Shown here piece by piece: positions 1 through 44,390 of a stretch of 44,390 bases of DNA. The notes beneath the pieces were generated by a model, which had not been told where the DNA came from, made no database searches, and saw nothing but the letters and a program-made list of their open reading frames with translations. This DNA is from Planctomycetia bacterium (GTDB lineage: Bacteria > Planctomycetota > UBA8108 > SXIK01), in contig SXIK01000206.1 in the NCBI GenBank assembly GCA_005772855.1, forward strand, positions 1 through 44,390. Direction: 5' to 3'. Positions within the stretch are counted from its first letter, which is position 1, and the number at the start of each line of letters is the position of its first letter. The position numbers were made by a program, and so were the translations under genes.

Positions 1-18
1 CCACGAGTCCCACGTCCT

Positions 19-1662
19 TCACACGAGGACCTCAAAAGTCTGCTCGGCGCCCTCACGGCCCTTCACACGGATCTCCCCGAGGGCTCTCGTCGCGAAGGCA
101 TCCCCGATGGCCTCGCGGGTGCTTTTCGAGATCCGAATTTGACCGGGCTGCGAGGTTTGCTCGAGACGCGCGGCAAGATTCACCGTGTCGCCGATGACGG
201 TGTAGTCGAGACGTTCCGACGAGCCCATGTACCCCACCGTGGCTTCCCCCGTGTTGATTCCAATCCCCACCGCGAGCTCGCGGAAACCGGAATCCTTCTC
301 CGCGATCCGCAAGCTCGCAACGCAACGCTGCATCGCCACGGCGGCGCGCACCGCGTTCAACGCATCTTGGGGGCTCGCGCACGGCGCACCGAAGAGCGCC
401 ATGAGGCCATCGCCCAGGTACTTGTCGAGGGTGCCCGTGTGCTCAAAGACAATCGAGGTCATGGCTTGAAAGTAACAATTCAGAAACCGGACAATCTCCT
501 CGGGCTTTCGCTTCTCGGCGAGGGGAGTAAATCCGCGGATGTCGGCGAAGAGGACGGTCACGGTCTGATTTGAGCTGGCGAGGGTCACAGACTCGGGCCT
601 GGCGAGAATGCTATCGACGACGTGCCGAGGGAGAAACCGGCCGTACGCGGCCCGGGCCAGAGCTTCCCGGGAGAGCCTCTCATAAGATTGTGCACTGTCG
701 ATGGCGCTCGACGTCGCCCCCGCGATCGCGTTGAGGAGCTCGAGATCGTCCGTTGTGAACGTCTCCTTCGGGCAGCGACGATCAGCGTAGATGACTCCCA
801 GAGCGCCGCTGCGGCCAAGAAGCGGAGCACAGATGACAGCGTGAATGCCCTGAAGGAGGATGCTCGCCGCGCCCTGGAGCCGGGAGTCCTTCTGAGCGAA
901 GAACGAAGCAACGGAAACACGCTCGGAGATGACCCTTTGCACGATCGTCTGTGAAATTTCTATCCGGGAGCCAGGCTCAGTCGCCCCGCTCTCCCGGTCA
1001 CGAACCAGCACTGGCTCGAGGCTTTTCTGCCCTTCCTTCAGGAGCAGGATGCAGCATCTGTCGACCGGTGTGACTTCAAAGAGCGCACCACTGGCGAGGC
1101 GATAGATCTCCTCGAGGCAAAAGACCGAGCTCAGTGACTTGCCGAGCTGATAAAGAAGGTTCAACCGCTGCGCCTGCTTCTTGTTCTGAAGCTCCAGAAG
1201 CTCGAGGTGCTCGGCGAACTGACCCGGGCTCGAGGACAGGAGCGCTCCGCGGTCGAACGAAGGAGACTCGCTGGAGACCTGGAGCGCCGGGTGACACACG
1301 AGTGTCTCGACGTGAAGGTCATTTTCGGTCTCCTGGGCGAGGCCCTGGTCAACCTCCTCGACGTACTGAATGCTACAGACCCCCTCGAACGAGATGGTCA
1401 CGCCATTCTTCAGGAGCTGCGGCTCGAGCGGCGGAATTCGGCGGCCGTCAAGGCAAGTCCCGTTCTTCGATCCACGGTCCTCGACGAAGTAAGCACCGTC
1501 CCTTGGCAAGACCCGGGCATGCTCCCTTGAAATCCGGTTGTCGCCAATGATGATGAAATTCTTCTCCGCGCTCTTGCCGATCGTGACGGCGCTTTCCCCG
1601 AGGGGGATCTCAAACGGCGCCCGATCGCTGGGTGGGTGGAAAATAAACCGCAGCTTGGCCAC
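19..1662 (-). CDS. FHA-GAF-class III adenylate cyclase
   Basis: Predicted soluble adenylate cyclase of 547 residues that makes cAMP under control of two input domains. An FHA domain (about residues 20-95) carries the RISREH and GSKNGT motifs that bind phosphothreonine peptides, so a Ser/Thr kinase substrate is a likely partner. A GAF-like domain spans about 165-325. The class III cyclase domain (about 365-547) has both metal aspartates (ADIRGF at 373, GDG at 417), the adenine-selecting Lys of KYLGD and Asp of LDYTVIGD, and the transition-state Asn/Arg of VNLAARLE. It therefore looks catalytically complete and ATP-specific. The start is GTG at 1662, from which the FHA domain is complete; no clear Shine-Dalgarno is visible. 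No neighbouring gene is obviously linked. Family assignment is firm; the signals sensed are unknown. Confidence 0.93.
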   Translation of the reverse strand: MAKLRFIFHPPSDRAPFEIPLGESAVTIGKSAEKNFIIIGDNRISREHARVLPRDGAYFVEDRGSKNGTCLDGRRIPPLEPQLLKNGVTISFEGVCSIQYVEEVDQGLAQETENDLHVETLVCHPALQVSSESPSFDRGALLSSSPGQFAEHLELLELQNKKQAQRLNLLYQLGKSLSSVFCLEEIYRLASGALFEVTPVDRCCILLLKEGQKSLEPVLVRDRESGATEPGSRIEISQTIVQRVISERVSVASFFAQKDSRLQGAASILLQGIHAVICAPLLGRSGALGVIYADRRCPKETFTTDDLELLNAIAGATSSAIDSAQSYERLSREALARAAYGRFLPRHVVDSILARPESVTLASSNQTVTVLFADIRGFTPLAEKRKPEEIVRFLNCYFQAMTSIVFEHTGTLDKYLGDGLMALFGAPCASPQDALNAVRAAVAMQRCVASLRIAEKDSGFRELAVGIGINTGEATVGYMGSSERLDYTVIGDTVNLAARLEQTSQPGQIRISKSTREAIGDAFATRALGEIRVKGREGAEQTFEVLV

Positions 1663-1769
1663 GAAGCCATGATACTCGATCCGGAATCGGTACCGAATCG
1701 CAAGGCGGAATCATCGCCATCTGAGCGGCCACGCCGAAGGGGTGAGCTCACGTGGCTGGCACGCAGTGG

Positions 1770-2279
1770 TCACGTCCCACTATCGTCTGCGGAGGGGCCG
1801 TAAATCTGGGGGAGGGGCACGTCGTTAAGGCGCAGGTACACGGTGAACTGCCCTCGGTGATGGATCAGATGGCTCATGACCCAGGTTCGGAACACGACCA
1901 CCCTCGGCAGGGTGAATAGCGTCTGGCCGCCCTTCAGAAGGCTCCAGGGCCGCATCCAGGACATGTCGGTCACGGTGCCAAGGCTGGCTCGGGCCATGCG
2001 AACATTCTCGTCGAACCTGGAGCAGAGCTCGGCTCGAGTCTTCAAGGCGCGGGGTGGAGGCGCGGGAACTCCCGGCGGAGCAAGATCGAACGAGTCAGAA
2101 CCCGTGATGGACTTGCACCACATCGGCACGTCCACAATGTGAGAGGCCAAAGCTCCAAGGCTCATCGACTTGGGGTGCGGCTTCCATTCGAGCCTGGATT
2201 CCGGAATGCGATCGAGCAAGCGTCGCGTGTTTTGCATCTCGTGGTCGAACTCGGGCAGAAAAGCGTCGGAAAGTCCCAT
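1770..2279 (-). CDS. DinB family protein
   Basis: A 169-residue DinB/YfiT-like four-helix-bundle protein. The family usually binds a divalent metal through three histidines; here His of LASHIV (about residue 47) and the histidines of SHLIHHRGQ (about 137-141) fit those positions. Family members are often metal-dependent thiol S-transferases or stress proteins, but a substrate cannot be read from sequence. The ATG at 2279 is well supported: an AAGGAGG Shine-Dalgarno lies seven bases upstream. It is divergent from the enolase-superfamily gene, sharing an upstream region of about 150 bases. Length is normal for the family. Confidence 0.85.
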   Translation of the reverse strand: MGLSDAFLPEFDHEMQNTRRLLDRIPESRLEWKPHPKSMSLGALASHIVDVPMWCKSITGSDSFDLAPPGVPAPPPRALKTRAELCSRFDENVRMARASLGTVTDMSWMRPWSLLKGGQTLFTLPRVVVFRTWVMSHLIHHRGQFTVYLRLNDVPLPQIYGPSADDSGT

Positions 2280-2390
2280 GAGCCAGCCTCCTTGATTTCA
2301 CGGATGTTCAAGAAAAGCTCGAGGCATTCTCTCACCCCCTCCGGGTCGAGCCAAGTCATTCGCGCCTCCGCCCCCGGACCTGCCACCGGT

Positions 2391-2419
2391 TTGACAACCA
2401 GGCCCCCCCTCCGTACCCT
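2391..2419 (+). promoter_or_regulatory. Possible sigma-70-type promoter
   Basis: TTGACA at 2391-2396 is followed after exactly 17 bases by TACCCT at 2414-2419. The -35 is perfect and the -10 matches only at its first two and last bases. Transcription would begin at about 2426-2428, essentially on the ATG of the next gene, which lacks a clear Shine-Dalgarno. This would give a leaderless transcript. It is an inference from spacing only. Confidence 0.35.
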
Positions 2420-2427
2420 CTGGGCCC

Positions 2428-3885
2428 ATGAGACGGGGGACGCCCAAGTTTCGTCTGGTGGATACAAGCGCCGTGGTTCAGGAGATCCGGAGCCGGATAC
2501 CTTTCCACCCCGGAAGGCCTCTTCCCATCTCCGCGCCCTTGCTCGTCGTCCGCGTCGAGATCGAATCAAGAGACGGCAAGAGAGCCGTGGGTTTCGCCTC
2601 CGATGGCCTCCTGGCCCACTGGTTCGATCGGAGCCCGGAGAAGAACTACGGCCAGAAGGTGGACGATCAGCTCAACGCATTTCGCGCGGCAAGACAGGTC
2701 TACTTGAATGCCGGGGTGACCCCACTGGCGGCAGTCGAGATCTGGGAGGGAGCTCACGAACCCCTACGCCAGGAATGCGAACGCCGTGGAATCGATGCGC
2801 GCACAGCCTGCTTCGGCGGCTCGTTTCTGGAGCGAGCGATCATCGACGCCCTCTGCCGGCTCAGGCAGGTCAGCTTTTTTGAGGCGCTGCGTTCCGATCT
2901 CCTTGGGCTTCCGACCCAAAAGATGCTGCCGCGCGAGCCTCTCCGGGAGATCCACTGCCGGCATACCGTGCGACTCGGCGATCCCCTCACCCGAGGGGAG
3001 ATCCGGGCCAAGGACCGGCTGGACGATGGCCTGCCCCAGGCGCTCGAGGACGACATCGACTCTTATGGACTCACCCACTTCAAGGTGAAAGTGAGCGGCG
3101 AACACGATCGAGACGTGGAGCGTCTCTCGCGCATTGCCGTTCTCATCCAGCAGCGCTGTCGTGAAGGCTACACCATCACACTCGACGGAAGCGAGGAGTA
3201 CGCCGAGCCTGACGCGCTCGAGCGCTTGATTGAGACGCTGCGAGGGCGGCCCTACGGAGTGGAACTCATGGATTCCGTCCTCCACATCGAGCAACCCTTC
3301 CCCCGGGAATCGGCCCTTTCCCCTCCCGTGGCCTCCAAGGTGGCGCGACTCAGCGCCATCAAACCGCTCCTGATCGATGAAAGCGACGACCAGCTGGATT
3401 CCTTTCAGCGCGCGGCACAACTTGGCTACCTCGGCGTCTCGCACAGGAACTCAAAGGGCCTCTTCAAGTCACTTCGTAATCGCGCCTGGATGCTCGAGTC
3501 GAACCGACAGCGAACGAAGCAAAAACTGCCGCTTCTTTTTCAGGCAGGCGACGACCTCGCCTGCACACCGGTCTTGCCGCTTCAGCAGGAGCTCGCATTT
3601 CTCGCCGCTCTGGGAATCGACTTCGCCGAAAGAAATGGTCACCACTACTTCCGGGGGCTCGATCACCTGCCACCGGCCGAAGCCACCTCAGCCTCCGCTG
3701 CGCACACCGACCTTTACGAGGAACGGGAGGCCAGCGTATTCCTCAGGATCCAGAACGGTGTGGTCTCCGTGCACTCCCTGGAGGCTCCGGGCTTCGGCTA
3801 CAGCGCGACGATAGCCTTCGAGGGCCGAAGGCCCCTTGAAGAATGGGCCCTGGATCGGCTCGATGAGAAGACCCCGCATGCTTGA
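2428..3885 (+). CDS. Enolase-superfamily enzyme (mandelate racemase/muconate lactonizing type)
   Basis: A 485-residue protein with the C-terminal barrel of the enolase superfamily. These enzymes abstract a proton next to a carboxylate using Lys or His bases and a Mg2+ held by three acids. Visible motifs are KVK (Lys219, Lys221), the metal ligands Asp253 (LDGSEEY), Glu288 (HIEQPFP) and Asp317/Glu318 (LLIDES), and a later SHRNSKG segment (about residues 337-343) at the position of the second base. The N-terminal region is longer than in classical mandelate racemase, and the whole is about 100 residues above the usual 370-400. The ATG at 2428 has no good ribosome site and may be leaderless. Substrate is unknown; a sugar acid would fit the catabolic neighbourhood, but that is inference. 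Confidence 0.82.
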   Translation: MRRGTPKFRLVDTSAVVQEIRSRIPFHPGRPLPISAPLLVVRVEIESRDGKRAVGFASDGLLAHWFDRSPEKNYGQKVDDQLNAFRAARQVYLNAGVTPLAAVEIWEGAHEPLRQECERRGIDARTACFGGSFLERAIIDALCRLRQVSFFEALRSDLLGLPTQKMLPREPLREIHCRHTVRLGDPLTRGEIRAKDRLDDGLPQALEDDIDSYGLTHFKVKVSGEHDRDVERLSRIAVLIQQRCREGYTITLDGSEEYAEPDALERLIETLRGRPYGVELMDSVLHIEQPFPRESALSPPVASKVARLSAIKPLLIDESDDQLDSFQRAAQLGYLGVSHRNSKGLFKSLRNRAWMLESNRQRTKQKLPLLFQAGDDLACTPVLPLQQELAFLAALGIDFAERNGHHYFRGLDHLPPAEATSASAAHTDLYEEREASVFLRIQNGVVSVHSLEAPGFGYSATIAFEGRRPLEEWALDRLDEKTPHA

Positions 3886-4103
3886 GCCCCCGGCCTGCGC
3901 ATGCAGGGTGCGCGGAGGCTGGGGCAAGACGCCGCTCGGGATTCGGGATGGAGTGGGCCTGGCCAAGCACGCACCTTCAAGTGGAGCGGCACGACAGGAT
4001 CAGGGAACTTCGTGAAGATGCGGACGGATCGCCGGGTGGCACTTGAACACCGAGGGCACCCTGATTCCAGACACCTACATCCGCGGCGCGCGGGACCAGG
4101 TCA

Positions 4104-4904
4104 TCATTGGCTCAGCGATTTGAACCAGGCCGAATGCTCGTTCTCGAGAGTCTCACGGTCCGGGATCGGGTAGTAAACGAACTCGTTGGGGGCAGCGATC
4201 CAGAAGCCCGTGCGGAGCCTCAGGAAGGGAAGCCGGCTCAGCGCGGAGTCAAGGCTAACGCCTTTCATGAGTTTTTCCGGGTGGGCCCGAAGCTCTAGAA
4301 TCTGGTCCCGCAACTTGTGGGGGTGGACGTTGGGGATCGGAGAGCCAAGGAAAGGGTTTTCCTCGATCTCCCGCAGGAACTTCTCAATGGGCAGATCGAT
4401 CTGGGTAAACATGACCTTGGGCGCCCCCCTCGCGTGATTCTTGGGATCGGTAATGTACACACCGAACTCGGGCGGAGTCATGTAAGTCAGCAGCACGTAC
4501 GAGAAGGGACAAATCTCCTGGAAGGTCCGAATCAAACTGGGTTTGTGGGTGCGGTTGTAATTCTTGCGCTCGATTTCAAGCACCTTCCCGCTTGTCGAGG
4601 TGACGTAGAGGCTCTTGAGTGCGCTCAGGTCGAGGTGCTCGAGGACGCGGTAGGTCTTCACGAACTTTGTTCTCTTCGGCGACCCGTCCGCCTTGGGCTT
4701 CACTTCCCGCAGAACCTCATCGATCGGAAAGAAGTCGTGTCGAAAGTTGATATCGACCTCGATAAAGATCACCTGCCCCTGGAAATATCGAGTGCTGCCG
4801 ATTGCGTAATGTCTGCCGAACTCGACCGGAGGGAGCATCGAGGCCACAAGGCCAAAGTTCGGATACATGATCGAGTAGAGGTACTTGTCTTGTGTCTGGC
4901 TCAT
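4104..4904 (-). CDS. Unknown protein with internal duplication
   Basis: I do not recognise this protein. From the ATG at 4904 it has 266 residues; an in-frame start further upstream (to 4997) would add 31 residues that look like non-coding sequence. The two halves resemble each other. In the first half a PPVEFGRHY segment is followed by VIFIEVDINF and IDEVLREV; in the second half TPPEFGVYI is followed by VMFTQIDLPI and EKFLREIEEN. This suggests tandem copies of an alpha/beta unit of roughly 110-120 residues. No signal peptide or membrane segment is seen, so it is probably cytoplasmic. It lies downstream of the DUF6263-like gene on the same strand with a gap of about 100 bases. It is aromatic-rich and lysine-rich but shows no catalytic motif I can name. 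Confidence 0.7.
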   Translation of the reverse strand: MSQTQDKYLYSIMYPNFGLVASMLPPVEFGRHYAIGSTRYFQGQVIFIEVDINFRHDFFPIDEVLREVKPKADGSPKRTKFVKTYRVLEHLDLSALKSLYVTSTSGKVLEIERKNYNRTHKPSLIRTFQEICPFSYVLLTYMTPPEFGVYITDPKNHARGAPKVMFTQIDLPIEKFLREIEENPFLGSPIPNVHPHKLRDQILELRAHPEKLMKGVSLDSALSRLPFLRLRTGFWIAAPNEFVYYPIPDRETLENEHSAWFKSLSQ

Positions 4905-5004
4905 AGATTGGAAATGATACCCTTTCGTTGATGCGAAGCTACGCGATGGGAGGAGCCGCGTCAACCCGCCGGATCGGGCAAGCTCGCGCTGCTTCAAGGC
5001 CGTA

Positions 5005-5934
5005 CTATTTCGTTGCCGCGAGAGCCTCCTCGAGTCGACAACGCGTTATTGACTCGGTCACGCTGTCGCGCCCGTCCGCCAGGGCATGGATCTCCAGGGT
5101 GATGCTCTGTTTCTGCTCTAGCTCGGCGAAACGCCCCATTTCAGCATCAAAAAACAGAATCCCGCTCGATTCGCCCCGCTTGAGGCGGAGATTTATTGCC
5201 TGCCCCTCCCTCTTCTCAAAACTCGGAGTCCCCTTGAGCAGGATCTTGTGAAGTTCACGGCCAGCTCGCTTCTCGGGGCCTGCGTAGGTGTAAGCCTGAT
5301 CCGTGCTCAGGGTGCCAAAGGGAAGCCTGGACTCCGTCCGGCTCACCCAAGTCATACCTACCTTCAGGGGGCCACCTTTGAGAACAGGCCACGGAGAGCT
5401 CATGCGCTGGAACGCTTCCTCGCTGAAGAGCTCCCCCATCGCAGGGGCCCCGGGAGCCTCCCTGAAGGCCCTCAGGACGTCCAAGGCAAGCTTGAACCTC
5501 TCGACCTTTCCATCCGCTGACACCTCGAGACTTGCCTGGGAGGCCAACACCGTTTTCAACAGGGGTCCCAGCGCGGTGAAGATTGGGCCTTTCGGATCCT
5601 TCGCCGCCTGCGAGTCATACTCAAAGCTCTGCCCGCCCTCCAGCTCCATCTTGAGGAAAAGGCGCTCGCAGGTTTGTCGCAATTCTGCCTTGCCATGCGC
5701 GTCGACCTTCACCACCGTCAAGAGCGTACCGAGGGTCAGCTTCTGGAAGACCTTGTTGAGTGCGGGCCCCACTTTCATCGTCGTCGAGACGTCCGTCTCG
5801 ATCGTCTGACGCAGCACCTGCCCTTCCTTGAGCTGCCAGCGAAGAACGGGGTCAGCGCACTGTCCGCGCGCAAGTGAGATGACCAGGCCTGTGATGACGA
5901 CCAGCAAGGCTTTTTTCGGGATTACTGGGTGCAT
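5005..5934 (-). CDS. Exported DUF6263-like protein
   Basis: A 309-residue protein that begins with a signal peptide (Lys-Lys, then a hydrophobic stretch to about residue 24, then ARGQCADP; a lipobox is not convincing). The mature part alternates beta-strand-like segments such as LRWQLKEGQVLRQTIETDVS and MTWVSRTESRLPFGTLSTDQ. This pattern resembles the DUF6263 family of exported planctomycete proteins of unknown function. The C-terminal part contains a GILFFDAEMGRFAELEQKQ segment, matching the family's usual last strands. It sits 82 bases beyond the sulfur-carrier gene on the same strand and could be the distal gene of that transcript, though function gives no reason for it. The family call is from memory of the pattern and is moderate. 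Confidence 0.65.
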   Translation of the reverse strand: MHPVIPKKALLVVITGLVISLARGQCADPVLRWQLKEGQVLRQTIETDVSTTMKVGPALNKVFQKLTLGTLLTVVKVDAHGKAELRQTCERLFLKMELEGGQSFEYDSQAAKDPKGPIFTALGPLLKTVLASQASLEVSADGKVERFKLALDVLRAFREAPGAPAMGELFSEEAFQRMSSPWPVLKGGPLKVGMTWVSRTESRLPFGTLSTDQAYTYAGPEKRAGRELHKILLKGTPSFEKREGQAINLRLKRGESSGILFFDAEMGRFAELEQKQSITLEIHALADGRDSVTESITRCRLEEALAATK

Positions 5935-6016
5935 GAGGACTCGCTGGGGTGTGCAGGAGGACTTTCAATGGGCAAGCCACTCGATCGCGACCGGGGAGCT
6001 TTCTTCAAGAAGGCAG

Positions 6017-6280
6017 TCAAACGCCGCCTTTCAGCGCAGGCAGAAAAACGACTTCGCTCGAGTCCCGAACAGCTTCGCGGAGCCCGCTTGCCAGCACGTT
6101 ATCCACTGCGGCTGCGAGCCCCGGGGTCAAACGGTCATTCGCGACCAATCGTTCGCGGATACCTGGAAACGCAATCTCGAGGTTGTCGATCACCTCGCCG
6201 AGCGTGGCTCCGCAAGCCTCGACGTTGCGAAGGCCGCGAGTGAACTTGGCAAGATGCGCCGGCAGGTAGATGTGGGCCAT
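6017..6280 (-). CDS. MoaD/ThiS-like sulfur carrier protein with GGV C-terminus
   Basis: An 87-residue ubiquitin-fold sulfur carrier. The IYLPAHL start, the TLGEVIDNLE helix and the FLPALKGG ending match MoaD/ThiS relatives, whose C-terminal Gly-Gly is adenylated and thiocarboxylated. Here one valine follows the Gly-Gly before the TGA, so activation should need removal of that residue or the protein may act differently. It begins 19 bases after the molybdenum hydroxylase large subunit and is almost certainly co-transcribed with it. A dedicated role in molybdopterin or in the enzyme's terminal sulfido ligand is inferred from position. No E1-like or JAMM-type peptidase partner is in the window. 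Upstream ribosome signal is weak. Confidence 0.82.
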   Translation of the reverse strand: MAHIYLPAHLAKFTRGLRNVEACGATLGEVIDNLEIAFPGIRERLVANDRLTPGLAAAVDNVLASGLREAVRDSSEVVFLPALKGGV

Positions 6281-6299
6281 TGTAACGGGCTACCCAACG

Positions 6300-8633
6300 C
6301 TAGCGAGACCTCTTGAGTATTGCCTCAAGCACCCGGGCAGGGCTCATTGGCAGCGTGCGTAGGCGCGTACCAATCGCCCGGCTAATAGCATTCGCGATGG
6401 CCGCAGGCGGCGGAACAATGGGCACCTCTCCGACCCCACGCACGCCAAAGGGATGTCCCGGATTTGGCACCTCTACAAGCACCGCCTCGATCATGGGCAG
6501 GTCGAGCGCGGTGGGCATCCGGTAGTCGAGGAAGCTCGAGTTCTGCATCCGGCCCTGGAGGTCGTAGTAGTACTCCTCGTTCAGCGCCCAACCGATACCT
6601 TGCGCAACTCCGCCCTGGATCTGCCCTTCGACGTACGCTGGATGGATCGCCTTGCCAACGTCCTGAGTTGCTGTATAGCGAAGGATCGTGACCTTCCCCG
6701 TATCCGCATCGACCTCGACGTCCACCACGTGCGTGGCAAAACCGCAGCCCACCCCATGCTTGTCCGCATCCACGGTCACCTGAGTGACCACCGGACCGCC
6801 GCAATCGGAGAGTTTGCCCGATAGCTCCTTGAACGTGAGAGACTTGCCGCCGGCTCGCAAACGGTAGCACCCGCGTGAGACTTCGACATCGCCGGGTTTC
6901 ACTTCCCACAAGGCGGCGGCGCGATCGATCATCTGTCGCTCGATCTGGCGAGCGGCCTCGATCGCCGCGAGGCCCGTGGCAAAGGTCACCCGACTACCAC
7001 CGGTAACATCGGTGTACCCAACCGTATTGGTGTCGACGACCTGAGGCTTGACGTCCTCGGCAGAAATACCGAGCACCTCGGCGAGCTGCATCGCCACCGA
7101 GGTTCGGGTTCCACCGATGTCTGTCGAACCCTCGACGAGGCACACGGTGCCGTCCGGGTTCACGCTTGCCATGCAACTCGACTTGAGCCCGATATTGAAC
7201 CAAAAGCCGGAGGCGACGCCTCGTCCGTGGAGAAGATTCGCACGATGCGCCTTCGTTGAAACCGTGTGTGCCTGCGGGCTTGGCAACTTCTCGATGTCCG
7301 CTGTCCAGTGCGGGTGGCCGCACGCAGCCTCGACCGTCTCCAGGTATCCGATCCGTGGATAGACGAGACCGTCGACGCGCCGTGTCCCCTCCTTCGCGCC
7401 ATTCAAACGGCGGATCTTCATCGGATCGATCCCGGCCCACTCACTGATCTGGTCGAGGACCGTCTCTGTTGCAAAGGCTGCACTGGTGGCGCCCGGGGCG
7501 CGGTAGGGAGCCGTCTTGGGCTTGTTGAGCAGCACGTCGTAGCCGTCGATGAGCTGGTGGGCGACATCGTACGGTGCGAAGATACACATCATTCCACAGA
7601 CGACCGGCGACCCCGCAAACGCTCCGGCCTCGTAGGCAAGCCAGGCCTGTGCTGCGGTAATGCGCCCATCCTTGCGAGCGCCCATCTTGACGCGGATCAC
7701 GGTGCCGGGTGTTGGCCCCGTGCCCTCGAAAACCTCCGTTCGGTCCATCAAGAGCTTCACGGGCCGCCCTGTCTTCCTCGACAGCAGCGCGGCCACGGGC
7801 TCAAGGTAGACGGGAATCTTGCCGCCGAAGCCGCCGCCGATCTCCATCGGCACGACCTTCACCCTCGAGACCGGCACGTCGAGCATCGTTGCCACCTGGT
7901 CACGAACCGTAAAAGCTCCCTGGGTGCTCGTCCAGATCGTCAGTTCGCCGCCCGGGTTCCACAGTGCGGTGCCGTTGTGTGGCTCGATATAGCCCTGATG
8001 CACCATCGAGGTCTTGAACTCTTCCTCGAAGATGCGCTCGGCCTCCCTGAAGCCTTGAGCGATATCGCCCTTCTCAAACCGCAAATGCTTTGCGACGTTG
8101 GTGGGTGTCGAGCCCTTCTCGCCCAGATCCTCGGTGCGCAAATCGGGCTGCAGGATCGGCGCGCCAGGCTTCATGGCCTCGAGCACATCCATCACCGGCG
8201 GAAGCACCTCATACTCGACGCGAATACGCTTGAGGGCCTCTGAAGCCACTTGCGGAGTAGTTGCTGCCACGCCGGCAATCGCGTGGCCCCGATACAGAGC
8301 CTTCTCGCCTGCCAGAACGTTTGCACAGAGATCTCGCACCTTGATCGTGCCCTCGCCGAGGTCGGCCACACGATTGCCGGACCCGGGAAAGTCGGCGGTT
8401 GTTACGACAGCCTTGACTCCCGGCATCGAGAGCGCGGCGCTAGCATCGATCGAGAGGATGCGAGCGTGCGCGTGTGGGCTCCTCAGCACGCGGCCGTGGA
8501 GGAGCCCCGCCATCTGAAGATCGGCGCCGTAGAGGGCGCGTCCCGTGACCTTCTCGACGCCATCGTGGCGGATGGGCCGCGTTCCAATCACCTGATACGT
8601 GCCGATTTTAGCACCTGAAGTCTTTGCGCTCAT
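6300..8633 (-). CDS. Molybdenum hydroxylase large (molybdopterin-binding) subunit
   Basis: A 777-residue catalytic subunit of the xanthine dehydrogenase family. It binds the Mo-pterin cytosine or related cofactor and hydroxylates a heterocycle or aldehyde. Motifs in order: the RPIRHDGVEKVTG start of the a/b hammerhead domain (about residues 18-32), GGGFGGK (about 266-272), PYRAPGATSAAFATE (about 366-380), and GVGE (about 733-736), the glutamate that acts as active-site base. The CSFR loop of true CO dehydrogenase is absent, so it is not CoxL. The ATG at 8633 is chosen because it lies four bases after the small-subunit stop, with GGGAGGG upstream; the reading frame stays open 82 codons further but overlaps the small subunit. 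The substrate cannot be determined; the divergent amidase suggests an N-containing compound. Confidence 0.95.
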   Translation of the reverse strand: MSAKTSGAKIGTYQVIGTRPIRHDGVEKVTGRALYGADLQMAGLLHGRVLRSPHAHARILSIDASAALSMPGVKAVVTTADFPGSGNRVADLGEGTIKVRDLCANVLAGEKALYRGHAIAGVAATTPQVASEALKRIRVEYEVLPPVMDVLEAMKPGAPILQPDLRTEDLGEKGSTPTNVAKHLRFEKGDIAQGFREAERIFEEEFKTSMVHQGYIEPHNGTALWNPGGELTIWTSTQGAFTVRDQVATMLDVPVSRVKVVPMEIGGGFGGKIPVYLEPVAALLSRKTGRPVKLLMDRTEVFEGTGPTPGTVIRVKMGARKDGRITAAQAWLAYEAGAFAGSPVVCGMMCIFAPYDVAHQLIDGYDVLLNKPKTAPYRAPGATSAAFATETVLDQISEWAGIDPMKIRRLNGAKEGTRRVDGLVYPRIGYLETVEAACGHPHWTADIEKLPSPQAHTVSTKAHRANLLHGRGVASGFWFNIGLKSSCMASVNPDGTVCLVEGSTDIGGTRTSVAMQLAEVLGISAEDVKPQVVDTNTVGYTDVTGGSRVTFATGLAAIEAARQIERQMIDRAAALWEVKPGDVEVSRGCYRLRAGGKSLTFKELSGKLSDCGGPVVTQVTVDADKHGVGCGFATHVVDVEVDADTGKVTILRYTATQDVGKAIHPAYVEGQIQGGVAQGIGWALNEEYYYDLQGRMQNSSFLDYRMPTALDLPMIEAVLVEVPNPGHPFGVRGVGEVPIVPPPAAIANAISRAIGTRLRTLPMSPARVLEAILKRSR

Positions 8634-8637
8634 GTTG

Positions 8638-9114
8638 TCATTTCCCTCCCGAGGCCGATGGGGCAGCATCGAGCACCGCCCGGATAATCTTGTCGTAGCC
8701 CGTGCAGCGGCAGAGATTGCCCGCAAGCCAGGCACGGGCCTGGGCCTCCGTGGGATGCGGGTGCACATCCAGGAGCGCTTTCGCCGCCACAAGGAAGCCC
8801 GGCGTACAAATACCGCACTGGAGAGCTGCGTGTTCCAGGAACTTCTGCTGAAGAGGATGCAACGTCCCGCCCTCGGCAAGGCCCTCGATCGTCGTCACCT
8901 TGCGGCCCTGTGCCTCCAGCCCAAAGACGATGCAGGAATTAACAACGCGGCCGTCGAGGAGCACGCTGCACGCGCCGCAGTTGCCGTTGTTGCAGCCCTC
9001 CTTCGATCCCGTGAGTTTCAACTCATCGCGGAGCACCTCCAGGAGGCTCTGACGCGGCTCACAGAAAGTCTCTGTTGCTTCGCCATTCAGCTCAAATGTC
9101 AGATGCGATTTCAT
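8638..9114 (-). CDS. Molybdenum hydroxylase small (2x 2Fe-2S) subunit
   Basis: A 158-residue electron-transfer subunit. The N-terminal plant-ferredoxin-type cluster site is CNNGNCGAC with the fourth cysteine in VNSCIV. The C-terminal helical domain carries CGICTPGF and NLCRCTGYD. All eight cluster cysteines are present. It passes electrons from the molybdenum site to the FAD subunit. The ATG at 9114 gives the usual family length and has AAAGGAA upstream; an in-frame ATG at 9168 would overlap the FAD gene by 35 bases and adds a non-homologous leader. The gene sits between the FAD and large subunits in one operon. Confidence 0.95.
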   Translation of the reverse strand: MKSHLTFELNGEATETFCEPRQSLLEVLRDELKLTGSKEGCNNGNCGACSVLLDGRVVNSCIVFGLEAQGRKVTTIEGLAEGGTLHPLQQKFLEHAALQCGICTPGFLVAAKALLDVHPHPTEAQARAWLAGNLCRCTGYDKIIRAVLDAAPSASGGK

Positions 9115-9133
9115 GTTTTGTTTCGGGTTCCTT

Positions 9134-10030
9134 TCAGCGTCCTCGAGCTCGATGGAAAGCGTCTTCAAGCGTCCTGACAGTCAAGACACCACAGAGGTGG
9201 CGCCGCTGCCACTCCTCTCCACGCATGTCGGTAATCGGCTTCGCTGCCTTGCGCGAAGCCTCTGCCGCGGCCTCGAAGACCTCGGGGGTTGCCTTCTTGC
9301 CAATCAGCGCCTGGGCAGCCTCCGTGACGAGGATTGGGGTCGGCGCGACGGCGGCGAGGCAGATGCCTGCGTCGCGGATTGTCGAGAGATCGGCTTCAAG
9401 CTCGAGCATGGAGGCGACGCCAACGACCGCAATATCCATCTCGTTGCGCGGAATGAATCGGAGGTACCTCGCGCCGGAGCGTGGCCGAGGCGGCGGGACG
9501 TGGATCGACACCAGCACCTCGCCGGGGATGAGCACCGTTCGTCCCGGGCCCGTGCAGAAATCCGTCACTGGCAACGTGCGGGATCCATTTCGCCCCACGA
9601 CGCGCAGCATGGCCTTCAGCACAACCAGCGGCGGTATCCCATCGGCGGCCGGCGAGGCGTTGCAGAGGTTGCCGCCAAAACTGGCGCGGTTCTGAATCTG
9701 GACGCTGCCGATCAAGGAAGCGGAATCGACAATGCAGGGGTAATGTTGCGCGACCGCGCGGTCCTCGTAGATTCGGGAGCAGCACACCGCGGCCCCGATG
9801 GTGAGTCCAGAGACCGGGTCGCACACTAGCTGCGTCAACTCCGGAATGTTTTTCACATCGACGATCGTGTCGGGGTCCAATCCTCCCAGACGTCGGCTGA
9901 GAGTGTTCTCACGAAGCTGAACAATCAGGTCCGTCCCCCCCGCAAGCACACGAGCCCGTGGTCCGCGCTCCGAGAGCAGGTGCACGGCCTCCGAGAGGGT
10001 CCGGGGGGCAGCATAAGCGATTTCTTTCAC
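9134..10030 (-). CDS. Molybdenum hydroxylase medium (FAD-binding) subunit
   Basis: A 298-residue FAD subunit of the CoxM/XdhB type. The two FAD-binding loops are visible: AGGTDLIVQLRE (about residues 31-42) and the segment from LIGSVQIQNRASFGG into NLCNASPAAD (about 104-129). The C-terminal CO dehydrogenase flavoprotein domain follows. It receives electrons from the 2Fe-2S subunit and hands them to NAD+ or another acceptor. The start is GTG at 10030, giving the standard KEIAYAAPRTL beginning; GGAAGG lies upstream. It is the first gene of the operon and is divergent from the acetamidase gene, leaving about 260 bases for promoters. Confidence 0.94.
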   Translation of the reverse strand: MKEIAYAAPRTLSEAVHLLSERGPRARVLAGGTDLIVQLRENTLSRRLGGLDPDTIVDVKNIPELTQLVCDPVSGLTIGAAVCCSRIYEDRAVAQHYPCIVDSASLIGSVQIQNRASFGGNLCNASPAADGIPPLVVLKAMLRVVGRNGSRTLPVTDFCTGPGRTVLIPGEVLVSIHVPPPRPRSGARYLRFIPRNEMDIAVVGVASMLELEADLSTIRDAGICLAAVAPTPILVTEAAQALIGKKATPEVFEAAAEASRKAAKPITDMRGEEWQRRHLCGVLTVRTLEDAFHRARGR

Positions 10031-10289
10031 GTTGAAGGTCCTTCCACTGGACGTCGCAGAATGTCGAGCGCGAGGCTCCGAAGACGATGACTCGAGGAAT
10101 TGGAACGCGAAAACGATGGAAAAACAAGCGACGATCCGGAGGACACGAACGGAGGGACCCGTCCCGCTGCGACACCCATCCCGCTAAGGCATTGGCCTTC
10201 GAGTCCTCTGCGGTTACGCTCACGGCAAGGACTCAACTACAAGGCGTCGCCAGGCCCCGAAGGCTCAACGCCCTGTGAACAGGAACCTC

Positions 10290-11246
10290 ATGAAGCGCAT
10301 TCCCCGATCGCAAGCCCTTCTCTACGAGCTCGACTACCGCCTCAAGCCCATCCTGCACGTCGCCCAGGGCGAGAGCTTCGAGGTGGAGACGGAGGACGCG
10401 GCCTCGGGCCGGCTAAGGGCGGGCAATGTGCTGCCGACGGTCGAAAATCGCCCCGAGCTCCGCGACTACCCTCCTCGCGTCAACCCCGTCGCCGGTCCCA
10501 TCTTTGTCGAGGGCGCTCGCCCCGGCGACCTCCTCGCCGTCCGCATCGAGCACATCGAAGTGCCCGAGCAGGGGGCAACGTGGCTGCGCCCTGGCGTGGG
10601 CCCGCTCGGCGACTCGAAGCGGTGGCTGGGCGACTCGGGTCCTTGCACCCGCATTTTGCGTAACGAGCCGGGCCCGAGCGGTGCTTTCCACGATGGCACC
10701 GTCCACTTCGACGAGCGGATTTCCTGGCCAGTGCAGCCCTTCATCGGCACGCTGGCGACCGCAACGGAGCGCCATGTGCCCACGAGCGGCTTCGGGCAGG
10801 GCCCCTTTGGCGGCAACCTCGACGTCCGTGACTTTTCTCCCGGCCACACCGTGCTCCTCAACGTCTATCAGGAGGGCGGACTCCTTTTCCTGGGTGACGT
10901 TCACGCCTCCCAGGCCGACACCGAATTCACGGGCACTGCGAACGAGATCCGCTCGGTCGTGCGGCTCTCCTTGACGGTCGTCCCGGGGAAGCGTCTTTCA
11001 GCGCCTCGAGTCATCAAGGATCGCACGATCGTCTTCCTCGGGATCGACCGCCCGCTCGAGTCAGCCGTCCAACGTGCGATCATCGCCTTCATGGAATGGC
11101 TGGTTGAGGATCACGGCGTCGCGCCCCGGGACGCGTACCTCTTGACTTCGATCCATCCCGAAATGCGCGTTCACGTCTATCAGATGGTCCCCGGCTTCGG
11201 ACTCGACTTCGTCGCCGGTGTGGAGTTCCCGAAGCACGGGCCTTGA
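10290..11246 (+). CDS. Acetamidase/formamidase family protein
   Basis: A 318-residue member of the FmdA/AmdA family, which hydrolyses short-chain amides to ammonia and the carboxylate. Typical segments are VNPVAGPIFVEGARPGD (about residues 65-81), GGNLDVRD (about 173-180) and LFLGDVHASQADTEFTGTA (about 196-214), with the acidic and histidine residues expected to bind zinc. The length is normal for the compact bacterial form. The ATG at 10290 is preferred over a GTG at 10275 because AGGAA lies just before it. The gene diverges from the molybdenum hydroxylase operon, which suggests a shared pathway for an N-heterocycle or amide, but that link is inferred from position. Confidence 0.88.
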   Translation: MKRIPRSQALLYELDYRLKPILHVAQGESFEVETEDAASGRLRAGNVLPTVENRPELRDYPPRVNPVAGPIFVEGARPGDLLAVRIEHIEVPEQGATWLRPGVGPLGDSKRWLGDSGPCTRILRNEPGPSGAFHDGTVHFDERISWPVQPFIGTLATATERHVPTSGFGQGPFGGNLDVRDFSPGHTVLLNVYQEGGLLFLGDVHASQADTEFTGTANEIRSVVRLSLTVVPGKRLSAPRVIKDRTIVFLGIDRPLESAVQRAIIAFMEWLVEDHGVAPRDAYLLTSIHPEMRVHVYQMVPGFGLDFVAGVEFPKHGP

Positions 11247-11275
11247 CAGTTCGTTGATCAAGTCCAAGCGGCAGC
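11247..11275 (+). repeat. Short dispersed element, copy 1
   Basis: CAGTTCGTTGATCAAGTCC then AAGCGGCAGC begins on the first base after the acetamidase stop codon. It shares GTTGA, CAAGTCC and CGGCAGC at equal spacing with the copy at 27025. The function is unknown; it may be a 3'-end or old mobile-element remnant. Confidence 0.4.
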
Positions 11276-11368
11276 ATTGCGCGCCGCCATCCGCCATCTT
11301 TCAGGAACAAACTTGTGGTGGGCAATACTCGGGAGCTTGCGGTCGGGCGGGATAAGGCTCCGAGCACC

Positions 11369-12331
11369 TCATATCGGCTGTGGGGCATAGTCGCTCACTT
11401 CCGCTGGCGCAACCGCCTTCAACAAGTCGACGGAGCGGCGGAGGCCCTCGGCACAGGAGAGCATGACGTCTTCATGTTCGATGGAGAGCCAGCCGTCATA
11501 GCCGTTCATGCGAAGGCGATAGCAGAAGTCGCGCCACCAGCCCTCGCCATGGCCGTACCCCAGCGTGATGTAGCTCCACGAGCGAGCCGCAATGTCCATG
11601 AGCGAACCGTTCTCCAGAAGGCTCCTTGTTGCGCAGATCGCTTCGTTGATGAAGGTATCCTTCGCATGAACATGGTAAATGGCCTCTCCCAGCGCGTCGA
11701 TGGCTGCAATCGGGTTCGCGCCCATCCACATCAGGTGGCTAGGATCGAGATTTGCGCCAACCACGGGCCCGATCTCCTTGCGCAGCCGAAGCAGCGAGGG
11801 AACGTTGAAGACCAGTTGATTTCCATGCAATTCGACGCAGAGCTGCTCGACCCCATTTTGCGCCGCGAGGCGGGCGAGATTGCGCCAGTAGGGCAGCAGC
11901 TTTTCCTCCCACTGCCACTTGAGGACCCTTGCCGACTCGGGAGGCCAGGCCATGACCATCCAGTTGGGCACCGCGTCACCTGGGGCGCCCCCGGGGAGCC
12001 CGGACATAAGGCAGACTTTCTTGACACCGAGAGCGCCGGCAAGCCGGACAGTATCCTCAAGCACCATCGACTGGCGTTCTCCGTCCATGGGGTGAAGCTG
12101 GTTGCCATTGGCGTTCAGCGCAATCAGCTTGAGATTGCGGCTCGCGAATGCCTTCAAGAATTCGGCTCGGGCCGGCGCCGACGCCACAAGCGTCTTCAAG
12201 TCGAGATGGCGAGCTGACGACCAATTTCCGGAATTCATTTCGATGCCTTCGACGCCCAACCGAGCTGCCGTGTCAAGCATTTCCGTAAAACCGAGCTGAG
12301 CGAGCGAGTCCGAGACCATACCAATCTTCAT
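11369..12331 (-). CDS. Sugar phosphate isomerase/epimerase (xylose isomerase-like TIM barrel)
   Basis: A 320-residue AP-endonuclease-2/xylose-isomerase-like TIM barrel. It starts MKIGMVSDSLAQLGFTEML and contains GVEGIEMNSG, VCLMSGLPGG, LCVELHGNQLVFN (metal Glu/His), GANLDPSHLMWMG (metal Asp/His), IYHVHAKDT and a late LSIEHED, the usual run of metal and substrate ligands. These enzymes interconvert or epimerise sugars or keto-inositols. The ATG at 12331 is firm: AAGGAGAG lies six bases upstream. The open frame upstream to 12472 is not supported. It follows the GH38-like gene on the same strand after about 220 bases, so a shared carbohydrate role is plausible. Confidence 0.9.
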   Translation of the reverse strand: MKIGMVSDSLAQLGFTEMLDTAARLGVEGIEMNSGNWSSARHLDLKTLVASAPARAEFLKAFASRNLKLIALNANGNQLHPMDGERQSMVLEDTVRLAGALGVKKVCLMSGLPGGAPGDAVPNWMVMAWPPESARVLKWQWEEKLLPYWRNLARLAAQNGVEQLCVELHGNQLVFNVPSLLRLRKEIGPVVGANLDPSHLMWMGANPIAAIDALGEAIYHVHAKDTFINEAICATRSLLENGSLMDIAARSWSYITLGYGHGEGWWRDFCYRLRMNGYDGWLSIEHEDVMLSCAEGLRRSVDLLKAVAPAEVSDYAPQPI

Positions 12332-12550
12332 TGTGCTCTCCTTGAATCTGGGCAGAGACCTTGAGTAGAGACTGATGAATCCTTGCAGGGGCCAGTCCCA
12401 CTCTCCGTTGACCTTCGCAAGACGCTTTGAAACCTTGAAGCTATCCGAGGGACTCCCCTGGATCAACGACATGGCCGATCACGCAGCGAATCACACGGAG
12501 GGAGCCAGTCCGTGCAAGACGAAGGCGCCGGGTCGATGATTGCCTCGCCC

Positions 12551-14983
12551 TCAGTCCTCGTTGACCCCGTCAGTTTCACGCCACTGGCCGCCGCGCTCGA
12601 TACGCAGGGTCTTGATCTCAAATGGCTTGAGGAAGACGTGGGCCTCGACTTTCGGATTGCCCAGACGCAGCACCGCCTCGCAGCCAACTCCAAGAGACTC
12701 GGCAATACGGAGCACCAGAGCCAGCTTGTCGGAGGAACGTTTGCATGCGCACAGCCTCACACCGAGTGGCTCGAGGCTCAAGAAGTCGACCCGATTCTGA
12801 TGGGGCAGCAGCCGTACGGACAGGCCCACGAGGACGCTCGGCGGAGCGTCGAGCCAGTCGGCAAGCCCGCTCAAGTTTGGGATCACCGTGCTCACCTCTC
12901 CAGCTGTGATGAGGAAGCGCAGATCATGCACGCCCTGGTCCATGAGCTCGCAGTCTGAATCGTCCAGTTTCTGACCCGACTCGTGGCAGGAAGGCACGGA
13001 GCGAAGCACGGAGATGCGCGCCTCGCCCTCGGACGCCTCGAGCCCGTGCTGGCCGCAATGGACAACGGCGATTGCGGCGCTCTTCCCACCGACCTGGCCA
13101 CCCAACGCAAACCATCGTCCGTGCCATCGCTCGAGACCGTCCGCCGGGAGAAAGAAGTTGGCGCCGGCAGACTCGCAGCGCGGCGCGGCCGAGGCGAACA
13201 CGGTCGGGACGGTGAGCTTCAGTCGCTTCCGGTGTTCATTCCAGTGGATCCGAAGCTGGAGCTCGAGCACGGGCCAACCGGCGTACGCCACGACCCGCAT
13301 CACGATGCGGCTCTGCGCGAAACAAAGCACGCTCTCGGTGACGGACCGAATCGGTCCCTTCACAAGGACACGAGGCCCCTCCGACAGCTTGAACCGGCCA
13401 ACACACGGTCCAGAGACTGCGGCCGCGTGCCCGGAGGATCCACCGAGGTCCTCGAACACCAGGGGCTCGAAGAGCGGACCACGCAAGCACTCAAGTCCCT
13501 GAATGGGCTCCAGCGAGGTGAGAAGCCCACGGCTCGGATCGATAACGTGAGACAGCGCCGCGGGCGCTGGCCAGAGTCTGCGAGTGCCTGGACAGACCTC
13601 GACCTTGAAATACGAAGCTCCGACCCCCGGCAGGTCGGCGCCAAAGACGACCTTTCGCCGCCAACCATGCGATGGGAGGAGCGACGCCGGCGGGTCCTCC
13701 TGGCAGGGGACCTCGGTGCCATCTGGCGAAAAGACTCGCAGGTGCCACTCGCCTCCAGCTTGGTGGCCATGGTCGAGCGAGCACTCGGCCTCGAGGGGCA
13801 TCCGCGCAAGCCCGGGGTTCGCATTCAGGACGACGAGCGGCCGAGAAACGCGCCAGGGCACCCCACGCTGCAGATCCACGGCAGCCACAAGCCGCAGCCG
13901 TCGCAGCACCTCCTCCGCCTTGCCGTACAGGTCGAGCGTATCGAGAGCGCCCGCTTCCGTGAGCGAGCCGGAAAGCGACTTTTGCGCGTCGTTGGTCACG
14001 TGCGAGCGCCAGCTCTCCAGGAGCTCTTCTTCGGGATACTGCGCTTCGCGCAAGCTCCAGGCGGCCGCGCAAAGTGACTCCGTTTGCGTCAGGAGACCCA
14101 GGCTGCGACGCGCACGCCGCTTGATTCTGGCGTGCGAGGTGTGGGACGCGGCGCCAGCGCCGAGCCCGTCGTCCGTGCTGATCGGCAATCCGGCCAGAGC
14201 GTCGGAGAGCAACTCCAGAAGGCCCTCGAAGGTGCCGTGGACTACCTCCAAGTGGCCGTTTGCGCTCCTGAAGTCGTTGATGCGGCGCAAGTCATCGCGA
14301 CCCCCTCCCCCTTCCGCGTCACCCAGGCCCCAGAAGACCGGGACGGGCTGCTTCGAGAGCAGGGCCAGATCTCGAGCAGCCTCGAGGCGCGCTCCCAGGC
14401 CCTGCGAATCAATGCGCTCGAATCCGACGGGAATTCTCAGACCCGCCAAATCCGAATCGTCTGCGCCAAGCCAACGAACGAGACGCCTCGAGTCGGCCAG
14501 GCTCGTGGTGAGCCCAGGATGGCTCACGCTCTCGGGCCCCAAACTGAGGAGAAGCTCGTAACCCGCCTGCCGAAGTAGCTGGGGCAAGCCGGGCGGCAAG
14601 CCGATCGTCTCGAGCGCACAGGCGACCCGTGGCCGGGCCTTGAAGCGTTCCAGAAAATACTTTCGAGCGAACGCCAGGTTTCTGATGAGCGCCTCAAGCC
14701 CGGCATATCGAAGCTCGGGTTCGACCCACCAACCCCCACTCACACACCACCTGCGGTCAGCGGCAAGGTGCTGAATCTCCCTAAAAAGTGGGGGGTCCAA
14801 CCGCTCAACCGCGAGGTAAGCCCAGGCCTCACCGTGGCTGAAAGAAAGCCTGGGATCCTCGCGAAGCATCTCCGCCGCCGTGCGGAAGACTTGCAACGCT
14901 TGCGCACAGCCCTCCTCCCAGCGCCACTGCCAGGAGGGATGGAGGCGCGTTGTGAAGATAAGGTGTATCGAGGGCTGAGTCAT
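12551..14983 (-). CDS. GH38-fold (alpha-mannosidase-like) protein, catalytic residues replaced
   Basis: An 810-residue protein with the overall pattern of glycoside hydrolase family 38. Family landmarks are GGWWVEPE (about 83-90), GLPQLLRQAG (about 132-141), GLGDAEGGGG (about 219-228) and, in the middle domain, the SLSGS turn (about 336-340), followed by a C-terminal beta-rich mannosidase domain. However, the zinc pair normally in HxDPxWLW is RLHPSWQW (Arg13, His15), the nucleophile Asp of PDxFG is Glu125 in LETIG, and the HD of QFHD is Gln334-Lys335. By my reading all zinc and nucleophile positions are changed, so it may be an inactive or repurposed relative. The ATG at 14983 begins MTQPSIHLIF; no signal peptide is seen. 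The sugar isomerase follows downstream. Confidence 0.8.
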   Translation of the reverse strand: MTQPSIHLIFTTRLHPSWQWRWEEGCAQALQVFRTAAEMLREDPRLSFSHGEAWAYLAVERLDPPLFREIQHLAADRRWCVSGGWWVEPELRYAGLEALIRNLAFARKYFLERFKARPRVACALETIGLPPGLPQLLRQAGYELLLSLGPESVSHPGLTTSLADSRRLVRWLGADDSDLAGLRIPVGFERIDSQGLGARLEAARDLALLSKQPVPVFWGLGDAEGGGGRDDLRRINDFRSANGHLEVVHGTFEGLLELLSDALAGLPISTDDGLGAGAASHTSHARIKRRARRSLGLLTQTESLCAAAWSLREAQYPEEELLESWRSHVTNDAQKSLSGSLTEAGALDTLDLYGKAEEVLRRLRLVAAVDLQRGVPWRVSRPLVVLNANPGLARMPLEAECSLDHGHQAGGEWHLRVFSPDGTEVPCQEDPPASLLPSHGWRRKVVFGADLPGVGASYFKVEVCPGTRRLWPAPAALSHVIDPSRGLLTSLEPIQGLECLRGPLFEPLVFEDLGGSSGHAAAVSGPCVGRFKLSEGPRVLVKGPIRSVTESVLCFAQSRIVMRVVAYAGWPVLELQLRIHWNEHRKRLKLTVPTVFASAAPRCESAGANFFLPADGLERWHGRWFALGGQVGGKSAAIAVVHCGQHGLEASEGEARISVLRSVPSCHESGQKLDDSDCELMDQGVHDLRFLITAGEVSTVIPNLSGLADWLDAPPSVLVGLSVRLLPHQNRVDFLSLEPLGVRLCACKRSSDKLALVLRIAESLGVGCEAVLRLGNPKVEAHVFLKPFEIKTLRIERGGQWRETDGVNED

Positions 14984-15343
14984 TTACTTGCAAGACACCA
15001 TCGCGGCGCCCGAGTGCATATCGGCAAACCTGCCCACAGAACCCAGGCCTACATTTCCGCACAAGGTGTGCGCTCCCGACAGGGCCCGATAACCATGCCC
15101 AGGAGACCGCCAAGGAAGCAAGAGGCGCTCACGCTCTTCACGTTCAAGTATGCGCGCCAAGCTCGCTAAACTACAGGCGGACGGCGAGGAACAATTGCGG
15201 GTCAAGCTCGAACGAGAATCTGCACCCAGGATCCCAATCATGGCCGCGCGGTGCCCTGGCTTCGCAGGGAAGGATATCTTCACACCACCCAGCCCCCGGA
15301 CGGCCTGCCAGTTTACAAGTCGGCGCGGAGATCGGGCCTATCT

Positions 15344-15378
15344 TTGCGAATTACCGCTGAAAACAGAGCACTTCGCAA
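15344..15378. repeat. Inverted repeat upstream of sigma-54 promoter candidate
   Basis: TTGCGAA at 15344-15350 and TTCGCAA at 15372-15378 are perfect inverted copies separated by 21 bases. They end two bases before the -24 element. They could be a regulator-binding site or a weak stem; the sequence alone does not decide. Confidence 0.35.
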
Positions 15379-15380
15379 GC

Positions 15381-15396
15381 TGGCAAGGGCTTTGCT
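15381..15396 (+). promoter_or_regulatory. Sigma-54 (-24/-12) promoter candidate
   Basis: TGGCAAGGGCTTTGCT matches the sigma-54 consensus TGGCACG-N4-TTGCW at every fixed position except one (A for C at the sixth base). The essential GG (15382-15383) and GC (15394-15395) are exactly ten bases apart, and a pyrimidine precedes the T as expected. Initiation would be near 15407, leaving a leader of about 230 bases before the ATG at 15635. Downstream on the same strand, beyond two surface-protein genes, lies a sigma-54 activator, which makes the site more credible. Activity is inferred. Confidence 0.55.
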
Positions 15397-15634
15397 TTAC
15401 CCTTCCCGTAGGTCTGCCCGCCTTGGGACGGATCAAGGTATTCAGAAGCTCGGTGGCCGTGAAAGGTTCTTTCACACCCTACGCGCAGGAGCGTCAAGGG
15501 CTTTTTACAAGGTCGCCGCGCTATCAGTTAAAGCCAATCCGAATGAATGACTTGTAACCGCCTGCCGGGATGGTCCCGGATTTGCGTCAGCGGTATTCAC
15601 AAGTACGGGAAACCACTTTCTTGGAGGTTCTCTG

Positions 15635-17043
15635 ATGCGTTGTCTCCACCGTCAAGCTCTCTGTGTCACCGCTCTCCTGAGCATCTCTGTGTCGGCGAGG
15701 ACTGCAGAGTCCACTTTTATTCGAGGCGATTCGAACGCGGATGCCCGGGTCGACATTGCCGACCCCGTCTTCACGCTGGCTTATAGCTTCCTCGGCAGCA
15801 AGGCGCCAGCCTGTGCTGACGCTGCGGATGCGAATGATGACGGCGCAATGGACATCTCGGATGCGGTCTTCACGCTTTTTTCCTCTTCCAGGGATCGACG
15901 AGGACCCCGCCTGCGCCGTTCCCCGCCGCAGGACTCGACACGACCCCTGACTCGCTTCATTGTGACGCCGGCATGGTGGGCGAAGGAACCCTCCTTCTTG
16001 CGATACACGACACCCCCCCGGCGGACCTTACAGAGTTCTGGATTACAATCCAGGAAGTCCAGGTCACTCAAGCCAACGGTACGGAGCTCCAGGTCTTCCC
16101 ACCGGCCGGCGACCCGACGGCAGAGAAGGTCGTTAACCTGCTCGACAACGCCTCCGCCTCGAGCATCATCGCTTCGATCCCCGTGCCGGCCGGAGAGTAC
16201 AGCGAGGTTGAAATCCGATTCGATCATGCCAGTGCGAGAGCTGGTGAGGCAGAGGTCCTCGTGGTCCCGGACCACGGAGACGTGGAGATCCACCTTCAAG
16301 TCCCCGTCACCGTCACGGACGGAACGCTTAGCGCCCTCGTCCTCGACTTCAACCTCACCTCCTCGCTGACCGACGGCGGAGAGGGCAAGATTTTCTTGAA
16401 CCCCGTGATCGAGAAAGACGATGACGGCGACGACGATGGCGAGGAGAGCGATGTGGAGCTGAAGGAATTCCACGGCACGGTGGCTTCGGTCGACGTGGCC
16501 TCGAATTCGTTTGTGGTCAATCTCTCCGTCCACAAGCGCCGGGGCGAGGAGACTGTAACCGCTGGCCAGGTGACGGTCGTGGTCGACGAGAAAACGTCGT
16601 ACGAGGACACCGATGGCCTGGCCGCACTTCAAGAGGGCCAGGAGGTCGAGGTGAAGGGCGATCTTCGTGAGGACGGAAGTGTTCTCGCGTCCGAAATCGA
16701 GCTGAAGTCGAATGACGAGGGTGAAGATCTCGACGACGACGGCGTGGAGGATGAAGATGAGCACGACGGTCACGATTCCGACATCGACAACGACGATCAG
16801 CCGAACCACGAGGACGAGGACGACGACAACGACGGAGTGTCGGACGACGACGACTCCGATGACGACAACGACGGCATCGACGACGACTCCGACGAAGACC
16901 ACGTGGACGACGACGGCGTGGACGATCACCACAACGGCGATGGCCATCATGATGACGGTGATGGTGAGGGCGATGAAGCCGGAGAAGGCGACGACCATCC
17001 TGGCGACAACGACGCGACGGACGATGATCCAGCGACCCCCTGA
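15635..17043 (+). CDS. Exported dockerin-like/DUF4382/DUF5666/Asp-rich protein, apparent frameshift
   Basis: One gene read in two frames. The first frame (from ATG 15635, GGAGG eight bases upstream) encodes a signal peptide and paired EF-hand-like dockerin repeats: FIRGDSNADARVDIAD, then ADANDDGAMDISDAVFTL. At the T run 15876-15881 the repeat's expected FLFQG continues only in the -1 frame, which runs to TGA at 17043. Joined, it gives about 469 residues. After the dockerin-like part come a DUF4382-like domain (about 115-240), a DUF5666-like beta domain (about 270-350), and a tail of about 110 residues made mostly of Asp, Glu, His and Gly, resembling thrombospondin type 3 calcium repeats. It is probably a calcium-binding surface protein. 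The break may be a sequencing error, a real mutation, or slippage. Confidence 0.78.
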
Positions 17044-17124
17044 GAGTGCGCCGGTGAACAACGGCCACTCGAATTGCACCGGGCGCGAAATCCCGGCGCG
17101 ACAAGGCTGAGTGCCGGAAGCAGC

Positions 17125-17160
17125 CCGGGGAGCACAGCGAGCCTTTCGTTCGCTCCCCGG
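17125..17160 (+). terminator. Hairpin between the two surface-protein genes
   Basis: CCGGGGAGC at 17125-17133 pairs perfectly with GCTCCCCGG at 17152-17160, a nine-base GC-rich stem with an 18-base loop. It is followed by ATCTGCTATCTTTTGG, which has a short T run. It could be a partial terminator separating the dockerin-like gene from the cohesin-like gene, or a processing site within one transcript. Confidence 0.45.
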
Positions 17161-17204
17161 ATCTGCTATCTTTTGGACATGGAGAGCAGAACTGGAAGAA
17201 CCTC

Positions 17205-18155
17205 ATGAGCCTGACTTTGCGAAGCCGCCGACGCTCGAGCCCGCCCTGGACCCCCCTTGTTGCCTTTTGTGCTTTCGCTGCAACTGTCGGCAGCGCCCAG
17301 GCCGAGGGAATCGAGCCGGAGGACGAGCTGGACGACCGGAAAATTGTGTTCGAAGCGTCCACGGTCGAAGCGCACCCCGGCGAACAGGTGAAGGCCTCCA
17401 TCCGGGTTCATGCGAGAGTCGGCCTGTCCCTCGCAGCGTTTAGCCTCAAGTACGACGTGAACACCTGGAACGTCTCCACTCCTGTTCTGTCGCCAGAGGT
17501 GCAGGAAATCGTCGACAGGAACCCCATGAGCTCCGAGTTCCTCTCCGACCTGGATGACATAACGGGCTGGGTTCAAGCCTCGGTGATCACGGATTTCTCT
17601 GGCCGCCAGGAGTACTCCATTCCCGCGGGAGGCTCCGAGCTCGTGACCCTCGGCATCGAAGTGAAGCAGAACACGCCTGCCGGTACCTATCCGATCCACT
17701 TCGGCCGCGGGGAGGACGACGACGAGGAGGACGAATTTGAAAGCGAGTTCAGAGACTCCCTCGGCAGCCCCATCTACAACCACACGCGCCGGGAAGGCAC
17801 CGAGATCGAGGATGGGGCAGAGTACGACGATGACGGCGACGAGATTGAGCTCAAGGACGGAGCCGTCATCGTGTCCATCCTGGGGGACGTCAACGTCTTC
17901 GCAAGGGGCGACGCAAACGCAGATCGCAAACTCGACATCTCCGATCCAGTTACCATCCTCAGTTTTCTATTCCTCGGCATTAATAACGTGACCTGCCAGG
18001 ATGCCTGCGACTCCAATGACGACGGCAACGTCGATCTCAGCGATTCAGTCACTCTTCTCAATTTTCTCTTTGTCCCTGGAGATAGTAGTGTGACTTTGTC
18101 GACCCAGCTTGTCTCGGACCTGAGCCCTGACAATCTCGGCTGCATTTATTACTGA
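17205..18155 (+). CDS. Exported cohesin-like domain plus dockerin-like repeat protein
   Basis: A 316-residue secreted protein. A signal peptide (Arg-rich start, hydrophobic core, cleavage near SAQA at about residue 34) is followed by a cohesin-like beta-sandwich (about 45-230): VEAHPGEQVKASIRV, SLAAFSLKYDVNTWNV and GGSELVTLGIEVKQNTPAGTYPI are the typical strands. An acidic insert (EDDDEEDEFESEF) interrupts it. Near the C-terminus (about 235-290) are paired dockerin-like repeats, RGDANADRKLDISDPV and DSNDDGNVDLSDSV, with calcium-binding acids in register. Having both a cohesin-like and a dockerin-like module could allow chaining on the cell surface; binding has to be shown. The ATG at 17205 follows GGAAG. 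The kinase-activator gene starts 36 bases downstream. Confidence 0.82.
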   Translation: MSLTLRSRRRSSPPWTPLVAFCAFAATVGSAQAEGIEPEDELDDRKIVFEASTVEAHPGEQVKASIRVHARVGLSLAAFSLKYDVNTWNVSTPVLSPEVQEIVDRNPMSSEFLSDLDDITGWVQASVITDFSGRQEYSIPAGGSELVTLGIEVKQNTPAGTYPIHFGRGEDDDEEDEFESEFRDSLGSPIYNHTRREGTEIEDGAEYDDDGDEIELKDGAVIVSILGDVNVFARGDANADRKLDISDPVTILSFLFLGINNVTCQDACDSNDDGNVDLSDSVTLLNFLFVPGDSSVTLSTQLVSDLSPDNLGCIYY

Positions 18156-18191
18156 ATTTGGGCACGCCAGTGCCTTCGCAAACGACATCTC

Positions 18192-21100
18192 ATGGCAGGA
18201 TCGAAAGCTCGGACTCCCCGCCACCCCCGATATGAGATTCTGCGAAGGCTGGGCACGGGCGGTACGAGCTCGGTATTCCTTGCCCGCGACCGGCTCGACG
18301 GAGGACGAGAGGTGGCGCTCAAGATCTGCCGCCTTGAGGTCTCCCCCGAGGAGATCCTGCGCGAGTTCCGGATCCTGCGCCAGCTCAGGCATCCCGGCAT
18401 AGCGCGAGCCTTCGACTGCGGCCGGATGCCCTCCAGGGGTGCGGCCTATTTCACGCTCGAGCACGTCTCGGGCCCTGGACTTGAGGAGCATACGCGAGCA
18501 CTGCGCCGCGAGGCGGGGGCAAAAACACAAGCTCAAATCGTCTCCCTCTTCCTGCAACTCACATCGGCACTTGCCTACTTGCACGAGAAGGGACTCCTCC
18601 ACCTCGACATCAAGCCCGCGAATGTGATTATTGCGGACAATCGGGTCAAGTTGATCGACTTCGGCCTGTTTCAAAACGTCGAAATCGAGAGGCGTAGCCC
18701 GCCGCGAGGCACCGCATACTACATGGCCCCGGAGGTCATTGACGGGGGGCCGATCGACCACCGAGCCGACCTCTACTCGCTGGGCGTGACGCTGTATCGC
18801 TCGCTGACAGGGCGGATGCCCATCTCTGGGCGCACGGTCGCTGAAATAGCAGCCAACCACCGTACGCTCGTGCCACCTTCTCCTCCCGGTCTACCGGAAG
18901 CCCTCTCGCGAGTGATCCTCAAGATGCTCGCCAAGTCGCCACGACATCGCTTTCAAAGCGCCCGGGACGTGACTGCAGCCCTCGAGGGTGCGGTGCCCGG
19001 GGTCTCCCTTGTGGCAGAACCACAGTTCGAGGAGCCCGACTTTGTCGGGCGAAAGCGCGAGCTCGATGCATTCTTCAACTGGTTCAGTGGTGTGAAACAA
19101 GGCCGAGGCCAGAGATTGCTCGTCTTCGAAGGCGAAGCGGGTATCGGAAAGTCCCGGCTTGCCGAGGCCTGCGCCACCGAGATGCTCGACCTGAGCACTC
19201 AAGTGGTGCCCGTCAAGACTCACGGCGAACGTGATCAGGACGGGCTCAGGCAGGTCATCGAGAAAATCCTTGTCCTCCACCAGGCCTCGCCCACCGAGGA
19301 GCGAAGGTGGAGATTTCTCCTGACTTTTCTGGGAATCGCTTCCGACAAGAAAACCCACCGGGAGATCCAGGATCTCGATCTGGGATCGATAGAATCGCGG
19401 GTTTTCCGCGAAGCCCTCGACGTTCTCGCCGCGCGATCGGCGTATCCCCTTGTCTTCGTGATCGAGGACCTCGGCGCCTCCGATCCACGGCTGGTCCAGT
19501 TCCTGCGGACATTGAGCCTGGCAGCGGGAACGGAGACGCAGCACTTGCGGGTGGGTATCCTGGCAACGCGCAGGATTTCCGCGGGGATTGCCCCCCCACA
19601 GGAGGAATTTGAAGCCTCAGCGGTGAAGACCGTCCGGATGGGTGAGCTGACCCGCGAGGAAGGTCTCGCATTGCTCAACTGCGTTGCGCCGACTCTTTCC
19701 ACAACGGAGGCGAACCGCATCGTCAAGGCCGGCCGCGGAAACCCCGCTCTCCTGCTGGAGAAGCTTCGAGATGACCGCCAGCCGGAAGAGAGCAGCAGGG
19801 AGGACTCGCCCCGCGAGTCGCAAGTGTCCGAAGCTCTGGCAACCGCCTACGCGGCAAGAGTGACAGAACTGACCACGACCGAACGGAAGGCGCTCATCCC
19901 TCTGGCGCTCGCCGAGCGGCCACTGAGCGAGTCAACCGTTCGCGGACTTGCGAAGCTTGACAGGAAGGAGTGCTCGGCGGTGATTCAGCGGCTTGCGCGG
20001 TCTGGCCTTCTGGGGGGCACGAAGGCCGGATACCACGTCACTCACCGCGCCCGCGCGACCGTGGTCGCGGCCCTTGAATCTAGAGAGATCCAGTCGGCCC
20101 ACGACCGACTCGGAACTCAGTTCCTGAAAGATCCTCGAAGCCAGAGAGAAGCAGCACATCACCTCTTGCGCGCCGGGCAACTGCAACTCGGGCTTCAGTC
20201 GGCAGAGCGGAGCGTCGATGCTCTGCGAGCCGCAGGCCGCATCGAGGAGGCGATCGCAACCCTGCGTGATGCGATCGAGCGCGTGGATGCAGGCCGCGAT
20301 CGATCGCGGCTCCTCGAGCGTCTTGGCGAACTGGAGGCGAGGAGCGGCCGCTTTGACGCCGCGGCGGCTGCGTTCCATGAGGCTCTCGCCTTCCACACCG
20401 GCGACCCAACCGCAAGACTTCGACTTCTTCGGAAGATAGGCGGAATTCATCAGCGTCGCGGAGAGAATGAGGCCTCGAGGAAAGCGTTCGAGGAAGCCCT
20501 GGGCATCGTGGAAACTGTCGACGATCTGGGGGAGCAGCTCTACCTTTTCCAGGAGCTCTCGGCGTTCCACTTGTTCCGCGGCGACTTCGCAAAGGCGTCG
20601 ACCTTTGCCAACCGGGGCCTCGAGATACTCGCCTCCGAGCGATCGAGGATCCTGCGGAAAGAGGAATTTGCACAGCACGCGCTGAACTTTCACTCGGCCG
20701 CCGGCCACGTGTTTCTCCGGCAGTTCGAGTACGAACAAGCATCCAGGGAGCTCGTCCAGGGACTCAAGCACGCCGAAAAGCTAGGGGCGCTCTCGAACGC
20801 GGCCCTGCTGTGGAACAACCTCGGAATCGCCTACAGCCAGGATAACCGCCTGCGAGAGGCTCTGCAGGCCTACCGGCGCGCCGGGGAGCTTTCGAGGAGT
20901 CTGGGCGACAACACCGCTGTCTTCAGCATTCAGTGCAACATGGCCACGCTTCAGGCCCGCCTGGGCAAGCTTCCGGCAGCCGAGGAGGCCTTGCGAATCG
21001 CTGGCGAGATGCCACACGCCGGGAAATCGCTGAGGGCCAAGCTCTTTCTCACTCACACGAGGGGCCTTGTCGAGAGGATCGCTCTTCGTGACTCGAAGGC

Positions 21101-23372
21101 CAGATGGGATGCCACCATTCAAATCGCAGAGAAGCTGCCGGACCCTCTCTTTGCAGCCTATGGGCGCCTCTGCCAGCTCGAGAACGACATACACTTCGGG
21201 AGATGGGGCCTGGCCAGGTCGATGGGCGAACAACTCTCCGGCAGAAAGGGCAAGGACCCCCACTTCGATCGAGCCATCAATGCTCGCCTCGCCTGCCTTA
21301 CGGCCCTTTGCGGGTTAAAGGACGAGGCCCGGACGAGACTCGAGACATCGATCAAGGCCCAAACATCGATCAAGGCCCAGGGATCCGCGCTGTACGTGGA
21401 TCTCTGGGATTCCGTCTATCAGGGTCAGGCATTGCTCGAGCTGGGTGATCTCAAAGTCGCAGAGGCTCTCCTGACGACAACCCAGGCCGCATTCGAGAAG
21501 TCGCACCAGTGGCCCAGCGTGCTCGAATGCGCCATGATCCTGGCCGACCTGGCACTTCGGAGGCGAGACGCGCCAGCAGCAGCGAAGCACTTGCGCTCAG
21601 CAGCGAAGGCCCTGGCTTCCCATGACTGTCCCGGCGGCTCCCGACGGGCGAACGTCCGCATGCCCTACCTCGGTGCCCGGCTCGCACTCTTGACCTCCAA
21701 GGCAGACCGAGGGGAGCTCGAAGACCGAATCGCAGATGCGGTGGGCAGCCTCGATCCACACGACACGTCGGAGGTTGTCTGGCTCCTGGCCCTGGTGGCA
21801 GCCGAGACGGGTGATCCGGTGAGGGCGCGGAAGGCAAACGCTCTGAAACGGTCGTTCGCGGCCCATCTTGCTTCCGGGGACAAGCATGCCTACCTCGCGA
21901 GAGACCACCGCGCCCGATTGGGCCTCCTCGCGCAGCATTCCATGGGCTACCAAGACGCCACCGATTCGCAGGCCTGCCGACACTACGAGACAATCATCAA
22001 GCTGGCGCAAATTCAACAGCCGAGCCAGGCCCTGCAAGTGGTTCTCGAAGGCGCCGAGGCGAAAGCGGGGGCCGTCTTCCTTGGCGATACGCCCCGGGCA
22101 GCGATCGCGCACGGCCTGGGACAGCGCTCCGAGTCAGAGCTCGAGGATCTGCGCAGACAGGCCCTCGAGGCAGAGTCCCGGGAATCGGCGAACGCGACCT
22201 TCATTCCGCTTCGGATCCACTCCGGGGCCAGGGGGGTCCTCTACCTCGAGCTTGCTCCTCAAAAGCTCGAGGGCGCAACTCTGCGCTTTCTCGAGACGGC
22301 TACAGCCTTGCTGGCAAATGTCCTCCCTCCCACCCCGCGAAGTCGTGACGAGCGTCGTGAGCTTACCGGCTCGCTCACGAAAGCTCGGGCCAGCACGATA
22401 ACCCTTTCCACGGCGACTTTCGGGCAGACCGAGTCCCCCCGCATGAAGGAGCTCCTCGATTGGGTCCTCCGCACGCGAGGCTCCGAGCTCCCCGTCCTGA
22501 TCCTCGGTGAATCCGGCTCGGGCAAGGATTATTTGGCTCGTTACATCCACTCCCTGAGCCCAAGAGCTGAAGGCCCCTTCATCGCACAGGACTGCGCCTC
22601 CGTGCCCGAGGGGCTCCTCGAGGCCGACATCTTCGGCTACGAGTCAGGCGCGTTCACTGGCGCCGAGCGTTCAAAAACCGGGTACATTTTCGCCGCTAAT
22701 GGAGGCACTTACTACCTCGACAACGTCGACTCACTCTCACTAGAGTCGCAGGCGAAGCTCCTGCGCGTGCTCGAGGAAAAATCAGTTCGTCCGCTCGGGA
22801 GCAGCGTGGAGCGGAAGACCGATGTCAGGGTCATCGCGTCGTCGCAGCACGATTTGAAGGAGCTTTCACTCCAGGGCGCATTTCGCAAGGACCTCTATTA
22901 CCGTCTTGCGGGGATCAACCTCCATGTTCCACCGCTCCGGGAGCGCGCGGAGGATATTCCGCTGCTCCTCCACCAAATTCAGCGACAGGTCCCGGGCAAG
23001 CCGATCGAGTTCAAGCCGCAAGCGATCGATGCCTTGAAGCGGTACGCCTGGCCGGGAAATGTGCGCGAGCTCGAGACCGTAGTGCGCCGGCTCTCCGTCA
23101 CAACGGAAGGTGCCGTCGACGAAACCCGCGTGGCCGAGGTGCTTGGCAATGGCGACGTGGCCCCGTCCTTCCCCCGGTGGCTCTTCGAGGGCAAGACGTT
23201 CGAGCAGGCGATCGAGGAGGTGAAGCGGGAGTACCTCCTCGACCTCTTCGAGCGCCATGCGGGCGATCTCGCCGAGATTGCGAAGGAGATGCGCACCACC
23301 AAGCGAAACGTCTATTTCCGCTTCGCCCAGGTGGGAATCAAGCCTGTCGACCTGCGGGGAGGACTGGCGTAG
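18192..23372 (+). CDS. Ser/Thr kinase-ATPase-TPR-sigma-54 activator fusion
   Basis: A 1726-residue cytoplasmic regulator. N-terminal Ser/Thr kinase (about 14-265): GTGGTSSV loop, Lys44 (VALKI), HLDIKPAN (137-144, with Leu in place of the Arg of HRD), DFG 156-158, APE 179-181. A signalling ATPase of the AAA_16 type follows (about 283-540): FVGRKREL, Walker A GEAGIGKS (314-321), Walker B-like VFVIED (421-426). TPR-like helices fill about 640-1200. A divergent GAF-like region spans about 1265-1375. The sigma-54 AAA+ domain (about 1415-1640) has Walker A GESGSGKD (1439-1446), the sigma-54-contacting GAFTGA (1486-1491), and Walker B YYLDNVD, where Asn1511 stands in for the usual Glu. A Fis-type HTH ends the protein (about 1675-1715). 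It lies 36 bases after the cohesin-like gene and may share its transcript. No good Shine-Dalgarno is seen. Confidence 0.93.
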   Translation: MAGSKARTPRHPRYEILRRLGTGGTSSVFLARDRLDGGREVALKICRLEVSPEEILREFRILRQLRHPGIARAFDCGRMPSRGAAYFTLEHVSGPGLEEHTRALRREAGAKTQAQIVSLFLQLTSALAYLHEKGLLHLDIKPANVIIADNRVKLIDFGLFQNVEIERRSPPRGTAYYMAPEVIDGGPIDHRADLYSLGVTLYRSLTGRMPISGRTVAEIAANHRTLVPPSPPGLPEALSRVILKMLAKSPRHRFQSARDVTAALEGAVPGVSLVAEPQFEEPDFVGRKRELDAFFNWFSGVKQGRGQRLLVFEGEAGIGKSRLAEACATEMLDLSTQVVPVKTHGERDQDGLRQVIEKILVLHQASPTEERRWRFLLTFLGIASDKKTHREIQDLDLGSIESRVFREALDVLAARSAYPLVFVIEDLGASDPRLVQFLRTLSLAAGTETQHLRVGILATRRISAGIAPPQEEFEASAVKTVRMGELTREEGLALLNCVAPTLSTTEANRIVKAGRGNPALLLEKLRDDRQPEESSREDSPRESQVSEALATAYAARVTELTTTERKALIPLALAERPLSESTVRGLAKLDRKECSAVIQRLARSGLLGGTKAGYHVTHRARATVVAALESREIQSAHDRLGTQFLKDPRSQREAAHHLLRAGQLQLGLQSAERSVDALRAAGRIEEAIATLRDAIERVDAGRDRSRLLERLGELEARSGRFDAAAAAFHEALAFHTGDPTARLRLLRKIGGIHQRRGENEASRKAFEEALGIVETVDDLGEQLYLFQELSAFHLFRGDFAKASTFANRGLEILASERSRILRKEEFAQHALNFHSAAGHVFLRQFEYEQASRELVQGLKHAEKLGALSNAALLWNNLGIAYSQDNRLREALQAYRRAGELSRSLGDNTAVFSIQCNMATLQARLGKLPAAEEALRIAGEMPHAGKSLRAKLFLTHTRGLVERIALRDSKARWDATIQIAEKLPDPLFAAYGRLCQLENDIHFGRWGLARSMGEQLSGRKGKDPHFDRAINARLACLTALCGLKDEARTRLETSIKAQTSIKAQGSALYVDLWDSVYQGQALLELGDLKVAEALLTTTQAAFEKSHQWPSVLECAMILADLALRRRDAPAAAKHLRSAAKALASHDCPGGSRRANVRMPYLGARLALLTSKADRGELEDRIADAVGSLDPHDTSEVVWLLALVAAETGDPVRARKANALKRSFAAHLASGDKHAYLARDHRARLGLLAQHSMGYQDATDSQACRHYETIIKLAQIQQPSQALQVVLEGAEAKAGAVFLGDTPRAAIAHGLGQRSESELEDLRRQALEAESRESANATFIPLRIHSGARGVLYLELAPQKLEGATLRFLETATALLANVLPPTPRSRDERRELTGSLTKARASTITLSTATFGQTESPRMKELLDWVLRTRGSELPVLILGESGSGKDYLARYIHSLSPRAEGPFIAQDCASVPEGLLEADIFGYESGAFTGAERSKTGYIFAANGGTYYLDNVDSLSLESQAKLLRVLEEKSVRPLGSSVERKTDVRVIASSQHDLKELSLQGAFRKDLYYRLAGINLHVPPLRERAEDIPLLLHQIQRQVPGKPIEFKPQAIDALKRYAWPGNVRELETVVRRLSVTTEGAVDETRVAEVLGNGDVAPSFPRWLFEGKTFEQAIEEVKREYLLDLFERHAGDLAEIAKEMRTTKRNVYFRFAQVGIKPVDLRGGLA
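21345..21380 (+). repeat. 18-base in-frame tandem duplication
   Basis: Two adjacent 18-base units (21345-21362 and 21363-21380) differ at one base and encode TSIKAQ twice within the TPR region of the large regulator. It looks like a recent in-frame duplication in a linker or helix end. Confidence 0.8.
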
Positions 23373-23408
23373 CAGCCATAGAAATGCGGCAGGAGCCATT
23401 GGCCGCGT

Positions 23409-25421
23409 TCACTCGGTTTTCCGCCCCTGCCCCCTCAGCAACGCCTCGATCGCACGGACGTCGTACACGCAGCCGCCCCAGATGCCGCCGCTGGCGGCCT
23501 GGAGCACGGCCCAGAGGCGCGTGTCGTCGGGGAGGAGTGGGTCGGCCGAGAGATCCGGCCGTGGCGGCCTCGCCGCAAGCACGCGGGCGCCCTCTTCGCT
23601 CGCAAGCACGCGTTTCGGGTCGCCGCGCACGTCGCCGACGAGATCGATGGAACCCTCAAGGCGGTTGCGATCGACAACGATACGAATAGGATCGCCATCG
23701 AGTACCTTGCCAATGGGACCTCCCGCGAGCGCTTCCGGGCCGACGTGGCCAATGCACGCGCCCGTCGAGACGCCGGAGAATCGCGCGTCAGTGATCACCG
23801 CTATCTGGCTGCCGAAGCTCAGATACCGGAGCGCCGACGTGATCTGGAAAATCTCCTCCATGCCGGCCCCCATCGGTCCACGGCAAATCAACACGATGAC
23901 ATCGCCAGGCCTCACGCGATCGGCACCCGTCGACTTGATCGCCCGCACGACGTCCGCCTCGCGCGTGAAGACGCGTGCAGGTCCGGTCTTCCGGTAGACA
24001 CCGTCCGGGTCGAGCACCCTCGAGTCGATCGCCGTGCTCTTGATCACGGAGCCCTCGGGGGCCAGGTTGCCACGTGGGAACGTCACCGTGCTCGTGAAGC
24101 CGCGCTCCCTGGCTCGCTCGGGACTCAGGATGACGTCGTCCGGGCTCACACGATCGCGCTCCATCAACAGGTCGCGGAACCGACGACGGCGCTCGCTTCG
24201 CTCCCACCACTCCAGCACGCGCCCAAGCGGTTCGCCAACAACGGTGAGCACACCGAGATCAAGAAGGCCGAGTGCCCGCAGGTGAAGCATGACCTCCGGC
24301 ACTCCGCCCGCAAGGAACACGCGCACGGTCGGGTGCCCGACGGGGCCGTTCGGAAGCACATCCACGAGCCGCGGAACCTTGCGGTTGACGTCCATCCAGT
24401 CCTCGACGCGCGGCCGTGCGAGCCCAACCGCGTGCGCGATCGCGGGCACGTGGAGAAGAAGGTTTGTGGAGCCGCCGAAGGCCGCGTGGACGACCATGGA
24501 GTTCCGTATCGCGGCATCTGTGACCACGCGCGAGAGCGGAATCCTCCTTGCCTCGAGGTGAAGGAGAGCCCTCGCAGATCGGCGCGCCATGTCAAGCCAG
24601 ACCGTCTGCCCCGACGGAGCCAGCGCGGAGTGTGGGAGCGACAGCCCAAGCGCTTCACCCACCACCTGTGACGTCGCCGCGGTGCCAAGAAATTGGCAGC
24701 CGCCGCCGGGCGATCCACAGGCGCGGCAAGCGAGCGCTGCTGCCTCCTCGAGCGTCACCTCGCCGTGCGCAAAGCGTGCGCCAAGCGATTGGACCCGCCC
24801 CGCATCCTCTGCACCCTCCGCGGGAAGCGTGACCCCGCCGGGCACGAGCACACAGGGCAGATGCTTTGAGCCTCCCAGCGCAAGCATCATCGCCGGCAAG
24901 CCCTTGTCGCAAGTCGCTATCCCGAGCACCCCCGAGCGAGTCGGGAGCGAGCGAATAAGCCGGCGCAGCACGATCGCCGCATCATTTCGGTAGGGAAGGC
25001 TGTCCATCATTCCCGCAGTGCCCTGGGTCCGGCCGTCGCAGGGATCCGTGCAGGAGGCGGCGAAGGGCAACCCTCCCAACCTCTTCAACTCCCGCGCGGC
25101 GGCCTCGACCAGGAGCCCCACTTCCCAGTGCCCCGTGTGATATCCCAGCGCGATCGGGCTGCCATCGGGCGCGCGCAGCCCACCCTGGGTGCTCAAGATG
25201 AGAAACTGTTTTCGCGTCAGCTCGTTCGGGTCCCATCCCATGCCTGCGTTTTGCGTCAGAGCAAAAACGTCGCCGCTGGGACGGTCGAGTAGCAGCTCGG
25301 GAGTCAAGGGTACCGAACCTGCTGGCCCGGGCGCGTGAGTACGGAGGTCGCTGTAAATCGAGTCATTCCCGGAGTCGAGGAGGTCGACAGTGCCAAGCTG
25401 GGGGTCGTGGGGCTGAGTCAT
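23409..25421 (-). CDS. yjhG: YjhG/YagF family D-xylonate dehydratase
   Basis: A 670-residue IlvD/Edd-superfamily dehydratase of the YjhG/YagF branch, which converts D-xylonate to 2-dehydro-3-deoxy-D-pentonate. The protein matches what I recall of E. coli YjhG over its full length: [71 protein letters not shown] and a long near-identical run [20 protein letters not shown]. Cysteines for the Fe-S cluster are in the DPCDG, CDKG and GGGCQ motifs. The ATG at 25421 gives family length; the open frame to 25520 is unsupported. The stop lies 36 bases from the convergent regulator gene. It implies pentose or sugar-acid use. No xylose dehydrogenase, lactonase or aldolase is adjacent. Confidence 0.95.
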
Positions 25422-26339
25422 GTGGTGTCGATGGTCAAGGGGTTGCCGACGCTTCGTTGAACAGTATTGGCCATGATATGCCCGCAGGCGGTCCCCAAGT
25501 CCACCGTTTTGCAAACGCACTCACGCCTTCGCTCGGCCGCTGGAAGCCGGGAGGGCACCGGTGCGGTTCCGGGGATTTCTCCCGCTCGGCAATTCGGCCG
25601 TCTCCCGGGGGAGCTTGCGGCTCGCCGAAGCCACCGACGTTCCTGGCCCCCTCACTCCTCGTCTTGTAGCAACGTCCGTCGCTATCGACCAACGAGATGG
25701 CGCTGAGGCTTCAAACCCCGAGGCGCTCCAAAGAAATCTCGATAGCAAGAGAGGACTCATGTTCATCGTCACCGTTCCGCTCCACGTGAAACCCGAAGTG
25801 ATCCGGAAATTCCTCTAAGTCCCGATCCTGGTCGGGGCGATCCGCGAGCACGTGTGGCAGATCACGATCGGTCGGGAGGTGCTGGCCTCCAGCCGAGGAT
25901 CTCCTTGATTGCCTTGCCTGGACGCGGGAACCGGGGCAACCGAGCTTACCCGTCCAGACGACCAGGGTCTCCGTGGACGAGCCAGGCCCATGCCAGCGTC
26001 CAGCTGGCGGGCAGCCAGGGCTGGCGGATATGCTTCCCCATGGTATCAAGGTAAGCATGCGCAATCAGTCGATTCCAGAGCTGCCGTCGCCGCACTCCTC
26101 TCCCACACGACGTGCCTCGTCGGAGTCCCCACGATTCTGAAGATGTCATCAAAGGGCGGATCCTTGCAGCGGGTGGCACGCCGATCTTTGGCGCCAGAGC
26201 CCTACTATTCCGGGAACGCTCCTTTCCATCGCTCGATGGCTGGGTGTGCCACGGCGGCCCTTGGCTTGTCGCCCACGGGCACGGCGCTCATCGCAGGCGT
26301 GCTTTTTGCGCACTGTAGCGTGCCGCCGAGAAGGCGCTT
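25422..26339. other. Long non-coding stretch with gene remnants
   Basis: About 920 bases without an intact gene. It holds a truncated monooxygenase-like start at 25759. On the minus strand between about 25950 and 26090 an open frame reads WNRLIAHAYLDTMGKHI, which looks protein-like but has no start or recognisable family. No transposase, tRNA or attachment site is seen. The pattern fits gene decay. Confidence 0.5.
25759..25818 (+). pseudogene. Truncated ABM-type monooxygenase remnant
   Basis: An ATG with GAGGA just upstream opens MFIVTVPLHVKPEVIRKFL and then stops at codon 20. The segment is typical of the first strand and helix of antibiotic-biosynthesis-monooxygenase (ABM, dimeric alpha/beta ferredoxin-like) proteins, which normally run about 100 residues. 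After the stop the sequence is no longer recognisable. I read this as the 5' end of a decayed gene. Confidence 0.4.
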
Positions 26340-26780
26340 GTGATGGACGCGGATCGCTCCATGGAACCGCCTTCCGCCCGACCAGGCGCTGCTTCGCCGC
26401 CCCCCGGGCGTCTCGCGGTGCGCGTCCCACTGCTCATCATGGGCACGGTCCTCCTGGGAGTCGGGCTCGCAGGCGTGTTCCTCCCCGTCGTGCCTGGCAC
26501 GCCGCTTATCCTGCTCGGCGCTGCATGCTGGGCGCGTGGTTCCCCGCGCCTCCACCAGGCGCTGTGCTCGAGCCGGCTTTTCGGCCCGACGATTCGCGAC
26601 TGGCAGGAGCACCGCAGCATCGGGCGCGGCGCCAAGATCATCGCGCTTGCCATGGTCATCGTGAGCTTTGGCACTTCGATCGCATTCTTCGCCGAGGGCA
26701 AGGCGGTGCGAGCGGCGCTCGGCGTGGCCGGGATGTGCGTGATCGCATTTCTCTGGCGGATCCCGACGCGCAGGCGATGA
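26340..26780 (+). CDS. DUF454 (YbaN-like) membrane protein
   Basis: A 146-residue inner-membrane protein of the DUF454/YbaN family. After a short Pro-rich cytoplasmic tail come hydrophobic segments at about 30-48 and 50-66, the family signature GVFLPVVPGTPLILL, a conserved SPRLHQALCSSRLFGPTIRDWQ loop, and two more segments at about 98-115 and 123-138. Function is unknown for the family. The start may be GTG at 26340 or the ATG three bases later. Neighbouring sequence on both sides is mostly non-coding. Confidence 0.88.
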   Translation: MMDADRSMEPPSARPGAASPPPGRLAVRVPLLIMGTVLLGVGLAGVFLPVVPGTPLILLGAACWARGSPRLHQALCSSRLFGPTIRDWQEHRSIGRGAKIIALAMVIVSFGTSIAFFAEGKAVRAALGVAGMCVIAFLWRIPTRRR

Positions 26781-27131
26781 TCCGGGAATTGACGCCATGA
26801 CTCTTGTCGCGTCGCTGCCACCGTGTGCCTGCCGGTCGTGGCCTCCGACCCCTGGCACGCGTGCCCGGGGAAGGGACCAGGCCTCACTTCGGCAGTGCTT
26901 TCGCCACGATGTGCGCGCTCACGAAAGCGTGATGCCTTAAGCAGCAGTCGCCATCCAGGCAAAGGGTGCAATCTCTCCCACGACCGAGGATTACAAAGTC
27001 GACCCCGGATGAGGAAGGCCTTACCAGCCTGTTGAGCAAGTCCCCACGGCAGCGCCTCCACCGCGGGAGGTGGGGCTGTCCACACCACCGTCGCAGCGCT
27101 TTCTAAGACCAGGAGGGGTAAGATCCTGCTC
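26781..27131. other. Intergenic region with one dispersed-repeat copy
   Basis: About 350 bases between the DUF454 and DTW genes. No open frame here looks coding. It holds one copy of the short CAGCCTGTTGA element at 27025 and a GGAGGGG at about 27111-27117 that may serve the DTW gene. I see nothing else. Confidence 0.5.
27025..27055 (+). repeat. Short dispersed element, copy 2
   Basis: CAGCCTGTTGAGCAAGTCC followed by CACGGCAGC. It matches the element at 11247 (same CAAGTCC and CGGCAGC blocks at the same spacing) and the first dozen bases of the one at 33479. It does not directly follow a gene here. Confidence 0.45.
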
Positions 27132-27809
27132 GTGTCAAACTCCACCGTTTCTCTCCTGGCTCACGAAAAGCGCAAACATCGCTGCACCGTGTGCAAGGCA
27201 CATGGGACCGAGTGCTTTTGCTCTCGTCTATCGCGCGTGCCGTCGCCCTTGCCAGTCATGATCCTGCAGCACGTAAAAGAGCGCTTCAGTCAGAGCAATA
27301 CTGGCAACCTCTTGCCCCTCGTGCTTCAAGGCTGCGAGCTCTTGAGCTACGGAGACCCGGGTCGACCTCTCGCCACGGATCCGATTCTTGATGACGCCAT
27401 GAACTCCCTGGTGCTCTTTCCCTTGCCCGACATTCCGGTGATTTCGCGCCTCGACCTCGAGCGTTCGAGCACTCACAGACCCGGGCTTGTCGTTCTTGAC
27501 GCCACGTGGAAACAAGCCCGGCGCATGCTGACGCGAGTCCCCGTCCTTCGCTGCTTGCGTTTCCGCAGGCTGCCGGATAACGCCACGCCGCGCTGGCGTC
27601 TACGCGAGCCCACCTGTCCTGGGCAAGTGGGCACTGCGGAGTCCGTTGCCTGGGCGCTCGAGGCTCTGGGATTCGTCGAGGCGGCGAGGTCGGTGTGGGA
27701 TGCGCTCGACCTCGTGGGGCACCATGTGCTCCGCACCCGCGGGCGGCGGAGCAGTTCCCTGGCTCGGGATCAACTCGCAATCGACGATATCGGAAGAGCA
27801 CGACTGTAA
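27132..27809 (+). CDS. DTW domain protein (tRNA-uridine aminocarboxypropyltransferase)
   Basis: A 225-residue DTW-domain enzyme. The family transfers the aminocarboxypropyl group of S-adenosylmethionine to uridine in tRNA (acp3U). A cysteine cluster RCTVCKAHGTECFC (about residues 17-30) probably binds zinc; the catalytic DTW motif is in VVLDATWKQARRM (about 122-134, DATW), and RLREPTCPGQVGTAESVA (about 157-174) is the other conserved block. The GTG at 27132 is the likely start; GGAGGGG is about 13 bases upstream, a little far. The response regulator follows after 13 bases and may be co-transcribed. Confidence 0.88.
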   Translation: MSNSTVSLLAHEKRKHRCTVCKAHGTECFCSRLSRVPSPLPVMILQHVKERFSQSNTGNLLPLVLQGCELLSYGDPGRPLATDPILDDAMNSLVLFPLPDIPVISRLDLERSSTHRPGLVVLDATWKQARRMLTRVPVLRCLRFRRLPDNATPRWRLREPTCPGQVGTAESVAWALEALGFVEAARSVWDALDLVGHHVLRTRGRRSSSLARDQLAIDDIGRARL

Positions 27810-27822
27810 AATAATTAATGCG

Positions 27823-28533
27823 ATGCCGAAGCCAACGATTCTCGTGATCGAAGACGACGCCGCTATCCGCCAGGGAATCCTCGACGCACTCGCGTTCGAT
27901 GGCTATGGGACCCTCGAGGCTGCAAACGGCGAGGTTGGGCTCGAGTTGGCTGTCAGGGTCGACTGCGACCTTGTCCTGCTCGACCTCGTGCTGCCGAAGC
28001 GGGAAGGGCTCGAGATCCTCAAGGACGTGCGCGCCACTCGTCCTTCCTTGCCCGTGATCATTCTCACGGCCCGCGGCGAGGAAAACGACCGCGTGCAGGG
28101 CCTCCGGCTTGGCGCCGACGATTACGTGCTAAAGCCCTTCAGCGTGAAGGAGCTTCTCGCACGCATCGAGGCAGTCTTGCGTCGCTCGGCGGAGCGTCCC
28201 ACCGACGTACGACATATCAAGGTTCCGGGTGGAGTCGCTGACTTGAGCCGCTGCGAGGTCCGTTTCGACGATGGCAATCGTATCGAGCTGTCCGATCGCG
28301 AAATTGAGATCCTTCGATACCTCGCCGGCAATGCAGGCCGAGCGATATCCAGAGAGGAGATCCTCTCGCGAGTCTGGCGCATGAACCCGCGGGGCATCGC
28401 AACGCGTACGATCGACATGCACGTGGCCCGATTGCGTGAGAAGCTGCGAGACGACCCGACTTGCCCACGGGTGCTACTAACGGTCCGCGGCAAGGGGTAT
28501 CTCTTCGCTCGCCAGGAAGGCGCAAACGTATGA
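27823..28533 (+). CDS. OmpR/PhoB-type response regulator
   Basis: A 236-residue DNA-binding response regulator. The receiver domain (about 1-118) has the acidic pair Glu10-Asp11-Asp12, phospho-acceptor Asp54 (VLLDLVLPKREG), Thr82 and Lys104 (YVLKPF). The C-terminal winged helix (about 140-230) contains the SDREIEILRYLAGNAGRAISREEIL and TIDMHVARLREKL segments of the OmpR family. The ATG at 27823 is chosen because the receiver starts there; the open frame extends upstream into the DTW gene. Its stop overlaps the kinase start by four bases (ATGA), so the pair is translationally coupled. Target genes are unknown. Confidence 0.95.
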   Translation: MPKPTILVIEDDAAIRQGILDALAFDGYGTLEAANGEVGLELAVRVDCDLVLLDLVLPKREGLEILKDVRATRPSLPVIILTARGEENDRVQGLRLGADDYVLKPFSVKELLARIEAVLRRSAERPTDVRHIKVPGGVADLSRCEVRFDDGNRIELSDREIEILRYLAGNAGRAISREEILSRVWRMNPRGIATRTIDMHVARLREKLRDDPTCPRVLLTVRGKGYLFARQEGANV

Positions 28534-30311
28534 TTCGCCCGTGGCACATCTGGTTTGGGTTCGCGCTGTGCGTCACGGTCGTGCTGGGAGCCATGGGCTG
28601 GATCAGCATGGCGGTGATCCGCGGCGACGAGGCGCAAGAACGTTTTCATCGCGAGGCGGACCTGGAGGAGAACATCCGCCTGGCGCTCTGGCGGATGGAC
28701 TCCGCGATGACCCCGGTAATCTCCGGAGAAACCATGCGCCCGCACTTCATCTACCGCTCCTTTTATCCCGGCGACCAGATGTTCGCCTGCGCGGTGGTGG
28801 GAAAGGAGACGAATTCCGGCCTGGTGCCTTCGCCTCTCCTGCTTCTCCTGCCACCGCACATGATTCTGCACTTCCAGTTCGATGCTGAGGGCAAGGTCAG
28901 CTCACCACAGGTCCCCACGGGTGACCACTTGCCGCTTGCCAGGGACGGGTGCACCACGGACGACCGGATTGCTCAGGCAAGGGCAATGCTCGCAGAGCTC
29001 CAGACACGGGTGTCGTGGGAAAGCCTGCTCACGGCAATGGGACACGAGAAACCGGCGTCCCCCGTCTCACGCGCCGACCCGTACCGTGGCCAGCCACAGC
29101 AGCCGATGTCCCGCCAGAGTACGGAGGCGCAGACGCTTCGTAACGACCTCGAATACAGCGCCCGTCAGGGAAACGTGGCCGTGGTGCAGAGCTACTCCTG
29201 GGTCAACAACAATGCGCTAGTGTCCCTCGAAATGAGGGACGCCATCATGAAACCGTACTGGGTCGGTACCACACTCGTACTCGCCCGAAAGATCTCCTAT
29301 GGTGACGAGGAGTTCATGCAGGGCTGCTGGGTGGACTGGCCAGGGCTTCGGAGATGGCTCCTTGAGAGCATCGGGGACCTCCTGCCAAACGCTGGGCTCG
29401 AGCCTGCCAGGGGAGACTTGAACGACAAGGGCTCCCACCTTCTCGCGACGCTGCCTGCGATGCTCGTGCCGGGTGCGGTCGTGCTCGAGAGCGGATCCAT
29501 CTCCTCGCCAATCCGCATCTCGCTCATTGCAGCATGGGCCTGCGTGCTCCTCGCCGCTCTTGCGGTGGCTTCACTTCTCCTTGGAGTGCTCTCCCTGAGC
29601 GAACGACGCGCCGCATTTGTCTCTGCCGTCACCCATGAGCTCAGGACACCTCTGACAACCTTTCGCATGTACTCCGAGATCCTTTCAAAAGACATGTTGA
29701 ACGACGAGGAGAAGCAAAAACGCTACCTGGTCACGCTGTGCACCGAGGCTGATCGTCTCAGCCACCTGGTCGAGAACGTGCTCTCCTTCGCCAGGATAGA
29801 GCGACGTGGCAACCGCGGCGCGCGGATCGGCATGGTGGGCGTCGGCGCACTCCTCGAACGTATTCGCGATCGCCTGAGCGACAGGGCCGAACAGGCCGGC
29901 ATGAAGCTCGAGATCGAGCCTCCTGCCCTGGACCAACGCGTCGGCTTGAGGGCCGACTCTGGCGCCGTGGAGCAGATCCTATTTAACCTGGTCGACAACG
30001 CCTGCAAGTACGCTCAGGGAGCGCGGGATCCAAGTCTTCGAATCTCCGTGATCGCGCAGAACGGTAACGCCATAATCCGGGTACGCGACCACGGCCCGGG
30101 CGTCTCGGCTCGGACGGCTCGACGGCTCTTTCGACCCTTCTCGAAGTCAGCAAGCGATGCGGCCAACTCGGCGCCAGGCGTCGGTCTGGGCCTTGCACTC
30201 AGCCGGCGGCTTGCACGCAGCATGGGCGGCGACCTCAGGCTCGACACCGGCATCACGGATGGCGCATGCTTCGAGCTCAGGCTGCCGATCGCACCTCTTA
30301 CCACGCCGTGA
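28530..30311 (+). CDS. Membrane sensor histidine kinase
   Basis: A 593-residue sensor kinase, partner of the preceding regulator. A first membrane helix (about 8-28) is followed by an extracytoplasmic region of about 300 residues that I cannot assign to a named sensor fold; it includes a QGCWVDWPGLRRWLLESI segment near its end. The second helix is about 330-352. HisKA follows with His369 in VTHELRTP, then the ATPase domain with NLVDNACKYA (N box), RDHGPGVS (G1) and GVGLGLALSRRLA (G2). All catalytic motifs are intact. The start is the ATG at 28530 overlapping the regulator stop. The stimulus is unknown. Confidence 0.94.
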   Translation: MIRPWHIWFGFALCVTVVLGAMGWISMAVIRGDEAQERFHREADLEENIRLALWRMDSAMTPVISGETMRPHFIYRSFYPGDQMFACAVVGKETNSGLVPSPLLLLLPPHMILHFQFDAEGKVSSPQVPTGDHLPLARDGCTTDDRIAQARAMLAELQTRVSWESLLTAMGHEKPASPVSRADPYRGQPQQPMSRQSTEAQTLRNDLEYSARQGNVAVVQSYSWVNNNALVSLEMRDAIMKPYWVGTTLVLARKISYGDEEFMQGCWVDWPGLRRWLLESIGDLLPNAGLEPARGDLNDKGSHLLATLPAMLVPGAVVLESGSISSPIRISLIAAWACVLLAALAVASLLLGVLSLSERRAAFVSAVTHELRTPLTTFRMYSEILSKDMLNDEEKQKRYLVTLCTEADRLSHLVENVLSFARIERRGNRGARIGMVGVGALLERIRDRLSDRAEQAGMKLEIEPPALDQRVGLRADSGAVEQILFNLVDNACKYAQGARDPSLRISVIAQNGNAIIRVRDHGPGVSARTARRLFRPFSKSASDAANSAPGVGLGLALSRRLARSMGGDLRLDTGITDGACFELRLPIAPLTTP

Positions 30312-30422
30312 GCTCGTCGAAATCGGCTTCGGGCATCAAACGGACAGTGCCGTCGGACGTCAGGACGCTGGAACCGGCACCGTTTTCAGACGTCTTGTCG
30401 CAACTGGGCAGGAGTACGTTCC

Positions 30423-31886
30423 TCACCAGCGACCCGGCCCCTGGAGACCACCGACAGGATGCCCCCTGAGGACGCCGCAGATGCCGCCTCGTAGCGCCAC
30501 GTTCACAACCTGCTTCTGCGAAGCACGGCCAAGGATCGAGACTCCGTCCTTTGTCGCCGCGAAACCCATGACCGTGTGGAAAGGCTCCGCGTGGACCACT
30601 CCGTCGGGACTGATCACTGGAAACTCGTAAACGGGGATGCTCGCCAGCTGCTGAACAACCCACCGCTCCCCATCCTTCAGGGCACTCTCGATCGCCGTGT
30701 CCCACTCGGACTGCGTCATCGAGTGGCCCAGGAGCACACCGTGCCCGCCATAAGAGCGGTTCGGTTTCAGGACCAAGTACTCGTGCTCGCGACGGATGAA
30801 ATCGAGCAACCCGCCCGACTGCCCGTCCGGCAAGGTGGTCTTGCGGTCCGAGACAATTCGGGTCCAGAGGATGTGCCGGCGAAAGATCTGTCGCTCGTCG
30901 GCGCTGAAGTACCGGCTTGCGATGACCGGATCGGTGAATACTTCCCAACAGCTCTTCTGGTCAAGTTCCGCGGTGATCGACGAAATCATGCGGTTCTGAA
31001 GAAAAAGCGTTCGCATGGACTCGACGCCTTCGCCCCCTTCCGCAAGACGCAAGAGATCGTTGACAGAGTAGTCGCGGTAGGCCAGATCCACCAGCGCGCC
31101 GCCACAGTAGACCTCGCCGTCCTTCAAGCCAAGCTCCCGCGGATCGGCGTGGAAGACGACAAGGCCGAAGCGATCGTGGAAGTGCCGGGCGAGCGCCTCC
31201 TGCTCATCCGTTCCGCTTCCTCCGTCCTTCGGCTCCACGAAACAAATCGTGCGCGCCGGCCGGCCGATCGCCTGCGAGTGGTCGAGCACCTCCTGCATGA
31301 GGAGGTCGCGCATATCTTGGCCGACCTCGAGCTGAAGCTGAGAGTCCTGTTCTCGGAGAAGCGGGACCACGAGCTCGGCCAGGATCCGTTCTGACGTCGG
31401 TACGAGGTGGAGTCCACCGATGCCGCTCAAGTTAGGCTCGACAAAGCGAAGCGATTGCTTCCAGGTAGGACGCGTAAAATCGACGAGCGCATCGAGCCGA
31501 CCGAATACGGGGTCGTTCTCCTGCTGGCTCTTGCCCCAACAGCTAAAGAGCCACCTCTCCTCCTCCTCCGGGATCTTGAGGATCTCGCGGACGCCAAAGT
31601 CCTGGAGGTAGATCTCCGGAAGCTGCTTCAGCGCTCGAAGGATGGTGAGCGACACGGAGTGCACGTAGGCCACCTGTTCGGAAAGCACCGTCAAGGGGCA
31701 GGCCAGCACGTTGATCGTGTCGATCTTGCCGTCGCGGATGTAAACCAAGTGGCGTTCGAATGCCGACTCCTGAATGCGCCTCATGAGATCGCTCAAGGCC
31801 GACTCGGGAATACGGTAAAATGCCTGCCGAACTCGACCCGCCAGGTTAAGTCCGCTCAGACCCTGCTCTTCCGCTGGTGTCAGCAT
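30423..31886 (-). CDS. ATP-grasp-like protein, C-terminus doubtful
   Basis: A 487-residue protein with ATP-grasp features in its second half: LVLKPNRSYGGHGVLLG (about 400-416), the WVVQQL strand, and an HAEPFHTVMGF and VVNVALRGG region where the metal-binding acid and Asn are expected. Specificity is unknown; ATP-grasp enzymes join a carboxylate to an amine or thiol. The first half has no domain I can name. The reading frame ends at 30423, but the next frame carries protein-like sequence (LVRNVLLPSCDK to LMPEADFDELTAW) to a stop at 30298, so a single-base indel near 30425-30480 may have cut off about 40 residues. The ATG at 31886 is preferred, with GGAGAA upstream; TTG at 31952 is possible. 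It is divergent from the M32 peptidase. Confidence 0.6.
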   Translation of the reverse strand: MLTPAEEQGLSGLNLAGRVRQAFYRIPESALSDLMRRIQESAFERHLVYIRDGKIDTINVLACPLTVLSEQVAYVHSVSLTILRALKQLPEIYLQDFGVREILKIPEEEERWLFSCWGKSQQENDPVFGRLDALVDFTRPTWKQSLRFVEPNLSGIGGLHLVPTSERILAELVVPLLREQDSQLQLEVGQDMRDLLMQEVLDHSQAIGRPARTICFVEPKDGGSGTDEQEALARHFHDRFGLVVFHADPRELGLKDGEVYCGGALVDLAYRDYSVNDLLRLAEGGEGVESMRTLFLQNRMISSITAELDQKSCWEVFTDPVIASRYFSADERQIFRRHILWTRIVSDRKTTLPDGQSGGLLDFIRREHEYLVLKPNRSYGGHGVLLGHSMTQSEWDTAIESALKDGERWVVQQLASIPVYEFPVISPDGVVHAEPFHTVMGFAATKDGVSILGRASQKQVVNVALRGGICGVLRGHPVGGLQGPGRW

Positions 31887-31954
31887 TCGGTCATTTTCTC
31901 CAAGCTGCGTGGGTGAAAAGTGCTCAATGGGCGTTATTCTACCCGCGGCCAACG

Positions 31955-33478
31955 ATGCGAGTCTCTCAAAGGATTCAAGCGAAGTATGACGAATTAATCC
32001 GGCGATCTCGGGAGATCTCGCTCCTCAGCTCCTGCTCGGAGCTCCTCAGCTGGGACGAGGAAACCTACATGCCGCCGGGCGGGGTGGAACAAAGGGGCCG
32101 GCAGCTTGCGCTCCTGGCGGGTCTCCGGCATGAGATGCTCTCCAACCCAGCCGTTGGAGAGCTTCTCGAGACACTCGAAAGCTCGCCCCTTGTCGAGGAC
32201 CCTGACACGCCTGCAGCAGCAAACATCAGGGAGATCCGGAAGTCACACGACCGCCGCAGAAAAATTCCGCGCTTGCTGCTCGAGGAGATCGTCCGGGTCA
32301 GCACGAGCGCCCAAAGGGAATGGAGCACGGCTTACAAGACGTCCGATTTCGCCCGATTCAGACCGTGGCTAGAGAAACTGGTCTCACTGAAGCGTAGCGA
32401 GGCCGAGGCTCTCGATCGGGAGGGAGAGCTTTACGACGCCCTCCTCGAGGATTACGAGCCCGGGGCCCGCGCCACGAAGCTCGAGCAAACCTTCGGGGCG
32501 CTCCGGGACAAGCTGGTGCCTCTTGTGAATCGGATCTCGAACGCTCGGCGCCAGCCGGACGACACGATTCTGACGAGGGAATATCCCCTCGACGCCCAGC
32601 GCGCCTTCACGCGCAGGGTTGCGGAACAGTTGGGATTCGACTTCAACGCGGGCCGTATCGACGAGACCGTGCATCCGTTCTGCGCCAGAATCGGACCTGG
32701 CGACTCGCGGATCGCGACCCGCTATAGCACGAGCCATTTCGCGCAGGGCCTCTTCGCCGTCGTCCACGAGGTCGGCCACGCATTTTATGAACAGGGCCTC
32801 GACCCGGAGCTCTTCGGGACACCCGCCGGCAACACGACGTCCATCGGCATGCATGAATCACAATCGAGACTGTGGGAAAATATCGTCGGTCGGAGTCTTT
32901 CCTTCTGGAATTTCTTCTTCGAGAAAGCAAGGGACGCTTTCCCCTCCGCACTCAGCGGCGTACGCCTCGACGCGTTTCACTTCGCAATCAACCGTGTGGG
33001 CCCCACCTGCGTCCGCGCAGAGGCCGATGAGGTTACATACAACCTTCACGTGCTCGTGAGATTCGAGCTGGAGCGTGCTCTGGTGAACGGCAACCTCGAG
33101 CCGGCCGACCTGCCTGACGCATGGAACTCGCGCTACAAGACCTATCTTGGAATCACGCCCGGGAGCGACCGTGACGGGTGCCTTCAGGACGGGCACTGGG
33201 GAAGCGGGCTCTTCGGCTACTTCCCGACTTACACGCTGGGAAACATGTTCGCCGCGCAGCTCCACGCCAGAGCTCTGAAGGACTGCGGCGACTTCTCCGA
33301 GAGATTCTCCCGGGGAGAGTTCGGCGATCTTCTGGAGTGGTTACGCCAAAACGTGCACCGACGCGGCCGCATTTTCCAGGCGGAACGGCTCCTGGAGGTC
33401 GTGACCGGCTCTCCCCCGAGCCACAAGCCCTTCATTGACATGCTCTGGAACAAGTACGAGTCGCTCTACGGGCTCTAG
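31955..33478 (+). CDS. M32 family carboxypeptidase (Taq type)
   Basis: A 507-residue zinc carboxypeptidase of family M32. The metal and catalytic motif HEVGH (His271, Glu272, His275) lies in VHEVGHAFYEQGLDPE; the downstream glutamate ligand is in MHESQSRLWENIVGRS. The N-terminal segment with LLSWDEETYMPPGGVEQRGRQLALL is the family's standard beginning, which fixes the start at ATG 31955 rather than further upstream. These soluble enzymes trim C-terminal residues from peptides. Length is normal. It diverges from the ATP-grasp gene with very little intergenic DNA, and a short repeat abuts its stop codon. Confidence 0.95.
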   Translation: MRVSQRIQAKYDELIRRSREISLLSSCSELLSWDEETYMPPGGVEQRGRQLALLAGLRHEMLSNPAVGELLETLESSPLVEDPDTPAAANIREIRKSHDRRRKIPRLLLEEIVRVSTSAQREWSTAYKTSDFARFRPWLEKLVSLKRSEAEALDREGELYDALLEDYEPGARATKLEQTFGALRDKLVPLVNRISNARRQPDDTILTREYPLDAQRAFTRRVAEQLGFDFNAGRIDETVHPFCARIGPGDSRIATRYSTSHFAQGLFAVVHEVGHAFYEQGLDPELFGTPAGNTTSIGMHESQSRLWENIVGRSLSFWNFFFEKARDAFPSALSGVRLDAFHFAINRVGPTCVRAEADEVTYNLHVLVRFELERALVNGNLEPADLPDAWNSRYKTYLGITPGSDRDGCLQDGHWGSGLFGYFPTYTLGNMFAAQLHARALKDCGDFSERFSRGEFGDLLEWLRQNVHRRGRIFQAERLLEVVTGSPPSHKPFIDMLWNKYESLYGL

Positions 33479-33506
33479 CAGCCTGTTGAACACTTCCGCG
33501 GGGCCG
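33479..33506 (+). repeat. Short dispersed element, copy 3
   Basis: CAGCCTGTTGAACACTTCC begins on the first base after the stop codon of the M32 carboxypeptidase. It matches the 27025 copy in CAGCCTGTTGA and then diverges. It is the second copy abutting a stop codon. Confidence 0.4.
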
Positions 33507-33525
33507 GCCTTATCTCCCGGCTGTC

Positions 33526-33553
33526 GGGGGGCACCGATTCCATTGCACCCCCC
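33526..33553. terminator. Possible hairpin between convergent genes
   Basis: GGGGGG (33526-33531) can pair with CCCCCC (33548-33553) across a 16-base loop, in the gap between the convergent M32 and protease genes. There is no T tract, so this is a weak candidate. Confidence 0.25.
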
Positions 33554-33695
33554 AGACCACCACCGCATGGCCGGCGTGCTCCTCCACCCTCCGAAAGAGC
33601 TTTTCCTCCTGGGTGCGCCCCAGGACGCGCCGGTGCAATCCTGGTACTCGCGCTCGCAGCCAGCAGAAGCCAGTAGCGACAACTGGACCAGGTCC

Positions 33696-35903
33696 CTATT
33701 CACGACTTCCTTCGAGCATCCTCAAGAGCTCCTCCACCGACTCCCGGGGAACTCCGGCGACTTCGTGGTCCAGCATCCAAAGCACATCGTCCCGGGCCTT
33801 CTCAAGCTTACCTGCCTGAAAGTGGAGCGCTGCCCTCGACCAGCGATGGCGGCCCACCAGTCCGACTCGACTCTCGAGTGAAATCAGGGCGTCAAGGTAG
33901 CGAAGCATGCTCCCGGCATCACCCTCCTTCTGCGCCACGCTCAGGAGGTTACTCAGCATGCGCACGATGATTTGCCTCGGGGTAGCGGCCTCGAGGTGAG
34001 CTTCCTCGATCGGATCGCCGCTCAGCACCACGGCCTCGGCACGCGTGATGAGCTTCCCGCCGCCGAAGACATCGATGAGCTGCCGCTCCCCGTCGGCCGG
34101 CCGAAACTCGACCACAAAATGGCCCGGCAAGCCGATTCCCACAACAGGCAGGGCAACTCGACGCGACAGATCCAGAAAGACCACGGAGAGTGTGATTGGA
34201 ATTCCTTCGCGGTCGTCCAGCACCTCATTCAGGTAACTATTCGAGCGATTGTAGTACTCCGATGTGCTCCCGTGAAAGAGGAGCTCCTCGAACATGTAGC
34301 GCGCGAGGCCCTCGACGCGCTCCCGGGGAGTCTTCAGCACGGAGAGCCTCTCGCCAGCATCCCGGGCCATGCGATCGACAAGCTCAAGATACGCAGCCAG
34401 GTCGAGGTCGGCATTGTCAAGCTTCGACACAAGCAACGCCGCCTCGAGGAGGTTTGCCTCTGCCTCGCCGAGGCCCAGGATTTCCTCGAGTCGACGGACG
34501 ATGGCTTGCTTGCAGGCAAGCTCCGCAAGCTCCGCGAGGCGCCCTGCCTCCTTCTCGAGAGACCGGGAGCGAGCCCGAAGGGCCAGGATTCCACCCTCGC
34601 CGAGCCTTGCGGCTTCAGCCCCAGCCTCTGACTCCTTCAACTCACCGGATGCGAATCTGCGCCCAAGCTCCTCGGCCTTCGCGGCAATTTCTGGAGAATC
34701 CACCCTCGAATCGAGCTCGGGGCCGACTCGAAAGCTACGGAACTCTGCGCCCGGAGCACGAAACTTGACAATCCCTACTTTTCCGCTCTTGAGGCCGTGG
34801 TCCTCGACATCGATCACCGCCTCGCCATTTACAAGGCATGTAATCCGGGAGCCTCGCAGCCGAACACGGATCGCATTCCACTCGCCGGGTCTGTAGCTTG
34901 GGCTCGCCACCGTCCTCAGGATCCGCCAGCTGAAGACATCGGGCCCCTCGAAGCACGTGAGCCGGAGCGAGCCCTGGGTAGGATAGAAGCCGTAGTGCCG
35001 GTCCCCTCCATCGGAGTGGAAGGCGATTCCGGCTGCGCCGCTTTCGTCCTCCAGCTTCACCTCCACGCCCAGCTCGAAGGTCCCTTCGGGGGGCGCCGCC
35101 TCGCTGAGGCAGAGCGTCCGGCCGCCGAAGCCATCACCACTGCCCGAGGCCACGATTCGGCCCGCGCGCTGTCGCCACTCGCCTCCAAGGATTGGGCGCC
35201 AGAGCTTCGAGTCCAGCGCGCCGATCGTGAACCATCGCTCGATCGGGATTGGCCTCGAAGAAGCAAGAAGCGGCTTCAGGTCGTCGATGGGAATCGCGAA
35301 GCCGGTGCTCGAGCCGCCCTTGATCGCAATGATCCCGACCACGTTGCCGCTCATGTCGATCAGGGGACCACCGCTCGACCCGGGCTCGATGGGGATCGCG
35401 ACCTGAATCAGCGACCGATCGTGAATCTCACGTACCTCGGCGATCGCGCCGCTCGATGCGCTGAGCCCGAGACCGAGCGGGTTTCCGATCGCGATCACCG
35501 ACTGGCCCGCGCGGACGGCCTTCGAGTCGCCCAGCGGAAGGAACGGCAGGTCCGAACCATCGACCTGAAGGAGCGCCAAGTCCTTCGATCGGTCGAAGGC
35601 AAGAATCGCTCTGGGGGTGAGCACGGTCTTGCCTGCCAACTCCACCGTGAACCGGCGACCCTCACCAATCACATGGAGGTTGGTGGCTATGACGCCGTCT
35701 GCGCGCAGGACGAAGCCTGAACCTTGGCTGCGGGCATCGCCCGAGCGACCCTGCGTCTTGATCACAACGACGGCGGGCTGCGCAGCAGCGGCAATGTCCT
35801 CCGGTTTGCGGGGAGCATCCTCGGTGCGAATGGGGCTGGACGAGACGAACGGGAGGACGGCACAGACGATGACGGTGAGGATGGCGCGGCAGGGTTTGCG
35901 CAT
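33696..35903 (-). CDS. S1C protease-DUF1080-like-SirB1-like fusion
   Basis: A 735-residue exported protein. After a signal peptide (about 1-25) a trypsin-like DegP-type protease domain (about 35-215) has the intact triad His77 (TNLHV), Asp108 (KDLALL) and Ser177 (GSSGGP). No PDZ domain follows. Instead a lectin-like DUF1080/LamG-type beta-sandwich (about 230-395) appears, then a helical linker and a SirB1/transglutaminase-like domain (about 480-630) with GIPITLSVVFLDLSRR, GLPGHFVVEF (His595) and DVFGGG (Asp611). A short TPR-like tail ends it. The ATG at 35903 is set by GAGGG five bases upstream and by the signal peptide. It begins 22 bases after the previous gene, in an operon with a LolC/E-like permease, so an envelope role is likely. 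Confidence 0.88.
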   Translation of the reverse strand: MRKPCRAILTVIVCAVLPFVSSSPIRTEDAPRKPEDIAAAAQPAVVVIKTQGRSGDARSQGSGFVLRADGVIATNLHVIGEGRRFTVELAGKTVLTPRAILAFDRSKDLALLQVDGSDLPFLPLGDSKAVRAGQSVIAIGNPLGLGLSASSGAIAEVREIHDRSLIQVAIPIEPGSSGGPLIDMSGNVVGIIAIKGGSSTGFAIPIDDLKPLLASSRPIPIERWFTIGALDSKLWRPILGGEWRQRAGRIVASGSGDGFGGRTLCLSEAAPPEGTFELGVEVKLEDESGAAGIAFHSDGGDRHYGFYPTQGSLRLTCFEGPDVFSWRILRTVASPSYRPGEWNAIRVRLRGSRITCLVNGEAVIDVEDHGLKSGKVGIVKFRAPGAEFRSFRVGPELDSRVDSPEIAAKAEELGRRFASGELKESEAGAEAARLGEGGILALRARSRSLEKEAGRLAELAELACKQAIVRRLEEILGLGEAEANLLEAALLVSKLDNADLDLAAYLELVDRMARDAGERLSVLKTPRERVEGLARYMFEELLFHGSTSEYYNRSNSYLNEVLDDREGIPITLSVVFLDLSRRVALPVVGIGLPGHFVVEFRPADGERQLIDVFGGGKLITRAEAVVLSGDPIEEAHLEAATPRQIIVRMLSNLLSVAQKEGDAGSMLRYLDALISLESRVGLVGRHRWSRAALHFQAGKLEKARDDVLWMLDHEVAGVPRESVEELLRMLEGSRE

Positions 35904-35925
35904 GGCACCCTCAGATTCTACTCGA

Positions 35926-37017
35926 TTACCTCTCGAATGCAGGGATACGGAGCTCCCGTTCGAACGGCAGGCACTCTGGCGCCGAGACTTGAAACCCGTT
36001 CCGCTCGGCGAACGAAGGAGCCGGCCGGAAGAGCAGCTTGACCTTCGAGAACGTCTCCAGTATCGCCGCGCTCCGAGGCACGTGAAGGCTGATTCGGTGC
36101 GCACCCTTGTCGAGATCAACGATCGGTTCCCCGAGCACGGCATCCTCCGCGAACCACGTCCCGAGACTGGTCGCGGCCGAGACACCGACGTATCCAAGGA
36201 GGAACGGATCCTTCTTGACCCCGGAACGATCGAGGTAGATCGCGTAAGCGACGGAGCCGTTGTAAAGCCTGCGCCCGGGGACAAACTGCCGCCACGTGCC
36301 CATGCTGGCGAGGCGAATCTCGAGTGCTGACTCTCCCGTGGGGAGTATTACCGCCACTGGCCTGCGAGGAAAAAGCTGAATGGGATCCGGGACGTCAGTG
36401 AGGTCCTGCATCTCCACGCGAAAGATGGGCGTGCCTGATGCGTCTCTCTCGGATCCTTCTGACCCAGTCGGGTGGACAACCCAGACGCTGCGATGGTGGA
36501 CAAGACGGGCGTCCGCGCCTTCACCGGCCAGGAAGTACTGGACATAGAGCTCGACCCGGCCGGAGCTGGGCAGCGGAAGAATGGATTGGGGCCCCCAGGA
36601 GCTCCTGTAATCGAGCAACTCCCACAGTGAGTCCTGCGCTCTTACGGTCACGACCGTTCGGCCCCGACGGGCCACCCCATTCGTTTCTGCACCGCGGGTT
36701 TTCGGATCGTGAAGCCAAAGTGGAAATTGGAGATTGAAAGCCTCGTTGCGCGCAATCCCGGGCAGGTGCCCTTCCACAGCGAGTTCCACAAAGTTGGCGG
36801 CAATCGCAGCACTCCTCGTTTGGAGCAGCCTTTCCGTCGCTCGATCGAGCCCCTTCACCGCGACCAACGCCGCTCGCGCGGCCACATTGTCTCCCGCCTC
36901 CAGCTGCGCAATTATTTGTTCCACCCGGATCCACCGGTAGACCCACGGCGCCATCCCGCCGATCCCGCCCAACGCTCCGATCCCGAACGCCAGAACGAGC
37001 CACCGGCGTTTATTCAT
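35926..37017 (-). CDS. Unknown membrane-anchored protein
   Basis: I cannot name this family. The 363-residue protein has one N-terminal hydrophobic segment (about 6-26, rich in Gly and Ala) that is an anchor or uncleaved signal, followed by a helical stretch with VEQIIAQLEAGDNVAARAAL (about 32-51) and a long beta-rich exported region. That region repeats phrases such as LWELLDYRSSW, RVELYVQYFLAGEG and HRISLHVPRSA. Its ATG overlaps the permease stop codon by eight bases (ATGAATAA), which shows translational coupling, and the protease fusion follows 22 bases after its stop. It may be a periplasmic partner of one of those two. Confidence 0.72.
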   Translation of the reverse strand: MNKRRWLVLAFGIGALGGIGGMAPWVYRWIRVEQIIAQLEAGDNVAARAALVAVKGLDRATERLLQTRSAAIAANFVELAVEGHLPGIARNEAFNLQFPLWLHDPKTRGAETNGVARRGRTVVTVRAQDSLWELLDYRSSWGPQSILPLPSSGRVELYVQYFLAGEGADARLVHHRSVWVVHPTGSEGSERDASGTPIFRVEMQDLTDVPDPIQLFPRRPVAVILPTGESALEIRLASMGTWRQFVPGRRLYNGSVAYAIYLDRSGVKKDPFLLGYVGVSAATSLGTWFAEDAVLGEPIVDLDKGAHRISLHVPRSAAILETFSKVKLLFRPAPSFAERNGFQVSAPECLPFERELRIPAFER

Positions 37018-38377
37018 ATCGCAGGGCTACAACGGGGTCTTTCTTGGAAGCTCGAATGGCCGGAATACTGCTCGAAAAGAGGCTCACAAGCACAGTGGGC
37101 ACAATAATCCAGAGCAGGTCCGCAGCCTGGAATCGAACGGGGATATGGTCGATGTAGTAAACATTGGGCGGAAAGACCTCGTAGCCGGTAAGGAGCTTGA
37201 TCCACCTCTGCACGAGATTGACGATGAGGGCAAACCCGATCCCGTGCATGGCTCCGATCGCTAACCCCGACGCGCAGAGTGCGACGCCAATGCGGAAGAA
37301 AATCGAGGCGATGGAGTGGGGCGTGGCGCCGAGAGACTGCAACACCCCCAGGTCACGCGTCTTCTCGACAACGAGCAGCGTCAAGATGATGAACATCATG
37401 AGCCCGCCAAAGAGGATGATCATCCCGAGAATGATGCTCATGATCCCCTTCTCGACTCGTACGGCCCCCAGGAGTGTCGCTCGTTCGTCTCGCCAGGTAA
37501 CAGCGCGAGAGAACGTCACGCCCTCGCGATCCAGCGCGGCCTCGACGCTGGATCGGATTCGCTCAAGATCGGCCTCGGTCTCAAGCTCAGGACTCACGTC
37601 GATGCGGATGCCGGACGCCGTCTCGCGGCCATCGTCGAGGACAAGCCCAAGAAAATTCTTCGCTTCGCCACGCTCCATGAGGATCGTCATCGAATCGACC
37701 TCGTAAAGGCCGGTCTTGAAGTAACCAGTGACGATGAACTCGCCAGTGGTCGGCTCTTGAGTCCTGGGGGAGTAGGCGGTGAGTCGTAACTGTGCTCCGG
37801 GATAGAGCCCCAGCTTCACGTAGGCCTCTTGCCCCACGAGAACTGCGCCGGGAATCGCCGCGGGCGCTGCCATGGGTTTCACCTCCAACTCCTGGGCCTT
37901 ATCGAAACATTTTCTCGCCCATTCCGCCGAGAAGACGACGCGAGGATCCTTCGAGAGCCAGGGGAAGCGGGGAAGCTCGACGGCTTCTAGATACTTCTGG
38001 AGCTCGCCCACCTTGAGCTCCCGTTCGACGTCAAGGACTCGCAGAAACCTGTGCTGAACATCGCGCAAGCTGGAGAAACCCACGTTCGTGCGGTAAAAGA
38101 CGATGGTCTCGACGTACGGTGCCGTCGCGTTCACCCCCGGGACTTTTTCGATGATGGCGGAAACCTTGTCGGGCTCCCGTAGAGCGATGAAGTCAGTGCT
38201 CTCGACCTTGAGGTCGGAGCTGGTGCCACGAATGCGAGCCTGCAGCTCGGATCTGAATCCCTCCATGACAGAGATGATCACGATCAGAAGCGAGGTGCTT
38301 GCGGCGATTACGACCAGCGCCGCAAACGTGATGATCCTCGAGAAGAGGTATCTATGGGCTATGAACCATCGGTACAT
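37010..38377 (-). CDS. LolC/LolE-type ABC transporter permease
   Basis: A 455-residue FtsX/MacB-fold permease of the lipoprotein-releasing type. It has one N-terminal membrane helix (about 15-38) beginning from MYRWFIAHRYLFSRIITFAAL, a large periplasmic domain (about 40-310), and three C-terminal helices (about 315-340, 360-390 and 420-442) with the family's EKTRDLGVLQSLGATPHSIASIF coupling segment between the first and second. The family moves lipoproteins from the inner membrane to carriers in diderm cells. No ATPase gene (LolD type) lies in the window. It is the first gene of a three-gene operon. Calling it LolC or LolE specifically is not possible here. Confidence 0.9.
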   Translation of the reverse strand: MYRWFIAHRYLFSRIITFAALVVIAASTSLLIVIISVMEGFRSELQARIRGTSSDLKVESTDFIALREPDKVSAIIEKVPGVNATAPYVETIVFYRTNVGFSSLRDVQHRFLRVLDVERELKVGELQKYLEAVELPRFPWLSKDPRVVFSAEWARKCFDKAQELEVKPMAAPAAIPGAVLVGQEAYVKLGLYPGAQLRLTAYSPRTQEPTTGEFIVTGYFKTGLYEVDSMTILMERGEAKNFLGLVLDDGRETASGIRIDVSPELETEADLERIRSSVEAALDREGVTFSRAVTWRDERATLLGAVRVEKGIMSIILGMIILFGGLMMFIILTLLVVEKTRDLGVLQSLGATPHSIASIFFRIGVALCASGLAIGAMHGIGFALIVNLVQRWIKLLTGYEVFPPNVYYIDHIPVRFQAADLLWIIVPTVLVSLFSSSIPAIRASKKDPVVALRYE

Positions 38378-38511
38378 GCAGCGCGGGATTCTACACTATC
38401 GGGGCCGTTGAAGTCGTCGCCTGAAGCGTCTCCTCCCGGCGGCCGATAATTCCATTGCGCCAAATCCCACTGGAACTACTACCAAAATCGCTCAGACTCT
38501 CTTGCTTACGA

Positions 38512-39759
38512 ATGAATGCACCCCATGCCCTTGCCACACCCGAGGTGAAAACCCTCGATACTGTCTTCTTCGAGCTCCCCTATGTGCCCGAATTCCTCCT
38601 CGAGGAGACACGGCTGTGGTTCGCACCCCAGCAGGCCAATCCAAAGTTTGTTCACGTGGAGCTGGTCGGCGACTCCGGCAAGAACTGGCAAGCTTACTAC
38701 TCGAAGAAGGGGTGGTGCTTCGTTCATGAGGAGCCGCGGCCAGCGGAGGGCCCTTTTCAGGTACCCGCAAGCGGGATTCACCTGACAGTGCTCGAGCCGG
38801 GAAAAATCTTCACGCCGAAACCCGTACTCCGCCTTGTTGAAGGTGGGCCAACAATTCCCATCGTGAGTCTCCAAAAGCGGCGGCCGCTCAACGAATGGAG
38901 GCCCAATTACCTCCAGGCCTTGAACTTCATCAAAAAGTACGAGTGGGCTCAGTCGGTGCCGTACTCGGTGAAGGCAGCCATCTGGGAGATCGAGGAGTGC
39001 GGGCAAATTGCCGGCAGCGTAGCGTGGCGTAACGCTGAGATTGTGCTGCGGAACTTCGACTCAAGAGAGCTTCGGCTGACCCTCTCGGACATTTTTTTTA
39101 ACCGGCCCGAGGACTACCCCCTCGGCTCCGAAATCTACCTGCGAGTCCTTGGGACCTCTGGCCCAAACGGATTTGACGAGCTCGTGAATCTCTCGCGGCA
39201 CCCGGTCTCGCGCAAGCGAAAGATCGTTGCCAGCACGCTCGGAGAGCTAAAGAATTGCGAAGGCCTCCCCGCTCTGCTCAAGCTCCTCGAGGACGAGGAC
39301 CCCGAGGTTCGCCGCTCAGCGCTGCGTGCGCTCGGCAAGGTGGGTGTTCGAACCCAGCAGGATCCGGACGGTGCAGTCGCGGCGTACCTGGAGTCGCCAG
39401 AGATCCCGGAGCGCGTCTGGGCGGCGCAAGCCTTTGTGAAGGGCGGTGATCGGTCTCACGAGAAGTACCTCCTGACTCTCGTGAAGGAGGAGCCCCGCCT
39501 GCTCACTGACATGGGTGAATTGGGCGACGTGCTGGCCGACCTGAAGCTCGAGGAGTCGGTGCCGTACCTGATGAACAGGCTCAAGAGCGACCGACAGGAG
39601 TTTCGCGCGGACGCAGCCGAAGCCCTAGGCAAGGTGACAGGACTCAACCGCGAATACCAGTCGAATGACGATGATGAGCAACGCCGCAGTGCCCTGAAGA
39701 TCTACCAGCGATGGTGGGATGACCGGAAGAAAGAGCGCCGGACCGCGGGTGCCCGGTAA
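38512..39759 (+). CDS. HEAT-repeat protein with unknown N-terminal domain
   Basis: A 415-residue protein. The first 190 or so residues, with FFELPYVPEFLLEETRLWF and WQAYYSKKGWCFVHEE, belong to no family I recognise. Helical HEAT/PBS-lyase-type repeats follow (about 215-400): HPVSRKRKIVASTLGEL, DEDPEVRRSALRALGKVG, PERVWAAQAFVKGG and DRQEFRADAAEALGKVTG are successive units. Such repeats usually form a protein-binding solenoid. No signal peptide or membrane segment is seen, so it is probably cytoplasmic. The ATG at 38512 begins MNAPHALATPEV; an upstream in-frame start at 38455 is less likely. Function is unknown. Confidence 0.82.
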   Translation: MNAPHALATPEVKTLDTVFFELPYVPEFLLEETRLWFAPQQANPKFVHVELVGDSGKNWQAYYSKKGWCFVHEEPRPAEGPFQVPASGIHLTVLEPGKIFTPKPVLRLVEGGPTIPIVSLQKRRPLNEWRPNYLQALNFIKKYEWAQSVPYSVKAAIWEIEECGQIAGSVAWRNAEIVLRNFDSRELRLTLSDIFFNRPEDYPLGSEIYLRVLGTSGPNGFDELVNLSRHPVSRKRKIVASTLGELKNCEGLPALLKLLEDEDPEVRRSALRALGKVGVRTQQDPDGAVAAYLESPEIPERVWAAQAFVKGGDRSHEKYLLTLVKEEPRLLTDMGELGDVLADLKLEESVPYLMNRLKSDRQEFRADAAEALGKVTGLNREYQSNDDDEQRRSALKIYQRWWDDRKKERRTAGAR

Positions 39760-39795
39760 CGGCAGTCTCGCTGCCAACAGGGCTTGCCGGGATAG

Positions 39796-39897
39796 ACCGC
39801 ACGCTGCCAGTGATGAGACGTTTTGCAGCCTACGAAAGGCGGCTGCTCGCGCCAGAGGCGCCCGGCGCCCATCAGGCGCCGAGGAGGGGGAGGGTCC
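39796..39897. repeat. REP-like intergenic repeat, copy A
   Basis: About 100 bases that match 44258-44390 with roughly 95 percent identity over the first 90 bases (four mismatches and a three-base indel by eye). The core contains GGCGCC-CATCA-GGCGCC, a self-complementary hairpin. Copy A lacks about 27 bases present in copy B before the shared final GGGGGAGGGTCC. Confidence 0.85.
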
Positions 39898-39909
39898 GCC
39901 TCCCCCTCC
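39883..39909 (+). terminator. GC-rich hairpin at the end of repeat copy A
   Basis: GGAGGGGGA (39883-39891) pairs perfectly with TCCCCCTCC (39901-39909) around a nine-base loop. It lies downstream of the HEAT-repeat gene and could stop its transcription. No T tract follows, so a terminator role is only possible. Confidence 0.4.
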
Positions 39910-40156
39910 AGCAGAAACGAGTGCCAGACTTGAGATGGTCCTCCTCTACCCATTCGGAATGTCTCACGTGTGTGCGCGCGAGTTATAACGCCTGGAGGAG
40001 ATTCTTGACCCCCACTTGCGGCGCACTGTAGCAGGCTGCCCATGGAACCTGCGTCGAGCACCTCGGCAGGGCCGTCGTTGATTTCCTCAGAGTCACCATT
40101 AAACTGCTTGGTTTTCCATCACAAGGTTCAGCACGAAGAAAGCCCACGAAAGTCCC

Positions 40157-41851
40157 ATGGCCCAGCTCCTCGGCGAGACGCTCGTCACTGTCAAAGACCT
40201 CACAAAGATCTTCGGCGACCGGGAGGTCCTGAAGTCACTCACTTTCACGATCCACCGGGGCGCACGGATCGGCATCCTGGGCATCAATGGTGTCGGGAAG
40301 TCCACTTTCATGCGCATCCTTGCCGGCGAGGACAAGGAGTACTCGGGGCTGCTCCGGTTCACTCCCGGGGTGCGAGTGGGATACATCTCACAAGAGCCCC
40401 CGCTCGACCCCACGAAGACCGTGAGGGAGACCATCGAGCTCGGCCTTTCCCACATCCACGAGATGGTCGACGAGTTCAACACCGTGAGCGATCGGATGGG
40501 CACCGAGACGGACGCCGACAAGCTCGATAAGCTCATGGATAAAATGGGCCGCCTCCAGGAGCAGATCGACGCCGTCGGCGGCTGGGAAGTGGACCACCAG
40601 GTCGAGGTGGCCATGGAGGCCCTCCGGGTGCCTCCCGGCGATGCCCGCATCGAGAAGCTCTCCGGTGGTGAGAAGCGCCGAATCGCCCTTTGCCGTGAAC
40701 TGATCTCCCACCCCGACCTCCTGATCCTCGACGAACCCACCAACCATCTCGACGCGTCCACCATCGAGTGGCTGGAAACCTTCATCGACAGCTACCAGGG
40801 CACGGTGGTGATGGTAACTCACGACCGGTACTTCCTCGATAATGTGGCCAACTACATGGTCGAAATCGAGAACGGCAGGCTCAATATCTTCGAGGGTAAT
40901 TACTCGGATTACCTTCGGCAGAAGGACGAAATGCTCGAGCTGCGGCAGAAGTCCGAGGACAGGCGACAGCGCTTCTTGAAGCGGGAGCTGGAGTGGCTCA
41001 ACTCCACGCCCGCAGCCCGGACATCGAAGTCGAAGTCTCGAATCAAGAACTACGAGAAGCTGGTGGAGGAGGGCCCGGAGATGATCCCGGGCACCGTCAA
41101 TCTCGTGATCCCGCCGGGTCCACGCCTCGGGAACAAGGTGCTGCACATCAAGGGCCTCAGGAAGGGCTTTGGCGATCGCGTCCTCATCCAGGATCTCAAC
41201 TTGAACCTCGTCCCGGGCGAATTCCTCGGAATCGTGGGCCCCAACGGCATTGGCAAGACGACCCTTCTGCGAATGATCCTGGGGCAGGAGAAGCCCGATG
41301 CCGGTTCGATCGAGCTCGGCCCCTCCGTGAAGATCACCTATATCGATCAGTCGCGCGCCGACCTCAACCCCGAGAAAACGGTCTACGAGGAGATCTCCGA
41401 GGGCCGCGACGTCATCCTGGTCGGGTCCAAGGAGTACCACATCCGCGAGTACCTCAGCGGCTTCCAGTTCAAGGGCGGTCAGCAGCAAACCCTGGTCGGC
41501 AAGCTCTCCGGCGGTGAACGCAACCGTCTCCTCCTGGCAAAGACTCTGCGCAGGGGCGCCAATCTGCTGCTCCTCGACGAACCCACGAACGACCTCGACC
41601 TGACGACGCTGCGCGTCCTCGAGGACGCGCTCGAGACCTACGCCGGCTCGGCCATCATTGTCAGCCACGACCGTTTTTTCCTCGACCGAGTCGTCAACTC
41701 AATCCTCGTCTTCGAGGAGGATGGCCGTCAGCGCTATTTCGAGGGCAACTTCGAGACGTACTTCGAGCTCCGGAAAGCGGAAATGGAAAAGCTGGGTTCC
41801 ACAGCGACCAAGATGCGCAAGACGAGCTACAGGAAAATGCTCAGGCGATGA
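40157..41851 (+). CDS. ettA: ABC-F ATPase EttA (translation throttle)
   Basis: A 564-residue ABC-F protein with two ATP-binding cassettes and no membrane segments. EttA binds the ribosomal E site and couples the first peptide bond to the ATP/ADP ratio. Cassette 1 has Walker A GINGVGKS (about 44-51), signature LSGGE and Walker B LLILDEPTNHLD; an arm-type insert with AVGGWEVDHQ (about 145) lies between. Cassette 2 has GPNGIGKT, LSGGE and LLLLDEPTNDLD. The inter-domain linker RRQRFLKRELEWLNSTPAARTSKSK is the EttA-type P-site-interacting motif. Length matches EttA (about 555). Its stop overlaps the next gene's ATG in ATGA. Confidence 0.93.
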   Translation: MAQLLGETLVTVKDLTKIFGDREVLKSLTFTIHRGARIGILGINGVGKSTFMRILAGEDKEYSGLLRFTPGVRVGYISQEPPLDPTKTVRETIELGLSHIHEMVDEFNTVSDRMGTETDADKLDKLMDKMGRLQEQIDAVGGWEVDHQVEVAMEALRVPPGDARIEKLSGGEKRRIALCRELISHPDLLILDEPTNHLDASTIEWLETFIDSYQGTVVMVTHDRYFLDNVANYMVEIENGRLNIFEGNYSDYLRQKDEMLELRQKSEDRRQRFLKRELEWLNSTPAARTSKSKSRIKNYEKLVEEGPEMIPGTVNLVIPPGPRLGNKVLHIKGLRKGFGDRVLIQDLNLNLVPGEFLGIVGPNGIGKTTLLRMILGQEKPDAGSIELGPSVKITYIDQSRADLNPEKTVYEEISEGRDVILVGSKEYHIREYLSGFQFKGGQQQTLVGKLSGGERNRLLLAKTLRRGANLLLLDEPTNDLDLTTLRVLEDALETYAGSAIIVSHDRFFLDRVVNSILVFEEDGRQRYFEGNFETYFELRKAEMEKLGSTATKMRKTSYRKMLRR

Positions 41852-42918
41852 CCACGCGCACCGGCGCAGCCGCTCTACTCCTTTCGAGCCTTGGGGCCGC
41901 CGGAGCAGCATGGAGCGGCGAGCTTCGGTTTCGCCACGCCATCGATCGGGACTTCACCGAGGAGGGAGAGGCGCTCTCAAGGGCGCAGCTGGAGAAGACC
42001 GCCGCTGGCTCAACGCATACCTCGCCGTGGAACTCCTCGGACTTCCCGTTCAATGAAGTCCTCGTCTCGTGGAACGTGAGCCTCCCGGCAGACGGCGGCT
42101 TCACGGTCGAGCTGCGGTTTTCCCGGCAGGCGCGGGGCGAGGTGCCCTCGGGCTGGTACCACCTCGGGCGCTTCGGAGCTTTTTCGCCCGTCGAGAAGAT
42201 CCTCTCGGAGGATGCCGGAGGGAAGGTCAATATCGACTGCTTCAGCGCGAAGGGCTTCTATCATGCCTTTCAGTATCGTCTGCGACTTCACAACGGCGCA
42301 GCGGAGGAGACGAGGCTCCAGCGCTTCACGGTCGTCGTGAGTAACTCTCCCGGTTCTGCGGAGCTCTTTGCAAAGCTCGGCAAGAAGCCTGCGACGCTTC
42401 CCGGGACGCAGGCGATTCGACTGGAAGTCCCGTTCCGCAGCCAGAAGGTCGAGGATCCGGCAATCCGCGGACGGATTTGCAGCCCAACCTCCGTGGCCAT
42501 GATCCTCGCCTACCGCGGCATTGACCGCCCCACCAGGGTGGTGGCCGCACGGGCCTACGACCGGGACCAAGGGATCTATGGAAACTGGCCAGCAAATATT
42601 CAGGCCGCCTTCTCGCTGGGCGCGCGGGGCCGGATCGCGAGATTTCGGAGCTGGGAAGCCGCTCGGGAAACCATCGCAGCCGGACAGCCCCTCGTCATCA
42701 GCATCCGGGACAAGATGGGAGCGCTGAAGGGCGCTCCGTACCCGAAGACCGATGGGCATCTCCTCGTGCTCACGGGATTCGACACCGCTGGAAACGTCTG
42801 CGTGAACGATCCAGCCGCCAACGATGCCACGCAAGGCATCGCCGTCTACGACCGCGAGCAGATGGAGGAGGTCTGGCTGAACCAGGGGGGCGTGGCGTAC
42901 TTGATCGGTGAGCCGTAA
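41848..42918 (+). CDS. Exported C39-like cysteine peptidase
   Basis: A 356-residue secreted protein. A signal peptide (about 1-23) leads into a beta-rich domain (about 25-180) that resembles a carbohydrate- or ligand-binding fold but is not named. The C-terminal papain-like C39-type peptidase domain (about 190-356) has Cys211 (RICSPTSVAM), His304 (DGHLLVLTGFD) and Asp321 (VNDPAAN) as the expected triad. The ATG overlaps the ettA stop by four bases, so it is translated by coupling, though an exported peptidase has no obvious link to a translation factor. A strong hairpin follows its stop. Confidence 0.85.
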   Translation: MTTRTGAAALLLSSLGAAGAAWSGELRFRHAIDRDFTEEGEALSRAQLEKTAAGSTHTSPWNSSDFPFNEVLVSWNVSLPADGGFTVELRFSRQARGEVPSGWYHLGRFGAFSPVEKILSEDAGGKVNIDCFSAKGFYHAFQYRLRLHNGAAEETRLQRFTVVVSNSPGSAELFAKLGKKPATLPGTQAIRLEVPFRSQKVEDPAIRGRICSPTSVAMILAYRGIDRPTRVVAARAYDRDQGIYGNWPANIQAAFSLGARGRIARFRSWEAARETIAAGQPLVISIRDKMGALKGAPYPKTDGHLLVLTGFDTAGNVCVNDPAANDATQGIAVYDREQMEEVWLNQGGVAYLIGEP

Positions 42919-42935
42919 GACGTCTTCCCCGGCCC

Positions 42936-42974
42936 CCTGGCTCCCCGGCGTGATCGCAACGCCGGGGAGCCAGG
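42936..42974. terminator. Bidirectional terminator-like hairpin
   Basis: A perfect 15-base stem (42936-42950 with 42960-42974) closes a nine-base loop TGATCGCAA. The stem is CCTGGCTCCCCGGCG against its exact complement. It sits centrally between the convergent C39-peptidase and oxidoreductase genes, where it could end both transcripts. It lacks a T run on either side. Confidence 0.75.
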
Positions 42975-42983
42975 TCCCCCCAC

Positions 42984-44102
42984 CTACTGCGTGAACGCCG
43001 GAAGCTTGACGATCGTGCCGCCCTTGAGGGCCGATTCGTGCGCGCAGAGGCCGACACAGGTCCAGTTCGCTGACTGACGAGCGTTTGGGAATGGGTCGCG
43101 ATCCTCGATGATCGCCTGAATGAGCTCGTGGGCAAGGTGCGGGTGCGAGCCGCCATGCCCAGCGCCCTGGGTGAAGGAGAGGTGCGTTTTCTTCGCGAGG
43201 TCGTAGACACCCCGGGTCGTGAAGCGCTGGATCGGCCTCGGCAAGCGCTTCGCGTAATCCGGCACCTTGACCGGCTTCGGGATCTTGGCCTCGGGACGCT
43301 TCGCAGTGTGAAGGATGAGCGGCTCATGCTCGACGAGCGGCCATTCGATCGAGGCTTTCGAGCCGTAGACGTCAATGGACTCGCGGTATTGGCGGGCGAC
43401 GTCGAAGAGTGAGCGGTAGATCCGGGCGCTCAGGTCGGAGTCCTTGAACTTGATATGCGTGGTTTCCACAGCGAATGGCGAGTTGTACTTCGAGATCAAC
43501 TCTTTGCGGATCGTGCCCGATCCGAAGCAAGAGACATACTCGGCTGTCGCGTTCGTCATGCCGCAGACGGGTCCGACGCAGTGCGTCGCATACCACATCG
43601 GCGGACGCCCGGGCCAGTAATTCGGCCATCCGTCCATGTCTTGCTGGTGACTCGCCTGGAGGAACTGGATCTTGCCGAGAACCCCCTTCTCGTACAGCTC
43701 CTTCATGTAGAGGAACTCACGGGCGTAGACGACGGTCTCCATCATCATGTACTTGAGGCCGGTCTTCCTCTGAAGGTCGACGATCTTCTTGCAGTCGGCG
43801 ATGCTCGTGGCCATCGGCACCGTGCACGCGACGTGCTTGCCGGCCTTGAGACCCTCGATGGACATCCAGGCATGGTCCGGAATCGGCGAGTTGATGTGAA
43901 CCACGTCTATGTCCGGATCCTTCAGAAGATCCTGGTAGTCGGAGTAGCGCTTCTCAACCCCGAAGGCATCGCCTATCGTGTCCAACTTCTTGCGGTCCCG
44001 CTGGCAGATCGCGTGCAGATTCGCGTGAGGGTGACGCTGGAAGATCGGGATGAACTCGGAGCCGAAACCGAGCCCGACGATGGCCACGTTGATTCTTTTC
44101 AT
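42984..44102 (-). CDS. Gfo/Idh/MocA family oxidoreductase
   Basis: A 372-residue NAD(P)-dependent oxidoreductase. The Rossmann fold starts INVAIVGLGFGSEFIPIFQ, with the HINSPIPDHAWMSIEGLKAGKHV stretch (about 70-92) typical of the family. The usual EKP motif after GKHV is CTVP here, so the conserved Lys is Val, as in some subfamilies that act on other substrates. The C-terminal alpha/beta domain contains GGSHPHLAHELI near the end. Family members oxidise sugars, inositols or their derivatives. The ATG at 44102 has AAGGA about ten bases upstream. The neighbours do not show its substrate. Confidence 0.92.
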   Translation of the reverse strand: MKRINVAIVGLGFGSEFIPIFQRHPHANLHAICQRDRKKLDTIGDAFGVEKRYSDYQDLLKDPDIDVVHINSPIPDHAWMSIEGLKAGKHVACTVPMATSIADCKKIVDLQRKTGLKYMMMETVVYAREFLYMKELYEKGVLGKIQFLQASHQQDMDGWPNYWPGRPPMWYATHCVGPVCGMTNATAEYVSCFGSGTIRKELISKYNSPFAVETTHIKFKDSDLSARIYRSLFDVARQYRESIDVYGSKASIEWPLVEHEPLILHTAKRPEAKIPKPVKVPDYAKRLPRPIQRFTTRGVYDLAKKTHLSFTQGAGHGGSHPHLAHELIQAIIEDRDPFPNARQSANWTCVGLCAHESALKGGTIVKLPAFTQ

Positions 44103-44257
44103 GCCTGGGTCCTTCAGTTAGAGGGTCTCGAAAACTAGCAACAATCCTCTAACAGAACCCAGCCCCAGACCGCAAGGGTCCCGTGCGGGGGCCCCATCAT
44201 CTCCTCAGTTCCGCTTGCGCCAGGCGCACCCACCTGAAATCGCTCCGGGGTATTTAT

Positions 44258-44390
44258 ACCGCACGCGGGCAGTGATGAGACCTTTTGCAGCCTGCGAAAG
44301 GTTGCGGCTGCTCGCGCCAGAGGCGCCCGGCGCCCATCAGGCGCCGAGGAGGGAGAGGCCGCGTGTCGCGGCCGACGTGGGGGAGGGTCC
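44258..44390. repeat. REP-like intergenic repeat, copy B (cut by window end)
   Basis: It matches copy A at 39796 from ACCGCACGC through GGCGCCGAGGAG, then has about 27 extra bases that contain a perfect hairpin GGCCGCG-TGT-CGCGGCC (44357-44373), then rejoins the shared GGGGGAGGGTCC at the window's edge. It lies about 155 bases upstream of the oxidoreductase start. The rest of 44103-44257 shows nothing recognisable. Confidence 0.85.

Follow-up and report, generated by a model that had tools for sequence, protein, structure and literature searches.

Genes for a dockerin-like and a cohesin-domain secreted protein stand directly ahead of a gene for a kinase-linked sigma-54 activator on a contig of a Planctomycetia bacterium (SXIK01000206.1 of GCA_005772855.1; the whole 44,390-nucleotide stretch analysed is called the window here), raising the question of which promoters drive them and whether the neighbouring activator acts there. 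A first-pass annotation, made from the sequence alone, had placed one near-consensus sigma-54 core in front of the dockerin-like gene and had suggested that the module is regulated by its own activator. Very probably, the flagged site and a neighbouring one form a pair of adjacent sigma-54 promoters ahead of these surface-protein genes. The presence of rpoN and of an activator, the upstream dyads and a related unit in another genus all support a sigma-54 promoter at this position, though not as the sole promoter.

Module composition and relatives

The order dockerin-like gene, cohesin gene, activator gene is as first annotated (Table 1). The dockerin-like repeats in the window score 8.8 and 15.2 bits against PF00404, under the cut-off of 22.9, and dockerin matches above the cut-off occur in module homologues at three other loci (L113, 23.5 bits; L127, 33.0; L131, 23.3). 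The frame break in the dockerin-like gene may be an assembly error, a pseudogene or a site of slippage; the orthologue in G001 (locus L075) is open. The window's own genome (G000) has an unusually large set of dockerin-like matches, 148 at E<=1e-5.

Table 1 Features of the module and its upstream region, in window coordinates
Feature	Position	Strand	Remarks
P1 UAS1', degenerate palindrome copy	15267-15283	+	10/14 to GTGAAAG-N3-CTTTCAC; 114 bp before -24 element
P1 UAS2 half-site TTTACAAG	15312-15319	+	69 bp before -24 element
P1 -24/-12 core TGGCAAGGGCTTTGCT	15381-15396	+	predicted start ~15407
P2 UAS1, perfect palindrome GTGAAAGGTTCTTTCAC	15459-15475	strand-neutral	GTGAAAG-N3-CTTTCAC
P2 UAS2 CGTCAAGGGCTTTTTACA	15492-15509	+	TGTAA-N8-TTACA-type dyad; 79 bp before -24 element
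P2 -24/-12 core TGGTCCCGGATTTGCG	15571-15586	+	64 bp before ATG; predicted start ~15597
Gene for dockerin-like, DUF4382 and DUF5666 secreted protein	15635-17043	+	a T run near 15880 interrupts the frame
GC-rich hairpin	17125-17160	+	between dockerin-like and cohesin genes; possible attenuator
Gene for cohesin-domain secreted protein with C-terminal dockerin-like repeats	17205-18155	+	PF00963 26.2 bits, cut-off 24.1
Kinase-linked sigma-54 activator gene	18192-23372	+	

Orthologues of the DUF4382-dockerin, cohesin and kinase-linked activator genes lie on one contig of G001, a genome of the same family (53% identity), contig C40 of the window's own genome carries a paralogous set (45%), and a more distant set is found in G003 (35%). 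The gene ahead of the cohesin gene varies between these sets, and its product, as read from the sequences, bears dockerin-like repeats in each. Kinase-linked activators in G001, G003, G005 and G007 also adjoin dockerin-like genes.

The distal core and its chance expectation

The distal core, P1, matches 11 of the 12 consensus positions, the sole departure from TGGCACG-N4-TTGCW being a C to A change, and has the exact GG-N10-GC spacing, as the first-pass annotation had stated; the distance of 239 bases that it gave to the dockerin-like gene corresponds to 238 bases between the core and the ATG at 15635. Allowing one mismatch to the sigma-54 consensus, P1 is the sole match in the window, and it alone carries an exact TGGCA-N6-TTGC; at up to two mismatches there are 7 sites versus a mean of 6.05 in shuffles. 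When the 651-bp intergenic region (14984-15634) was dinucleotide-shuffled 5000 times, the best score reached at least 11/12 in 12 cases. The core falls within a mechanically called ORF of 135 aa without a Pfam match.

The consensus match of P1 by itself is weak evidence and proves little, because the pattern TGGCAMNNNNNTTGCW has five matches in the 5.03-Mb genome versus nine for the reversed control. On the concern about chance matches inside coding regions that was raised with the initial annotation, four of the five genome matches, P1 included, lie within ORFs of 100 aa or longer as called mechanically, and the remaining one (L006) is intergenic. Genome-wide scans for a larger regulon, using the core motif or the half-site plus core, gave no excess over reversed controls. 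The intergenic site (L006, 1501-1516) is a 12/12 core situated 89 bp ahead of two adjacent Hsp20-domain ORFs, and is likely to be a second sigma-54 target in this genome.

An rpoN gene, on which the first-pass annotation had made its reading depend, is present in two complete copies, both of which score above the cut-off for the AID, CBD and DBD domains. The two genes (contigs C161 and C106; L001 and L002) have diverged from each other, and the RpoN box is readable in both translations.

The sequence upstream of P1 adds to the core. The palindrome-like match, within a register of 108-118, was equalled in 58 of 20000 shuffles of the upstream sequence and the hexamer of the half-site was reproduced in 35 of 20000, while the two occurred jointly in 0 of 20000. 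When the 171-bp context of P1 was compared with 1266 candidate sites, the best match was the unit at L075 2307 in G001, which belongs to another genus and whose core also reaches 11/12; with the core masked, this unit falls to rank 4. On the minus strand, a weak core (8/12; window 15221-15236) faces a GH38-like gene and has the P1 half-site in register, perhaps by chance.

A second, proximal unit

Inverted repeats with 7-bp arms were searched 105-122 bp before GG-N10-GC sites scoring at least 8/12, across 480,276 bases and both strands. The 29 resulting rows, some of them nested, included the upstream regions of four modules, in which the distance from repeat to core is 112 bp (window), 113 bp (L075), 115 bp (L076) and 116-117 bp (L113). 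In the window, the 112-bp register points to a second core, that of the proximal unit P2. The earlier statement that the window holds no site comparable to P1 is therefore correct by consensus score, but it overlooked the weaker 15571 site, which is at least equally favoured on comparative grounds.

The P2 core matches 8 of 12 consensus positions, and its distance to the ATG is close to that in other modules (67-151 bp). At up to one mismatch, its palindrome has one copy in the window's own genome and one in G001, the nearest relative, and both copies are perfect and stand ahead of orthologous dockerin genes. A version of the palindrome with spacer 2 gave no useful matches, the actual spacer being 3. 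The P2 unit lies ~190 bp downstream of the P1 unit and the offsets of its elements repeat, with UAS1 preceding the -24 element by about 112-114 bp in both units. Sequence similarity between P1 and P2 is weak (34 and 12 of 2000 shuffles under two scoring schemes), and their context likeness ranks 39 of 1266. P2 combines the better enhancer with the usual ATG distance and P1 has the better core; P2 is at least as likely as P1 to be the working promoter.

In G001, the unit directed towards the cohesin and activator genes is P1-like and the one directed towards the dockerin gene is P2-like. Within L075 1-2811, the dockerin gene has the opposite orientation to that in the window, and a second, truncated copy of it is still found ahead of the cohesin gene, a layout that may reflect rearrangement or misassembly at acidic repeats.

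Recurrence of the unit in other modules

The elements and their spacings recur in orthologous and paralogous modules. Of 12 module upstream regions, each taken as 450 bp, 11 contain the hexamer TTTACA/TGTAAA; the background is 85 occurrences in 628,909 bases, counted over every locus retrieved, the modules among them. The TGTAA/TTACA dyad peaks across modules at spacer 8 alone (spacers 4-12 tested). For comparison with controls, a limit of 200 bp from the start was set for a core of at least 8/12 and one of 300 bp for the hexamer. By these measures, 10 of 11 modules have the core and 9 of 11 have core plus hexamer. Among 120 control upstream regions, 32 have a core (that is, they reach the score of P2), 12 the hexamer and 2 both, and both double-positive controls proved to be activator genes divergent from dockerin genes (L127 and L132).

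A register test gave a similar picture: 10 of 1271 GG-N10-GC sites (at least 8/12) carry the UAS2 half-site in register, and seven of these ten are units ahead of dockerin or cohesin genes, two in the window (P1 and P2), two in L075 and one each in L076, L105 and L114. In six units, from the window's own genome and two others, the half-site lies 79-82 bp before the -24 element. As the register was derived from five of the seven units and the P1 half-site had been seen before the test, L114 is the independent unit. It has a perfect TGTAA-N8-TTACA, 80 bp before the core CGGCATTGGCTTTGCA, which in turn lies 71 bp ahead of the gene for a homologue of the window's cohesin protein, itself giving no Pfam cohesin match. 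Dockerin-like ORFs near activators in L129 (two), L138 and L140 were tested and had no such promoter architecture, and the dockerin gene of L132 has no site above 5/12; L109, which starts at a contig end, was left out. A multiple alignment of the seven units was gappy and was not used.

Across 29 genomes, a search for the exact dyad together with any GG-N10-GC found 8 matches, and 0 in controls. Just one of the 8, L162 (the L114 cohesin homologue), has a strong core at that distance; L163 corresponds to the L112 module, with the core 44 bp from the dyad, and matches other than L160-L163 and L165 look accidental on inspection. At L160, L161 and L165, in three other genomes of the class, TGTAA-N8-TTACA dyads lie close ahead of sigma-54 activator genes, that of L160 being of the FHA/GAF type, which suggests that these activator genes may be self-regulated.

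The activator and its glutamate switch

The product of the gene at 18192 comprises a Ser/Thr kinase, an AAA_16 (STAND) domain, TPRs, a sigma-54 activator domain with GAFTGA (PF00158, 195.9 bits) and an AAA lid. Walker A, GAFTGA and the arginine fingers are present in an alignment to NtrC1 (1ny6), and a Pfam domain search found no receiver domain. The C terminus resembles a Fis-like helix-turn-helix; it has no Pfam helix-turn-helix match at E<=0.01, and the NCBIfam PrsR and AtoC models align through to their C-terminal ends, at residues 1716 and 1720. The score against the PrsR model (TIGR02915) is 230.7 bits, under the cut-off of 502.6.

The glutamate switch (residues about 1450-1510) reads LDN and AQD, versus LDE and ALN in NtrC1, so that Asn stands at the Walker B Glu and Asp at the switch Asn. 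This exchange is common to the activators of G001 C517, G001 C602 and G000 C40, and the G003 C25 activator has Asn at both switch positions. Two earlier papers describe the Walker B Glu and the switch Asn as required in position for hydrolysis (PMC12054792, PMC7175178), and the replacement of the Walker B Glu by Asn could impair ATP hydrolysis in the 18192 product. The exchanged pair, which would amount to a rewired ATPase within a sigma-54 activator, offers a natural test of the coupling between ATP hydrolysis and promoter opening.

Expression of the activator gene

The proposal that the module's own activator regulates its production finds support elsewhere in the family more than in the window. 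Neither the cohesin nor the activator gene of the window has a core of at least 8/12 at 350 bp or less from its start, and a hairpin intervenes, so expression of the activator here would need read-through or another promoter. The window hairpin is modest (z -1.66; 12 of 200 shuffles fold equally well), and the corresponding hairpins of three relatives are strong, with z of -4.1 (L075), -5.0 (L076) and -6.3 (L105). Divergent activator genes in other modules have their own core (9/12 in L113, 10/12 in L127 and 10/12 in L132), so that self-regulation is plausible across the family; in the window it would be possible by an indirect route.

A proposed circuit and its alternatives

Taken together, these observations make it probable that the flagged site is the distal and the 15571 site the proximal member of a tandem pair of sigma-54 units, and that the cluster's kinase-linked activator acts at their upstream sites. 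In such a circuit, sigma-54 RNA polymerase would sit closed on the P1 and P2 cores, each preceded by a UAS1 palindrome and a UAS2 dyad or half-site three helical turns apart. The activator, anchored at these upstream sites by its C-terminal Fis-like helix-turn-helix, would reach the promoter by looping and open it; the kinase-TPR input half would sense a signal, so that the dockerin and cohesin proteins would be made only then. The palindrome is single-copy and travels with the activator gene, making this activator the natural candidate for it. Binding of the dyads by this activator and the existence of the signal are inferred, and either P1 or P2 may be the one in use.

A possible but doubtful reading is that P2 alone is functional, the flagged site being either a duplicate that has decayed or a fortuitous match left upstream of the real enhancer. 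It would account for the perfect, genome-unique palindrome of P2 and an ATG distance like that of other modules, as well as for the degenerate palindrome of P1, its position upstream of UAS1 and the lack of genome-wide enrichment of its motif. However, the P1 core is far better than that of P2, the joint occurrence of its own half-site and UAS1-like repeat in register was not matched by any shuffle, and its context finds its rank-1 match in another genus, there too with an 11/12 core. P2 as sole promoter with P1 as a decoy was the initial reading, and was shifted by the P1 shuffles, the register test and the L075 2307 context.

Two further alternatives concern the regulator. It is unlikely that the -24/-12 sites answer to another sigma-54 activator of the cell; PF00158 matches number 29 in the genome (other AAA+ proteins may account for the weakest) and UAS2-like dyads also directly precede other activator kinds in the class (L160, L161 and L165), but the palindrome is single-copy and linked to the module in two genera, and dockerin and cohesin genes with such promoters recur beside kinase-linked activators. 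It is quite improbable that the palindrome and dyads serve a different type of regulator, such as a repressor or one-component activator, with a housekeeping sigma start and coincidental -24/-12 matches. The single sigma-70-like match in 14900-18300 is inside a gene, the core-to-dyad distance is fixed in seven units, and the co-located regulators found are all sigma-54 activators; these points weigh against the modest -24/-12 scores of several modules and against the differing palindrome of the paralogous C40 module (AGGGATG-N5-CATCCCT), which occurs despite a similar activator helix-turn-helix.

With the proposed tandem arrangement driven by the kinase-linked activator, a brief promoter annotation becomes a circuit open to testing, which specifies exact enhancer sites and a pair of cores, an activator that receives kinase input, and an architecture that recurs beside other dockerin/cohesin genes. 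A more speculative extension, which we hold only tentatively, is that dedicated circuits of this kind occur across the class, in which the kinase-STAND-TPR-activator protein would sense the neighbouring cohesin/dockerin assembly and switch its production via a private enhancer, with the ATPase of the subfamily at this locus rewired.

Comparison with known systems

Classical sigma-54 promoters, such as those served by NtrC, NifA and PspF, have a GG-N10-GC core, dyads roughly 80-200 bp upstream and an AAA+ activator with GAFTGA. The window shares all three features and differs in its dyads (TGTAA-N8-TTACA and GTGAAAG-N3-CTTTCAC), its kinase input and the replaced Walker B Glu. Like cellulosomal systems, the module encodes secreted proteins with cohesin and dockerin-like modules; unlike them, its dockerin-like repeats in the window remain below the Pfam cut-off, and no cellulase was seen among the three genes.

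In the open-licence literature, we found no account of a dockerin/cohesin circuit with a sigma-54 promoter, and none of a kinase joined to a sigma-54 domain, of which earlier descriptions may exist elsewhere; dockerin and cohesin are absent from the main text of a sigma-54 regulon survey of 2025 (PMC12316311). The nearest described system is the PEP-CTERM promoter system, for which Haft et al. (2006, PMC1569441) describe PrsK/PrsR together with an activator motif and a -24/-12 motif. The two systems share genes for exported surface proteins, long intergenic regions, an activator motif plus -24/-12 elements, and a dedicated activator and kinase. The PEP-CTERM system has a histidine kinase, a separate response regulator and many target genes, whereas in the window a single polypeptide, encoded next to its presumed target, joins a Ser/Thr kinase, STAND/TPR domains and the activator, and the palindrome has one copy. 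With the circuit proposed here, sigma-54 control of exported surface proteins, known for PEP-CTERM genes, would also cover cohesin/dockerin proteins.

Follow-up and report, generated by a model that had tools for sequence, protein, structure and literature searches.

The window, as we call the whole stretch of 44,390 nucleotides of DNA that was analysed, contains a gene whose product joins a Ser/Thr kinase, an AAA_16 ATPase, a TPR array, a small GAF-like region, a sigma-54 activator AAA+ domain and a helix-turn-helix (HTH) in a single polypeptide (Table 1). Its frame opens with an ATG and is uninterrupted to the end, and Pfam places Pkinase, AAA_16, TPR, Sigma54_activat and AAA lid matches along it in that order. 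The preceding gene, which ends 36 bp before the fusion gene, encodes a cohesin/dockerin-like protein with a signal-peptide-like start. Farther upstream lies a dockerin-bearing gene (15635-17043, plus strand), which seems to be frame-shifted near 15880 when compared with a homologue of 55% identity situated beside the orthologue of the fusion gene in another genome (G001); a 432 aa minus-strand ORF that overlaps it (15781-17079) is probably spurious. The minus strand also encodes an FHA-GAF-adenylate/guanylate cyclase protein at 22-1662.

Table 1 Features of the fusion gene and of the gene directly upstream, with positions in the window.
Feature	Residues	Position	Strand	Basis or remark
Secreted-type protein, cohesin-like domain and two dockerin-like repeats	316 aa	17205..18155	+	Pfam Cohesin, 9.8e-6
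Kinase - AAA_16/STAND - TPR - GAF-like - sigma-54 AAA+ - HTH fusion	1,726 aa	18192..23372	+	
Ser/Thr (Hanks-type) kinase domain	14-262	18231..18977	+	Pfam, motif table; PknB nearest solved chains
AAA_16 (STAND-like) ATPase	284-442	19041..19517	+	Pfam
TPR array	675-935	20214..20996	+	Pfam, best regions
Shortened GAF-like fold	about 1277-1375	22020..22316	+	GAF_3, AF2 model
Sigma-54 activator AAA+ domain plus lid	1414-1641	22431..23114	+	Pfam, AF2 model
Position of PspF N64 (glutamate-switch partner)	D1467	22590..22592	+	Alignment
GAFTGA loop	1486-1491	22647..22664	+	Motif position
Position of Walker B catalytic glutamate (PspF E108)	N1511	22722..22724	+	Alignment; motif YYLDNVDS
Divergent Fis-like HTH	about 1672-1716	23205..23339	+	Canonical bEBP C-terminus profile

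Domains and integrity of the fusion protein

Pkinase matches residues 14-255 (1.3e-43), and the catalytic residues are all present (the Lys in VALK, the alpha-C Glu, HxD, Asn, DFG and APE), with HLD replacing HRD. The intact set in the motif table bears out the complete Ser/Thr kinase that a sequence-only reading of this DNA had proposed; the suggestion that the kinase phosphorylates its own AAA+ domain is speculation. Four of the other fused proteins are pseudokinases, in which the HRD Asp, DFG and often the Lys are gone and the sigma-54 AAA+ site is intact. The AAA_16 match (3.9e-12; 47.4 bits against a cut-off of 32.6) includes a P-loop, GEAGIGKSR, at residues 314-322 and a Walker B segment, FVIEDL. 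It is followed by the TPRs, which are matched by several Pfam families (TPR_12, 8.9e-18) and whose helical repeats probably reach beyond the tabulated array on either side.

The GAF-like region named in the sequence-only reading holds at most as a divergent, shortened version of the fold. GAF domains are the top solved structures for an AF2 model of residues 1240-1404 (pLDDT 74; E about 1e-3), but the Pfam GAF_3 score lies under the cut-off (E=0.0056, 17.5 bits) and profile-profile comparison with hhalign gives the region a probability of 3%. A similar qualification applies to the Fis HTH: a profile made only from canonical bEBP C-termini finds a divergent version in the expected place (residues 1667-1715, 12 bits), but Pfam makes no HTH_8 call in the protein.

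The output domain is recovered far more strongly, with Sigma54_activat at residues 1414-1577 (5.1e-58) and AAA_lid_14 at residues 1583-1641 (1.6e-15). Its AF2 model fits FleQ and NtrC1 at 1.7-2 A (Foldseek against FleQ, 1.2e-26), and a Walker B mutant of NtrC1 is among the matches. Walker A (GESGSGKD), the arginine fingers (FRKDLYYRL) and sensor II (WPGNVREL) are intact, and by its fold and GAFTGA loop the protein is a member of the sigma-54 activator family. In four other fused proteins the loop reads GAFSGA, GSFTGA, GAFTDM and GAYTGL.

Of the 29 Sigma54_activat matches in the genome (5.03 Mb, 244 contigs), six fall in frames longer than 1,700 aa. All six share the order kinase, AAA_16, sigma-54 AAA+ and HTH, so that the fusion protein has five paralogues of full architecture in its own genome. 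An orthologue from a genome of the same family aligns end to end with residues 4-1724 at 53% identity, and one from a genome of the same order with residues 7-1721 at 35%. Two known modules in one frame of a draft genome could have been two genes joined by a gene-model or assembly error, as the sequence-only reading itself had considered, but this full-length conservation in paralogues and orthologues leaves that explanation practically no chance, and the one-frame fusion of kinase, ATPase, TPR and GAFTGA-bearing AAA+ domain is real.

Asparagine at the Walker B glutamate and the paired upstream gene

What the sequence-only reading overlooked is the absence of the Walker B glutamate from the AAA+ domain. 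In YYLDNVDS the canonical Asp-Glu pair is Asp-Asn, with D1513 two residues past N1511, and the Asn expected as switch partner at the PspF N64 position is Asp; because of the missing Walker B glutamate, we do not class the protein as a canonical hydrolysing bEBP. The claim that one molecule carries out open-complex formation is therefore not secure, since PspF E108Q is a poor ATP hydrolyser with a strong preference for pre-melted DNA (PMC4132715).

The Walker B Asn is common to all five members of a clade, namely the fusion protein, a paralogue in the same genome (C40), two proteins of a second genome and one of a third. It is kept across the clade at only 35-53% full-length identity, together with GAFTGA, Walker A, both arginine fingers and sensor II, and the N64 position is Asp in four of the five. 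We estimated how common such sites are with a DNA pattern (GAFTGA plus an Asp and then a codon with a first base other than G), which yielded 20 non-Glu Walker B domains in 392 genomes of the phylum, 12 of them in the order of the fusion protein. As 59 of these genomes gave 601 matches for the Glu pattern and 5 for the non-Glu pattern, the substitution affects about 1% of GAFTGA-bearing domains in the sampled genomes. A family of standalone activators from the same order, represented by four loci, has an Asp-Asn Walker B with Ser or Gly at the N64 position and forms a group apart from the fusion clade.

At each of the four complete Asn-clade loci, a homologue of the cohesin/dockerin-like gene lies immediately upstream, on the same strand and 20-40 bp off. 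Full-length matches of its product in the genomes of 30 relatives occur only at clade loci (473-483 bits; the next match scores 121), and the upstream gene is a different one at a paralogue that has the Walker B Glu (C50). The fusion gene is probably co-transcribed with its secreted-type neighbour, and its regulon thus plausibly includes secreted dockerin proteins. Dockerin or cohesin-dockerin genes also adjoin ten other order-restricted fusions, but with more than 76 dockerins in each genome this adjacency is only suggestive and may be due to chance. A scan for a sigma-54 (-24/-12) promoter upstream of the operon at four loci found nothing above shuffled controls; bEBPs are able to act at promoters elsewhere than nearby. 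The genome has two RpoN genes, on different contigs (C106 and C161), with the RpoN boxes intact in both. It also has 22 PSD1 domains, a sign of a PVC-group bacterium, probably of the Planctomycetota.

Spread of kinase-sigma-54 fusions in the phylum

The fusion is not unique to this genome: among the loci retrieved there are 35 distinct kinase-sigma-54 fusions, from 18 genomes that represent 14 or more families of the phylum. A scan of a single named genome returned only a distant standalone activator. The sequence-only reading had allowed that many characterised proteins might share this architecture; none was found in the literature searched (open-licence papers).

In a tree of 108 sigma-54 domains, which has moderate support and includes some incomplete loci, the fusions do not all fall in one clade. 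The fusion protein belongs to a group of 20 proteins, all of them long (18 with a kinase call and two without), that is confined to its order and one genome of the same class, and the remaining fusions are scattered among standalone activators. Given this scatter, fusion has likely been repeated, or lost, in the course of evolution.

At three loci a standalone activator had been taken to lie beside a separate kinase-AAA_16 gene; we rejected this split arrangement, as longer DNA shows the second gene to be a full fusion at two of them, while at the third it continues past the contig end. Several families do have a tandem pair in which a standalone sigma-54 activator lies directly upstream of a full kinase-sigma-54 fusion (five loci, at one of which the contig ends within the second gene), and the products of such pairs are possible partners in mixed hexamers.

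Mode of action and comparison with known systems

The textbook view is that sigma-54 activation strictly requires ATP hydrolysis. The laboratory variant PspF E108Q is defective in hydrolysis yet engages and remodels RNAP-sigma-54 with ATP, and a working PspF ring tolerates alternating defective subunits while DNA remodelling continues (PMC4132715). Ordinary hydrolysis-driven melting is therefore not to be assumed for the Asn clade. The position-108 variants described are E108A, D and Q (PMC4132715); E108N is not among them, and slow hydrolysis in the clade is accordingly an extrapolation from E108Q.

From the observed architecture, residues, conservation and gene pairing we infer an activity, a signal and a regulon. 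We give a probability of about one half to the reading that the fusion protein is a one-component kinase/STAND/TPR regulator of sigma-54-RNAP that hydrolyses ATP slowly, perhaps works in mixed hexamers and is linked to the secreted protein. The AAA+ output is joined straight onto an input module made up of kinase, STAND-type AAA_16, TPR solenoid and small GAF-like domain. Binding of a ligand or partner at the TPR/STAND part would bring about ATP-dependent assembly, the kinase would set a threshold by phosphorylating itself or partners, and the AAA+ ring would then show its GAFTGA loops to RNAP-sigma-54. With Asn in Walker B, ATP would probably be held tightly and hydrolysed slowly, by analogy with PspF E108Q, and the protein may engage the holoenzyme stably and in an ATP-dependent manner, either melting promoters slowly or forming hexamers with Glu-bearing bEBPs or paralogues that provide the hydrolysis. 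The RpoN genes, the intact GAFTGA, Walker A, arginine fingers and sensor II, and the FleQ/NtrC1 fold all support a sigma-54 role, while the lack of an above-chance promoter at the four loci, the divergent HTH and the weak GAF match count against this explanation.

One may postulate that the AAA+ domain has given up its role in driving transcription and become a nucleotide-binding oligomerisation module or a DNA-bound regulatory module, such as a repressor or a kinase adaptor. Loss of the catalytic Glu fits this scenario, as do the weak HTH, the absence of a nearby sigma-54 promoter at the four loci and the part loss seen in other fused relatives (the pseudokinases and the GAFTDM and GAYTGL loops). 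Retention of GAFTGA, Walker A, the arginine fingers and sensor II at 35-53% full-length identity suggests selection on sigma-54 engagement, however, and we consider the scenario rather improbable.

We find it unlikely that the protein is instead a normal hydrolysing activator in which D1513 (in DNVD, comparable to DE-I-D in the classical AAA proteins) or D1467 replaces the glutamate. The remaining motor residues are all intact, the N64 partner is Asp in most of the clade, and among the first 108 domains the +2 residue is Asp or Glu at every one of the 13 non-Glu Walker B sites and at 1 of 95 Glu sites. Nevertheless, only 4 of 9 independently found non-Glu domains have this acid, which lowered an apparently obligatory residue to a trend; two independent changes only, on well-supported branches, back the coupling, and no known AAA+ protein was established here as using the +2 residue. 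A catalytic acid shifted to +2 is thus possible in some of these domains, but not general.

Returning to slow hydrolysis, a wider proposal, which we regard as doubtful, is that a natural class of sigma-54 regulators lacking the Walker B Glu either works through ATP binding and slow hydrolysis or takes part in mixed rings as subunits that do not hydrolyse. In this class the fused kinase/STAND switch would stand in for hydrolysis as the point of control, and the signal would come from, or pass to, the secreted cohesin/dockerin partner. With a conserved natural Glu-to-Asn clade it becomes possible to ask whether ATP binding suffices on its own at real promoters, and whether hydrolysis by neighbouring subunits does. 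The fusions also suggest that many bacteria of the phylum have Ser/Thr kinase and STAND sensing wired into sigma-54 control within one polypeptide.

HstK-type dual Ser/Thr and His kinases (kinase-AAA-GAF-HisKA) have a front end that resembles that of the fusion protein, but their output is a histidine kinase and not a sigma-54 activator. With bEBPs that have GAF or other sensory N-termini (the NifA, NorR and FhlA type), and with the AAA+ domains of NtrC1, PspF and FleQ, the fusion protein shares the AAA+ fold, GAFTGA, the arginine fingers, sensor II and the position of a C-terminal HTH; it differs in that a kinase-STAND-TPR part of about 1,400 aa precedes the output domain, Walker B has Asn for Glu and the HTH is divergent. 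PspF E108Q likewise has an amide at the catalytic Glu position and an intact GAFTGA, whereas in the fusion clade the residue is Asn and not Gln, the change is natural and the N64 partner is usually Asp. The literature searched gave no characterised member of the regulator class; kinase-TPR proteins with other outputs are already known, among them a Clostridium thermocellum kinase-6TPR-GGDEF protein of 1,826 aa and an M. tuberculosis kinase with a MalT-like domain (PMC1262709). These too have an N-terminal Ser/Thr kinase and a TPR/STAND-like relay to a separate output domain, which in the fusion protein is a sigma-54 AAA+ domain with an HTH.
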